From: Eunapius fragilis
Taxonomy: Eukaryota; Porifera; Demospongiae; Spongillida; Spongillidae
Direction of reading: 5' to 3'
Length of the DNA stretch: 64,000 bases
Assembly (NCBI GenBank): GCA_963681505.1
Contig: OY811984.1
Span: forward strand, 5,246,378-5,310,377
Below are positions 1-64,000 of this stretch, one piece after another (within the stretch, counting starts at the first letter, position 1; each line of letters begins with the position of its first letter). Below the pieces are notes generated by a model, which had not been told where the DNA came from, did no database searches, and saw nothing but the letters and a program-made list of their open reading frames with translations. Made by a program: the position numbers and the translations under genes.

Positions 1-27
1 GCATTCCTTTGTAATTTTCTCAGCACA

Positions 28-1932
28 ATGAAGTCTTCTAATGACTTGACGGCTTACATTGATGGTTTTAAGGGTGATATCAGTGGAAATAATATACTAC
101 TAGTCCCATTTATCAGGAATGGTTTAGTGCTTTATGTGTTCAACAAGCTGAGTAACAGAAATGCAAATGAAGCAGTTAAAATACTGGCCTTATTGCAAGG
201 AAGGCATAACATTAACATTGATGCTTTAAAGAGATCAGTTCTACGTTTAAATGAAAATTTGGTCAAAATGAAACAAAAAAAAGAGAGCTTGGAATGAAAT
301 TGTTGAGCTTTTGAGAGAATTTCCTGCAGCAGTACAATCACCTGAAAATAATCCACATTCTGAATCTGAAGAAGTTGCATGTGATACCCAAATTCACAAA
401 ACTGCCTCAAAGGAGCTCAGACATGATTGCGAGAAATGTGAGACTCCAAGGAATGCTATACAGAAAATGCTTAATTCTAAAAACTCAATGAAGGAGAGAA
501 TTAAAGTCCTTAGTGATGAAAAACGGAGATATCGTGGATTGCAGCAGGCATTATGTTGAAAAACCAAAATAGAAAAGGCTCTTCGTATAAAGATAAGAAA
601 CATCAAGAAAGAAGTGGTGCTATCATATAAAGCTTAATGCACAAATGTCATTGCAGCAGTCAAGCAGAAAAGTCCAAGCTGTTGAAACATTCAAAGGTTG
701 CAATGAAGTCACGTCATAAGTCAAACAAGCTTTTGTATAAAGTTGATAAATGTAAAATGATGATACAAAATGCTATGCTAAGGAAGGAGATCAAGGATTT
801 TAAGGCTATGATTGATGCACTTGAACTTGAACAGAATAGGTTACAGACAATAGACCAAAAAAGTGTCTCCACTAAATCTGATGCAAAAACATACAGTACA
901 GCTTGTCGAAAAGTTGTTTATACTTGTTTGGAATATCAAGTACCATTGACCAGCATAGGCCCTGTTGTAACAGCTGCTATTCAAGAACTTGGAGGTCAAA
1001 TAATAGACCATCTTCCAGATCCTTCCTCATTTAGTTATTTTACCTATGAACTTGGCATTATCAGTGATCTTCAAGTGGGAGAAATAATAAGATAACATCA
1101 CACTCTCTTGTGATTCTACCACAGTGGATGGATTTCATATTAATGAAACACACTTTGCTATTCCAAGAACATCACCTACATCATATGTGCTGAAACTTAA
1201 TAGGGGCCTACTTCAAAGTGTGCAAATAGTGATTGAAAGGCAGTTGAGTGAGTACCTTGAAGGAAGATTATCCAACCGTTCTCCTGAATTATCTGCCCAA
1301 TGCAGCTCAGCTCTAGTGCATAACATGTTTGCAGAGCGCACTTTAGCTCTGTCTGACTTTCATCTCCGAAGAGCATCAAATGTCCAATGGAATTGTAAAA
1401 AGTAAAATCAATGGTACTATGGCATGGCTTTCTTCTAAAAGTCAAACAGAGCAAGACACAGTTACTGCATTTTCTGTCAGACAGGCTCAAAGGGCAAAAT
1501 TGTTGCAAAGCACATATTGCTAACATTCAACAGAAGTGTCATGTAGAAAAAAACCAAACGAAAGATGCAAGTTTCAGAAGGAAACTTGAGAAAAAATTCA
1601 AGCTCATTTTTGAAGGAGAGACTGATTTGTATAGTGAGTTTCCGGATCTAACTAGAGATCAAGCAAATACAATATCAAAAGCTCTTTCAAGCCCATGCAC
1701 CTTAAATGACCTATACTTTGCACACATGTGGTTTATTGATGGACAAAATGTTATGTATAATGGTCATATAATTCCAGTTAAGACCTCAGGAAAGTATAAA
1801 ATTCCAAAAGTGACTGCTACTTACTGGAAGGATGATGAAACCAAAGAAGAAGAACTCGTTAATATGACTTTGTGGGCGTTAGTAGTGGATTTGGTCACTG
1901 GTGACCTTTGTATAAATGCAATTGACAATTAG
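28..1932 (+). pseudogene. Degenerate transposase-like gene, family not identified
   Basis: Successive open pieces on the plus strand (28-297, about 294-559, 637-1095, 1124-1405, 1411-1932) read as one former protein broken by at least four frame changes and stops. The first part is lysine/glutamate-rich and probably coiled coil. The middle part holds the short motif CDSTTVDGFHIN near 1108-1145, which resembles the first catalytic block (D-x-T-T...H) of several unnamed animal transposase-like families. A later piece contains FAERTLALSDFHLRRAS near 1330. No terminal inverted repeat or target duplication was found. The left end may lie outside the window. I do not recognise the superfamily; a decayed mobile-element gene is the likeliest reading. 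Confidence 0.45.
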
Positions 1933-2303
1933 GCACATAATGTATGATACAAGTGTGTACCAGAGATGTATAAAAAGTTTCAAGTGATTATTCATAATTC
2001 TTCTGTAGATACATCTAAACTAAGCGTAACTGTCACAGTTTTTATTTTGAGTTCCCAATCAAACCGCGTACATTAGCGGTCACGCATAAAATTGTCTTTG
2101 ACGCTTTATAACTTCGTTTTCCAAATACCTAAATTTATGTATCATTGTGCAGCATTTATTGCCCTCATTAACGTGATGTAATTGTTATATTATTATATCT
2201 ATTTTGAAAAATTTGTTCAAGTACCTACCTATGGAAAAGAAAGGCCAGAAGCTCGTATTGCTGCTAGCGGATGATGTGTACTGAAGTCAAATGAGTTTGC
2301 TAT
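1933..2303. other. Intergenic stretch, nothing recognised
   Basis: AT-rich sequence between the transposase-like relic and the gag remnant. I see no ORF, repeat terminus or RNA gene. Confidence 0.5.
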
Positions 2304-3110
2304 GTGCTTACAAAGTTGAGTATGCAGCGTGAAGACGTGCATTCAGAAACAGTTCTCACCAGCGGGCGAGGAACTTTGAGTGGTAGCGTCCACTGCATAT
2401 ATAGCTCAGCAAAAGAAGACGGAATCTCTGAGTTTGCTGGAAGGTTGCGTATGTTAGCAGATAAAGCATTCCCTTCTTGGAAGGCAAAATGGCCCGTAAT
2501 CAGTCTTATTAATGGTGTTGCTTCTTCTTCCATCCAACTAAAACTTATGCAGGGGAGGCCCGACACCTTGGATAACGCAGTCACCCTGGCGTGCCAATTG
2601 GATCAGCCCAGCGCATGCCACAAACAGCAAGAAAGATGACAGTTCTTCGGTGGATACGTCTTGAGGTTCTAACGTTGAGACTGCAATGTGGTGGGACAAA
2701 CAGCAGGAGCTACCAAGATTTAGCCGCGACATCATTGACGCATGCGCTTACTCAGTCTCCAAAAAAAAAGAACATGAGGCAAAGTATTCAAAAAGGGCTA
2801 ATTGCTGGAACTGTGGAAAGCCAGGACACATGCATGTGTCGAAATTGTCCACAGCGATGTGCTGGTCAAGCTGTTAACAGTGATAGGTCAGTGAAGTATA
2901 CATTGGTGCAGTCACATGAATGCTTACTCTAAAAGGTGCTGTTGTAGGCTATACCATCTACCACCCACATGTTAGTTGATAGTCACCTTTCTTCATGAGA
3001 AGGTCTGGAAAGCGGCAGTCCATGGCCAAAAACAACCTAGTCCAGCTGACTATCCAGTGTGCACGATGAAACGGTTGATGTCATTTTCCCCTACTACCAA
3101 CTGAGCGAGA
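2304..3110 (+). pseudogene. Ty3/gypsy gag-protease remnant (left copy)
   Basis: The piece at 2304-2639 has the look of a retrotransposon capsid domain (EFAGRLRMLADKAFPSW, then GRPDTLDNAVTLACQLDQ). It is followed in other frames by a damaged CCHC zinc knuckle (CWNCGKPGHM near 2810) whose final cysteine is not in place. The sequence after the knuckle matches the protease-bearing stretch of the right-hand copy at 60034-60200. The left copy has no recognisable reverse transcriptase. Frameshifts and stops make it non-functional. From about 2608 onward it is part of the duplicated block shared with 59747-60220; the capsid portion before that exists only here. Confidence 0.65.
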
Positions 3111-3589
3111 GGTAAGTTCAGTTACTGTTCGCTTGCACAATTCTAAATAGCGTATCATGTTGCATGCTCTCGCCTTGGTATGATAACTCTATGCATTTCT
3201 TGCGTACACACTGGCAGAGTCTATGAGAGGGTCAGACAGTGAGATTGAGGTGCAGGTGCTTTCAGAGAAAACCATGGTTCCAGAAGTTGGAAACTAGTGG
3301 TTTGTCAATGTGTTGGATAAATTATGGACATTCAATGCTGGTTTTAGGAAGTAGTTTGCAGCCTAGTTCCTCTGATGAATAAGATGTAATAACATCACAT
3401 GGTCTTGCATGTAACTAGAGCTCTACATGTTAAATAGGGTTTATCCTCATTTATGACATTGCAGAGAACTGTCACGAAAATTTTGGTCCCCCCCCCAAAA
3501 ATTGGTCCCCCCGGACCAATTTTTATGAAAAAATCGGTCCCCCCGGACTAATTTTGTCTGAAATATTTGGTCCGCGCATGCGTATTTTG

Positions 3590-3623
<34 letters not shown>

Positions 3624-3875
3624 TTTAAACACGTGTTTTTGTGAAGTGATCAGCGGCGATCGGATGAGGAAGCAAAAGAATTTATAAAAATAAGAGAAAA
3701 AGGGCTAGACATGGTACGATACTGTATGCATAGGCCTTTTGGTTGTAAATGTACGATTCAGTGCACGTTCATGCTCGTATTGTTTAGATGACTATGGCGA
3801 CGACTTTAAACGAAAGAAAACTATAAGGGAGAAAAGCTGCTGATTAGATGGAAAGGACCATACACAATTGTTAAG

Positions 3876-4186
3876 CAGGGGCGGATCCAGAATTTTTTTG
3901 CGAGGGGGGGCAAAGGGGAGGGGCGTTAATAATCATGGTTTGGGCGTGGCTACGAAATATTGCGCGTAAGAGAGGAAGATGTATCCGTGGTCTGGGGCTT
4001 CGCCGCAGCCGCTTTTTACTGTTATCATGTTACTTCGGCGCGTTTTCGTTGTATTTATATCATCAGCGCGACATAAGACATCGCCCTTGTAGCTATGAAT
4101 ATTTAATTTCTAACTTGGCGGGAGGGGGTATACTCCCGCACCCCCCCCCCCCCCCCCCCCCCACCCCCCCCCCGGATCCGACACTG
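3876..4186. mobile_element. Non-autonomous hAT element, 5-bp target duplication TTAAG
   Basis: Starts CAGGGGCGGATCCAG and ends GGATCCGACACTG, an imperfect inverted terminus, with TTAAG directly outside each end (3871-3875 and 4187-4191). It interrupts the GPY-motif reading frame of the Ginger1-like relic. It contains a C-rich tract of about 30 bases near 4141-4173. The same termini occur at 7259-7553 and 30274-31654, also with 5-bp duplications. Confidence 0.8.
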
Positions 4187-4626
4187 TTAAGCGTCTTGGC
4201 CGTGGTACCTGCATGCTGTCTGATGCCGATTCAAACAAAGTGCGAGCAATTGCGAGCCACATCAAGCCGTTCATTTCAGAATCGGGAAGTGATAGTGCAA
4301 AAGCCTCTGTTGATTTGAACGTGAAGTGATTGATGTGGTCAAACACAATTGTTCTTGTGAAAGGGTGCAGTTGAATTCATCACATCTTCTTCGATTGTGG
4401 AGAACTGGTACAAGTGAATTTCACTATGAAGCCAAGGAGGATGATGAAGCATTCGATGTAAGGGAAATGCATGCATTCTTTATACATATATTAACATTCA
4501 TTTTAGGAGATATTACCAGATTTAAAGCGAATTTGCTCTTAGCAAGGACACTACAGAGGCATTATGGATAGAATACAGAACATGCTTTGGTGGAGTACAG
4601 CTGCGAGAAGTATGTGGAGGTGACTT

Positions 4627-4685
4627 TGTAATCGTAAGTGAGGATTTATGTGATGAAATCACATAAATCCTCCCTTACGATTACA
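4627..4685. repeat. 59-bp near-perfect hairpin
   Basis: TGTAATCGTAAGTGAGGATT and the following bases are mirrored by the inverse sequence ending CTTACGATTACA. The arms are about 28 bp around a very short loop. It lies inside the Ginger1-like element between the GPY and OTU regions. It could be a small foldback insertion or an inverted duplication. Confidence 0.75.
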
Positions 4686-7142
4686 ATGATTTAAGAAGAA
4701 GGTATACTCCTATGTGGACAGAGCATAAGCATTGTCAAAGCAGTAGAGTAAATTGATGTTTGATGTACAGCAGATGGTGGGGGAACTCTGAAGCCACTCC
4801 ATGTATTGGGAAGAGTATACTATCTAATGTCTTCAGCACAGCTTGATTCATTTTGCCAGTGGGTGTGTGCTAAACGAAGATTGTTCTCTAGCAAAGATGA
4901 ATTTAGCTTGAAGAAAATTGTGGAAAGTGAAGATAACTTCAAGACACCCAGATGATGTGATAGAGGAAATTGCTGAAGATGGTCCAAAGACATCCTTTCA
5001 CATACTTGCCACCATGTGATGAGTGGCAAAGAAGTCTATGCCAAAGGCTTGGCATGACGTTTATTAGAAGGAATATTACTCACATTCTTCAACCTAAAGA
5101 ATATAGCATTTCCCACCAGCCTGCTGCAACAGTAAGAATTCAAGGAGATGGTAACTGCTTGTTTAGAGCTTTGGCATTGGTTATAACTGGCTCCCAAGAT
5201 GAACACCTAGAACTCAGAGCTATTACAACATCATACATGCAGCACAATGCTGAAAATTTGTCATGCTACCTTAATGCTCATGAGACGAGTATCTAGCAAG
5301 AACAGACATGCACAGTTCATCTGTCTGGGCTACGGAAGTTGAAATTTTTGCAGTGTCCAATATGTTGCGGACACCTATAATGGTATTTTGTCAATCTGGA
5401 CATTCTTACAAGTGGCTACACTTTTTGCCACATCCATGTGAAGACAGCAATGTTGTGCATGCGCATTCCAAAGAAGCTGTTTATCTGGTCAATACATGTG
5501 ACCACTATGTACCTGTTAGGCGCGAATGTGATATAGGATTAGCTCATATATATTTAAAAATGAATTATTCGTGTCTCAATTACTTTTTTGCAAGATTTGA
5601 TTAACATATATTTAATAACTTTGCTCAACAAATCAACACACCGAATGTCAGTGGAAATGGTCACTCAGTTATACTTGCATGCAACAAATCGATTAACTGC
5701 GTCATGGTACTCATCCTAAATAGCCAACGGCCCTTTCTCACTACCTGGTACACTTTTGGCAAGGGCGGTACACTTTTCGCAACCAAATTGTACCGGGTGG
5801 TACAATTTTGGTTGCGAAAATTGTACCTGGTGGTACCTTTTATTTCAGCTGGAAAAAAAGGAGGGGACCAAATTTTTCAAAGGGGGACTGATTTTTTCAG
5901 AAAATATTGGTCCCCCCGGACCATTTTTTCCTGAAATATTTGGTCCGGGGGGACTGTTTTTGGGGGGACCAATTGTTACGTGACAGAACACATTTCTATC
6001 CACTACATTTAAATCTACAATAACCTGGAAACAAGAACTTAATGGAGTGCAAGTGATTGCCTCTGTGTCCATCCCTCTACTTTTGGGTGTGTCGCAAAAA
6101 AATTCACTCGCGCTCCTCACCCTCATCATTCATTCATGTCAATGAAATCCATGCATTAATGCTCTCCAGGGCGAGTGCATAGGTACTGGGGTCCAGGGGT
6201 TGAGTTTTCTTGAACGTGAACATTAGGGGGCGCTGAAATATAATTAATTGTTGACTACATGGTCCGCTCCCTGGTGAAACATTTTGCAACATACGGCGTT
6301 CCATAGTGGACGGATGGTTAACAGGAGCCGAGTCCTAGTCTGGCCACACCCCACTACTGTCTGATTGCATTGAAAAAAGACCAACGCCCAGAAAATTTGA
6401 AATGGAAATATGTGCCTAGCAACAAAATGGTTGCATCCAAGCAACTACTGACGTTGAATATGTTAGTCCTCATGAACACAACAAATGATGGCAATGGCAG
6501 TGCAATTTTGCAAGTTCCCAACCTGTCCTTTATCTGTTGCAGCAGTACTCAAAATGCCGCATGAGAAAAGACAGATGCATGTTTCACGGTAGTCATTTTA
6601 TTTGTTCGCTTGGGAACTCCTGACATTTTGTAGCTTAGATGGAGTTCAGTCCGATATTGCGAATAGGATGAACCTACTATTTTAAGGTTTCGCAAGCTGA
6701 CACTAAAGTCCGCGACAGCATCGAGGAAGTATATAGAAATGCGGTAGTCCGATGAAGCAGATATATCAAGGTCCATGCATCAATGGATAGTATTTTTATC
6801 TGCGATACCGGGATTATGTATTTACATGATGTTATCGCTATGTAGAAGCTGAATTTTTCAAGACCAAAAAACATTAATTCTTTTAATTCCATATTTTGGA
6901 CTCATTTCGGTACCGCGTTGATTTTTTTTCCGCTATATATATAGTCTGTTTCTATGGGGCTTGAAGTACAAACAGAAATTTTTCGCACATTTTAACTGTG
7001 TTCCGCTCTTAAGCTACACTTTTCTGAAGTTTTTCCCCCTTCTTTCACCTTTTTACGTGGCTTGTATCAATCTGCGGTTGCAAAACCAACCATGTATTTT
7101 TAACACTTGAGACCCGGCACAACATCACGTCATCAATTGAAG

Positions 7143-7916
7143 ATGGCTGTTTCAAGTGAGGACGCGAGCTGTTTTAACTTGAGATCCCTGCAGACTACAA
7201 TCGCAGAATTGAAATCAAAAGGCCTCGCGCCCTTACAGAGGAACAAAAGCTAGATATTCAGGGGCGGATCCAGGGGGGGGGGGGGGGGGGGGGGGGGGGA
7301 AACTAGGGAATCCCCCCCCCCCCCGCTGGACCGCCGTAGTAATATTCATTCACTAGTTATTGTATCTGTTACTACGCAATTATGCTATGTTTTGTGGCTT
7401 AAAAAGTGCGAAAGTTGCAAAGCGGCTGGGGCGGGCCCCAGACCCCGATGGGGGAGCTTACAGCGCTCCCCCATACCCCCTACCTGTGTGGGGGCGTGTC
7501 CCTTACCGCGATCACTTTCCCCCCCTCGCTCCGAAATCCTAGATCCGCCCCTGATATTCTCGTTGCATACCACTCGCTGCAAGCCGAAGATGCCAAGGAA
7601 CCGTTGGAAAACCCTGCACAGAAGCCTAAGGGACATTACCAACTACCGGTCTCTGCATTACTTGGTTATTCGACAAAAACTGTCGGGCTGGTGTATCGTG
7701 ATTGGCATCACCATCAGCAGATTCAAGTAGCCATGCCACCCGCCAATCGTCTTCCTAAACAACAGCACATACCAAGTTGAATGACGTTCTCCTTGCTGTG
7801 CATACCCTTGTGCGAGAGAAGCGCTCAAGTAACGAACGGGTCGTTGCTCGTCACGTGTTAGATCTGATGAGGCAGCGGAAGTGGCTAGTTGTGGACGATC
7901 AGGACCCCAAAGCTTA
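7143..7916 (+). pseudogene. N-terminal transposase fragment with possible helix-turn-helix
   Basis: Skipping the hAT insertion at 7259-7553 (one copy of ATATT), one frame reads RALTEEQKLDILVAYHSLQ before and after the junction, continuing to VSALLGYSTKTVGLVYRDW (around 7640-7700), which looks like a DNA-binding helix-turn-helix. A further piece from about 7781 to 7916 (DVLLAVHTLVREK...KWLVVDDQDPKA) ends at a TAG just before the right terminus. No DDE residues are visible. The coding reading across the target duplication shows that the hAT landed in an existing gene. Confidence 0.5.
7259..7553. mobile_element. Non-autonomous hAT element, 5-bp target duplication ATATT
   Basis: Starts CAGGGGCGGATCCAG and ends CTAGATCCGCCCCTG, with ATATT at 7254-7258 and 7554-7558. 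Contains a poly-G of about 34 bases after the left terminus and a module (GATGGGGGAGCTTACAGCGC) that recurs near 57810 in inverse orientation and, diverged, at about 8545-8600. Confidence 0.85.
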
Positions 7917-8929
7917 GCGGACTTTAATATACGTTTCAATGCAAGCGCGTCCTAGCAACTCGGTGGAACGTTATACATTTGGTCAAAGACAAGTCTAGGA
8001 GTTTGAAAGCAATCATAGGTTGGGTGTTGAATACATGTTAGTTAAGTGCTGATCCCTAGTTTTATATACTATTTCTGCTTCAGTACAGTATACATATGCA
8101 TAACAGCACTAAGGGTATAATACATTTTAAGTAACCCTGTTCACTCATTTTATTCCCTGTGTAAGCTTTTTTTTTTCTAAGCCTTGGTCTGGAGGAATTT
8201 CATTCCTAATTCCTTTAGGAGATTAAATAGCTACTAAGGCTTGTGATCTTCTTGCACAAAGAAGCGCATGGGGAGGGGGGGGGGGGGGGGGGGGGGGGGG
8301 ATTTATCTGCGCATAATAGTAATGTTGACTGTATCTATAGAAAGCGGTGATCTTGTTGGTAGTTACATTGCATACATGTAACAATGTCAATCTTTAAGTT
8401 TGTTACAAACCAGCAGCAATGACATATGTGCAGAGGAAGTCCATGTATTTCAATCACTTCACTTAGCTGACATACACTAGTACATGGTCGATATCTATGC
8501 AATTCTACTACACCTTGTGCTAAATAGAAATAAGAAACGGTAAAGTGGCTGGGGCTCCCATTGCTTGGGGGAGCTTAGAGTGCTCTCCCAAACACGCCCT
8601 GCTGTGAGTGGAGGGGTGCACCTTTTGCACCCATCCCCTGCAATCTTTTAAAGTTGTGGATGGCCATGCATGTCCGTCCACCTGTTTTGTGCAGTATAGG
8701 TTAATTGTATTTCAACTTTTCTTACCTATGAGACATCTAAATCTTAACTTTAATCTGTGCATGTTTCAGTACCATTTCAAGAGTTTGTATGTGAAATCAT
8801 AGCACTGCATGTGGTACAGTGTACATGAATTATTGTAATAATATTTTTCACGCACCTACTCTTCCAGGCTCAGTTGAAACTTATAAGTCAAAGATAGCAT
8901 CTTTTGGATAGCTGATAAGCATGCATTAA

Positions 8930-9990
8930 TGAATCCTGCATAGCTAACTATAGTTTGAAGGCATACCATGCAGATGGTTGGTTTACTGTTTGGCTATCAT
9001 TATCAAAATGGAGTAGTGAGCTAGCTCTATTCATACAACACACATCCATTATTGATCAACAACAGCTGCTTTCATGTTTCTGTTACACAGACCTGAGGAG
9101 CTCTGGCTTATTTCTTGATGTGGTGAATACCTCTTTTCTTCCAACCCGAGAGATCTTTTTCCATATCCGGATGCTCATACTTCACACTTGCCTTCTTCTA
9201 TTCCATTTCCACAGCTCCCTCCATCACCTTCAGATCTTGCACGCTTATAACCAGCAGCTTTCGGAGGCTCACTTTTCCTACCAATGCTCTGGTACACATG
9301 TCTGGTTTTTCTTGTAAGTGGAGTCTGATTGCTTTCTGCAACTGCAGCTCGTCTAGCCTGGCAAAAATGCCATCAGCAGAGATCTCTTTTCCATGACCCT
9401 TGCTCTCACTGACCTTCCAATACGTATGTATGATGCCACTAACCATTGAGGTCAGCTCTGGTTGCATGGTCTTTCTGGTATGGGTCAACCAGCATAGAAT
9501 TTTGCTCAAAGATTGTACAGGGTGCCTGATCATCAAACAAGTATGATTTACTGTCCATAGCATCATTTACAAAAAAATCCACCCCATAACAAAAGTCCAT
9601 TGACATGCCGCATCGCAGTGCTGAGGACATCCCCAGGCATTATTGCCCCATAGCAAATGTGCACTCCAGCAACTTTGTTGAATTGAAATGATAGAGGCAC
9701 TCATTAAATTGTGGATAAATGTCTTTTATTCACTTCAATGTCTAACGTCAGCATTGTCTTGATAATGATGGACCCGCGCTTGGTGTTCAGGATATAATCG
9801 CTGTATGCCAGAACGAGACAAAGCCATTGCTTTTCTTGGTCGACCACACGTATGTGGCTGACACAAGCAGCATTTCGTGCAATTTGTTCCTGTAATGCAT
9901 TTTTAATATACAGGCTTCAGCTCTTGTGTATTGCAGAACACATCATACACCCATGCGCTAACGAAAATTGAACAGTAGTCTGGTAACGAG
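8930..9990 (-). pseudogene. Degenerate coding region, unrecognised repeat protein
   Basis: On the minus strand, coherent protein-like sequence continues through several frames from about 9990 down to 8930. It includes IARNAACVSHIRVVDQEKQW (about 9850-9900), VNDAMDSKSYLFDDQAP (about 9540) and KGHGKEISADGIFARLDELQ (about 9350-9410). Frame changes and stops separate the pieces. The 3' half is also present in the right duplication copy around 63300-63820, where it is more decayed. I do not recognise the family. The conservation of sense across frames suggests a former repeat-encoded gene. Confidence 0.35.
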
Positions 9991-10534
9991 ATGCAATGTT
10001 CATGGGAAAATATTTAACAGCTTCCATGAGAATGGAATGAATGTTTCGTCGAACAGACCTTTTACAAAATTAGTTTGAAAAGTAAGGTATCAGTTGGAAG
10101 GCACTTTCTCTTATAGGCCAACCCTCTGTGTCATTTTGTAATATTATTAGGCTTTTTTATTACATGTGCTTACTTAAGCCTGACGCGTGACGCCGTTCGT
10201 TGACGTTTCGAAAGTCGATCAGTACACTGTTCCCCATATATTAGTTATGAATGTAGTGCTAAAGATACCAAAAAAGGTCTAGGTAGTTAACATATTCATA
10301 GCTAGTACAGCAAATTGTAAATAGGTCAGGATGATAATGATATCCATTTATTTACTAAATTGTTTTGTTTTACCTGTTAGAGAACAGTATATTGTTGGTT
10401 TCTTCAAAGCTTCTATGAGATATGGGCTGCTGCAAAATGTTGTTTTACGATCCACAAATGATGAAATTAAAATAGACAAACCTATGTTAAGTTGAACAGT
10501 TAAGTATTAATCCATGTCATATAATATGCTTACC
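9991..10534. other. Unannotated stretch
   Basis: AT-rich sequence with no repeat terminus or convincing coding segment that I can identify. Confidence 0.4.
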
Positions 10535-10759
10535 CAGTACCACACTCGGTATTGCCATGAATGGAATGATAATAGCAGGGAATACAAACCTGTAGTAAGG
10601 CAAAGTCTCATTTGTTATATTATACAGTTCATGCGAAAATTGACTCTGATTTATATAAAGGCACACTTTCCACGATAATGACACTTTGAGCTTTATTACA
10701 GTCCAGTATATTGTGGCAGCTTTCAAGTATATGAGATCGTGGTGCTTTGAAGTTTTCAA
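10535..10759 (-). CDS. Possible exon: glycosylated ectodomain end plus one membrane helix
   Basis: On the minus strand the open frame encodes a short segment with potential N-glycosylation sites (NQS, NIT, NET) followed by a hydrophobic stretch, FVFPAIIIPFMAIPSVVLG. Translation runs into a good splice-donor consensus (CTGG then GTAAGC) at about 10534. I could not place a convincing acceptor, so the start is the open-frame start and not a mapped exon edge. It might belong to a membrane protein such as a receptor, but no partner exons were recognised nearby. Confidence 0.3.
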
Positions 10760-10958
10760 ATTATTTCATTTTCTAAGAGACACCTATGTCTTCTATAACT
10801 TCTTTCTTACACACTGGAATTAGACTGGCCTGCATGAATTTGTAATTACATGTACATTTTAATAGCACGCGTTAACTCTGAAGTTCCTTTCTGGAAATTT
10901 TTATAATATGCGCTAGGTCCCTTTTCGCTGCCATGACCCCATATAATTTTTTAAAATT

Positions 10959-11070
10959 ATCGGAATCTACGCGAGTAGGTTCTATAGGAATCCTGCTGTA
11001 TGACGAAGTCATTAAAAAAAGTCACTCGGGTCGAGTGGGACAGCTAAGAGTCGGGTCACTTCAGGGCAAT
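10959..11070 (-). repeat. Dispersed repeat R2, partial copy
   Basis: Begins with the family's imperfect palindrome (CGGAATCTACGCGAGTAGG) and continues with the module GTCACTCGGGTCGAGTGGGA. Other copies: 18290-18734 and 21545-21977 in the opposite orientation, 19597-19745 and 59631-59735 in this one. Confidence 0.75.
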
Positions 11071-11350
11071 TATAAACAAACAGTTTAAGTCAGTGTGGTC
11101 CATACAAGGTGCGCGATTTTTAAAACGAGAGGGATATGGATGTTCTGATTAGATAGTGTGTGTGTGGTTACTATCTGATCAGAGCGATGAAAACCAGTAT
11201 GGCCAACTACACACTGTCATCATTACCGCTTTACATGTATGAGCATGACCACAGTAATTACTTTTCTGATACTATGCCATCCCCATCATGGTATGAAAAT
11301 AGAATGTAATTTTTAAAACATACTGAAGCAGGAGAATAGAAAATTATGAA
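11071..11350. repeat. Inverted dispersed copy of 17300-17615
   Basis: AGTCAGTGTGGTCCATACAA and the following roughly 250 bases match the reverse complement of about 17300-17615 with indels. In both places the matching block adjoins an F1 foldback terminus, so F1 and its flank were copied together. Confidence 0.7.
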
Positions 11351-11601
11351 ACAAGTGATAAAAACAACGAGAAGGTTGGTGGTGTATAGGAATCAAAAGT
11401 GACGGTGGTGTAAAAAGCAAGGGAAAAAGGCTTCTGATTGAAAATGATATAGACCTAGCATTTGTCATAGTTAACTATGTGCGGTAATATAGGTCTATTT
11501 TATTTTCCTTTTCAATCAGGAGCTTGCTTTTTACACCACGATCACCTTGATTCCTCAGTATATACCACCAACCCTCTCGTAGAGAATGTTTTATCACTTG
11601 T
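11351..11601. mobile_element. F1 foldback element, copy 1
   Basis: ACAAGTGATAAAAAC at the left is mirrored by TTTTATCACTTGT at the right. The inner arms carry GAGAAGGTTGGTGGTGTATA and its inverse, giving arms of roughly 100 bp around a short centre. No coding capacity. Other copies: 15675-15948, 20493-20956, 53629-53908; half copies at 16079-16125 and 17231-17290. Confidence 0.8.
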
Positions 11602-12392
11602 GCTGAAAGCTTTCATGCCATCTACAACTACCAATGCCAGCAGAAGGAAGGCTTTTATATCGCTGAAAGCAAGCCATTTGTACCACTTACAGTTTCTCTG
11701 TTCCAAGAGACAGAATCTTTTCCATAAGCTATACTACTAAGGCTTCTATAATGGCTGGGTACAATTCAACAAATACCTCCAGAGACTCATGCCTTTCTAT
11801 ACCTATCTGGTTCTACAAAGTGGTTTTACCCTTCTGGCAATTCCTTACATGATCAGCAACAGTTCATAGCGCTATGTCTCATTGTCTTTACTGGTGTAGA
11901 CTTTATTGTCGGCACTATCAGGAACTACGCTAGTAGTTCCTGATAGTGCCTATATACGTTAGTAGTTCCTATATAGGAATTGACCTGGATCGTGAATATC
12001 ATTTTAAAAACGCAACCCGCATATAACTTACGTACCAAGAAACGGATAGTTTAGCTCTTTGTTGCTATCGAACCAGAAGGCAAATGCGGTCATTTGTATG
12101 CTTTGTTCCAGTCTTCAAACTGTTTGCATTATTAAGCTCGTGTTTTATTTCTCGTTCCTAGACCAATCGTTCTCTAATTCTCGGGTGAGGATAACTCGGG
12201 ATAGGAATGGTTTTAAAGATTATACCATCGCTTTAGAATCTCCTGGAGGGACATCTTCAGATATCAGATATTTGAATAAAGCATGAAACTGATATATGTA
12301 ATCATTACATAATATGGAGTGCTATATTAAGAATTCCCATGTCGACATTCACGAATGGTGCAGCATGAAGTGGGATTTTATTTTTTGTTTAC
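11602..12392. other. Unannotated stretch with a short palindrome
   Basis: Only a hairpin at 11911-11950 stands out: 18-bp arms (GGCACTATCAGGAACTAC and its inverse) around GCTA. The same TAGTAGTTCCT word recurs just downstream. An open frame at 12059-12286 has no recognisable features. Confidence 0.5.
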
Positions 12393-12397
12393 CACTT

Positions 12398-12412
12398 CAC
12401 AGTGGTTTAAGA
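12398..12412 (+). repeat. Left terminal inverted repeat of the RAG1/Transib-type element
   Basis: CACAGTGGTTTAAGA, identical in inverse to 15390-15404. At a 23-base spacing from the heptamer stands ACATTTTTG, which is not a convincing nonamer. Confidence 0.75.
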
Positions 12413-12612
12413 GTAGGGGTCATGATGACATTTTTGAATTAGAATAAATTTGTATTGGCATCATGTTGCATAATACCCATTAAATTAAATTTCATTAAAA
12501 TTAATCAAACCCACAAATTCAAGATTTTATAATCATGAAAATCCATATCAGGTAGTCCTTTTTTAAATTGCTACGTATAAAGAACAGTTCATGCATCATA
12601 ATTATACTGCTA

Positions 12613-14876
12613 TCAGTTTAGAAAGATAGGTGCTAAAAGGTGATCCTCAAATAAAAGGCAACTACTATGCATAACTTGCTTTCTTGGACAGGAACGAACA
12701 TTATGTTCTTCTCTACAGAATGAACATTTCACAACTTGACGGTGACACCTTATAATAGGATCTGATTTAATCCACAGCCTTGTCAAAACATCTGATAGAT
12801 TGGCACTCTGAGAAGTTTTTCTTGCCAAGCTCTCTCTGTACTTCAGTAGATTTTTATTATTATGCTCTAGAGGCTCTTCCGAAAATACACCAAGGCTTGT
12901 TGAGTCATTGGCATCAATCAAAGCAGCTGAGTGAGCCAGGAATTGATGCATGGAAGGAGTAAACCTGAAGGTGGGCCAATGCGTTACTAAGAAGTTTCTT
13001 TGCAAAGGTGATCTAGTTCTTCAGTGTTTACATTTTGTCTTGAGGACACTGATTTTATAAAATTACAGATAAGTTAGTAATAAACTCATTAAAAACGTTC
13101 CTATCACACCTTCCATCTTTTCTAGATTTTTCAGGAACACATTCAACCAGGACCTGGTGTTTCGCAGGATCAAACAAAAGATTTCGGGCTATGTTACTTG
13201 TAGTAGTACCACCAGCTCCAACTGGATCAGGTTTATCCACTGTCATTCCTGTCTTTGTCTTGATGTACTCTTGGACTTTTCTCTTTGCCACATCTACACG
13301 TTCCTTTTGTTTACTATTCTGTATCCATGCAGTCACACCAACTTTTAGTTACAATAATCGAGACCCCTCAACAACGCATGCAGTATGGGAAACGTTTGAA
13401 TGGCAAGGGTTGATATTGGACTCTGGGTTAGCCCATCATGTTCACTATAGTCTCCTCTGTTGCATTGTACTTCCCCATCAACTGCTAAATCATCATACAA
13501 GGCATGTAGAGCTTCAATATCTACATTTCCTATTTCAAAACCCTCCTTTATGTTATCCTCTTGAACAGCCTCTTCATCTGACTATGCACACATAATGCAG
13601 AATGCACTACCTCTTCTCAGTAGAAGCGTCTGCAACTTTCCATCATTCATTATTCGATGGAACTCAAGCATCAAATAAAATTCTATTTCCGCATCAAAAA
13701 CCTTTACACCACTGGACTGCAACTCCTTCATCTCAGCATCTACAGGGGGTAAAATCTTATGAAGTAGATCTTTGTCCTCTTTACCTAATACCAAGAGTAT
13801 TGGTCTAGCTGCATCAGGACTGCTTGGAGATGGTTCTTTCCAGATTATGTCATGCCCATTGGCACTTGTACTTATACTTGGTAGACTTGATCAGCATTCA
13901 CTACAGGGACATCCTTATAAACCTCTAAAGCCACCCACATCCACATAATCATGCTATGCGTTTGCACATTCCCCTAGCCTTTTGGTCATATACACTATGC
14001 CTTCCTGATCCTCCTTTACTGTCATGGTGTACTTACAAGGTTGCAAACCAAGCCACTGTATCAACCTTTGGAAGTGCAGTTGTACAGACTCTTTGACACT
14101 GAAACACCAGGCAAAGGATGTAAAGGCTCTACCTTTGGCATTATGGTATCCTTATGCTGCATTAACCTGTAGTGCGGTGGTCACTCAACTCTGCTCTTTA
14201 GCTCTTGCATAAGACTACTGTACCCTGTACGTCCAAGCTTGTAAGTTGATAACATAAATAAACCTTCATCGAAACTTATATCTCTGGTGATTGTTTCTTT
14301 GTGAAACTGCTTCAGACCTATTGCTGCAACAGCTCTGTCATGGATGTAGTTTTCTCTATGAAGCAGAAACCCTAACAAGTGAGTTTTTGTTATCTTCTCC
14401 TCTTCTGCTTCCTCCTTCAGTAAAGAAAACAACGCATCCGTTCTTCTTTTAGTGTGACGAGGGGTTAGCTTGTCGAGTGGAGTGATTTTACTGGTACTCT
14501 CTTCATCTTGCACACCAACCACTTTGTTTCCATCACCTGAACTTCCAGCAACAGTTGGTTCGATACTTGCACTACCTCGAACACGATCGTGATCAGTACC
14601 GTTAGGTACAAAGAAGCTCTCTTGCTGGAATTTCAAAAAGGCCTTCTTTGTACAGTCGCTCTTCTGCCCTTTGGACAATCTAGCCCATTTACTCCTAAGG
14701 CTACGAATCCGATATATCCACTTATTAAGAACTCCAAGCTCGTCTGTGCCATTATCCAATCCTTCATCAAGCAGAAACCGTCTTGCTGCCTCAGTGTTAC
14801 ACTTGAACTTTGCTACATACCTTTCAAAGGCTTCTACATTTGTGATTCGTCCATCGTCGGCCATGGTAAATAGCAA
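12613..14876 (-). pseudogene. RAG1/Transib-like transposase, frameshifted
   Basis: Minus-strand pieces at 14876-14181, 13794-13582, 13336-13055 and 13005-12613 lie in different frames. The N-terminal 231 codons start MADDGRITNVEAF and show no RING finger. The middle piece has GKEDKDLLHKILPPVDAEM and MNDGKLQTLLLRRGSAFCIM, aligning by eye with the RAG1 block around its second catalytic Asp; the Asp codon is about 13644-13642. Then GGTTTSNIARNLL, like the N-x-N-x-A-R block. The last piece has SEEPLEHNNKNL, whose final Glu (about 12867-12865) sits where the third catalytic residue of RAG1 lies, followed by ARKTSQSANLSDVLTRLW and a CxxC...H...C knuckle. The first Asp block, expected near 13900, is destroyed. 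Confidence 0.7.
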
Positions 14877-15389
14877 GTTAAGTTACCTTTATTGATATTT
14901 TAACATCGTAAGTCGCTTGTGTTTATACCGTTTTAAAAATTCGAAAGTTTGATGCGGCAAAAAGCGGCATACTATATTAGATAGGTATCACATACCAGAA
15001 GCTTCGTGCTGTATTATTTAGTTATGGAAGGTCCTCCTATTTCGCCCGCGCGATCTCTTGTACGCTACATGTGGTTATATCACAATGTTTTTACAAGCAA
15101 TCTAACACATTGTGACCTGTTACGAGAATTAAAATATAATTGTACACGTACGAGGATGGTCAGAAATATCTATTATTTAGTGTCCATCATGCAGGGTTAT
15201 TTTTTTATGTCTATAACACTACAATACATTATCTCATAAAATTTACCAGTTTAATTACCTTGCACCAATTATTAAGACCTGTTGTTAGAAAATTATACAA
15301 TTCTTGACAATGAATTGTGATAGTTCAGGCATTTAACTAACAGTTTATGCAATAAAATCTAAATTTCATACCCGGACCTCATGTCATGG

Positions 15390-15404
15390 TCTTAAACCAC
15401 TGTG
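15390..15404 (-). repeat. Right terminal inverted repeat of the RAG1/Transib-type element
   Basis: Inverse of the left terminus. On the minus strand the heptamer is preceded by CA (CACACAGTGG), which displaces the presumed target duplication by two bases. Confidence 0.7.
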
Positions 15405-15435
15405 TGCACTTTTGGCTAGCGAAGTTGTTTTTGTC

Positions 15436-15674
15436 AAAATGCCTTCATGTCAACAAAAGATGAGAGCTAAACGACGAGAGGAATACCTCCAAAGTTGAGA
15501 TGACAAGTTAGAGTCCTCCCGTGTTCGGTACAATGCTGATCTAGAACAAAAGCAGGTGTCTGGCTCGTGACGGTAATTGAAGTACTTCAATAAAGAGGCT
15601 AAGTTATAACTATAACTTGTCAGTGCCAGTATTCGCAAATATCTTCGACAATAAAAAAAAAAAAAAAAGAGGAA
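15436..15674 (+). repeat. Coding-like repeat flank shared with 53909-54170 (inverse)
   Basis: A plus-strand reading from ATGCCTTCATGTCAACAAAA gives a charged helix, MRAKRREEYLQ then LESSRVRYNADLEQ, typical of basic linker repeats in mobile-element proteins, but stops interrupt it. About 15460-15674 matches the reverse complement of 53909-54170 with indels. An A-run of about 16 at 15652-15667 sits at the junction with the F1 foldback here but not at the other copy. Confidence 0.6.
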
Positions 15675-15948
15675 ACAAGTAAACAAAAACAATGTCTAAC
15701 ATGAAAGTAGGTGGGATATAGGAATTGGAGGCAAAGGTGGTGTAAAAAGGAGGGAAACAAAAGGTCTTGGGAAAAGGAAAATCCTATATTTAGCACGTGT
15801 AAATGTAACGGAACCAAAAGAAGTGCTAAATATAGGACTTTTGTCTCATTTTTCTTTTCCCAAAGCCTTTCCCCCCTCCTTTTAACACCACTTTTGCCTC
15901 CAATTCTTATATCCCACCAACTTTCTCGTTAGAGAATGTTTTTCTTGT
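15675..15948. mobile_element. F1 foldback element, copy 2
   Basis: Arms run from ACAAGTAAACAAAAAC inward through GGTGGGATATAGGAATTGGA and are mirrored to 15948. The centre carries CCTATATTTAGCAC and its inverse. It is closest to the 53629-53908 copy (ATAGGAATTGGA subfamily). Confidence 0.8.
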
Positions 15949-16465
<517 letters not shown>

Positions 16466-16659
16466 ATTCCAGTGCTACTTACAATTAATGGTTCCCATTA
16501 GTAATGAAGTGTTTTCCTAGGCTGAACCTCAGGGTAGGTAGGTGGAAAATAAAGACGAGGGGGAGGAGGGAGAGGCAGAAGAGGGGGAGTGATGAGGACA
16601 AAGGAGATGACAGAGATTAATATGCGGATGACAAGGAAGGCATATATGGGGTGAGTGGT

Positions 16660-16945
16660 GCATAGCAACATACATAGCAACATAAGAGAGGGGTACATAG
16701 CACATAAGAGAGGTGTACATAACAACATAAGGGGATGGGGTACATAGCAACATAAGGGAGGTGTGCATAGCAATGTAAGGGAGGGGTACACAGCAACGGG
16801 TATGCAGTAACATAAGGGAGGGATACATAGCAACATAAGGGAGGTGTACAACATAAGAAGGGGTACATAGCTACATAAGGGAGGGGTACGTAGCAACATA
16901 AGGGTAGGGTACATAGCAAAATAAGGGAGGGGTACATATAATAGT
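16660..16945. repeat. Minisatellite, unit about 24 bp
   Basis: About a dozen variants of GGGTACATAGCAACATAAGG, many carrying GAGGGG or GAGGTG, in head-to-tail order. Both strands are open in places, giving tyrosine/cysteine-rich ORFs that are repeat artefacts. Confidence 0.9.
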
Positions 16946-17230
16946 GTCTTATTGTGGAAATAATGTGTGTGTGTTAACATGTAGCTGCAAGTGGGTGTGC
17001 CATGAAGATGAAATGAGTAATGGTGGGCAGTTAAGCTATCTGTATCGGCAGTGCGCAAATCGCAACTATAAGAAGGGTTGTCCGAGTTATGGCTTCAACT
17101 TGACACCGTGCACTTTATCCCATGGCTCTGATGTACTGTTATATATTATTAGCATTGTGATCCTATAAATGGCCACGCAAGGGGTGGCACCTAAAGAGTT
17201 TGACTGAACCGACCGGCCAACAATTTATAA
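16946..17230. other. Spacer, nothing recognised
   Basis: A 74-codon open frame at 16944-17168 has no recognisable features. Confidence 0.4.
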
Positions 17231-17615
17231 TCACCTTTGATTCCTATATACCACCAACCTTCTCATATAGGGAATGTTTTTATCACTTGTTTCATTAATT
17301 TATTCTCCTGCTTCAGTATGTTTTTTTTTTTTTAAATACCATGAAATCATGGATGGCATAATATCAGAAAAGTCAGTAATTACAAGGTTAAAACATTATC
17401 ATGCCCATAAAGCGGTAGTGATGTTAGTGTGTAGTTGGGCATACAGGTGGTCAACATTCCAATCAGATAGTGATCACACACATCTGATCAGAACATACAG
17501 TATCGACAAGGTGGGCTAGCCTAACTAACAGTAATACTTGAATACAACTCTCGTTTGAAAAATCGCGCACCATTGTATGGACCACACTGACTTAAACTGT
17601 TTGTTTGATTGCCCA
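17231..17615. repeat. F1 terminus plus flank, inverse of 11071-11410
   Basis: 17231-17290 is an F1 end (TTCCTATATACCACCAACCT to TATCACTTGT). The following block up to TTAAACTGTTTGT matches the 11071-11350 region inverted. It lacks the second F1 arm. A G-rich run follows at about 17744-17770. Confidence 0.7.
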
Positions 17616-18289
17616 CTGCTTTAGTTTGGTTCTCTGCATGGACTGGAGGCAACCACTGCGTAATGAATGTTTCCTTCTGCAGACTGTAGGTGTACGAGTG
17701 GCTAGTTGTTGCCGGGTTTTGTTTCAGGACGGGGGGAGGGGGTGGGGGAGGGGGGGGGGGGGGGGGGGGGAGAGAGACGGAGAGACACATTCTAATTGAA
17801 GCTCTTGCTTCTCATATATCTGCTGTAGGCTGTATACCGTAGTATCTGATCGCGTATGTAGTTTCACCGACGGAATTCAAAAGTTACTATAAGAAGCTAT
17901 TGTAGAAATCAATTAGGTCAAAACAAATACATGCGATAGTGTCGGGTACTTACTTGCAATCGTAGTTTTGGTGCGACTTGTCGATTGCCTAATTTAAATT
18001 ACCTGCCAAAATATGCAAGCCGTTACTTGGCTTTCATTTCAAGCTGCGTAACGAATGATAGAGTTGAGGGTAACACACTTGAATTTTCGTCAGGAGGCTT
18101 CCTCGCTCCATTCCGTTGTCTCAATCGTTTGGCAATATGGTCGGACATGTACACATGGAGCCGTATGGAAATAATCAGAAGGGTCTCAGATGCTCTTAGA
18201 TTCAGTACTTACCTCTGGTTCCACAGCGTGCAGGAATATGAATCACGCCCACGACACGTGATTTATTATATTTATTGTATTTGAAAATA
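17616..18289. other. Unannotated stretch with poly-G run
   Basis: Contains a G tract of about 27 at 17744-17770. A strong donor-like word (CCAGAG then GTAAGT) lies on the minus strand near 18215, but I could not build an exon around it. Confidence 0.35.
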
Positions 18290-18734
18290 GCTAGCTGATG
18301 TAATTGGGTATATTTAACCGAATACCAAATAAGGTACTATTCGCTTTAGTTAATTGCCAGAACAGTTAGGAACAGAATAGACACCTGAAGATAACCTGCG
18401 GACACATCCTGAAGCGATTGGTACACTTGGCGCTCTTTACAAACGTTCCTATCGTGAGTTATGCTATCCAGAAGGAAGAAGACGACGGATGAGAAATTTT
18501 AGATGGAACTGGGTACGGACAATGGGGACGAGTATCTTTATTCTTTAAAAGCGTATACGCTCTTATGGCACTGAAACAACGCAGAACTTTTCTCCTTTTG
18601 ATATCGCTCGATTGCCACTAAGAGCGAAGTGACCCGACTCTTGGCTGTCTCGCTCGGTGTGAGTGACGTTTTTAATGACTTTCATCACACTGCAGGATTC
18701 CTATAGGGAACCTATACTCCCGTAGGTTCCGATA
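18290..18734 (+). repeat. Dispersed repeat R2, long copy
   Basis: Matches 21545-21977 over about 430 bp, including ACACCTGAAGATAAC, GCGGACACATCCTGAAGCGA, GGTACGGACAATGGGGACGA and the terminal CGTAGGTTCCGATA. Both copies have short open frames, but codon preservation is not convincing. Confidence 0.8.
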
Positions 18735-19299
18735 AACCATATTTGAAGTGAATTACATAGGCCGGATCCGGGGGAGGTAGGGGGGTGCCTAGGGTGCACG
18801 GGCACCCCCCTCCAAGGTCCAGTCAATAATTAATTCATTAAGTATGTACTTTATTAAATTTCATTTCTATGTCCTAGTCCTCGGTGAAACGTCAAAGTAG
18901 CATTTTAAGTTGCTTCAGCCAATTGTCTGTATACACGTTACCGTATGAGCGGGGATACACGTTACCGTATGAGCGCTACGCTTATTGCGCTTATAATTTA
19001 CCATGCCCCACCCTTCATTAATTTCATGTCATCACCCAGCCGAGATTCCTGGATCGCCTATGAGAATTGAATTTTCCTGCCAAAAGATATGGCAGGTTTG
19101 AATCACAAGGGGCATCGGAAGTTGCAACGCTGGCACAAAGCTAATGCAAGACCCCAAATCTATATTTTACCGTAGTGTGGTATGCATGGGACGATAAACG
19201 AAGAACTGACTTAATCCCTAGCCAGATCAGAGTAGCACCACACAGAGTACACGCCGACCTATATGATAGTAGTTGCAAAGGCCGGGTGGCGCCGAGGGC
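18735..19299. other. Spacer with G/C-rich palindromic patch
   Basis: 18765-18825 holds GGCCGGATCCGGGGGAGG and a G/C palindrome around GGGTGCACGGGCACCC, similar to the hAT subterminal regions elsewhere but without a second terminus. ACACGTTACCGTATGAGCG is tandemly duplicated at about 18930-18975. Nothing else recognised. Confidence 0.4.
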
Positions 19300-19598
19300 A
19301 GTGCTGTCGCGATATATGGTCTGTAGCCGATATCGTGTGTATCGCGATATGAGTATAATATCGCGATATTATATCGCGATATAGTAAATATATTCATCGA
19401 TTAATTATCTTTTTATAATTCATTGCATGCAGCGCTATTTGCTGCTGTTCAGTTGCTTCAGAAGCACATTCATTACTCATGTATTGGCAGAGAGCAAATA
19501 TGCTCATTTAGTCCCATCACCTGAACAATGGCTGGCTGCTGAAAAGTTGTGTGCCCTGTTGAAGCCATTTCAAATTGCAACAGCAGAGAGAAAAGTAT
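19300..19598 (+). pseudogene. hAT element fragment with ZBED-type transposase piece
   Basis: CAGTGCTGTCGCGATATATG at 19299 looks like a hAT terminus followed by repeated TATCGCGATA subterminal words. From 19427 a frame reads ITHVLAESKYAHLVPSPEQW then LAAEKLCALLKPFQIAT, the familiar pre-dimerisation block of ZBED-type hAT transposases. The reading ends where repeat R2 begins at about 19597, so R2 or a deletion truncated it. No right terminus is found. Confidence 0.6.
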
Positions 19599-19745
19599 CG
19601 GAACCTACGCGAGTAGGTTCCATATCGGAATCCTGCAGTCACGAATGTCATTAAAAACGTCACTCACGTCTAGCTGGACAGCCAAGAGTCTCTCTTAGTG
19701 GCAATCGAGCGATATCAAAAAGGAGAACAATTCTGCGTTGTATCT
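19597..19745 (-). repeat. Dispersed repeat R2, partial copy
   Basis: Starts TATCGGAACCTACGCGAGTA and continues in inverse order to the GAACAATTCTGCGTTGTATC block of the long copies. It abuts the hAT fragment. Confidence 0.75.
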
Positions 19746-20492
19746 GTGTCATAAAGCCCCAATGAAAGGGGGGGGGGGGGGCAAGGGGGGCAAAATCCCC
19801 GGGCCCGGGCCTCAATGGGGCCCGGGCCTTTAGAGCCACGCCCTTTATTAGGCACGCCCCCTCAGGCCTGGTCGACAATGAATGGCTTAGTTGCTAATTA
19901 GTTTCGGGGCCCAGACCGTTGTAACCAATCAGCGTCTTGGTTTACACTTTCTATTTAACGAGCGGCAAGAATGAGCTACCATTACAAATCAGGCGCCCAG
20001 AAAAGAAGGGAAAAGGCAATGCGTGCTGAAGGGGTCAGAGGGCAGAATACGCTAAAACAGAATGCATGGGTTTGATGTAAGTGATAGCGTTTAAAGATGT
20101 AATGAGATTGATGAGATTCGTGATAATCAGGGTCCGGTTACAATAGCTGATGCAGAACGATCTTGATCTTTTAGTATTATAAAAAGAAGTAAGAAATATC
20201 TCCGATGAAATATGTGCCAGATGCATGCGGTTGACTTCTTTAGGACATTGGCTGTCGAGTCAGAGTTGGCGAAGCAACTAGATTTTAATGAAATAATAGA
20301 AACCTTTGCAAACAAAAAAGCGCTGTCTGCACTCCCTTCAACTGATGATTTGTACGTACTGTATGTTTATGTTTATGTTCTTTTTTTTTAATTTGCTTTG
20401 TACATAATACAAATGGCAAACAACATAGCATGAATATATACAGTATTGTACACTAATACGATGTATGTTATATTCTCACCATCTCAGTATAT
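19746..20492. other. Spacer with G/C-rich palindromic patch
   Basis: 19765-19870 holds a G run and the palindrome CCCCGGGCCCGGG/GGGGCCCGGGCC followed by GCCACGCCC, probably a decayed hAT-type short element. The rest is AT-rich without recognisable features. Confidence 0.4.
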
Positions 20493-20956
20493 ACAAGTAA
20501 CAAAAACAATCTCTACATGAGAAGGTTGGTGGTATATAGGAATCAAAGGGATGGTGGTGAAATAAGCAAGGGAACAAGGCTTCTGATTGAAAAGGAAAAA
20601 TGAAATAGGTAACATGTTGTAGAAAACGGACTTGTTCGAATATTAATAGCGTGAATATTCACACGTGATCAGTAGTATTAATAATTTGTAAACAGGAAAC
20701 GTGCGTGCTTGATAGCCTTGTATTCTCTCGGATCGCTCATAAACGCCCCCCCCCCCCCCCCCCCCCCCCCCCCCGCGCGGGCCTATTGAGTGAATTTCTA
20801 CACATGTTGTCGTATTTAAATGTGCTTGCTGATATAAGTATATTTCATTTTTCCTTTTCAATCAGAAGCCTTGTTCTCTTGCTTTTTACACCACCATCAC
20901 CTTTGATTCCTATATACCACCAACCTTCTCGTGTAGAGAATGTTTTTATTACTTGT
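20493..20956. mobile_element. F1 foldback element, copy 3 (long centre)
   Basis: ACAAGTAACAAAAACAATCT and GAGAAGGTTGGTGGTATATA at the left are mirrored by the right arm ending TTTTTATTACTTGT. The centre, about 230 bp, contains a C run of about 28 at 20747-20774. Confidence 0.8.
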
Positions 20957-21544
20957 TTCCTAAATTTTTCTGGTGGATTTGTTATTGTATTTAGTTCTTG
21001 AAACGTATAGAATTAGGTAGCATAAACGTCAACTTGCGCGATCATGACTTGTTTATTTTTTAGAATCTGCAATTTTTAATATTGCACTAGTCCCCAGACT
21101 ACCTCCATTGAGGTGGCAAAAGAAGCCATATAATGCATAGGATAAATGTACTCTAAGTAAACTGATCTCACGCTATTATCAGATAAACCATGCACAGCAA
21201 TTGATGACCAAATGACGTAAGCAACTTTGGCGTTTCAAACAGCGCATATTACTATAAAACGGAGAGAGACGCATGCAGTATCTATAGCTGTAACTATCAC
21301 AGAAACTATTCTGCGATATACCATGCATGCTCATAATTTACATTTATCGATGCTGTAAGTTGAATGTAATGTACCTTTGGGTGGCCGTTTTGTTGGTTCT
21401 TTCGGTACCGCGTTTGCGATAACTCGTTTGGCAGATCTGGCAGCATCTGGATCAGATGATCGAGTGGAATCAAAATTGTCCTTGAGATTGCATGGTAAAA
21501 CCATCGAATTTGATAACGCTGGTTATTTTATACTGGTGAGTCAT
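20957..21544. other. Spacer, nothing recognised
   Basis: TTTCGGTACCGCGTTTG near 21403 recalls a word also seen at about 6905 and 29310. No gene or terminus identified. Confidence 0.4.
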
Positions 21545-21977
21545 GATAGCTAATGTAATGTGCTATTTGTAGATCAACACCAAATAAGGTACTACTCTAA
21601 TTGCCCGATCGGTTAGGCGTCTAACAGACACCTGAAGATAACATGCGGACACATCCTGAAGCGATTGGTACACGTGGCGTGTTTTAAAAACGTTCCTGTC
21701 GTGGGTTATGCTATCCCGAAGGAAAAAGATGACGACGACGACGACGGAGGAGAAATTTTAGGTGGGACTGGGTACGGACGATGGGGACGAGTATCTTTGT
21801 TCTCTAAAAGTGATGACATGGAAACAACGCAGAACTGTTCATTCTCCTATTTGATATCAGTTGCTCGATTGCAAAGTGACCCGACTCTTGGCTGTCGATC
21901 CCGCTAGACGCGAGTGACGTTTTAAAAAAAATGATACTGCAGGATTCCTATATGGAACCTACTCTTCGGTTCCGATA
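21545..21977 (+). repeat. Dispersed repeat R2, long copy
   Basis: Counterpart of 18290-18734 with a GAC/GAT triplet expansion near 21728 and the same terminal GGTTCCGATAC. The shared length is about 430 bp. Confidence 0.8.
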
Positions 21978-22382
21978 CACAAATGCACCCAGAAACATAC
22001 CACACACAACACCGTAGCACATTGTCCATAACACATCCTCCCATATTATGATCTAATATGCATACTTATTACCAGTGGTAACGGAATAGAGTAGGGTGAT
22101 ATATTATATGCATGGCCATACCAAATAGAAAATACCATATAACACCTCCACACATTCTCATTCACTTAGAACTAAATGATTATGGTTCTCTATCAATACT
22201 CAGTTAAACCCACGTAAATGGAATAGTACACTGACCCACCAAGACTAAAATTTAATACATTTTCGGAATTTGATACGCCTAGACAAAAATATAATTATTT
22301 TGATTTTATGGTAATCAAGCACGTGATATTTGACCTCAGAAGGGACAGTCGGCCACGTTAAAGCTATAGACGGTGTTTATAT
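21978..22382. other. Spacer, nothing recognised
   Basis: AT-rich, with no repeat or coding sequence that I can identify. Confidence 0.4.
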
Positions 22383-22800
22383 GTGTATAAAAAATCTAAT
22401 GAGAGAGCATTCTCTGACGTAAAAGTTTTCAACCCTACGCCCCCTCAAATAGACGACCACAACTATCTGTCTGCTACCGTTCCCATGAAGCTTAAAGAAA
22501 CGAGCCTATATGAGCAAAGGATCCTCGAAGTTGAACATGCCTCCTTCACCCTACTCATCTTCTCTGCCACCGGTGGCTTAGGAAGAGAGGCCACAGTGGC
22601 TTACAAACGTATTGCTGCTCAGCTCTCGCCACTTATATAGTTCAACCATGGCTTGGATTCGATGTCATGATTCCTTCTCCCTCCTACGCTCCTCCATCAT
22701 GTGCGTCAGAGAAGCTCGATCATATAGGCCATGCTTTTAACCACTCCAGTCCCCTGTTGACCTGATTGCAAAGGTCGCACATGCAGGTCTCATCCAGTCT
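22383..22800 (+). pseudogene. C-terminal end of a LINE-type ORF
   Basis: The 85-codon frame contains DVKVFNP, YEQRILEVEHASFTLLIFSA and TGGLGREATVAYKRIAAQLS. These blocks sit at the C-terminal end of a non-LTR retrotransposon-type ORF common in marine invertebrate genomes. A stop ends the frame at 22640, but related sequence (SFSLLRSSIM in another frame) continues to about 22730. No poly-A tail or target duplication seen. Family assignment is from memory of the motif. Confidence 0.55.
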
Positions 22801-23082
22801 TTACTTTACTGACTACCGCTTCTAAATTTAGTACTCATATTATTTCACTGATTCTAAGTTAGTATATACTTGGTGCATCCAAGTCTTATATTTTTATTTA
22901 AAAATAATAATAAAATTGCACTTGCCTAATTGCTAAAACCACTCCTCCTATAGCCTTTCTTTTGATTCACTGCAGTTCTTTGATGAACAGGTACAACAAT
23001 GGTGAGCAATATCCCAATTGGTACCATTGATCTCTTTTTTATCTGTCAGGTATAGGTAGTAGCAGAAATAAGCAATTGGTAA
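22801..23082. other. Spacer between LINE fragments
   Basis: AT-rich sequence, nothing recognised. Confidence 0.4.
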
Positions 23083-23395
23083 ATGCCATTTCTAGCTTCA
23101 ACACCCTTGTATCCCCTAGTGATGCATGCCATCACAGTAGATGCTATTTTATCCTCTCCTTCCCAGCAGGCCTTGTCTAAGAAGTTGGACAGTCATCTTT
23201 TCAACTCAATTCTGATGACTTCCTCTCCTGCTAACAAGGCTCGCCTTCTTTCCTCTTCTGCTCCTTATTCTAGCTCTCTTGGCTGTCAGTTGTTCCTTCG
23301 GTTTCTTTGGATTGTATCTTGACTCCCCAGAGTTCCATACTGTGGTAAAGGGGTGGCTTGGCTTGAATTCTTCTGCCAGATCTAGCGTAGCGGTG
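23083..23395 (+). pseudogene. Upstream block of the same LINE-type ORF, displaced
   Basis: Reads QALSKKLDSHLFNSILMTSS then ANKARLLSSSAPYSSS. After a frame change comes GLYLDSPEFHTVVKGWLGLN. In intact relatives this block precedes the C-terminal block found at 22383-22640, yet here it lies downstream of it on the same strand. Two separate truncated copies or a rearrangement would explain the order. It ends against the TIR-element half copy at 23383-23446. Confidence 0.5.
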
Positions 23396-23446
23396 ATGTA
23401 ATCGATCCGCAGCAGTGACATATACTTGGGTCTTGGTACGAGACTA
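23383..23446. mobile_element. Half copy of the TAGTCTCG foldback family
   Basis: CTAGCGTAGCGGTGATGTAA, CCGCAG and GGTACGAGACTA match the right arm of the element at 29574-31865. The opposite arm and target duplication are missing. Confidence 0.7.
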
Positions 23447-23642
23447 TCTAAAAGTTATGACAGAAGATCTGCGGTATGGCGATCACAGTTTTTCTGATAA
23501 CGTTTCCGCATCAATCGCCATACTGTACATTGTTTTATCGGTGCTTAACCAAAGCGCTGGTAAGTAACCTAGCATTGTGCGCTAAGTATACATGTACCTA
23601 GCGATCGCTAGGTTAACGTAGCGATACCGCTAGGTGCACTTA

Positions 23643-23801
23643 AGCCTGGTTCACAATATGACGCAAAAGCTCGCGATGCGATGCAACATGATACGACGCT
23701 CATACTGGTACGTTATTAAAAATTGATGGCCGAGTCAAGAGCAGAGTTTTTTTTTTTCATCATCGCGACGCGGATTCTTGCGTCTTCTTGTGAACCAAGC
23801 T
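23643..23801. mobile_element. PIF/Harbinger-like MITE with TTA target duplication
   Basis: AGCCTGGTTCACA at the left is matched by TGTGAACCAAGCT at the right (one mismatch), with TTA at 23640-23642 and 23802-23804. Inner words (GCGATGCGATG, CATCGCGACGCG) are also mirrored. A decayed relative lies at about 51440-51595. Confidence 0.7.
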
Positions 23802-23989
23802 TTAGCGAACTGCGTAAAGCTAGACACATTATTCCGAACTTAGTTATGATTCGTTTTTTTTAAAAATGAACTTGAAACACTTTATAAATGCTATTTGCAT
23901 TATGCTACTACCCCCAGGTCTCGTGTTAATAAGGCAAGTAATCACTAGGTTCTCTGTAAAAACAGAGTGAGGAGGCAGTTTTGTGTGCA

Positions 23990-25030
23990 CATTGAATGAA
24001 CAGAAACTTTATGAATGCATCTACCTAAATGATGCTAAGTATAGTGCAATACATTTGAAACTAACAATTTTTGGTTTGTACTGAATGCTCTAGTCCAAGG
24101 TCATCTTGTTGAAGATGGTTGTGTACAGCAATAATAGTCTCAGATTCCCCTGACACTGGATTCAGTCTCCAACGCTACTTGATGTGGTCATCGACAGGAA
24201 GTGTGTGGTTCCATGTACTCTTCTTTGGAGTACCTTTACTTCTTGCATGGTTCATTCCACACATGACCATGCATATATGCACTTGGTAGCACTTCCAATA
24301 GGTTTAGTAGTGAAAATGGTAGCTGTGTCTCCACGCTGAGCACTATCTTGAAATGCAAGATCTTGGCAATATTTCTTTGGAAATTCTATGTGGGCTGTTT
24401 TCAAAAGACCTGAAAAGTAGAGCCCTTGCTCAAGCAAAGCAGTATGGCAAGCAACAGAAGCAAAGGCACTGTCTCCATGTATGACACGACCAGAACCATG
24501 TAGAGTTTCTGTTAGTCAGAGAACAAGCGCAACTGACTTATAGGGTACCTATCACAGTATGCCTTCTTTGCCGTTATACATCAGTTGCCTCCCGAATTTT
24601 TAATTCCAGTCTCTGCATCTGCTAGGTTCTTATACTCAATTCCAACACCTTGGGTTGTCTTGCAATTTTGCGTAGAGATGGAATACCTTTGATGGGTATT
24701 CTCAAAAAAAAAAGGCTTACACATCCCCATTATTCACTCAGTCCCAGATACCACAACTTCTCTGCGCCTCTGGTTAAATGCATGAATTAAAGAATGGGCC
24801 GGCTATGTACCAAGGATTATCATCAGAATGGTCAGGGGGTCCACAGCTTTAGATACCGGCCTCCTCCATGACAGGTACAGATCACGAGCAAGATTAAACC
24901 TACCTCCAAGATTGAATGGTGGACAAAACCCATCTTTGGTTCCCCACAACTCTCGAATGTTGCACCCGCCAATGAAATACCTAGTAACACACCAATACAC
25001 TGCCAATTTCATATTCAGTGAAATGATCAA
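23990..25030 (-). pseudogene. piggyBac-like (PGBD-type) transposase, degenerate
   Basis: Reading the minus strand from 25030 downward: NIRELWGTKDGFCPPFNLGG; then, in other frames, a GSGRVIHGDSAFASVACHT block around 24490; then LLEQGLYFSGLLKTAHIEFP (about 24430-24370); and finally PVDDHIK and IIAVHNHLQQDDLGLEHS near 24150-24080. The order and motifs match piggyBac-derived transposases (catalytic Asp block GDSAFAS; D-V/A-H-N-H block). Many frame changes and stops are present. I did not find TTAA-flanked TIRs. Confidence 0.6.
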
Positions 25031-26115
25031 GAGTGGATGGAATTGAGAGAGTCATTTATCCAAGCTAAATAGCGGGAAGAAAAGTGTGGTACCCGGTGGA
25101 GACAGGCGCGAATCGAAGGAGTGGTTCTTGAAAAGCCTAAATAAAAAACTGCAGACGAGTTAAGTGGACCATTGGTAACGAGTCTTGTGTGCCAGATCAC
25201 AATGTATAGCGTTTTGGAAGAAGCTCACAGCAGCAAGTTGAAATGCTCCCCGTTACTTCTCCTGATATCGCAGCCTTTCCAGACGGGCTTATGGTAGAAG
25301 AAGAACACGATGATCATCAGCGCGAAAGAACATTCCTGGATGATGAACCTCATGAATTAGATGCTAGTGAAGATAATTCAGGCCTCGGGCATGGAGTGAC
25401 AGAGCAGGATCAATTGTGTGCTACGGTCAAAAGTGGTCACTACTCGAGGGTGGTGCATGTAACACAATGCCATGGAGCTAAGGATGGATGGCTGCGTATA
25501 TGGAAACACTTATACATATAGCGGTGGTCCTAGCAGTAGCAAACTGATGCATGGCATTCAGAGTATGACTGTTTCATGGCTAAGTTTCCTATGTGACCCT
25601 GTTCCAAACGTACGTATCAAGCTATCCTTTAAGCGTAAATTTGCTCCACTATCTCGGGGAGGACAACGCTAGCAGAAGGCTGACTCCATGCAAGACGAGA
25701 TCCGGGTGTACCGTGTGAAGCCATTTTGGAGACTTATATAGTTTTCCAACACGTGACAAAAAATGCTAGGTTAACCTAACAACCAGCGGATATTGGTTAA
25801 CGGTACCGGTCCATTTTGAATAAGCTACAAAAAAGATTTTTTATAGGTCTTATTATGCTCTTTACATTGATCTATTTTGTTTTGGCGGATTAGAGTATTT
25901 AAAATATTTGCGAAGTACCTAATCAAGGCCTGTGCAATGCGTGAATGCGTATATAGAACCATAGATAGAACTACCGATCAATCATTCACTCCTACCACAC
26001 ATGAGTATCGATACTCAATTTCTCTATATGACAATACACTGGCCGGCCCCGTATGCATGAATTAGCTATACGAGGGACAGTTCATGACAAAAGTTCACGG
26101 GACCCAAATATTATA
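25031..26115. other. Unannotated stretch with one acidic ORF
   Basis: Apart from the frame at 25243-25521 (listed separately) I see no gene, terminus or RNA. Short inverted words (GCTAGGTTAACCTAAC near 25767) resemble one near 45815. Confidence 0.35.
25243..25521 (+). CDS. Hypothetical acidic 92-aa ORF
   Basis: An open frame with an acidic stretch (EEEHDDHQRERTFLDDEPHE) of the sort found near the N-termini of transposases. It is upstream of, and antiparallel to, the piggyBac-like relic. No domain recognised; it may be non-coding. Confidence 0.2.
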   Translation: MLPVTSPDIAAFPDGLMVEEEHDDHQRERTFLDDEPHELDASEDNSGLGHGVTEQDQLCATVKSGHYSRVVHVTQCHGAKDGWLRIWKHLYI

Positions 26116-26266
26116 ACACAGTGAAAAAATGGGTCAAATCAATTATTGATTCCCAATTGATTTGACAGTAAAATCAAGCGCAAATCAAACGCACATGATT
26201 TTAATGTCATTGATTAAAAATCCGTCGTGAAATCAATAATTGATTTGACGCTTTTTTTTGCTGTGT
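26116..26266. mobile_element. Short foldback element
   Basis: AACACAGTGAAAAAA and GTCAAATCAATTATTGATT at the left are mirrored by AATCAATAATTGATTTGAC and CTGTGTT at the right. About 150 bp, no coding content, no clear target duplication. Confidence 0.65.
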
Positions 26267-26446
26267 TTACAAAATCCGTAAACGCTATGAACGCCCTATT
26301 TTCAAGACTTCATACTACACCATTTCTCTATGGTAAAATACATTTTGGGGTCTTGTACTTGCTCGGTACCAGTATTACAACGTCCGATGCCCCACAGTGT
26401 TTGAACCCGCCATGACTTTCGGCAGGAGTAATCAAATCCCTTCAAT

Positions 26447-26825
26447 GGACGAGTTGCGCGTAAGGTACAAAGAATTTAATCATCCTTAATTACATCCGGA
26501 CTGCTACTGTTTGAACGGAGCTCAACGTGTTATACCGCCATCCTTGGGAAACCTTGAGGAATAAACAGCTGCTATGCCTGGCACATGGTGCCGAGTGTGT
26601 GACAACAGCAAGTCCGGCGATCCAAATGCCTCCTTTCATTGATTCCCTACAAACCTAGAAAGGCGGCTATCTATCTAGCTTACCGTGTTTAACTTACAGC
26701 CATTTAAAGGATATAAAGCCTCACCATCGTGTTTGCTCCATCAGACATTTTCCAAATAGCGAAGCGAATAACAACCCCGAAACTACCCTCGGGGAAAAGG
26801 GGAAAAGGGGAAAAGGTTATCCTCG

Positions 26826-26856
<31 letters not shown>

Positions 26857-27535
26857 TATCGAGAAAGAGGGCTAAAAACCGAGAGGACAGTAAGCAGCTA
26901 ATTCGACTATAGATTCTCTATTGTCAACGTCAGTAACATCGGCACCATCAAGCATGCAGCAATTCTATGACAACATCCACCTTTAAACAACCTCCACTTT
27001 CTGTAGCTGATTTCGGAGAACAACTAGTGAGCGACTATCAAGTGCATGTGTTGCCCAACAATGTTGACGATGCCTCACAGTCTGGCGCATTACCCATCGA
27101 TGGGTTCAATCTACTCCCTTTAGACTGAATCATTAGTGAATGCTCGAGAGTAACTCCCCGTCTAGAAACTCAAAATACATCCAGAAACGAATATGCACCT
27201 ACAAAGATTAAATTTAAGATCGAACACGATGATTGCTTAGTTATAGAGTCTAACTGGGTTCATATTTTTTTGGCCTTCTACAACTTCCTTGGTCCAGTTG
27301 TTATTGATCTGCAGTACTGAGAGTCAAAGGAGGGCGCTCCTGTACGGAATTGAAAAACGAAAAATAGATCCAGAAAATCAACTGTTTATGGGTTTGGTGA
27401 AGCTAAGGCAAATATCATGACTAAACGTCACCGTTTCTTGGGCTGACAACTTTAAGACATAGAGACTAGCAGTCCGGACGTGACGTCACGTTCAATCAAA
27501 TGTTCAACATTCCATCGCTTACGCGCAACTGGTCC
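26447..27535 (+). mobile_element. ISL2EU-like element with AT target duplication
   Basis: Ends GGACGAGTTGCGCGTAAG (left) and its near inverse CTTACGCGCAACTGGTCC (right), each bordered by AT (26445-26446, 27536-27537). A second inner mirrored word, TCCGGACTGCTA, lies at about 26508 and 27470-27481. AT duplications and a THAP-bearing protein fit the ISL2EU group. A C run of about 31 interrupts the coding part at 26826-26856. Confidence 0.7.
26575..27440 (+). pseudogene. THAP-domain DDE transposase remnant
   Basis: From ATG at 26575: MPGTWCRVCDN...SFH, a stop where Arg is usual, then FPTNLERR. After a gap come DIKPHHRVCSIRHFPNSEAN and TLGKR. These are the two zinc-binding halves of a THAP (C2CH) domain with an extra residue in the CxxxH half. 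Near 27220-27330, ESNWVHIFLAFYNFLGPVVI then ESKEGAPVRN matches the linker found just before the helix-turn-helix and DDE core in THAP-fused ISL2EU-type transposases. The catalytic core is absent and stops are frequent. Confidence 0.6.
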
Positions 27536-28057
27536 ATTCGGTTTGTAGGTAAAGAGGGCCTGCACCTATTGATTTGTTCTTTTCGTTAATTTTTACTTCA
27601 TCCATTGTATATAACGTTAGGGAGATACAACTGCGTGCCGCTCGATTCGTGCCGATGATTTAGGCACCCGCATCACATACATTGAATTGCTTAAATCATT
27701 GGCGCGAATCGAGCGGGAAACGTGCACGCGCTCTGTACAGCTATATCTCCGTGACGGAATGAAAAATAACGAACAGAACAAATCATTAGGTACAGGACCT
27801 CTGTACTTACAAACCGAATTTGAAGCGATTTGATTACTTATGGCGGGTTCAAACCCTGTGGGGTGTATCGGAAGTTTTAAGCCTGGCACGTATAAAAGAC
27901 CCCAAAATGTACTTTACAATAGAGAAATGGTGTAATATGAAATATTTAAAATAGGACGTCGATAGTGTTTACTGTTCGGATATTATAATGATATAAACGC
28001 ATGGATTTTTATATTTGTCGCGATCTTCCCATATACCATGCACTTTACGGTCCTTAC

Positions 28058-28183
28058 CTTATTTGATTTTGAGGGAAGATTGCCGCCGTACACGTACAGC
28101 GCCGTTGGTATACATAGCAGTGCCCAGACGATAGCTACTATACAGCACTTAACTGCAACTACTGTGTATTTTCCGCCCGTCAT
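28058..28183 (-). CDS. Candidate first exon of a membrane-anchored host protein
   Basis: The minus-strand frame starts MTGGKYTVVAVKCCIVAIVW and continues through a hydrophobic helix (ALLCIPTALYVYGG) to NLPSKSNK, where an excellent donor occurs (AAG then GTAAGG, + strand 28057-28052). A short basic N-terminus before one hydrophobic segment suggests a signal peptide or signal anchor. No further exons were identified; the next 1.8 kb in the direction of transcription is the nested foldback/ISL2EU insertion, which would then be intronic. Protein family unknown. Confidence 0.4.
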
Positions 28184-29564
28184 CGATCCACGCGCATTAA
28201 TCCAATATGTTTCTTTTTTTTTTACTGCACGCTATTACGGTAACATCGTTGTCATGCAGTAATGATATTATCGTGTGTTAATTTGATTGAATAGACTGAG
28301 ATCGCATGACAAAAAACCTTCATGCAAATTTAAAGGCGCTATTATCTATCCCGCTCTTCACATGAGGAAGTTATCTATTCACTGCATGCACTCCCTTGCT
28401 CCCTTAATGAGCGGCCCGTATAATATGTAAGTACAAAATAAAAATAAAAACGTTCGGAGGAAACAGCATATAGTTGAGAGAAAAGCAGTGCTTATGCGGG
28501 TGCATAACCTCCCCATATCTGTCAATGCAGGCATTTACATGACCACAAGGTGACTGGCTACTTCCACCAGGACGAGTTTTGTTAAAAACCATCGATACCC
28601 TCAAGTTAAAAAAAAAATCGCTCTATTCGAGACACTGTAGAGTACCAGGAAAGCAATCAGCTCAATGTTTAGAAGGAAGCCATATTACAACTGTTTACAC
28701 AAAGCACTCCACGGGAATGTTTATGGACCCAATAACATTTCGTGGTATATTGTGCATAGCACACCTCAGAAACATCAGCTAGTATGGAGTAAACCTCCAG
28801 CAACATGGCCACCACGTGATCAAGCATATAGGTGAGTTGTCCTGCACAGTATTCATTTATACATACACACTCTCCGCACACACATAACCCACAGATACTA
28901 TAACAATATGCACTCCAAAATGCATTGGTGAAATCACAATTCTATATTACTCACCCAAAACACCAAACAATATTTTCAAGTGCACACTCCGAGCATATGC
29001 AACTATATGACACCCCCCCCCCCCACCCCCCCATCAGCATACACACCCAAAGTTCTCATCCACCAACAACACACCATAACACATGTGTGCATTCCTTATA
29101 CCCTACACATCATGCAGTGGCAGAGTTTCATTGATCAAGGGGGTTTGCCCCCCCCCCCCCCCCCCCCCATATTTTTTGCCCCCTCTTTGGCAACTATGGG
29201 ATAACAAGTGAACCAACACATGCAAAGAATTGTTTCCCCTAATGTTTTTCACAAAAATTACAAACCGCAACTTTCGTGACTATTCATTTATGGGGTAGAT
29301 TTTTTTTCACTCGATTCGGCACCGCGCTGATTTTTTTTTAACTGCATGAGAAGGCCCCCCCCCCCCCCCCCCGCCCCCTCCCCCCTTTTATTATTTTTAG
29401 CACCCAGGCAGCCATCTTGGTTCCAATGGATGCATACAGACAAGTGATAGGGGACCGTTCATAAATTACGTCACGCTGAAGCCCCCAGGGGATCGGGAAG
29501 GGGCAACGGTCGGATGGTTATTATTTAGTGCAAGCGTTATTATGATCTCATTTTCCCCATCTGC
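28184..29564. other. Unannotated stretch with C-rich runs
   Basis: Contains C-rich tracts at about 29010-29028, 29149-29168 and 29356-29385. GCAGTGGCAGAGTTTCA near 29114 recalls a hAT terminus but lacks a partner. Short minus-strand frames at 28404-28604 and 28669-28881 show no recognisable domain. Confidence 0.35.
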
Positions 29565-29756
29565 AGCTCCATGTAGTCTCGTTCCCAGACCACACTAGCA
29601 GCTGCGGGTGGATTACATCACCGCTACGCTAGAAGTGGTCTGCTAACAAAATTGGTTCTATGCCCGGGCCATTTCCAACCGTACAATCAGAATGCAGGTG
29701 CTCCGTGACGTCACGATAATTAGGTAATGAATTATTTATAGAGCAGTTAATATACG

Positions 29757-30000
29757 ATGGCTATGTCACACCTGGAGCTCGACAATGCGATAATTCAGGC
29801 ATCTCAACAGTTGGGTTATGCGACGATTCGTCCAGACCAGAACAGAGCTATCAAAAGCTTAATGGAAGGGTGTGATGTTTTTATTAGCTTGCCGACGGGG
29901 AGTGGAAAGTCTCTGTGCTACCCTACGCTTTCGATTACCTCTACAAACGCGTTGGCAGTATCGTGGTGGTCGTTTCACCCTTGATTGCTAAGTATTGGGC
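29757..30000 (+). pseudogene. RecQ-like helicase N-terminal fragment
   Basis: Reads AIIQASQQLGYATIRPDQNR (Q-motif region) then DVFISLPTGSGKSLCYPTL with an intact Walker A (GSGKS). After a frame change near 29915 it continues YAFDYLYKRVGSIVVVVSPL (motif Ia region). The helicase similarity ends abruptly at about 29985; motifs II to VI are absent. RecQ-like helicases of this type occur in many copies in sponge and cnidarian genomes and are often transposon-borne, so the source may be another element and not a host repair gene. Confidence 0.7.
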
Positions 30001-30201
30001 TATTCCATTTAATGCACAGACGATCCATTTAATGCGCAGACGGAGGGAGATCTTTGATTTCAGGTCCTTTCTAATGCTATCCAATTTATCGTGCAGTGCC
30101 AAGTACTTCTTGATCGAGTCGAAGCACCTTGGACACAAGTACCCTGATTCATACTCTCTCCCAGATTCCTTTGTTTTATTTGTCTCGATCGCTAAACCCA
30201 T
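29941..30201 (-). pseudogene. Cysteine-pair protein fragment inside the TIR element
   Basis: An 86-codon minus-strand frame with GYLCPRCFDSIKKYLALHDK and a lysine-rich helix (LDSIRKDLKSKI). One CxxC pair and a basic coiled-coil-like tail are visible. It begins where the RecQ similarity stops and lies in the opposite orientation, suggesting a second captured piece. Function unknown. Confidence 0.35.
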
Positions 30202-30273
30202 TAAAACCGCTCTGCAGCGTTGCGATATCGTACTAGCAAGCTGCCTCCTATTCTGCTATCTAAAACCGGAGCG

Positions 30274-31654
30274 CAGGGGCGGATGCAGGAAATTTCGAAG
30301 GGGGGGTCACCACAGGGGGTGGGTGCGGGAGGGGGAAGCGCGGAAGTTTTGAAATCATAGATTAGACGGGCTGGCATTGCATGCAAAATTAACTACTTTT
30401 CATACACACGAACATGTACAGGTTTTTTTTTTAAAATCCAAAAATTCGATTATGCTGGCAAAGGTGCCATGAATGATACGTATGTGCCGGACACTTAAGT
30501 ATGTTGGAGCGGATAAAATAAATGCGCATGCATGCATGCGCATCACGATCATTTACAGTGTTACATTATGATTATACATAATACATGTCAGTATAGTCAT
30601 AAAATTGCGACAAAATGATTTTAAATATCGATATCCCTTTGAGTTACTTGTCTTTGTGATAAAGAGTAGAGAAGAGACGTCGTGGTTGCTTCCGAATGAA
30701 CTCTTCTACTACAGCACGACTATCGATCTGCATGCACATCATACTGGATATGCATCAGACACAATGATGACAACCTCTCTTCACCCATACATGAACGAAA
30801 AACAGTTTTCACTGCAGAGAATGAACGCTCTGCCTCAAGTTTGTAACAGGACTATTTGCTTGGTGATTGGATCTGTTCTGCTGCCGTCCAACTACTCGAG
30901 GTTGTTTTTCTTCGCCTCCAGTGCATCTCGTAATATGAAGAATTTCTTCGTACCAACTTTCATATCTCTCATCAATGCCTCTACGTATGGTCTCAAGTTC
31001 TCAACATCTTTGACCACGCTTTCAACATCACAGAATGCTTCATATATACCCAGATCTCGCTTTTGAAGCTCGGATGTTATACCACGTAAAGGCATCAAAA
31101 TGTTCTTCAGTGCAACAATACAAACAGAAAACTCGAAATTCCTAAATGAGGCTAAAATACCTTGCACTTTAGTGTCAGAGTCCCAACTCCAGCCATCTGT
31201 GCAGCCTTCAAAATCTTCATTACTAGTGTAAAAGTGAGGTGAGATAATCAGCTATAGTTCACATACTGTGACTACTGATTCCGCTAAAAAAAAAAGCAAT
31301 GCTTTGAAATTTCCTTTGTTAGTACTTTCATTGGCAGTACTATCATCCCGGTGGCCTCTAAGTGCAATTCCTTGCTTACCACAGTACACTAAACAATCAG
31401 CAATGCTTTCTAAAGCTGCTTTGTTATAAGAGAATTCATTGTCTTGCTGTTGAAGCATCTGTACATCAATCAACCCCCCCCTCCATGTATCCGCCACTGC
31501 TCCCGCGCGAAGCGCGGACGCTTTTGTTGCTATGCAATTTAAAACGCTATATGGCGCTATGAATATATAATTAGACGAACGAAAGGGGGGGGGGGGGGGG
31601 GGCACGTGCTCCCGGTGCCCCCCCCCCCCCTCCCCCTACCTGGATCCGCCACTG
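30274..31654 (-). mobile_element. hAT element with transposase remnant, 5-bp target duplication GAGCG
   Basis: Left end CAGGGGCGGATGCAGG, right end CCTGGATCCGCCACTG, with GAGCG at 30269-30273 and 31655-31659. G runs lie near both ends (about 30300 and 31587-31630). It carries pieces of a hAT-type transposase on the minus strand. It shares termini with the short elements at 3876-4186 and 7259-7553 and is a plausible relative of their autonomous source. It is inserted within the 29574-31865 element. Confidence 0.8.
30880..31605 (-). pseudogene. hAT (ZMYM1/DUF4371-type) transposase remnant
   Basis: From 31605 downward on the minus strand: NKAALESIADCLVYCGKQGI then ALRGHRDDSTANES and NKGNFKALLFFLAES, the well-known N-terminal block of ZMYM1-like hAT transposases. 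Further down, GITSELQKRDLGIYEAFCDV and VVKDVENLRPYVEALMRDMK (31090-30950) match the mid-region helix block. The catalytic core between them and the C-terminal dimerisation domain are largely lost. Confidence 0.65.
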
Positions 31655-32100
31655 GAGCGTCGCACAACTTGCATCTATTCATTTTACAAACGTATTGACC
31701 AATGACACCGTTAATGAGTGTTGACGCGACACTTACACCCAATGACGTCACAACTGTTACGAACGTGCGTATAACCAATTTTGTTAGCCAGTTTCCCAGA
31801 CCACTTCTAGCGTAGCGGTGATGTAATCCATCCGCAGCTGCTAGTGTGGTCTGGGAACGAGACTAAGCTCCATGCGTGTCCTGGTCGAATTCGGAAAATT
31901 TAGTTCGAGCCTCGTACTACAATTATGCGTATTAGAAAAGCATTATCAGAGAGCTATAGAGTGGTCGGGATGGCATGGCAAATGAAAAAAAAAAAAACAG
32001 TCGTAAAAGAATGCAGACAGCCTTAACCTTAGCATTCTTCGAATGAAGCGTAGCTACGAGTAGGCCTTCTCTGACCTCTCCCGATATTACCGGTCATCTA

Positions 32101-33362
32101 GGGGGCTTGCCCAAACGATTTTTTGGAAAATAGCGTCATTGTGACGTTAGTGGGGGGGGGGGGGGGGGGGAGGATATGACGCTAAAAAAATTTATTATCT
32201 GCGAGTGTTGTTTTTTATATTCACTATGTCTATTCAGACTACACTTTTTATGCACTATCTAACAATAACTCAATGACGTTAGGGGGGTGGGGGTTAATAT
32301 TAGTCGGGCGGGCCCTACCACCGCGTTTGGTCGGGTGGTAGGGCTTCAAGCCTATACCAAGATTTGTGCAGAACAGTTATGTAATATATGCTGTGAATAT
32401 CATTATGTTATAATATACAGTACAGGGGGGACTCGCAAGTGGAGACTTTTCGCACCTCGCAGATGGAGAAAATACGCAACATTCATTGCACCTTTAACAT
32501 AACTGTCAGTTGATACAGCCCTTCTGACTTCAGTACCGCTTACAGTATTCATTGGCTGTTGAATAACGTTGTGGCTTATTTATAGCGCTTCGTAATCCGC
32601 CCCCTTTCTCCAACCATAAAAGATTTAGCTAGCTTCTCCACGCCCTGCCTACTTCTTACCTTCATTTCAAAGCTACGTGTACCTAATACCAGCATGCTCA
32701 CTTCCAGTCATTTCAACCTTGCTTTGTTACCTTGGTGGAGGGACACAACCTGAGTATCCAACCCAAAGTAGGAAACTTTGAATGATGCACTATCAGTACA
32801 CTGTTACCTCAAGTGTTCACTTGCTTGATGATATACACTTGCACCTTTGTTGAGCATCTGACCATGTAACAAGGGGTAGGTAGGCATACATTAATAAAGA
32901 TGTACATGTACCGACTAGGACATCAGTCTCCCTGCAAGGTTCAGAACATTGTCAATGATCTAAATTTTGGAAGGGAGGAGTGCAGTTATCCTAATCCCCA
33001 CCATACCATGATAGCTCATCTTAGATCTGTCAGTAAACACACCATTTTCTGCTGTGCGACTAAAACAAAAGGTACAGTGTTTGGATTGATGGTCTTCTGA
33101 AGGTTCACACCATCATGCATTTGCAAAATGTCGATGGTATGGTTATGGTAATTTTTGATGACAAATGTGTGCGTACAATACATTGTAGCCGCAGCATTAC
33201 ATGTTAAAAATGGTACTGGTTTATATATTTAGAACAGCTTTGCCAACCATTCATGCAGAGAACACAGATCAATTGCGTTAAGGTCTCTGGCTCATTGAGG
33301 CAGATGGACGTTGTGGACAAATGTCTGTGGAGCATGATCAGGTTAGGCTGGCTGCCACTGGG
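32101..33362 (+). repeat. Left TIR of the pogo-type element
   Basis: About 1.26 kb, mirrored by 35641-37272. It contains a mirrored 66-codon frame (32900-33100) that is also open at 35858-36109 inverse, simply because the arms are near-identical. It includes AGCGCTTCGTAATCCGCCCC at about 32584. Confidence 0.85.
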
Positions 33363-33740
33363 ACAATACATTTTGTATGCGTAGGATTGATACACACTAG
33401 TGCATAGCTCTATATAATGTAAAAGTGATTGCTACCAGCTATAAAGTCACGGAGGAGGCCTTTTTTTTACGTACCTGAATATTGCCCTTACTAGTACCCT
33501 CTTGGTGGTGTGGCGCCGGTAAACTCACCAGTTTAATAGCGTCGGGCGTTGATGCGTGTGCCTACTCGATACTACATGGTTACCTTATCACTTGCTTATT
33601 TGTATTACCTGAATCAGCTGGTGACGTGTAGTTAAGCTTTTCAATTTGATTCCACTATCGTATGCGCCACTCTGTGAAATCATAGAAAGTGATGTTTTCC
33701 GCTATGGTGCTCGTTATTTCGAGTTTCACGTAATAGCGTC

Positions 33741-35341
33741 ATGGAAAAAAAGATAAAGAAATTCCTCAGTGTTTCAGAACGATTGAAGTTGGTGGATGAA
33801 ATCAAGCTTGGTAAGCCAGTTAAGGATGTGGCTAGGGATTTTGGTGTGAGCAAAGCTCAGGCGTACAAAGTATTCAAATCCAAAGACGACCTGATTAAGT
33901 TAGTAGACTCTGGCTCGGTCCCTCTTCAGTCGAAGATGGTAGTGAATAAATCAAAACATAAGGAGATCGACGAAGCCGTCTTTGAATGGTTTTGCTCCTT
34001 GCGAACATTCAATGGTACCAGGAAACCCTTACCTGTATCTCGAGGATTGATACGTGCGAAAGCCACGTACGAGGCCAAGAAGAGAGGGATAGCTGGTTTT
34101 GTTGCGTCAAATGGCTGGATTAGCAACTGGCGATGGCGTTATGGGGTGTCCCGTTCTACGCGGCTTGTGGGAGAAGCGGGTGAGGTGGACATCAATATAG
34201 CTGATGAGAAAGTAGAGATCCTACGTAGTTCTCTCTCCATATATGATCCCAACAATGTTTAAAACATGGATGAACTAGGTCTATTTTACAAAGCTATCCC
34301 ACAATATAGTTATTTGCTTTAGTCTGAAGGAGATAAGAGGCAGCATGGCCGGGGCACAAAGAAAATGAAGGCAAAGATCGCCTGACTGTGATATTATGTA
34401 CGAATGCCACTGGTACTGTTAAAGTATCCCCAGTTGTTGTAGGGTCAGCGAAGAAACCACGTTGTTTTTCAAATGCACCTCCATGCCTTCCATATTTTTC
34501 CCAAAGCAGCGCTTGGTGTGACAAAACCATATTGAGGAGGTGGTGGCATGAAGTATTCCTACCTGAAGTTCAAAAGCTAACATCCGAACCTATTGCTCTT
34601 GTATTGGATGGTTTTAGTGGCCACGATGAAGGTTGTGATGATCCCCTTAAGCAAGCAAAAATATTTAAATTCCCCCCTAATGTTACTAGCATATACCAAC
34701 CATTAGATCAAGGCATAATTGCAGCCTTGAAAGTTCGGTATAAGGGTAGCCTTTTAGCTAAACTTGTTGAGACGGATGCGGATATTTGTCGGCTACAATC
34801 TTTAGCACAGCAACTTCCTGCAGGATGTGCAGGATTAAAGTATGGCGCTCCACCGCATGTAGGAGATGCTCTTGTTCTACTTAAAGATGCATGGGACAAC
34901 ATCTCGTCGTCAACCATTGCAGCTTGCTGGAGGCACTCTCGATGTCTTTCACTGCTTCAGTAAAATGATGCTGCAAGTCGCAGTGATTATAATAAGCGCA
35001 TTGAAAACGATGCAGTGTATGATATGTGCCAACAGCTGTGTAGCTTGAAGCTTTCTTCAAACTTGCTATCATCAATGGGGCTAGACGCTCATAAAACTGA
35101 CTTGGAAAATGCTTCTATGACAATGCTAGCTAAATGGATGCATGTTGAAGAACAGGGCATAGATGTAGATGAAGATCAGTTGTGCATGGATGAAGAGGTA
35201 CAGACACAGGAAAAGGTGTCACTTCTAACTAATGCACTCAAGCATGTGAACGAATTACATTTAGTTGGTGTGAAACTGAATGACACTAAGATAATGGAAA
35301 CTGCCAGACAATTGTGTTTGTATGTGCACGATTCTATTTAG
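33741..35341 (+). pseudogene. pogo/Tigger-like transposase, degenerate
   Basis: The first piece (33741-34262, 173 codons) starts MEKKIKKFLSVSERLKLVDE, with a psq-type helix-turn-helix (KDVARDFGVSKAQAYKVFKS) and a CENP-B-type second DNA-binding region (ISNWRWRYGVS). After a stop, MDELGLFYKAIPQYSY contains the first catalytic Asp (34265 on). The piece 34388-34963 has a second Asp in ALVLDGFSGHD and a third in SIYQPLDQGIIAALK. The tail 35015-35341 is acidic. Stops at 34260-34262 and 34318-34320 and several frame changes inactivate it. It sits between the TIRs in the expected orientation. Confidence 0.85.
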
Positions 35342-35640
35342 TTTATCTCCTGTAACGTTACTTATATTTCTTCTTAGTTATGCTTTAGTTTTGCAACTTA
35401 TAAAACATCAAATCCTTTGACATGTACAAACACATGATTTCAAAAATTGATACATAACCTTCATCATATTTTGTAATTAAGTTATAATGTAGACGGGGAA
35501 TCGTTGGTGGGGGGGGGGGGCATATGGCTATATGTATGTACATGTACAGAGCAGTGTTTGATGTATATATAGGGCTACATGTATGCACTAATGTGTGTGT
35601 GGATCCTATGCATAGAAAAAAGTAGTATTAACTTAAAGTA

Positions 35641-37272
35641 ATCCCAGTGGCAGCCAGCCTAACCTGATCATGCTCCACAGACATTTGTCCACAACGTCCA
35701 TGCATCTGCCTCAATGAGCCAGAGACCTTAACGCAATTGATCTGTGTTCTCTGCATGAATGGTTGGCAAAGCTGTCCTAAATATATAAACCAGTACCATT
35801 TTTAACATGTAATGCTGCGGCTGCAATGTATTGTACGCACACATTTGTCATCAAAAATTACCACAACCATACCATCGACATTTTGCAAATGCATGATGGT
35901 GTGAGCCTACAGAAGACCATCAATCCAAACACTGTACCTTTTGTTTTTGTCGCACAGCAGAAAATGGTGTGTTTACTGACAGATCTAAGATGAGCTATCA
36001 TGGTATGGTGGGGATTAGGATAACTGCACTCCTCCCTTCCAAAATTTAGATCATTGACAATGTTCTGAACCTTGCAGGGAGACTGATGTCCTAGTCGGTA
36101 CATGTACATCTTTATTAATGTATGCCTACCTACCCCTTGTTACATGGTCAGATGCTCAACAAAGGTGCAAGTGTATATCATCAAGCGAGTGAACACTTGA
36201 GGTAACAGTGTACTGATAGTGCATCATTCAAAGTTTCCTACTTTGGGTTGGATACTCAGGTTGTGTCCCTCCACCAAGGTAACAAAGCAAGGTTGAAATG
36301 ACTGGAAGTGAGCATGCTGGTATTAGGTACACGTAGCTTTGAATGAAGGTAAGAAGTAGGCAGGGCGTGGAGAAGCTAGCTAAATCTTTTATGGTTGGAG
36401 AAAGGGGGCGGATTACGAAGCGCTATAAATAAGCCACAACGTTATTCAACAGCCAATGAATACTGTAAGCGGTACTGAAGTCAGAAGGGCTGTATCAACT
36501 GACAGTTATGTTAAAGGTGCAATGAATGTTGCGTATTTTCTCCATCTGCGAGGTGCGAAAAGTCTCCACCTGCGAGTCCCCCCTGTAGCGGCTCGCTACT
36601 GCGGTAATTATCACATTCGCTCCAGCGGAAAGATAATTATATTCACCTGGTACAGAAGAAACTGTTGGTGTACTTTGCAAACCCGCATGTGGTTGACTAT
36701 GCTCCTCTCTAAATGGAATTCACTGTTTATACACGGCTTTGCCGTGTACATAGCGCTTCGTAATCCGCCCCTTTTCTAATAGTACATGTATTAGAGAAGG
36801 GGCGGATTACGAAGCGCTATGTACACAGCAAAGCCGCGTATAAACAGTGAATTCCATTTAGAGAGGAGCATAGTCAACCACAGGCGGGTTTGCTAAGTAC
36901 ACCAACAGTTTCTTCTGTACCAGGTGAATATAATTATCTTTCCGCTGGAGCGAATGTGATAATTACCGCTGTAGCGAACCGCTACTGTACACATTTATGT
37001 GGTTTACCACCACCGTACCAAAATGGCAGAAGCGGCCACAAGCCATACATGTAGGGCTATCTCACATCAACCGCTAATTGGGTGATAATGAACCCACTTG
37101 AACGCTGCAATTCGATTGGAGCTGCAATGCCCATTGCAGCAGCACAAATCTTGGTATAGGCTTGACGCCCTACCACCCGACCAAACGCGGTGGTAGGGCC
37201 CGCCCGACTAGGTTAATATGTTAACGTCACAATGACGCTAATTGTTCCAAAAATCGTTTGGACAAGCCCCCC
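35641..37272 (-). repeat. Right TIR of the pogo-type element, enlarged by insertions
   Basis: Inverse of the left arm, beginning CCCAGTGGCAGCCAGCC. Extra length comes from the foldback at 36585-36985 and an adjacent block at about 36986-37140 without a left-arm counterpart. Confidence 0.85.
36585..36985. mobile_element. 401-bp foldback inserted in the right TIR
   Basis: GTAGCGGCTCGCTACTGCGG at the left is mirrored by CCGCTGTAGCGAACCGCTAC at the right. The arms are about 190 bp around a centre near 36785 (TAGTACATGTATTA). The left TIR of the host element lacks it, which defines the insertion after TCCCCCCT. The central part of each arm carries AGCGCTTCGTAATCCGCCCC, also present in the host TIRs. 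Confidence 0.8.
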
Positions 37273-37625
37273 TACACCAAAGTGGGTGCGTCTGTTTATT
37301 ATTCTATTTGATGCACACCCATATACTTACGGCAGTGGCCTGAGGCGTGAACTGTAGTTATCTTCGAGAGGCAACTGGTGATGTCGGTATAAATAATTTG
37401 ATGTGATCGTTTTTGTTGCTACTGTATTATTTGTCGTCGTCTTTGCACTCAGGCAGTGCAGTTGTTACATAGTGCATAATAGTAGTTATTGCTGCTCAAC
37501 TAGGCATCTTAACATTCGAAGAAAGGGGCCAGATTGGAAATGTCTCAAGGCAAAATACACCATGGCTATATTCAGACTGAAGATTACAACCAAACATTTT
37601 AACCAAACAGTTGATGGTTCAGGTT

Positions 37626-37739
37626 GTGCTTAAGTGTGTTGATTCATTTATTTGTGTGCATGTGGGAATGTATGTGTGCATGGTGCTTAAGTGTGTTGAT
37701 TCATTTATTTGTGTGCATGTGGGAATGTATGTGTGCATG
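37626..37739. repeat. 57-bp tandem duplication
   Basis: Two apparently identical head-to-tail copies starting GTGCTTAAGTGTGTTGATTC; the period of 57 keeps the reading frame open. Confidence 0.95.
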
Positions 37740-37829
37740 ACTGTACGTGTGAATATGCATGTGTATGTACCTAAGTTCAATCTTGAAGCATCTCATACTG
37801 AGTTAGTATGGTGCATGTGTTAAGCATGC

Positions 37830-38305
37830 TGTTTGTGTGTGTAATATTTGTGAGAATATGATGGTATGTAATATTCAATGGTGTTGTGTGGTGTGATGGT
37901 GCAAGTATGTGATGGTACATGTGATGCACATAGCACTGTGCCACTGCATTTGATTTGTCGATGTAACATGCACTCGTGCAGTGAATGTGTGTGGGCGGGG
38001 TGTGCGTTGGGTAACCTTTCTTTACTCCTGATGTTTCTACTGTCATTGCCTTTGCCCTGCTTGCCAGCTATGGCTGCAACATCTTTAATGACTGTACTCT
38101 CACCTCTGTCAACATCAGACATCTTGACCCCTGATGTCCTGAATCATGATTTGTATGCAAAGGACTTGCATTGTAGTCCACCTGGTGTTGTGGACCACAT
38201 GTGGGTGGGAATAAAGATGGTTAGCAGAAGGTTCTTCAGCTATTTCCTCTCCCTTTTGACACCTCCTTTGTTCCTCCATCCTCCCAGTGAAGGCTACATG
38301 TTTGG
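37830..38305 (-). repeat. Inverted-repeat partner of 45836-46262
   Basis: The reverse complement matches 45836-46262 at roughly 80 percent by eye, including GATGTTGCAGCCATAGCT, AGGCAATGACAGTAGAAA and AATCAAATGCAGT. The two arms lie either side of the gypsy element. Confidence 0.75.
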
Positions 38306-40543
38306 ATGGGGGGGGGGGGGGGGGGGGGGGGGAGGGGGGGTGGGAAGAGGGAGGTATTTGATAACGTGCACATACATGTTGATATGATGGGGGAGCGTTT
38401 TGTGGGGGGTGGGGTGGGGGCAAGGAGTTTGAGGAGGGAGGAGAAAACAAAGGTTGAAGGATGGTTGAAAATAAAAAGACAGCCTAAAATGACAACCCAA
38501 GGCAGGGAACAGGTCAGTCTACACTGTAATGGTGGACAAGGACTACGTTTATTGGATTGCAACATAACTACAGCTACCTGCCCTGTAGAATGAATGCCTT
38601 AACAATTGTTAAATTGCCAGCTTGTGATGTCATCTAAAAAGTTCATTCAAAGAACAGCAACTAAGCAAGAAACTGACTGAGTTGGGGTGAGTGTACATGT
38701 CCTTCTCATAACTAAAGTAGCCAGCTTGGAATTTGGAACTAGTGTGTTCAAATACTGGACTTCTTACTAATCTTGCCCTGACCTGAATGAGTGCTGTGTC
38801 CTGTTGGATGCTATTGTTCTTTCAATGCGCTGATTGTGAGTGCCACGATCTGTGATAAATGATCCTCTGTTAGGTTCTCTTTTAGGGTGCTCTGTCATAT
38901 ACTTTACATTTTACATTATCATTTCTCACTCATCATGGAAATCCATACTAAATTGACTAACATGCTTCCTTAAAACATTTATTGCCATGAATATTATTCC
39001 AGTATGGATTACGAATTCTTCACCTAAAACAAAGTATACAATCTGGTTTGCTTATCATGTGTATGTGTTGTAACATAGATAAAAGTACAAAGCATTTTGT
39101 TTGTTTGTTACAACTACTCAGTCAGGAAATGTTTGTAAATAGCGGTTCATTATATGAAAGGAAGGGAACTATGTTTGACCCTCAGAGCTTCAAGTTAATC
39201 ATAGGGCCAGGCTCTAAATGTAGCTAGTTTTTAATTTTAAGCACAGGCACAAAATTGTCTGTACTCTCAGTGATGCATAAATCATGTACCATAATATTAC
39301 AACAATCAGTAATTTTTATTCGTAAAAGAATCACATGTATTGAACAGTGTCCTGCAAAATTACCCTTATGATTCTTTATCAAAATTTCCAAGACAAGCAA
39401 AAGAACAGTAATGCTCACATTGAAACGTATGGCTAATTATAAATTTAGTGTCTAATAACTTTATGATGGATAGTCCAATTTAGGATGCGTAAGGACCATT
39501 TGGTAGAAGGGATCATGGAAAACGAATTTTTTTTTGAAAACTATGACTTGAAAAACTACCCAGAAGGGTGATTTTGCTGGACACTGTCACATATAGTTAC
39601 CTAAACTACTGAACAATGTACAAGCATTAGTTCAGTTGACAGAAGAAAAAAGCAAAGGCTGCAAAAGATGAGAACCTAGGCTTCACCAAAATACTTGAAA
39701 TGTAGGCTTTTGTTAACACCACCTTCGCCAACACTACTGCCGTAGTTGATTGTCCTAGAACTATTTATTTGTAATATTCAATGCTACTGCAGGTTATGAA
39801 ACTGCATTTGCACATTTCTCCAGGCATGTTTGAGTGTCAACTGCGTAAGGAACTGTATTATTCATGCGATGATTTTATAAGATGAAATCAAAGAATTCTT
39901 TTTTCGTGTGCCATCTTTGGCTATTACACATAACCTTTTTTTCTTTTTGCAAGGACTTATTTCATGCACTCGTGCGTGGAGTCTTTTTGTTTGCTTGTGT
40001 GAACATGCTTGTGTGAATCATGCATGTGCATGCATGCTCTAATACATATCGTGAACATTTTGAAAAGACAGATGTAAACCAATATAGATGACATCTTTAC
40101 TTAACCTTTTGGCAGAGTTGTGTGGTGTGATTTTTCAGCTATGCAGTGGAAATTTCTGTGTTGTAATCATTTGAGGTGAAGGCTTAATTTTTGATGGCTC
40201 CAGCTGTGTGTGCAATGACACTTAACCACTGTAAACATGAACACCACTAACCAATGCACTGCCTAATGAAGATGTGCCCTTCATGATTGGATGAGAATCA
40301 TCATGCAGATTGGGCAAAGCAGCTGGCCCAAGATGGCCATGTGGAACTTGTGGTGGTGAATTTGTGATAGTTCCAAGCTGTAGTGAGGCTGTTGCTAAGG
40401 GCATATGTGAATTTTAAATTACGTAGATTGCAACACTTTAGGGTATATCCAATTTAGACAATAGCAATGCATACGTGGCAACTAATATAAACACACTGGA
40501 TGATCTATGTTTGATGGATGAACAGCACAATATATTATACATG

Positions 40544-40715
40544 TGTAATGCAGGATTTATTAGTCTGCGCTTGCGCAGTACATTGTATTGATGGAACATT
40601 GTGTAATAGATTGTCACACGCACACCCGTGATCACACATATATATATATACCTTATTGTTGTATGTTGTCAGTCTGTACCTCGTGTATACCTGCTATCAA
40701 TCTTGGCCGCTTACA
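40544..40715 (+). repeat. 5' LTR
   Basis: 172 bp, TG...CA, including a (TA)n patch near 40638-40650 (ACATATATATATATACC) that may act as a TATA-like promoter. Apparently identical to 45389-45560. Confidence 0.95.
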
Positions 40716-40716
40716 C

Positions 40717-40729
40717 TGGCGTAGTCGGC
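40717..40729 (+). promoter_or_regulatory. Primer-binding site, probably tRNA-Ser
   Basis: TGGCGTAGTCGGC begins one base after the LTR and is the complement of CCA plus the acceptor end of eukaryotic tRNA-Ser(AGA/TGA-type) as I remember it (GCCGACTACG-CCA). Confidence 0.7.
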
Positions 40730-40744
40730 TCTACACGAGTTGGA

Positions 40745-41104
40745 ATGTCCAAACCCTTGCTCCTACCTGAGCCCTACGGAGGCGAAGCGGGTGGCTGGGC
40801 GGAATGGGTAGACCATTTCGAGAACGTAGCCACTGTCAACAAGTGGGCCACTGGTGAGGAGAAATTAAAATGGCTGAAGGTGCGTCTAACTGGGAAGGCT
40901 CAGACAGCGTTCAAGAAGTTGCCACAAGATGTGAAAGAAAACTACGGTGAGTGCATAAAATCCTTACAGCGCCGTTTTGACCCTGACAGTAAGAAGCAAC
41001 TCTACGTGGCCGAGTTAAGTGCCAGAACGAGGCGAAAGGACGAAGACTCAGTGGGCTACTTTCGGCGACGTATTGAGAGTTCTTGCGGACAAAGCGTATC
41101 CTGA
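40745..41104 (+). CDS. gag: gag, N-terminal part
   Basis: From ATG 40745 (MSKPLLLPEPYGGEAGGW) the frame encodes a capsid-type gag start: WAEWVDHFENVATVNKW, then KWLKVRLTGKAQTAFKKLPQ and SLQRRFDPDSKKQLYVAELS. It runs to a stop at 41104 but overlaps the pol frame from 41019. Capsid homology crosses into the other frame around 41060-41080, a shift of +1 relative to this frame. This ATG, 30 bases past the LTR, is a better start than 40628, which lies within the LTR. A recent indel or assembly error is likelier than a programmed shift, because the break is in the middle of capsid. Confidence 0.85.
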   Translation: MSKPLLLPEPYGGEAGGWAEWVDHFENVATVNKWATGEEKLKWLKVRLTGKAQTAFKKLPQDVKENYGECIKSLQRRFDPDSKKQLYVAELSARTRRKDEDSVGYFRRRIESSCGQSVS

Positions 41105-44100
41105 CCTGGAGGAGAAGGCAAGAGAACGTCTTGCATTAAACCAGTTTTTGGCACAAATTGAAAACGCCCAAGTCGCTTTCGGCGTGAAGCAGAAACGACC
41201 CACCAACGTCGAGGAGGCCGTCGTCGCAACAATTGAATTAGAGTCGTACTTGGGAAGCTCCGGTAAGCCGCTGCGAGTGAGCGCTGTGTCCCCACAGGAA
41301 CCAGACCCAGATGTACGCGTACGCCGTGCAGACCGTGCTGAAGCTGTCGCAGCTGTCTCTCCACTTGATGAACCTCAGACGGTGAAGTTGCTTGGCGAGC
41401 GGCTACAACGGTTGGAGATGCTACTCGAGAGACAAGGGAGTTCCACAAGGCCTCGGACAAGTAAGCAAACCGGGGAGGCTGAGAGTGGGGAACGCAAGGC
41501 TGTAGTCTGTTGGACTTGTGGCAAGAAAGGCCATATTGCAAGAGTTTGTCGGAGTCGCGCAACAGAGCAGCATCAGGGAAGAAGACATGTAGAGGCTCAA
41601 ACTGATCAGTTGACTGTTCCTTCTCTTTCGGTAACTTGCGGGGTAAGTTACAGCGTAAAGGGAGTCATTGGGGTGGTAGCTATTGCATTCGTTGTTGATA
41701 CGGGAGCAGCTGTATCTCTTATCCGCAAGGATGTCTGGACACAACTTGTAAACAGGGACAGTACACTTGTTCTTGAACAGTGGTCTGGAAAAAAGCTTGT
41801 AGGGGTCAATGGGGCTTCATTGTCTATATGTGGGTGTGGAAACATACAGGTTTTGTTCAAGGGTACTCCATTTATGGTCACTTGCATTGTAACTGATGAC
41901 ATCACTATAGAGGCAATCCTTGGGTTGGATTTTTTGGAAGCTAATAGTTGTGTGATTGATTGTGGTCAGAAGGTACTCACATTCCCTTCCCAAAAGCTTT
42001 CAATTCCATTCTTAAGCAAAACCACCACAGAACAAGGAGTTGCAACTGTTGGACTGGTCCTAAAAGAGAAAACAGTTGTTCCAGCAGGAAGTGAAATGGA
42101 AGTTATGGTAAAAATTGCTGGTCCAGTCACTAATGGTACGTGGTTTGTAGGACACAAGTCAGCCACTTGTAAGGGTGTGATGGTGGCTAATGCAGTAGTG
42201 TCTCCAAGCAGTAATGTAGTACCAGTACGTATACTGAACCCACGTGATGAAATGGTGGTGCTGAAGAAAGGAACACAGATTGCAAGCATGGAGCTCCTGG
42301 AGCAAGATCCAGTTATCAACATATCTACAGTGATGAAGAATGCTGAAGTCTCACCGGAATGCCAGAGCATTTTATGGGATTTGGTGTCGAAGGTTGGGAA
42401 TCACATTAGTGAGAGTGAAAGAGAACAACTCTATTCTCTTCTTGTGGAGTTTGCCGATGTCTTTTCTTTCAGCAGCAAGGACTTGGGCCGCACTAAAGAG
42501 CTGAAGCATCATATTTTCACCAGTGATGCTCAACCAGTGCACCTATCTCCACGTCGTATTCCTCAGGCACGCAGGGAGGAGCTCCGAGGCTTGCTGAGGG
42601 ACATGCTGGAGAGTGATGTAATCCAACAGTCTGACAGCCCTTGGTCCTCACCTATAGTGTTAGCAAAGAAGCATGATGGGACAACACGATTTTGCGTAGA
42701 CTACAGGAAGGTAAACGAAGTAACAAGAAAAGATGCCTACCCACTACCTCGAGTGGACGACACTTTGGACACACTGGTTGGTTCTAAATTCTTCACCACA
42801 CTCGACCTTGCCAGTGGGTACTGGCAAGTGGAAGTGGCTCCCGAGGATCAACCTAAGACAGCCTTCACAACACCGGAAGGACTTTACCAATTCAAGGTAA
42901 TGCCATTTGGCTTATGTAACGCTCCAGCGACATTTCAGCGTTTAATGGATAGAGTCTTGAGTGGGTTAAAATGGTCGAGCTGTTTAGTGTATTTTGACGA
43001 TATAATTGTAGTAGGTACTACATTTCAGGAGCATTTGCATCACCTCACTAGTGTCTTCACTCGTCTGAGGGGGGCGGGTCTCAAGCTAAAACCAAAAAAG
43101 TGTACACTCTGCAGGCAGCAAGTAACATTTCTAGGCCATATAGTATCCACAGATGGTGTTGCAACAGATCCAAGCAAAACTGAGGCTGTGTCGAAGTGGT
43201 CCATTCCCCAGAACAGAAAAGAAGTTCAACAATTTTTGGGGCTAGCCAATTACTATAGGCGTTTTGTAAAAGACTTTGCCTTGATCTCAAAACCACTACA
43301 GCGGTTGACAGAGAAAAACGCACCTTTCGAATGGACCATTGGATGCCAAAACGCTTTTGATGAATTGCGTAAACGTTTGGTTTCTTCCCCAGTCCTTGCA
43401 TACCCAGATTATGAGCGACGTTTCATACTCGACACGGATGCAAGTGATGTTGGAATTGGTGCTGTGCTTTCACAGGTTAGTGATTGTGGTTCTGAGCGTG
43501 TTATTGCCTATGCGAGCAGATCGCTTACTAGGCCAGAGCAAAGGTATTGTGTAACACGTAAAGAATTATTAGCAGTTGTGGAATTTGTACATCATTTTAG
43601 ACAGTATCTCCTTGGGCGAGAATTCACCCTTCGAACTGACCATGGATCTCTGGTCTGGATCCGGAATTTTAAAGAACCGGAAGGTCAACTGGCTCGCTGG
43701 CTAGAGAGACTCCAGGAGTATAACTTCACCGTTGTGCACCGCCAAGGCTTGCGCCATTGCAACGCTGACGCCCTTTCCCGTGTCCCATGCAGGCAGTGCG
43801 GTAGGGACGAAGATATAGAATCGGAGAACACCGTCATGGTAGGAGTGGTTTCCAATCCGTTCCAGAAATATACTCCAGCTGAGATGAGGCAGATGCAACT
43901 GGACGACTCAACCATCCAACCTGTTCACTGTGCTGTATCTTGTGGTCAACCAACGAGCCCTGATATTGTTAAATCGTGGAGTCGAGGAAGTCGTCTCCTG
44001 ATGCAACACTGGGACGCCCTCTGCATTTATGATGGTATCCTGTGGAAGAAATGCGTGGATGGAAGTAGAAGATTCCAGCAGCTCGTTTTACCCGCGAAGT

Positions 44101-45374
44101 TACAAGTGGATGCTCTTCGCGATCTCCATCAAGGGGCTGTAGGCGGTCACATTGGAGAGGAGAAGATGAAACACAGACTGAAAGAGCGGTTTTACTGGCC
44201 AGGATGTACAGAAGCAGTTGGGGAGTGGTGTAGGAACTGCAGAAGCTGCACCACGAGGAAGACGGTTGCCCCAAAGAGAAGGGCTCCTCTGCAAACCATT
44301 AAGGCTGGGTACCCGATGCAAATCGTGAGTGTAGATTTAATGGGCCCCCTTCCCGAGACTGAGGATGGCTGTAAGTATGTCATGGTAGCTATGGACTGTT
44401 TTACCCGGTGGGTAGAAGTGTATGCTATACGGAACCAGGAGGCCACAACTGTTGCTAAAAAACTTGTTGATGAAATGTTCTGCCGTTTTTCTCCTCCAGA
44501 ACAGCTCCACAGCGACCAGGGACGACAGTTTGAGTCAGATTTGGTGAAGGAGATATGCGAACTGTTGCAGATCAGAAAAACGCGCACCACGCCATACCAC
44601 CCACAGTGCAATGGAATGGTGGAGCGGTTCAATCGGACTCTATTGGACATGCTTTCCACCGCAGTCGGCAACAATCAAGCTGATTGGCAGCAGCACATAC
44701 GTAAACTTTGTCTGGCTTACAACTCTAGCGTCCATTCCTCCACAGGATTTACTCCGTTCTTCTTGATGTTCGGGCGCCAGGCGAAGCTACCGATCGACCT
44801 GATGTACGGCACTAATCAGATGGAGCCGAACACTACCTCCGAGTATGCACGCTGCTTGAAAGACGCCTTGCAAGAAGCATACGCACTGGTGAGGGAGCGC
44901 TGTCAGGCCGAACATAAAAGGCAGAAAGAGCTGTATGACCAAAAAGTGCATGGGAAGCCATTTAGCCCGGGCGAGTTGGTGTGGTTACACTCCACAGCTG
45001 TTCCTCGTGGTCGATCCAGAAAGCTACACCATCCTTGGAAAGGACCCTTTAAGGTCATGGAACGACTGGGCGAGACCACGTACAAAATCAAAAACCTTCA
45101 AGGTCGGAGGAAAACAACATTTGTTCATTTTGACAGGCTCAAGCCGTGTGTAATATCCGATGACAAGCCAGAGAACACAGGGTCCAGAGAACAAGAACCA
45201 GTTGGTACAAATCTGGATCTGGTTGACAGCGATGACGATGATCCAGTACAGCAAGAAGAGGCAGCAGTCCCAGAAATTGCGAACCCACCTGTACCACCCT
45301 TAAATGAACAACGCCGATACCCCGTGCGAGATAGACAACGCACACAGCGCTATGGAATATATGTGGAACACTAA
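41019..45374 (+). CDS. pol: gag C-terminus plus pol polyprotein (PR-RT-RH-INT)
   Basis: 1451 codons. Order and approximate residues: rest of capsid (10-80); CCHC knuckle CWTCGKKGHIARVC (164-177); protease VVDTGAAVS (about 228); reverse transcriptase with FCVDYRKVNEV (about 557) and active-site YFDD (658-661; YFDD in place of the commoner YVDD/YLDD); RNase H DTDASDVGIGAV (about 805) and RTDHGSLVWI; integrase HHCC zinc finger (about 1036-1080); DDE core with VDLMGPLP (1105), HSDQGRQF (1165) and MVERFNRTL (1201); C-terminal GPF motif WKGPFKV (about 1340). All catalytic residues appear intact. The first Met codon is inside the overlap and is not the true translation start. Confidence 0.95.
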   Translation: MPERGERTKTQWATFGDVLRVLADKAYPDLEEKARERLALNQFLAQIENAQVAFGVKQKRPTNVEEAVVATIELESYLGSSGKPLRVSAVSPQEPDPDVRVRRADRAEAVAAVSPLDEPQTVKLLGERLQRLEMLLERQGSSTRPRTSKQTGEAESGERKAVVCWTCGKKGHIARVCRSRATEQHQGRRHVEAQTDQLTVPSLSVTCGVSYSVKGVIGVVAIAFVVDTGAAVSLIRKDVWTQLVNRDSTLVLEQWSGKKLVGVNGASLSICGCGNIQVLFKGTPFMVTCIVTDDITIEAILGLDFLEANSCVIDCGQKVLTFPSQKLSIPFLSKTTTEQGVATVGLVLKEKTVVPAGSEMEVMVKIAGPVTNGTWFVGHKSATCKGVMVANAVVSPSSNVVPVRILNPRDEMVVLKKGTQIASMELLEQDPVINISTVMKNAEVSPECQSILWDLVSKVGNHISESEREQLYSLLVEFADVFSFSSKDLGRTKELKHHIFTSDAQPVHLSPRRIPQARREELRGLLRDMLESDVIQQSDSPWSSPIVLAKKHDGTTRFCVDYRKVNEVTRKDAYPLPRVDDTLDTLVGSKFFTTLDLASGYWQVEVAPEDQPKTAFTTPEGLYQFKVMPFGLCNAPATFQRLMDRVLSGLKWSSCLVYFDDIIVVGTTFQEHLHHLTSVFTRLRGAGLKLKPKKCTLCRQQVTFLGHIVSTDGVATDPSKTEAVSKWSIPQNRKEVQQFLGLANYYRRFVKDFALISKPLQRLTEKNAPFEWTIGCQNAFDELRKRLVSSPVLAYPDYERRFILDTDASDVGIGAVLSQVSDCGSERVIAYASRSLTRPEQRYCVTRKELLAVVEFVHHFRQYLLGREFTLRTDHGSLVWIRNFKEPEGQLARWLERLQEYNFTVVHRQGLRHCNADALSRVPCRQCGRDEDIESENTVMVGVVSNPFQKYTPAEMRQMQLDDSTIQPVHCAVSCGQPTSPDIVKSWSRGSRLLMQHWDALCIYDGILWKKCVDGSRRFQQLVLPAKLQVDALRDLHQGAVGGHIGEEKMKHRLKERFYWPGCTEAVGEWCRNCRSCTTRKTVAPKRRAPLQTIKAGYPMQIVSVDLMGPLPETEDGCKYVMVAMDCFTRWVEVYAIRNQEATTVAKKLVDEMFCRFSPPEQLHSDQGRQFESDLVKEICELLQIRKTRTTPYHPQCNGMVERFNRTLLDMLSTAVGNNQADWQQHIRKLCLAYNSSVHSSTGFTPFFLMFGRQAKLPIDLMYGTNQMEPNTTSEYARCLKDALQEAYALVRERCQAEHKRQKELYDQKVHGKPFSPGELVWLHSTAVPRGRSRKLHHPWKGPFKVMERLGETTYKIKNLQGRRKTTFVHFDRLKPCVISDDKPENTGSREQEPVGTNLDLVDSDDDDPVQQEEAAVPEIANPPVPPLNEQRRYPVRDRQRTQRYGIYVEH

Positions 45375-45388
45375 AAAGAAGGGAGCAG
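45373..45388 (+). promoter_or_regulatory. Polypurine tract
   Basis: AAAAAGAAGGGAGCAG directly precedes the 3' LTR and overlaps the end of the pol stop codon. Confidence 0.75.
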
Positions 45389-45560
45389 TGTAATGCAGGA
45401 TTTATTAGTCTGCGCTTGCGCAGTACATTGTATTGATGGAACATTGTGTAATAGATTGTCACACGCACACCCGTGATCACACATATATATATATACCTTA
45501 TTGTTGTATGTTGTCAGTCTGTACCTCGTGTATACCTGCTATCAATCTTGGCCGCTTACA
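45389..45560 (+). repeat. 3' LTR
   Basis: 172 bp, same sequence as the 5' LTR, followed by the CATG target duplication. Confidence 0.95.
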
Positions 45561-45835
45561 CATGTAAGAAAGAGTGCATGATATATATTGCTGTTCACCC
45601 ATCCAAATAATCAGTACACTGATAAAATTGTGGGTTCACCAGCACTTCGGTTTTTAATACTTATTGAGCTGACATGATTATATGATCATGTCCAACCCAT
45701 CAAACCAATGCATTACAAACTGTGTCTAAAAATAGTTGTGACTTTTTAATAGTATTATAACTTTTGCTGTACCTTACATACATGACAATCATTATGAAAA
45801 TAGTGATGTAAAGCTAGGTTAACCTAGCGTTCTTG

Positions 45836-46262
45836 GTCTTCACTGGGAAGGTGGAGCTACAAAGGAGGTGGCCAAAGCTAGAGGAAATAGCTGAAGGAGG
45901 AGGTTACCCCTTCTGCTAACCAACCTCTCCTCTCTCAAACCCACATGTGGCCCCCACACCAGGTGAACTACACTTAAGAAGAGCTCAAGTCCTTTGCTGT
46001 CTTTGAAGACGTTGCAGCCATAGCTAGAAAGCAGGACAAAGGCAATGACAGTAGAAATATTAGTAGAGAAAGGTTACCCAACACACACCCTCACCCACCC
46101 CGCCCATACACATTCACTGCATGAGTACATATTACATTGACAAATCAAATGCAGTGCAACAGTGTTATGTGCATCACATGTACCATTACATACTTGCACC
46201 ATCACACTACACAACACCATTGAATATCACATACCATCACGTTCTCACAAATGGTATACACA
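45836..46262 (+). repeat. Inverted-repeat partner of 37830-38305
   Basis: Mirror of the arm on the other side of the gypsy element. No terminal motif or target duplication was found at the outer ends, so this is a diverged inverted dispersed pair of uncertain origin. Confidence 0.75.
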
Positions 46263-47386
46263 CTATACACATGTACTCTTCATCCCTACACAATAGGGTG
46301 CTTTCAATCACTGAGGATGCAGTGTGCAGCTTAGAATTGAGAGCTGGTCCAGCAGAAGTCTGGCCAAGGCTAATGAACTGTATGACCTCTGAGAGGGGGT
46401 GGATGTGGACGGTCTGAGGGGACCTCAGAGGGACTCAAGTGATATGAAGAGACGGCAGGATGGAGAGAGATGACCCCCCCCACCCCATTGGAAGAGACAA
46501 CAATGGAGATAGAGACTTCATCGGATCCAACCTTTCTGAAAGCCAAGGTGTGCCTCTGATGTGATCAATCCCATGGGTTCAATTCTCCTATCGTTGGTAC
46601 ATGCTCTCCATAGTGTCATATTTATGACATACATACCACATGTGCTCATAACACTTAACTATGCTCTCCTGTGTGTGTATCCACCAAACTGTATTCACAT
46701 GTATAGTACTGCAGAGGGCACGCGGGAGGGAACCTTAAACATGAGTGGGCATATACTGCATTACCAGCTGTGCACCATGTATGAAACAGCAGTACTAAGA
46801 AAAACTGAGTGATACAATTGGTAAATGTTCCCCTCAGCATTATGTGTAAATCCCCATCTTGTAGAAGGTTGGGTCATTGTATTGATTTATATCTATAAAT
46901 TTATTTATTTATTAGCCCGTTAATAATGATAAAGGGTACCAAACTTTTAAAAATCCATTTTTTGACGTGAATATATATGCGCATCACTATAGTAGTAAAA
47001 TCTGGAATTATTTTATGTGAAATCGCTTGCAGAAGTTTGGTTGTATAATTATGGCATAACAACCAATTATATTAGCAAATAATTCACAAGTAATGAAATT
47101 AATGCATTGGTATGTATGACATTTGCAAATGTTTCCAGGAGAATGAATAATAGATACAACTTTATTATGCACTTATGTAACTAGTCTCGTACCCAGACCC
47201 AAATGTATGTAACGATGACCTACTGGTGACTGTCGGTTTGAAGTGATCGTTTTTGTTGTCGTCTTTGCACTCAGGCAGTGCAGTTGTTACATAGTAGTCT
47301 CGTACTCAGACCCAAATGCATGATTGCCATTGCACAATACCTATATGGCGCTTCATTGCCACACATTATACATGTATGATCTAGTG
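46263..47386. other. Spacer with two short TAGTCTCG-type words
   Basis: TAGTCTCGTACCCAGACCC (about 47184) and TAGTCTCGTACTCAGACCC (about 47296) resemble termini of the 9-bp-TSD family, in direct order around the piece shared with 37400-37475. The remainder is AT-rich with no recognised gene. Confidence 0.4.
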
Positions 47387-48889
47387 ATGGAACGTCAGTA
47401 CCTCAAGTACTCTCATGAGAGTATGATAGCTGTTATAAAGGAAGTAAGAGAAGGTCACATGTCTAGGCATGCAGCATCAAAGGCCTATAGTGTACCACGA
47501 TCCACACTCTGTGACAAGTAGGACGGAAAGAGCCCAGAGGATCGAAAAATGGGTCCTAGTACTGTGTTGACAAAGGCTGAGGAAGCAATGCTAGCAGCAT
47601 TCTGTATCAAGTTTCTGAAATGTGGCTTCCCCATAATCGTCAGGATCTTTGTGATATTGTCGCCAAGGTCGTCAAGGCAGATAAACGCAGAAATCCATTT
47701 AAGGATGGCAGGCCAGGCTTTTGCTGGTTTCAGGGTTTTATGCGACAGAACCCTGAACTTACAGAACGATCTGCAGAAATGTTGACAGGGGTGAGGGCAG
47801 TTGTAACTGAAGCTGCCATTTGAAAATGGTTTCGTGACATCCAGACCTATATTGTGGAGGAGGAAGAAGCTGCAGATTTCTTGCAGGCTCCAGAACAAAT
47901 CTTCAACTTTGATGAGTCGAATTCTCTCCATGCCAGGAAGAAGGGGAATGTCCTGGGACCTGTAAACTATAAAAGCTTCTTACAAACATCAAAAGAAAAT
48001 GATAAAGAAGGCTTAACAGTACTGATGGGCTATTCTGCTGCAGGGAAAATGGCACCTCCTATAATAATACATGCACACAAGCAGCACATACCCCATGACA
48101 TAGCAGAGGCAGTTGAAGCTGTTGATCCTACTTGGGCAATTGGTAAGTCTGAGACAGGTTGGATGATGAGTGCTACCTTCTATGACTATATGTCGCAAGT
48201 TTTTGAGCCATGGCTTGTACAGAGCAACATCCCAAGGCCTGTCTTGGTATATGCTGATGGTCACAAGTCCCATCTTCCCCTGGAAGTGGCTGAATTCTGT
48301 ACATCAAAGGGTATTCTGCTTGTTGCTCTTTACCCTAATTCTACCCACTTGCTTCAACCACTTGATCTTTCAGTATTTAAGTCCCTTAGAGCTTGTGGGC
48401 CACTGCCAAAGGAAACACACTTGAACGAAAACATCAGCAAAAAAAGTTTTCCTACAGTCTTCAAGGGTGCTGTTGATCAGATAACCATTAGTACTGTTGT
48501 GAATGGCTTTAGGAAGTCAGGCCTTTACCCGCTGGATCCAGGAAAGGTAGATTATAGTAAGTGTGTTAGGGATCACCTACAACAAGAGTGTGAAGAAGCA
48601 GAACTGTCGTCTCCAGTTAGTGATCCAGCTGTATTTCGAATGAGGTGTGGCCTTTGCTTCTTGAAGAGCGTATAGGGCATACAAAGTTACAGCTGTTTGA
48701 GTCAGCTTATGGTGGGGAATGGCAAGGAGACATAGAAGACACATCACTTTACTTGCTGTGTCCTCTGCTAAAGAGATTGCAGAAGCATCAGTGGATGATG
48801 GTCCCTCAGGTGGAGGAGGTGATGGTCCCTCAGATGGAGGAAATGGTGATCCCTCAGGTGGAGGAAATGATGTTGATGACGATCCCTCA

Positions 48890-49008
48890 CACTGTAAAAA
48901 CGGATTGGTGCATGTCACTCGAAAATCGTGAATAGGGCACTCGATTTTGAGAATCGAGTGCCCTATTCACGATTTTCGAGTGACATGCACTAATCCGTTT
49001 TTACTGTG
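48890..49008. mobile_element. 119-bp palindromic MITE inside the pogo-PHD linker
   Basis: CACTGTAAAAACGGATT at the left and its near inverse ending CCGTTTTTACTGTG at the right, with arms of about 58 bp (GTGCATGTCACTCGAAAATC shared). It interrupts the tandem CCCTCAGGTGGAGG repeat. I could not define a clean target duplication. Confidence 0.85.
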
Positions 49009-49400
49009 GTGGAGGAAATGATGTTGATGATGATCCCTCAGGTGGAGGAAATGATGTTGATGATAATCCCTCAGGTGGAGGACATCATGATCCCTCAGTT
49101 GGAGGAGATGATGATCCGAAATGATGTTGATGATGGCCCCTCAGGTGGAGGAGATGAAGATCTCTCAGTTGGAGGAGAGGATGGCCTCTCAGTTGGAGGA
49201 GATGATGATCCCTCAGGTGGAGGAAATGATGTTGATGATGGCCCCTCAGGTGGAGGAGATGATGATCTCTCAGTTGGAGGAGATGATGGCCTCTCAGGTG
49301 GAGGAGATGATGATCCCTCAGATGGAGGAGATGATGGCCCCTCAGGTGGAGGAGAGGGTGATCCCTTAGCTGGAGGAGATGATGATCCCTCAGATGGTGA
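49009..49400. repeat. 24-bp-type coding tandem repeat
   Basis: Units such as GGAGGAGATGATGATCCCTC repeat with substitutions (period 24, some longer). They encode D-D-x-S-x-G-G-type octads in one frame. Further units lie at 48790-48889, on the other side of the MITE. Confidence 0.9.
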
Positions 49401-49679
49401 AAGGCGAGAAGAACTGCCAAGTGATGACCCAAATGATGTAAGATCAAATTGCCCATCAACATCAAGATTGCATAACAGGCTGCCAACTTCAGTCACTCCA
49501 ATTCTGACGAAGCATTTAGTAGACCGATTAATAACATTGTCTAAGCCTAGCAACCAAACTGGAAGGAAAAGAAAACACTCTTTATCAGCTAGTGTGCATG
49601 TACGCTTTAACCAGCAAGAAATGGCGAGAATTACATGAAGCAGAAGAGGCTGAAAAAAAGTTAAAAAAGCAATCTAAGA

Positions 49680-49855
49680 AAGGAGTTGAGAAGGGAAAGG
49701 TAAGAAAGGAAATGAGAAAGGGAAAGGTAAGAAAGGAGATGAGAAAGGGATAGGTAAGAAAAGAGTTGAGAAAGGGAAAGGTAAGAAAGGAAATGAGAAA
49801 GGGAAAGGTAAGAAAGGAGATGAGAAAGGGAAAGGTAAGAAAAGAGCAGAGAAAC
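49680..49855. repeat. 27-bp lysine-rich coding tandem repeat
   Basis: AGAAAGGGAAAGGTAAGAAA-type units repeat, encoding E-K-G-K-G-K-K-type motifs upstream of the PHD finger. One unit contains a TAG (about 49750), another inactivating change. Confidence 0.85.
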
Positions 49856-50106
49856 AGGGAATGATAGATCAAACAGATGAAGATGATTCTGGTGGGGATT
49901 GGAAATGCATGGTGTGTGATTCCAGTTTCTTTCAACAAGAAGAAGATGGCAAGTGGATGCAGTGTCAGAAGTGTGAAGAAACATCACATGTCACTTGCAT
50001 CCCAGAAGTGCACAGAATATATTTCTCTTTTGATAATGAAGATGACGAGGAATACATTTGTCCAAACTGCACAAATCTTGCTGAAGACAGTGACAATTAC
50101 ATGTGA

Positions 50107-52337
50107 CTCAGTTGAGTTCCACAGCCCTGAAGTGCAAGTTGCCAGACGTATAGGCTGCTTAATAAGAATTCCTGCATGCAAGTATATAGCATGCCTCAAT
50201 GCTGACTGATGATTCCTGGATCTGTAGATATTTTACTCATTTTTTTAAATAGTAAGAATGTTTAAATGACTCATTGCGAATGATTGTGCTATATGCGGTG
50301 ACGAACACTGCCTAATCGCACTGCCGAAATAACCCTTAGCGCTGCCGACTACTGCCGAACGCTACTTTAATATTTTATTATATTTTCAATAGACAAAAAA
50401 AAATCACCTAAAGTGATACTGTTGTTCTAAAGTGTTTTAGGTTTCTAAAAGTGCATGTAGTATATATTTTTAATTCCGAATATCCGTAGGGCTATTTATT
50501 GTACATCAAATTTTCGCGCGACTGCCGAACACTACCGAATCTACCCTATATCCTCGTCTGCATAATAATCAGTTATAGCAAGCTCATAAAATAAAATTAC
50601 ACACCAAACATATCGAACAGGCCCCTTGGCAACTGTCTAAGCATGAATGTATGCGTATTTGTACAGCAGAGTGGCTTTAACTACCTTCAAATTTTATGCA
50701 GACACTGCCGTCCATGCCATTATAGTTAAGGTAGGCAGATAACTCCTCCACAGTTTTTTTCTCGAACTGTTTATTCGTGATGGCGCTGCTAGGATCCGTT
50801 ACAAGTGATCGCACTACAAAATATATAGAACACAAAGGAAAGGACAATGCCAATCTACTGTAGGACCCACTACCACGTGAGGTGGGCTTTATTTAAAAAA
50901 TAATTTGTTGTTGAAACTCTTATTAACAGTACTACCATTTTACTAATAAACTTTAAAATGAGTGCAATAGATTCCTTAGCGCGCATGTACTTTGTGCTAC
51001 AGTTTGTCTCCTACTCTGACGTTGCACATAAGCCATATCTTCGACTTGTTCACCAGGCGGATCCTATTACATACCGGGGATTGTAATTACATGTTGTATC
51101 ACTAGTAATTGTTCAGTTTGATATATATACCCCTTAAGATGTTCCTAATCAAAATGCATTGGTTCTACAAACCATTGAACTATATAAGTTTTTAGCAGTT
51201 CCAATCTATTCGAAAACTAGTTTTCAATGTCACTAAAGTCTAGTTGAAACAAGCAAATTCAATGTAACAATAACATTATACAATAGATACAACTAGCAAT
51301 TGTAGTTTTAACAAATGATAGTTTCTTATGTTTTTGAAAGTAAAAATGGTCTACAATGTTCTTGTTATTTCTACCTATATAGCATTTGTTATTTCAACAA
51401 AAAGTTTTTCTAGTGTACGTACATCGCAGGAATAGAAAAAATTTCTATTCCTGCGACGCGATGCGAAGTCGCAGCGATAAACCACACTAAACCAGCCCGA
51501 TACTGGTACGTTATTAAATAGTGACGGCCGAGCCCAGTGCAGAACTTTTTTGCATTCATCGCGACGAATCGCGTCAATTTGTGAACTAGGCTCAACGCGA
51601 ACTTACGTACGTACGTTGGATTTTAACTAGCGTGCACCCGTGGAAAATCACGAGGGCACCTGTTCTAGCTTACGGTTATTATGCAACCTCTATAACATGC
51701 CCGCGCAATACACATACTTAATGGAATTATGTTTTCGGCCTGTACTATGAGACTTGAAAGTACACGTGAACCACCACAATAGCGTTGCTTTATTTGTGAT
51801 GGCCTGTACAGGCATGTAGGTTTTGTGGCAAGCGTGGTCGCTAAGTACGCGTTAATTGCTATGTACTTTTGTGTGGGAGGTGGTTGTTCCTATTGGTTGC
51901 TAGGTATGCGTGCATACCTAGCAACCAATAGGCGCTAGGCCGAGTACATACGTACGTTGGAAATTATAGTATTTAATGCCTGGCCATTTGATGCACATCC
52001 AACTTTGTCTACCACGCTCGTAATTGTGCACGTGACATGTGAAAAAGTTTAGTAACTGCAGAGATAAAACGATGACTATTTTATCGATTTTTTAACGTTA
52101 ATTTAATGACACTCATGATACTGCAATATGGAACCTACTTGCCGATTTGAAATAAAATGCAAGATGACCGCTGATGTATGGGCGATTTCTGGATATGAAA
52201 AGTCAGAAGTGCCGACTTTTTACTGTCCAGTAAGAACATGTACATTGCATGACCAGACGTCTTGCTTTATTATTGAGGTTGTAGAACAGATTCTGTATAA
52301 TGATTTTAGCACTCGAATTCGTGTAAATAAAAATGAT
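50107..52337. other. Unannotated stretch with small palindromes
   Basis: ACTGCCGAA-type words repeat at 50300-50540. About 51440-51595 is a decayed relative of the 23643-23801 MITE (ATACTGGTACGTTATTAAA shared). 51889-51932 is a palindrome with 21-bp arms (CCTATTGGTTGCTAGGTATGC). Near 52110-52145 a short R2 end is seen. No gene recognised. Confidence 0.45.
51889..51932. repeat. 44-bp perfect palindrome
   Basis: Arms CCTATTGGTTGCTAGGTATGC around GT. No flanking duplication seen. Confidence 0.9.
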
Positions 52338-52398
52338 GTTTTAAGAAATATTGGGTCAAGAAGTCTTGACCCAATATTAAGCATATTTCTTAAAACCC
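52338..52398. repeat. Nested hairpin
   Basis: GTTTTAAGAAA...TTTCTTAAAAC surrounds AATATTGGGTCAAGA/TCTTGACCCAATATT. Confidence 0.8.
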
Positions 52399-52608
52399 TC
52401 CATAGTCTCACCATCGTTCATAATTACACAGTATTATAGACCATTAATATAAAAATGTCACATTCTTATTAATCAGTAATATCTATATTCACTTGGATGC
52501 GAGCTGTACATACACATTGCCTACATATTGTTTTCAGTTCCTTTGAACTGGTAAATAAAACTATCCTCATTAAGATTATGATTATGAACATTAATTTTGT
52601 GTTGAATA

Positions 52609-53544
52609 CTATTCTTTTCTGCGTAGTTCAATCAGGGCTGATGCAGAGTGAATGCCTGTTTTGTCTGACATGAATAGGAGGCATTTTCTTGCTATTTTGT
52701 CGATGTTAACAACATACAGAAGTTGCAATCCAGGATATGCTCCCAGAAGAATTATTACTACCATCCATATTTTTTGGGCTGTCAGAGGTTGAAATGCTTC
52801 TTTGATAGCATCACATTTTGGGCTTCTGCCTGTTGCTTCACATACAAGATATTCCACAATATAAAGATTAAGATTGTCAACATTTATTGCAAGCAAAGTT
52901 GCTACTGTTAAAAGCATTGCAAGAAGAAATAAAAAATAGCAGAGGAGAATGAGAACCTTTATTTCTGTTGTAGGCATGGGTGTAGCTCCATTAGCATTTA
53001 TACGCTTCATAATTTTGTGCTGAAATGTAGGGGGGAAATACTGAAACAACATTTTATACCATTGGATGATTACCTTGATAGCAGTAGAGAAAGCAATGAT
53101 CAGCATGGGTGCACCGATAGCAATGATCACAGTCATAACAAATGCGAATGAGTAGTATGCAGCAACTTGGTTCTTGATAAAACACACAATTACAGGATAA
53201 ATTGGAACCAAATATCCTCCAGTTGCAAATCCTATAGATACAGGAATCCAAGGCAGCACCACTGCTAAGAGTATGACTATCAGATGAATCAGTCTGCGCT
53301 TTTCCAAATTTCGAAAATTTAGAGGAAACTGCATTTTCAGGAATATCACACTTACATGACATAACCACATAACTGCGATCTGAACAATTGTGTAGTAGAA
53401 GACACATCCTGCATGTGAACATTGAATAATCGATAAATACTTGTATATAAAGACTTTCCACAGAAGCATATACAACAGTAATTTGAGAATGCTGTGCATG
53501 ACTGCGACATATGGAGAAAAATCGCCCATACATCGGCAGTCCAT
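52609..53544 (-). CDS. Seven-transmembrane receptor-like protein, C-terminal exon
   Basis: An uninterrupted 311-codon minus-strand frame. Hydrophobic segments, in order: LLLYMLLWKVFIY, CVFYYTIVQIAVMWLCHVSV, LIHLIVILLAVVLPWIPVSI, YYSFAFVMTVIIAIGAPMLI, VLILLCYFLFLLAMLLTVAT and IWMVVIILLGAYPGLQLLYV. The arrangement (VMWLCH in TM3, FPLNF after it, CF in loop 2, EIKVLILLCYF entering TM6, CEATGRSPKC in loop 3) resembles a receptor family abundant in demosponges. A splice acceptor-like AAACCCAG lies just upstream (about 53549), so this is probably the last exon and the ectodomain and TM1 lie in exons not identified. There are no stops, unlike most frames here, which argues for a living host gene. 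Confidence 0.6.
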   Translation of the reverse strand: MDCRCMGDFSPYVAVMHSILKLLLYMLLWKVFIYKYLSIIQCSHAGCVFYYTIVQIAVMWLCHVSVIFLKMQFPLNFRNLEKRRLIHLIVILLAVVLPWIPVSIGFATGGYLVPIYPVIVCFIKNQVAAYYSFAFVMTVIIAIGAPMLIIAFSTAIKVIIQWYKMLFQYFPPTFQHKIMKRINANGATPMPTTEIKVLILLCYFLFLLAMLLTVATLLAINVDNLNLYIVEYLVCEATGRSPKCDAIKEAFQPLTAQKIWMVVIILLGAYPGLQLLYVVNIDKIARKCLLFMSDKTGIHSASALIELRRKE

Positions 53545-53628
53545 TCTGGGTTTATTTCAATTGAAATAGTAAAGATTAGCCTAAACCTGAATCGTAAATT
53601 TTCATAGCCAATTGTATATAAAAATCAA

Positions 53629-53908
53629 ACAAGTAAAGAAAACCATTCTCTAACGAGAAAGTTGGTGGGATATAGGAATTGGAGGACAATGGTGGTGTAA
53701 AAGGAAGGGAACAAGGTTTTGGGAAAAGAAAATTGAGACTATATTTAGCACATGTAAATGTAACAGAACTAAAAGAAGTGCTAAATATAGGATTTTTGTC
53801 TCATTTTTCTTTTCCCAAAACCTTGTTCCCTTCCTTTTTACACCACCATTGTCTCCAATTCCTATATCCCACCAACTTTCTCGTTTGAGAATGTTTTTCT
53901 TTACTTGT
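53629..53908. mobile_element. F1 foldback element, copy 4
   Basis: ACAAGTAAAGAAAACCATTC and GGTGGGATATAGGAATTGGA are mirrored by the right arm ending TTCTTTACTTGT. Arms of about 105 bp. If the receptor exon extends upstream, this lies in its intron. Confidence 0.85.
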
Positions 53909-54170
53909 TTCCTCTATTTTTAATTTTATTGTCGATGATTTCTGCGAATACTGGCACGTGCTCACAAGTCATAGTTATGACGTAGTCTCTTTAATTGAAC
54001 AATTGAAGAACAGGCACTTATGCAGTTCCCCTCCCCCCCCCCCCCCCACTTCAATTACCATCACGTGCAGACGCCCGCTTTTGAAGGTTAGCATTGTACC
54101 GAAACGAGAGGACTTATAACTCGTCGACCGTCTCGATTTTGGAAGTATTCCTCTCATCGTAGGGTAGCGT
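53909..54170 (-). repeat. Flank shared with 15436-15674 (inverse)
   Basis: TTTATTGTCGATGATTTCTG, CGAATACTGGCAC and CTTCAATTACCATCACG match the reverse complement of the sequence beside F1 copy 2. A C run of about 20 at 54028-54047 is specific to this copy. Confidence 0.7.
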
Positions 54171-54404
54171 CAGGTATGTTCGTCAGTATGGAGTAGTTGG
54201 CACCCGCACTTTTAATAGTGTATAAAAACAAAAATAATATGTTTGGATCTTTCTATATGAGCTGGCGATATAGTAGTGAGCAAATTAACTCAAAGCGACA
54301 TGTGGCAAGGAAGGACAGGTTTCTGGTAGCTCTTGGAGTAGAATGTACACTGACAGATGGATCTGTGTAATAATATCACGGCTTCAACAATCTACGATCA
54401 CGTA
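54171..54404. other. Spacer, nothing recognised
   Basis: No repeat terminus or coding segment identified. Confidence 0.4.
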
Positions 54405-54413
54405 CCGGCCAGT

Positions 54414-54527
54414 TAATCTCGTCCCCAGACCCAACGGACGCAGCTGCGGATGGATTACATCACCGCTACGCGTAGCGGTGATGTAATCCATCCGCAGCTG
54501 TGTCCGTTGGGTCTGGGGATTAGATTA
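54414..54527. mobile_element. 114-bp TAGTCTCG-family foldback, 9-bp target duplication
   Basis: TAATCTCGTCCCCAGACCC at the left is mirrored by GGGTCTGGGGATTAGATTA at the right, with a perfect inner palindrome around GCTACGCGTAGC. CCGGCCAGT (54405-54413) and CTGGCCAGT (54528-54536) differ at one position, giving a 9-bp target duplication like that of 29574-31865. Confidence 0.85.
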
Positions 54528-54536
54528 CTGGCCAGT

Positions 54537-56555
54537 ATACTTCCAAAGATCGAAGACTCGAAAGCGTCAAGCTAAGCAACCCTGCTTAGATACCGAGAGA
54601 GCCATAGAAAGCGACGGATGTAGTTCTTCAGTACGGATGGATGACATGTATACATGTAGGCCTAGGTGACCAAAGCGGCAGCACTGCATGATTTGTCAAA
54701 TGACAGTGACAGCGACAGCAACAGAAGGCTTAGGCAATGGCGTGATCCTCTCGAGTGTAATTAATTGGGGCTATGCTAACACTAAGCTCGAACACATATC
54801 GTATGCCAATTGGCAAATGGCAATCTAGGGTACGTCCATGCTGGCGTTTGAGCAGAAGCAAGGCATCTACATCAGTACACGTCATTATACAAATGCTTGA
54901 TATTAATTTTTAAGCGTTATGGTGTAAGTAAGCATAACATATTAACCACAAGTTATTTCTTTGACGAATCAGGTTGTGAGTATAGCTGAATCAACTGACT
55001 ATCAGAGAAAATCAAGAGTTACTATTGTGGTTTTTATGGTCAATAATCTCTACTGTTGTGATCCTTATTTAAAGATGGTGTCAATCCTTAAATAAGGATG
55101 TGCCATTTCCTCTCTGTTTTACAACATGGTACATTGATCATTTAGCGGAGTTTGTTATGGAGGCTAGCATCAGTGTACAATTGACCAATAGCATTTATTT
55201 TATCTTACTTACTTAATTGGTTAGCAAAAATATGCAATGTAAAAGATGATCCTTATTTTTAAAAGGATAATGACATCCTTAAATAAGGATTTTTCCCTGG
55301 AGGTTAAACATGAAATGAATTCATATAAGTGCACGCAGCATCAGAGCAAAGAGAAAAAGCAAAAAAGCAATTCCAAACTATTGGCAGGTGTGTCCAAGTA
55401 GATATCTATTTGAATTTTCGAAACTATCACTGTCTTCTTTCATTTGCCATAGAAAAAATATGGGCCATGTCAGCTAGGTCCAACGAATCAGTAATATCCT
55501 AGTGGATATGAAGAAGTATAACATTATTCAACCTCTCTTGTGACATTGTTGATCAGAGATAGGTTTTTAGATGCCTGAGAACAGAAAATGTTCTCTCCAT
55601 TGTAACCGTACTTACCGTAGTGATGAGCATGGAGGCGTAGTAAGGCATGTACTTCGGAAAACAAGTTTTGATGAATATAAAATGTCAAATAGTGTGCAAA
55701 TTGATGTCACATGCAATCCTGGGTCATCAGACACACTTTTCTTTTTCGCAGCATACTCTTTGTTCATTGCAGGTCTCAAAACCAATTCACCAGTCTCTTC
55801 TCAGTATTCATCAACAGAAGAAGTCAATGCCTCCAAGGTGGCGGCATGTTGGTAGATTTAATGCTGAGTTGTAGCGAAACAGAGCTGACCTCATGCCTGC
55901 TGATTCCCAATATAGCTTATAATTGAATTCCCGCGACTACACTATTGTTCCGAGTGGGTCAAAAAGGGTATAATTGGAACAATACTGGAATAATGGCATC
56001 ATTATCTTAGTGCATTGTTTGGAGCCACTTTTTGCACAACCAGAATGAAACGCAGCAACATGGAGAGTCTAGGCATGTAGAAAGGACCTTTCTGTACACA
56101 TATGTACCTAATTCAGGTGCAGACAGTTTTTTTTACTCAGCGGGGAGGTGTTTCTATTGTACGCATGTGCAATTGGTGCGGGATACTACAATTAGTCTGA
56201 TTCAAAGTTTCCTGTCTGGAAGTTTTTTGAGATGCCACACCATCCGACATTACGTGCTGACATTTTTCTATATATCAAGATACATTTCAAAGTGGCTCTG
56301 TTATAATCTTGCTAATTTTTCGAGCACAAAACGTTGCATGGTAGACTGGAATACGACACTACGCTGTCTTGAGAGAAATGCATGCTTCCTTAATAGTGTG
56401 GATGCACCTGTAAAGAGTCTAAAACTATGCGATTGTTCGAAGCTCACAGTTGACTGTACTTTATACCCTCCCGGCCGCTTCGACCTGACTTAGTGACACG
56501 CCCCCTACACATGCTGCATGCATGTTAATACAATGGCATATCCATTAATTCCCTA

Positions 56556-56556
<1 letters not shown>
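54537..56556. other. Long stretch without recognised genes
   Basis: Two similar hairpins at about 55060-55100 and 55248-55290 share ATCCTTATTT/CCTTAAATAAGGAT. The open frames at 55571-55926 and 56032-56493 (153 codons) have no recognisable domain, and I do not claim them as genes. Confidence 0.4.
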
Positions 56557-56597
<41 letters not shown>

Positions 56598-56602
56598 ACA
56601 CA
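56557..56602. repeat. Short (CA)n microsatellite
   Basis: CA array of about 35-40 bp with a TA interruption. Confidence 0.95.
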
Positions 56603-56699
56603 TGGATACACACAAATCACAGCTATATGCATGCACTGGAATACAGCACAATTATTTATAATATTTGTTATTCCTTAAGAAATGTTTTTAGAACCACTG

Positions 56700-57480
56700 A
56701 GAGCTAGCTGGTTGTGCATTGGGCTAGTTGCATGGTTGTGTGCATCTGGTTGTGGGCCAGGGCTGACCAGAGCTGGTTGTGGTGCCCAGGCTGACCAGAG
56801 CCAGAGCTGGTTGTGGGGCCAGAGCTGTTTGTGGTTCCAGAGCTGGTTGTGGGGCCAGAGCTTGTTGTGGGACCTAGGCCCGGAGCTACTTGTGGAGCCA
56901 GAGCTGGTTGTGGGCCAGAGCTGTTTATGGTGCCAGAGCTGGTTGTGGGGCCAGAGTTGGTTGTGAGGCCAGAGCTGGTTGTGGGGCCAGAGCTGGTTGT
57001 GGGACCTAGGCCCAGAGCTATATGTGGAGCCAGAGCTGGTTGTGGGGCCAGAGCTGGTTGTGGAGCCAGTGCTGGTTGTGGGGCCAGAGCTGGTTGTGGA
57101 ACCAGGGCTGATTGTGGAGCCAGAGGGGGTTATGGTGCCAGAGCTGGTTGTGGAGCCAGAACTTGTTGTGGGGCCAGGGCTGGTTGTGGGGTTGTGCATT
57201 CACGAGGCCAGGGTAGCACAGTTGTACATGGGCTCAGGGTTGATGTGGGACCAGAGCTGGTTGTGAGGCATGGTTGTGGGGCCAGGCTGGTTGTGGGGTC
57301 ATGCGTGCATGGGGTCAGGGCTGCATGGTTATGCATGGCCCAGGATTGGTTCTGAGGGTAGGTCTGGTTGTACATGGGGACAGGACTGGTTGTGCATGGT
57401 GTCTGGGCTGGTTGTGCATGGGTTCAGGGTTGGGTTGTGGGAGTAGGGCTGGTTGTACATGGGGTCAGGGCCAAGTATGT
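56700..57480. repeat. 18-bp minisatellite
   Basis: Unit GGTTGTGGGGCCAGAGCT, best preserved at 56800-57180 and degenerating on both sides into GGTTGTGCATGGG variants. The 18-bp period leaves frames open on both strands (tryptophan-rich and histidine-rich ORFs), which are artefacts. Confidence 0.95.
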
Positions 57481-57865
57481 GAGACCATGCAAGCATGTAT
57501 GGACATTATAAAATGCCAGTGTCTGTTGTATAAAACAGTCCGTGCACTACTATAACGTAGTACTATACAGATTAACCGTTTGATCTAGTTGCTAGGTCTC
57601 GTGCACGAAGCGGAACTAAACGTATAAGAGCCACTTCGAAAAAAGAATTATCACGTTCATTCCATGTACAATACAAATCTATGCACCGTTGGAGCCAGAA
57701 AACTTCCTCAGTTTGTACACGAGAATGAGTAATGCAGGGCCGGCGCCGCGGTATAAAGAGTGGTCCGGTTGTACAGTAGTGACCTAAACCAGCCCAGCTA
57801 GGGGGTATGGGGGAGCGCTGTAAGCTCCCCCATCGGGGTCTGGAGCTCCGCCCCAGAAGTAATAG

Positions 57866-58506
57866 GTTTTTGCGTTGTATAACCCTGCAAGACTTACGCC
57901 AACATAACTGCATGAAACGGAGGCAGAAATATCATCTCTTAGCGCGCGCGAAGTTTTGCGTGTTATTTAATTTATCCAATAAATGAAACAAATTTCCGCG
58001 CCGCCCAAGTCACTGAGCAATATGCATGTCGCGCGCGGCTAGCGATATCGATGACTTTTGAGATAGTTTTTTAGACGCGTTATATTTCTTATACAGACAT
58101 TGCATTATGATTTAATTTTTGCAATGAAAATCAAACAGCGAGTGCATGCATAAACAAAGTCAGTGCATGCATGTATAGTTGCGTGAGTTAACTATAGCTG
58201 TAAATAAAGAAAGATCATAGGGGAAAGGTAGCAAACGTGATTCTTCTTGACTCGTTCTTCATTATGTATTCATTGGCAATGCACTTCAAATCGAGTCTGT
58301 CCGTCATTTCTTGATGATAATGTAGTATCATAAGGTGGTTAATTCGTTTAACCTGACCTGTGACATTGTACTCCTCAGATATGATTTGGTCCTATGCAAT
58401 GCACTGAATGATCGCTCCGATGTAGCATTAGTTGCTGGTAGGGTGACTAATAGCTGAAACAGCCTCACAACAGCGCCAAGCAGCTTTCGCTGCATTGTGC
58501 TTAGTG
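57866..58506. other. Interior of the hAT element without recognised coding
   Basis: AT-rich 3' part relative to the minus-strand transposase; nothing further recognised. Confidence 0.4.
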
Positions 58507-59018
58507 CTAAAAGTGCTGTCTTGATGGATTAACTGATGGTTTCTCATCTACAGCTACTTCTGTACCATAAAGTGTACGTAGGGTTAAGAGTTCAGCCGCA
58601 AGCTCTGTTTTGTTGAAATCATTTGTAAAAAAAAGCCGGTTACACATGCACAAAATCAAGCTCCTCTTCATAATTCTGGCCTTTGCATGCCTTAAACAAA
58701 AGTTGTTCCACGTTGGAGAAGGTTTTGAAGCCTTTTTGGTCAAATCTGCTGCGGATGCTCATCACTGCAAGGTCAAAACATTCGAAAAACATTCGACGGT
58801 ATTCATCCTTAGGAGATGTAGCAAACTCAGCCGGAGCAATGCCTCTCTAGCTCAAATCGCTGTGGTACCTTTCGCTTCCTTGGTAGCAATGGCTCATCAA
58901 TATCAAACTGCACCCTCATTTTTTCAATCTTCTGCCAAAATAGCTCAAAGTCATTTTTATTTCGCAAACCTTCAAGTAAGCTGGGAATCGAATCTCGCAC
59001 ATTGACAACAGTAGCCAT
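58507..59018 (-). pseudogene. hAT (ZMYM1-type) transposase remnant
   Basis: From 59018 downward: MATVVNVRDSIPSLLEGLRN then QFDIDEPLLPRKRKVPQRFE, which matches the RKRK...RRFE block of ZMYM1-like hAT transposases. In other frames, roughly 58800-58740, a helix block with FGFKTFSN-like spacing is suggested. CNRLFFTNDFNKTELAAELL (58660-58600) fits the block before the dimerisation domain. Catalytic residues are not visible and frame breaks are common. Confidence 0.55.
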
Positions 59019-59260
59019 TTTTTACTGAATGCTGTTAACTTTATTATACATGTATAGCTAATAACATGCTGATATAGATGTAACAGATTAGACTTTGGTC
59101 GCCACATCTGATCATGTGTAAAGTTCATGTATTAATTAACGCATAACGGATAGCGCGCGCGCGCGAAGTGACGTAGTGCAAGAATATAATTTTAAAAGGC
59201 CTCAGTTAGAAAAAGTGGTCCGGTTAAAACCGTGCAACCGGACCTGCGGCGCCGGCCCTG

Positions 59261-59630
59261 TTAAATGACGTACCGCTAAAAGTACCGCTAAAAGTGTTTT
59301 AAGTCGCATAGCGTTCGAGTGGCTTAAGCTACGATCATGCTACTTGTGGCGTCGGATAGAGTACAAGTTTTATAACCATAAAACAGCGTCAAACATGCTA
59401 CCAAGTGTTGTGTTAAAAAAGAGTAGCGCACATTCCAACATTGTTCGATTGCAACATTAAACACACGCAGCCATTTCAATATTTCTGGGCGTAGGTCTTA
59501 TTGACCCATGTTTCAGAAAAAGTAGTTGACTAAGGCCTTCTTTAATTAGCGAGCAGCCTAATAATAGCGTCATAATCAGCAAAATCAGTAATACATGTAC
59601 TAGGCCAGAAGTGTGTACGGTATACTGTAA
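59261..59630. other. Spacer, nothing recognised
   Basis: ACCGCTAAAAGT is tandemly repeated at about 59272-59296. No gene seen. Confidence 0.4.
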
Positions 59631-59735
59631 TCAGAACCTACGAGAGTAGGTTCCATATAGAAATCCAACAGTATGATGAATGTCATTAAAAACGTTGAGC
59701 GGGACAGCAAGAGTTGGGTCACAGTAGTAGTACAG
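59631..59735 (-). repeat. Dispersed repeat R2, partial copy at the duplication edge
   Basis: Starts TCAGAACCTACGAGAGTAGG and ends in the GGGACAGC-AAGAGTTGGGTC module. It directly precedes the right duplication copy. Confidence 0.75.
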
Positions 59736-59768
59736 TAAGCCCCGCGCACGCCACAAACAGCAAGAAAG

Positions 59769-60220
59769 ATGACAGTTCTTCGGTGGATACGTCTTAAGGT
59801 TCTAACGTTGCGACTGCAATGTGGTGGGACAAACAGCAGGAGCTACCAGGATTTAGCCGCGACATCATTGACGCATGCGCTTACTCAGTCTCGTAAAAAA
59901 AAAAAAGAACATGAGGCAAAGTATTCAATAAGAGCTAATTGCTGGGACTGTGGAAAACCAGGACAAATTGTCCACAGCGACGCGCTGGTCAAGCTGTTAA
60001 CAGTGATAGGTCAGTGAATGCTTACTTTATAAGGTGCTGTGGAAGGCTATACCATGTACCACCCACATGTTAGTCGATACAGGCTCACCAGTCACCCGTC
60101 TTCATGAGAAGGTCCGGAAAGCGGCAGACCATGGCCAAAAACAACTCAGTCCAGCTGACTATCCAGTGTGCACGATGAAACGGTTGATGTCAATTTTCCC
60201 TAGTATTAACCGAGCGAGAG
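59769..60220 (+). pseudogene. Ty3/gypsy gag-protease remnant (right copy)
   Basis: The knuckle remnant CWDCGKPGQ (about 59940) is followed in another frame by MLVDTGSPVTRLHEKV (about 60070-60117), the retroviral-type aspartic protease active site D-T-G. The left copy has lost part of this motif (the bases coding for the Gly-Ser stretch are missing near 2975). The upstream capsid is truncated at the R2 repeat boundary. Confidence 0.65.
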
Positions 60221-62118
60221 GTAAGTTCGCTTGCACAATTCTAATAGCGTATCATGTTGCTCTCGCCTTGGTACGATAACTCTATGCATTTCTTGCATAC
60301 ACACTGGCAGAGTCTATGAGAGGGTCAGACACTGAGATTGAGGTGCAGGTGCATGGAATTGATCATTTTTCAGAGGAAACCATGGTTCTAGAAGTTGAAA
60401 ACTAGCGGTTTGTCAATGGGTTGGATAAATTATGGACATTCAATGCTTAAGTTCGTGTTGCCAGGTTATTGTAGTGGATACAAATGTGTTCTCTGCAATA
60501 TCATAAAAGAGGATAAACCCTACGTAACATGTAGAGCTAACAAAGTGCAAGTGATTGCCTCTGTGTCCAATCCCTCTACTTTTGGATAAAATGGGTGTGT
60601 CGCAAAAAAACTTCCTCACCCTCATCATTTATTCATGTCGGACCCTCCCCTCAAATGAAATTCACGCATTAATGCTCTCCAGGGTGAGTGCATAGGTATT
60701 GGGGTCCAGGGGTTGAGTTTTCCCGAACATGAACATTAGGGGGCGCTGATTAATTGTTGACTACATGGTCCGCTCCCTGGTGAAACGTTTTGACGGATGG
60801 TTAAAAGGAGCTGAGTCCTAGTCTGGCCACACCCCACTACTGCCTGATTACATTGAAAAAAGACCAACGCCCAAAAGTTTGAAATGGAAATATGTGTCTA
60901 GCAACAAAATAGTCGCATCCAAGCAACTACTGACGTTGAATATGTTAGTCCTCATGAACACAACAAATGATGGCAATGGCAGTGCAATTTTTTAAGTTCC
61001 CAACCTGTCCTCTATCTGTTGCAGTAGTACTCAAAATGCCGCACAAGAAAAGACAGATGCATGTTTCACGGTAGTCAGTTTATTTGTTTGCTTGAGAACT
61101 CCTGAAGTTTTGTAGCCTAGATGGAGTTCAGTCCCGTATTGCGGATAGGATGAACCTACTATTTTAAGGTTTCTTGAGCTGACAACACTAATATATGTTT
61201 CAATGCAAGCAGTATATGCTCGCATCCTAGCAACGCGGTGGAACGTTGTACATTTGGTCAAAGACAAACCTAGGGGTTTGAAAGCAATCATAGATCGGGT
61301 GTTGAATACATGTTAGTTAAGTGCTCTGTTTAAAATTCCTGATCCCTAGCTTTATATATTATTTCTGCTTCAGTACAGTATACATGTACATTGTTAAGGA
61401 TATAATACAGTTTTCTTTTTTTTTAAGTAACGCTGTTCACTCATTTTATTCCCTGTGTAAGCTTTTTTTTTTTGACTAAGCCTTAGTCTGGAGGAATTTC
61501 ATTTCTAATTCCTTTAGGAGATAAAATAGCTACTAAGGCTCAGATCTCCTTGCACAAAGAAGTGCATGGGGGGGGGGGGCAAATTTTTCTGTATCTTTTG
61601 ATAACGGTGATCTTGTTGCTAGTTACATTGCATACATTATAACAATGTCAATCTTTAAGTTTGTTAATAACCAGCAGCAATGACACATGAAGTGGAAGTC
61701 CATGTATTTCAATTACTTCACTTAGCTGACATACACTAGTACATGGTCGATATCTATAAAATTCTGCATTTTGTGCTAAACAGAAATAAGAAAAAGGTAG
61801 ATTGGCTGGGGCCCACATTGCTTGGGGCAGTTTAGAGAACACCCTTGCTGTGAGTGGAGGGGTGCACCTTCCACAGCAATCTTTTAAAGTTGTGGGTGGC
61901 CATGCATGTCCGTCCACCTGTTTTGTGCAGTATAGGTTAACTGTATTTCAACTTGTCTTATACCTATGAGACATCTAAATCTTAACTTTAATCTGTGCAT
62001 GTTTCAATACCATTTCAAGAGTTTGTATATGAAATCATAGCACTGCATGTGGTACAGTGTACATGAATTATTGTAATAATATTTTTCACGCACCTACTCT
62101 TCCAGGCCCAGTTGAAAC

Positions 62119-63280
62119 TAGGGTGTGTAACCTTTTTTATAATCAAAATCGATTATTTCGACTATGAAAAAAAGTCCAATCGATTTTTCAGGTTTATTGC
62201 AACTTGCAAATCGGTTAGTAGAAATTATAAATCGATTTTGACGATTAATGCACTATTAATTTGCCAACGATTACCTAGGTTTGTCCTTTTTTAATAATGG
62301 CACGATAAATCACAATTTCTCCTTTCTAATACTAGTATAGCCAGTTATATTGCTCATCAGTTACTTATGCCAACTTTAAATCATTAACAACAAAGATAGT
62401 ATCCACAGGGACTAGGAACGATGTGCATGCCAATATTACGCCAAACCCATGATTCAATGGCGGCGGATTGTGACCCGCAAGCATTTTTTTTCACCGAAAA
62501 GCACGTGGCTATATGTTTCCCCGCTACCATAATACTCAGTACTAAGAGTGGGAGAAGTAAGATTTTAGTTTACTGAGATAAAAATGAAAATGAACAGTTT
62601 GTCTATCCAGCAGCATGCGCTAATTTCTTGTACATAATTCTTTAACATGTACATGTGTCGTGCCCATCCGCCACAATTGGCAGTTATAATCGATTATTCA
62701 CTCTCATTATACAATTCAATAAGTACTGAGCAGTGCCAGCTAGATACTTCATGATGGATCACCGCTCTACGCATATGACAAAGCCGCCAATCGAAGATAT
62801 TTAGAACGTCATAGCCGAACGTCTGGAAACAAGCCAGTGTACTGTGCAAAAGAGTACGTAGCGCACTTGATTAATGCACATGTATAATACGTGCGAACTT
62901 ATATATTTAAATAGCCGTGCCCAGGGCCCCACCGTGTATATTGAAGGAAGGCACTGATGGTTACCTTCAGCCGGGTCCCCAGACGTGCGACTATACATTA
63001 CAATGTTTTTTTAAAAACCCGTTAGTAACTTAGTATGCCTTTGTGTAGGCGGGAAAGGCGAAGGGCATATTAAAAGGGGTAATCGATTTGCTACTGATTT
63101 TTGCATATGAAGGAAATGAATATCAACTAATCGCGACTAAGAAAAACAGAATCTGTTATTTCGACGAAAGGAAATTCTGCAGTCGATAACCTGCTATTCT
63201 ACTAAGTGCATAGTCGACCGAATAGGTAATCGCGAATAATCGATTAACCTACAAAATCTGAAAATCGGTTACACACCCTA
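62119..63280. mobile_element. Non-autonomous hAT-type element, 8-bp target duplication GTTGAAAC
   Basis: TAGGGTGTGTAACC at 62119 is mirrored by GGTTACACACCCTA ending 63280. GTTGAAAC occurs at 62111-62118 and 63281-63288. The left duplication copy has a single GTTGAAAC at 8873-8880, a true empty site. The ends are studded with AATCGATT-type words in both directions. No transposase. Confidence 0.9.
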
Positions 63281-63830
63281 GTTGAAACTAATATCAGCTC
63301 TTGAGTCAAAGATAGCATCTGTTGAACAGCTGATACGCATGCATTGATGAATCCTGCATAGCTGACTATAGTTTGAAGGCATACCATGCAGATGGTTGGT
63401 TTACTGTTTGGTTATCATTATCACAGGAATTGCAATGTAAAATGGAGTAGTGAGCTAGCTCTATTCATACAGCACACATCCATTATTGATCAACAACAGC
63501 TGCTTTCATTTGGTCTGTTACACACACCTTAGGAGCTCTGGTTTATTTCTTGATGTGGTGGTGGGCTAGGAATACCTCTTTTCTTCTAGCTTGAGATATC
63601 TTTCTCCATATCCAGATGCTCATACTTCACCCTTGCCTTCTATCTTCTATTTCCGCAGCTCCCCCATCACCTTTAGGTCTTGCAGGCTTATAACCAGCAG
63701 CTTTCAAAGGCTCACATTTCCTACCAATGCTCTGGTACACATCTTACAAGTGGACGCTCGCTGAGTCTGATTGCCTTCTGCAACTGCAGCTCGTCTATCA
63801 GCAGAAATCTTTTCCTTGATGCTTCCTCTC

Positions 63831-64000
63831 TGTAGAGGACCGTATAGTAACGTGCTATCGTGCCGACGCTGTAGACCACCAAAACTATACTACATTGCAG
63901 CAGTATACATTAACGCAGGCCAAATAACTCAGAGAACTCTCATCATCATGTTCCTCTATATTTCCAACATACGTGCATGCTTATAAACACATACACATAT
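63831..64000. other. Window end, nothing recognised
   Basis: No repeat match or gene seen after the duplication ends. Confidence 0.4.

Follow-up and report, generated by a model that had tools for sequence, protein, structure and literature searches.

Introduction

Transib elements, which are related to RAG1, are cited in one accessible passage of the literature among the element families that are widespread in eukaryotes. Transib-like proteins have been reported from bacteria, fungi, plants, ctenophores and other metazoans, and massive horizontal transfer of Transibs has been proposed (Tao et al. 2022, PMC9435367). According to the available text of PMC8289069, the ends are symmetric in most Transib families, and the two ends of ProtoRAG differ by 4 bp. 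A 12/23-like asymmetry is already known for some Transibs: passages of PMC8355894 describe asymmetric RSS-like ends with spacers of ~12 and 23 bp for Drosophila Transib5 and for Anopheles Transib 2, N1-N3. In the classification of Tao et al. (PMC9435367), Subgroup I Transibs combine asymmetric ends with a longer zinc-binding region and a C-terminal tail motif, and Subgroup II includes both symmetric and asymmetric ends. Such ends bear on how V(D)J recombination acquired its 12/23 rule.

Here we describe a Transib family from the freshwater sponge Eunapius fragilis, the ends of which are bipartite and asymmetric, with one end of each kind in the elements found. These ends are what is new; the family itself is new as well, and of a known kind. 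A sponge Transib with such ends was not reported in the titles, abstract openings and passages covered, a scope that leaves subscription papers and Repbase outside.

Results

An inactive transposon in the sponge genome

The window, that is, the whole stretch of 64,000 nucleotides that was analysed, contains at 12398–15404 an inactive DNA transposon of Transib type, 3007 bp long, with its gene on the minus strand (Table 1). A previous sequence-only reading had supposed a sponge host, exact 15-bp inverse termini beginning with CACAGTG, and CACTT words on both flanks with an offset of TG on the right, and these features hold: the host is a freshwater sponge, and positions 12398–12412 and the reverse complement of 15390–15404 both read CACAGTGGTTTAAGA. 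Equally in place is the single, frameshifted minus-strand gene, in which the blocks MNDGKL...CIMC, GGTTTSNIAR and SEEPLEHNNK follow one another in RAG1/Transib order. The first catalytic Asp has been lost to a 10-bp deletion and several frameshifts are present in addition; a working enzyme cannot come from this copy. The piece at 12616–13020 alone matches HzTransib (E = 1.6e-8) and amphioxus RAG1L (E = 0.0044) in the PDB, and folds predicted from single sequences for two pieces of the window copy were of unusable quality (pLDDT 41 and 34).

Table 1 Features of the Transib copy in the window
Feature	Position	Strand	Remark
Left target-site word CACTT	12393..12397	none	adjoins left end directly
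Gene-3' terminal inverted repeat, 15 bp	12398..12412	+	identical to other end; heptamer CACAGTG 12398-12404
Second box GACAT, gene-3' end	12427..12431	+	22 bp after heptamer
C-terminal transposase piece	12613..13020	-	two zinc His, final Glu, zinc knuckle
C-terminal zinc knuckle CSFCREEHNVRSC	12688..12726	-	Cx2Cx3Hx4C; after SEEPLEHNNK
Final catalytic Glu codon (SEEPLE)	12865..12867	-	relatives align with HzTransib, amphioxus RAG1L
Transposase piece with block GGTTTSNIAR	13055..13348	-	
Transposase piece with stretch between zinc Cys pair and LHA	13345..13581	-	stretch shorter in HzTransib
Transposase piece with second catalytic Asp and zinc CxxC	13582..13890	-	MNDGKL...CIMC; Asp codon 13642-13644
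Transposase piece with 10-bp deletion	13954..14151	-	deletion near 14012 takes out first catalytic Asp
N-terminal transposase piece	14181..14864	-	starts at Met codon 14862-14864
Second box GACAT, gene-5' end	15381..15385	-	12 bp after heptamer
Gene-5' terminal inverted repeat	15390..15404	-	heptamer CACAGTG 15398-15404
Right copy of CACTT	15407..15411	none	preceded by extra TG 15405-15406

Relatives in the genome

The genome of E. fragilis holds relatives of the window element, with 57 matches at the DNA level and 79 at the protein level, among which are open reading frames 784 and 769 residues long. The pattern CACAGTGGTTTAAR followed by five bases and GACAT occurs 60 times in the genome and never when read backwards; together with the further copies, this makes the window feature more than a product of chance. 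In comparisons of three unbroken frames, pN (0.25–0.28) is far below pS (0.78–0.80); synonymous sites are saturated, so that dS could not be computed. Proteins from three subfamilies share only 64–67% identity in the core. Four other copies are 99.0–99.6% identical to the coding frame of the C6 copy, which encodes the 784-residue protein, and the family has therefore moved recently. The C6 copy itself carries one changed base in its 3' heptamer.

Relation of the transposase to Transib and RAG1

In the PDB, the 784-residue protein matches HzTransib (E = 2e-27) and amphioxus RAG1L (E = 2.5e-7), with no other matches up to E = 1, and a profile built from sponge proteins only gives the same two (4.7e-30 and 4.9e-13). 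This bears out the proposed RAG1/Transib lineage. The D, D, E and zinc C2H2 residues of the relatives align with the solved structures. Identity of the sponge proteins is 28–30% to HzTransib, 23–25% to amphioxus RAG1L and 19–20% to the mouse RAG1 core. A small tree places the sponge proteins outside the pair of amphioxus RAG1L and mouse RAG1 with support 1.0; as it has six sequences and no root, it does not establish that they belong within the Transib clade, and a position intermediate between HzTransib and the RAG pair is compatible with it. Pfam and NCBIfam models gave no significant match, and scans of bacterial and archaeal genome contigs and of viral contigs with two short peptide patterns each (sponge-only and mixed alignments) revealed no relatives. 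Searches of the sponge genome with the Pfam models for RAG1 and RAG2 (PF03089) returned nothing at E ≤ 0.001, both being weak negatives in that the control was likewise without a match, so that further RAG1-like genes may be present in this genome.

The stretch from the zinc Cys pair to LHA comprises 67 residues in the sponge protein, 63 in mouse RAG1, 59 in amphioxus RAG1L and 28 in HzTransib. Its sequence is not similar to that of RAG1 or RAG1L (p 0.19–0.71; p < 0.0005 for the mouse–amphioxus positive control), and p values against the short HzTransib stretch are 0.04, 0.28 and 0.18. An assignment as homologue of RAG1 alpha11-12 thus fits by length and is unsupported by sequence. At the C terminus, the knuckle that had been likened to that of invertebrate RAG1L proteins is present as Cx2Cx3Hx4C; the likeness is incomplete, as the motif is one residue shorter than the CTT1 tail of RAG1L, printed as Cx2Cx3GHx4C in the accessible part of PMC7204232, and has no G before the H. 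The first 200 residues of the proteins P0001 and P0002 contain no Cys, and the non-core zinc motifs of the RAG1 N terminus are accordingly missing. This region has no significant match in the PDB (P0001) or Pfam (P0001, L035), and an N-terminal nonamer-binding domain is unsupported.

Bipartite, asymmetric ends

The box GACAT starts 12 bp past the heptamer CACAGTG on the gene-5' side of the element; on the gene-3' side the distance is 22 bp, and the ends of the family follow the pattern CACAGTGGTTTA with GACAT at 20/30. Genome-wide, 219 of 234 heptamer–box matches fall at one of these two out of 31 allowed spacings, 109 at 12 and 110 at 22. Of the 48 convergent pairs among the 200 of 219 ends that were listed, 47 were mixed, with one 12 and one 22, and the sole exception, a 22/22 pair on C5, looks like an inverted duplication. 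Short pairs of 983–1915 bp, a span too small for the gene, account for 34 of the 48, and every one of them is mixed. In seven hand-picked representative pairs, the spacer sequences vary and the position of GACAT is exactly 20 or 30 throughout; in five of the seven, the two ends of the element share the 4–6 bases that precede the box, and in the other two they share only 2.

Exact 5-bp target duplications, the length expected by the sequence-only reading, flank 26 of 31 end pairs (6/8, 2/3 and 18/20 in three samples), two of them within runs of G or C. The sample of eight copies remained from 27 pairings after removal of 7 repeat rows and of 12 rows in which an end was an internal or chance site. 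The window copy, with its TG offset, is imperfect and belongs to the five without exact duplication, the others being C16 (L051), C1:24.18 Mb, C2:2224086 and the 22/22 pair on C5. In one subfamily, three ends that had stayed unpaired were inspected: the first proved to have a partner of the 12 type that carries a single mismatch, with 4 of the 5 flanking bases in agreement, and no partner was found for the remaining two.

Discussion

We conclude with high confidence that the feature in the window is the decayed remnant of a Transib-superfamily DNA element that moves by cut and paste. The assignment is narrowed to Transib by the best match, HzTransib, by the place in the tree outside the RAG1L/RAG1 pair, by the Cys-free first 200 residues and by the dimensions of the copies. 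The window copy, L009 and L010, all with both ends and 2.8–3.1 kb long, have less than ~1 kb outside the gene; there is no room in them for a paired RAG2-like kelch gene, which had been suggested as an object of search in longer copies and to which the genome search added a weak negative. Ends starting with CA occur in several transposon superfamilies, and the RAG1 Pfam model found no match, so one might think of a different DDE superfamily such as hAT or Chapaev/CMC with ends starting CAC by coincidence; target duplications in those superfamilies have lengths other than 5 bp, however, and the only significant PDB matches are HzTransib and RAG1L, so that this origin can be practically dismissed. 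A ProtoRAG-type RAG1L–RAG2L transposon after loss of RAG2L, or a lineage closer to RAG1L than to classical Transib, would account for a zinc stretch similar in length to those of mouse RAG1 and amphioxus RAG1L and unlike that of HzTransib, for the CCHC knuckle and for asymmetric ends resembling those of RAG elements, and the unrooted tree permits such an intermediate position between HzTransib and the RAG proteins. We nevertheless consider it improbable, given the grouping of the sponge proteins outside that pair, the falling identity from HzTransib through amphioxus RAG1L to mouse RAG1, the lack of sequence similarity in the zinc stretch, the absence of N-terminal Cys in P0001 and P0002, and the RAG2 search without a match (as in its control). 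In the C6 copy, moreover, only ~0.4 kb separates the gene from the 3' end, and the ~2.1 kb on the other side have been read in part.

With the Transib assignment in place, two readings of the ends deserve consideration. One of them, to which we give somewhat less than an even chance, is that CACAGTG ends in the sponge are held to strict 12/22 pairing, with the box shifted by about one helical turn, by a transposase that acts in the absence of RAG2. The 12/22 pairing might also be an accident of descent, in which subfamilies copy their own ends and the spacing has no function; such an account, compatible with a Transib, is a serious possibility that still falls short of an even chance. All copies are related and spacers are conserved within subfamilies, and copying of whole elements could explain part of the strict pairing. 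Against descent alone stand the constant position of GACAT among differing spacers in the representative pairs, the identity of the bases preceding it at both ends in five of the seven, the one end of each kind in all 34 pairs too short for the gene, and the divergence of the core proteins among the three subfamilies.

By analogy with the known chemistry of RAG and Transib, the transposase would nick at the heptamer and form hairpins on the flanking DNA, and the excised element would be inserted with a 5-bp stagger. The GACAT box may contribute to a mixed synapse in which a 12-type end is joined with a 22-type end, and binding of the element ends may be assisted by the C-terminal knuckle. If a mixed-end rule is indeed enforced, the logic of 12/23 would already be imposed by Transibs without RAG2 in an early-branching animal; neither V(D)J recombination nor the RAG1–RAG2 pair would then have invented it. 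The family offers an exact RSS heptamer, two fixed spacings 10 bp apart and more than 200 ends, and since unbroken transposases are still encoded, the mixed-end preference is directly testable. A bearing on the early presence of the RAG lineage in animals, which the sequence-only reading had drawn from a sponge host, does not follow; Transibs are widespread and are reported to move horizontally (PMC9435367), and the sponge family therefore does not date that lineage.

Comparison with known systems

HzTransib from Helicoverpa zea (PDB 6pqn) shares with the sponge protein the RAG1-core-like transposase, the aligned D, D, E and zinc C2H2 residues and the GTT..GN.AR block; it differs in sequence (28–30% identity), in the zinc stretch, which counts ~28 residues against 67 in the sponge protein, and in its own ends, described as symmetric in passages of PMC8289069. 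The 12/23-like insect Transibs have asymmetric ends and an RSS-like heptamer, whereas their second element is, by the description in the accessible text of PMC8355894, nonamer-like, and the sponge family has GACAT as its box, the offset being exactly 10. By printed traits, the sponge family shares asymmetric ends with Subgroup I Transibs (PMC9435367), is like them in the length of the zinc region and has a C-terminal tail motif, which makes it a candidate member; the ends do not discriminate by themselves because Subgroup II has both kinds, and the sponge knuckle is one residue shorter than the RAG1L motif and has no G.

ProtoRAG of amphioxus (RAG1L, PDB 6b40) is comparable in its 5-bp duplication, CAC ends, core homology and asymmetric bipartite ends, which are 27/31 as given in passages of PMC8289069, and differs by the presence of RAG2L, by 23–25% identity and by another second element and offset. 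Vertebrate RAG1/RAG2 differs by 19–20% identity to the mouse RAG1 core and by a RAG2 for which the sponge genome gave no match (a weak negative). The vertebrate 12/23 signals have ACAAAAACC in place of the sponge GACAT and an offset of 11 instead of 10, yet their heptamer consensus, CACAGTG in the available text of PMC8289069, is identical to that of the sponge family, and in both the second box comes after 12 bp or roughly a helical turn farther on.

The window copy and its host

Both ends of the element in the window carry CACAGTGGTTTAAGA, an exact 15-bp inverse; CACTT adjoins the left end of the element, and TG followed by CACTT its right end. The minus-strand gene pieces carry, in order, MNDGKL...CIMC, the GGTTTSNIAR block, SEEPLEHNNK and the CSFCREEHNVRSC knuckle. 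Ends, flanks and blocks were all re-read in the window sequence and had been described accurately in the sequence-only reading, and the sponge host guessed there is the freshwater demosponge Eunapius fragilis. The genome searched comprises 218,937,333 bases in 24 contigs; the published assembly, odEunFrag1.1 (chromosome table in PMC12616128), has 218.91 Mb, with 23 chromosomes and a 28.5-kb mitochondrion. Aligned to its relative L010, the window copy matches at 2620 of 2734 bases; several gaps break the frame of its coding region, a 10-bp deletion has cost it the first catalytic Asp, and it is dead.

Coordinates of the window, its elements and selected copies elsewhere in the genome (C, contigs)
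Feature	Location	Strand	Content
Window	C14:5246378-5310377
Window element	window 12398-15404
Pieces of one transposase gene	window 14864 down to 12613	minus
Tc5/pogo-type transposase remnant	window 33693-34960		HTH_Tnp_Tc5 1.2e-8, DDE_1 4.9e-35
Ty3/Gypsy-type retrotransposon frame	window 41019-45371		RVT_1 1.5e-37, RNase H, integrase
Second Tc5/pogo-type transposase remnant	window 47824-48672		DDE_1 1.2e-13
P0001	C6		open frame from Met, 784 residues
L035	C9		open frame from Met, 769 residues
P0002	C2		open frame from Met, 730 residues
L016	C2:6210934 onward		Transib N-terminal frame continuing straight into a retroelement-integrase-like frame (by eye)
L023	C9:8063039-8068146		reverse-transcriptase-like frame (by eye) within Transib ends
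L028	C9:2914044-2919150		as L023
22/22 end pair	C5:11649951-11653998

Open transposase frames and protein identity

The sponge family is real, recently mobile and of a known kind. The genome holds at least 57 matches at the DNA level (40 of 85 candidates scored) and at least 79 at the protein level (57 of 290 scored), both counts being lower bounds that include fragments. The three proteins with open frames share 64–67% core identity pairwise, and the C terminus of P0002 is unlike that of P0001 and L035, apparently because of a frameshift. Four further copies, in subfamily B, match the C6 coding frame at 99.0–99.6% identity. Comparing the three open frames gives a pN of 0.25–0.28 and a saturated pS of 0.78–0.80, values indicating that the protein is under purifying selection.

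In the PDB, P0001 matches Helicoverpa zea Transib (HzTransib, 6pqn; 2e-27) and the amphioxus ProtoRAG protein RAG1L (6b40; 2.5e-7), with no further match up to E = 1. The sponge-only profile reaches these two at 4.7e-30 and 4.9e-13, respectively, and no vertebrate RAG1 at E ≤ 1; adding HzTransib and amphioxus RAG1L to the profile brings in vertebrate RAG1 at 3.3e-34, partly by construction. Pfam and NCBIfam models gave no significant match. HzTransib is also matched by two pieces of the window copy, the C-terminal one at 1.6e-8 and, once a single stop is translated as Tyr, the middle one at 2.3e-4. D403, E669, C418/C421 and H642/H647 are among the columns that do not vary between the three sponge proteins, HzTransib and amphioxus RAG1L, and D290 is aligned with an Asp of HzTransib, RAG1L and mouse RAG1. 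We take D290, D403, E669, C418/C421 and H642/H647 to correspond to mouse D600, D708, E962, C727/C730 and H937/H942.

Asymmetric ends and target duplications

When 62 heptamer-like sites from the retrieved loci and the window were scanned for the box GACAT at positions 8–45, it was present at 38, starting at nucleotide 20 in 18, at 30 in another 18, and at 21 and 34 in one each; the 24 sites without it look like chance or internal sites. The spacer from heptamer to box is thus 12 or 22 bp, and although these absolute lengths depend on the chosen start of the box, the offset is exactly 10 bp. Where found in ten orientation-checked copies (the window copy, L009, L010, L013, L024, L026, L035, L037, L044 and L051), 12-type ends mark the gene-5′ side and 22-type ends the gene-3′ side. 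Genome-wide, CACAGTGGTTTA followed by 0–30 bases and GACAT gave 234 matches (reversed control, 2), 109 with the 12 spacing and 110 with the 22 spacing (control 0 for each), leaving by subtraction 15 for the other 29 spacings together.

Pairing 200 of the 219 ends with either spacing, convergently and within 8 kb, gave at least 48 pairs, 47 of them 12/22 and one 22/22; 104 of these 200 ends stayed unpaired by this criterion, and of three opened, one faces a slightly altered 12-type end and two lack a partner. In 34 of the 48 pairs the span, 983–1915 bp, could not contain the gene, and each of these keeps one end of either kind. In seven hand-picked representative pairs, the two ends agree in the bases immediately preceding GACAT, over 4–6 positions in five pairs and over 2 in the other two. 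The 22/22 exception has no target duplication, and 11 of 12 bases in one flank are reverse-complementary to the other, so that it looks like a large inverted duplication, or an assembly artefact, rather than an insertion. Separately, L023 and L028 (5107–5108 bp) have an identical right flank, which, with the frame within their ends, suggests that a segment carrying a nested insertion was duplicated.

Target duplications were examined in 31 end pairs, of which 26 have exact 5-bp duplications: six of eight copies in the first set (the window copy and L051 being without), two of three pairs in the second and 18 of 20 in the third, two of the latter inside G or C runs and uninformative on length. 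The 24 duplicated words outside homopolymers tend towards the palindrome CANTG, with C in 12, A in 13, T in 16 and G in 11 of them at positions 1, 2, 4 and 5, respectively. A changed base in the 3′ heptamer of the C6 copy, the one with the 784-residue frame, means that this copy may itself not be fully mobile.

RAG and HzTransib nick 5′ of the heptamer, form hairpins on the flanks and insert with a 5-bp stagger. By analogy, the sponge transposase would nick 5′ of the heptamer, hairpins would then form on the flanking DNA, and the element would insert with a 5-bp stagger. Common descent of the copies could be the source of part of the 12/22 pairing pattern; an offset fixed at about one helical turn, together with the one-of-each pairing, suggests that the active complex would hold one 12-type and one 22-type end.

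Relation to Transib and RAG

An unrooted tree of six sequences joins amphioxus RAG1L to mouse RAG1 with support 1.0 and leaves HzTransib and the sponge proteins outside, which rules out a place for the sponge family within that pair; the family may branch together with HzTransib or arise between it and RAG, the tree fitting either. Pfam RAG1 and RAG2 searches of the genome found nothing, their controls likewise matching nowhere. According to Tao et al. 2022 (PMC9435367), Subgroup I Transibs have asymmetric ends, the alpha11-12 region and a CTT1 tail and are nearer RAG1L, whereas Subgroup II has both end kinds, has lost alpha11-12 and carries CTT2. The ends of the sponge family are asymmetric. 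Its zinc-domain stretch, at 67 residues, is near mouse RAG1 (63) and amphioxus RAG1L (59) in length, in contrast to HzTransib (28), but no sequence similarity to the RAG1 region was detected in it (p 0.19–0.71), and the family's C-terminal knuckle falls one residue short of the RAG1L motif. We therefore class the family as a Transib, possibly of Subgroup I. The evolutionary claim of the sequence-only reading, on how early the RAG-related lineage was present in animals, is too strong.

The titles, abstract openings and passages searched contain no report for this host. The asymmetric-end principle is not new, because passages of PMC8355894 describe a few Transibs of insects whose ends are 12/23-like; the sponge family adds genome-wide strictness, GACAT as the box, an offset of 10 bp and a sponge host. 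With strict 12/22 ends and unbroken transposases in one family, a question on the origin of the 12/23 rule becomes testable.
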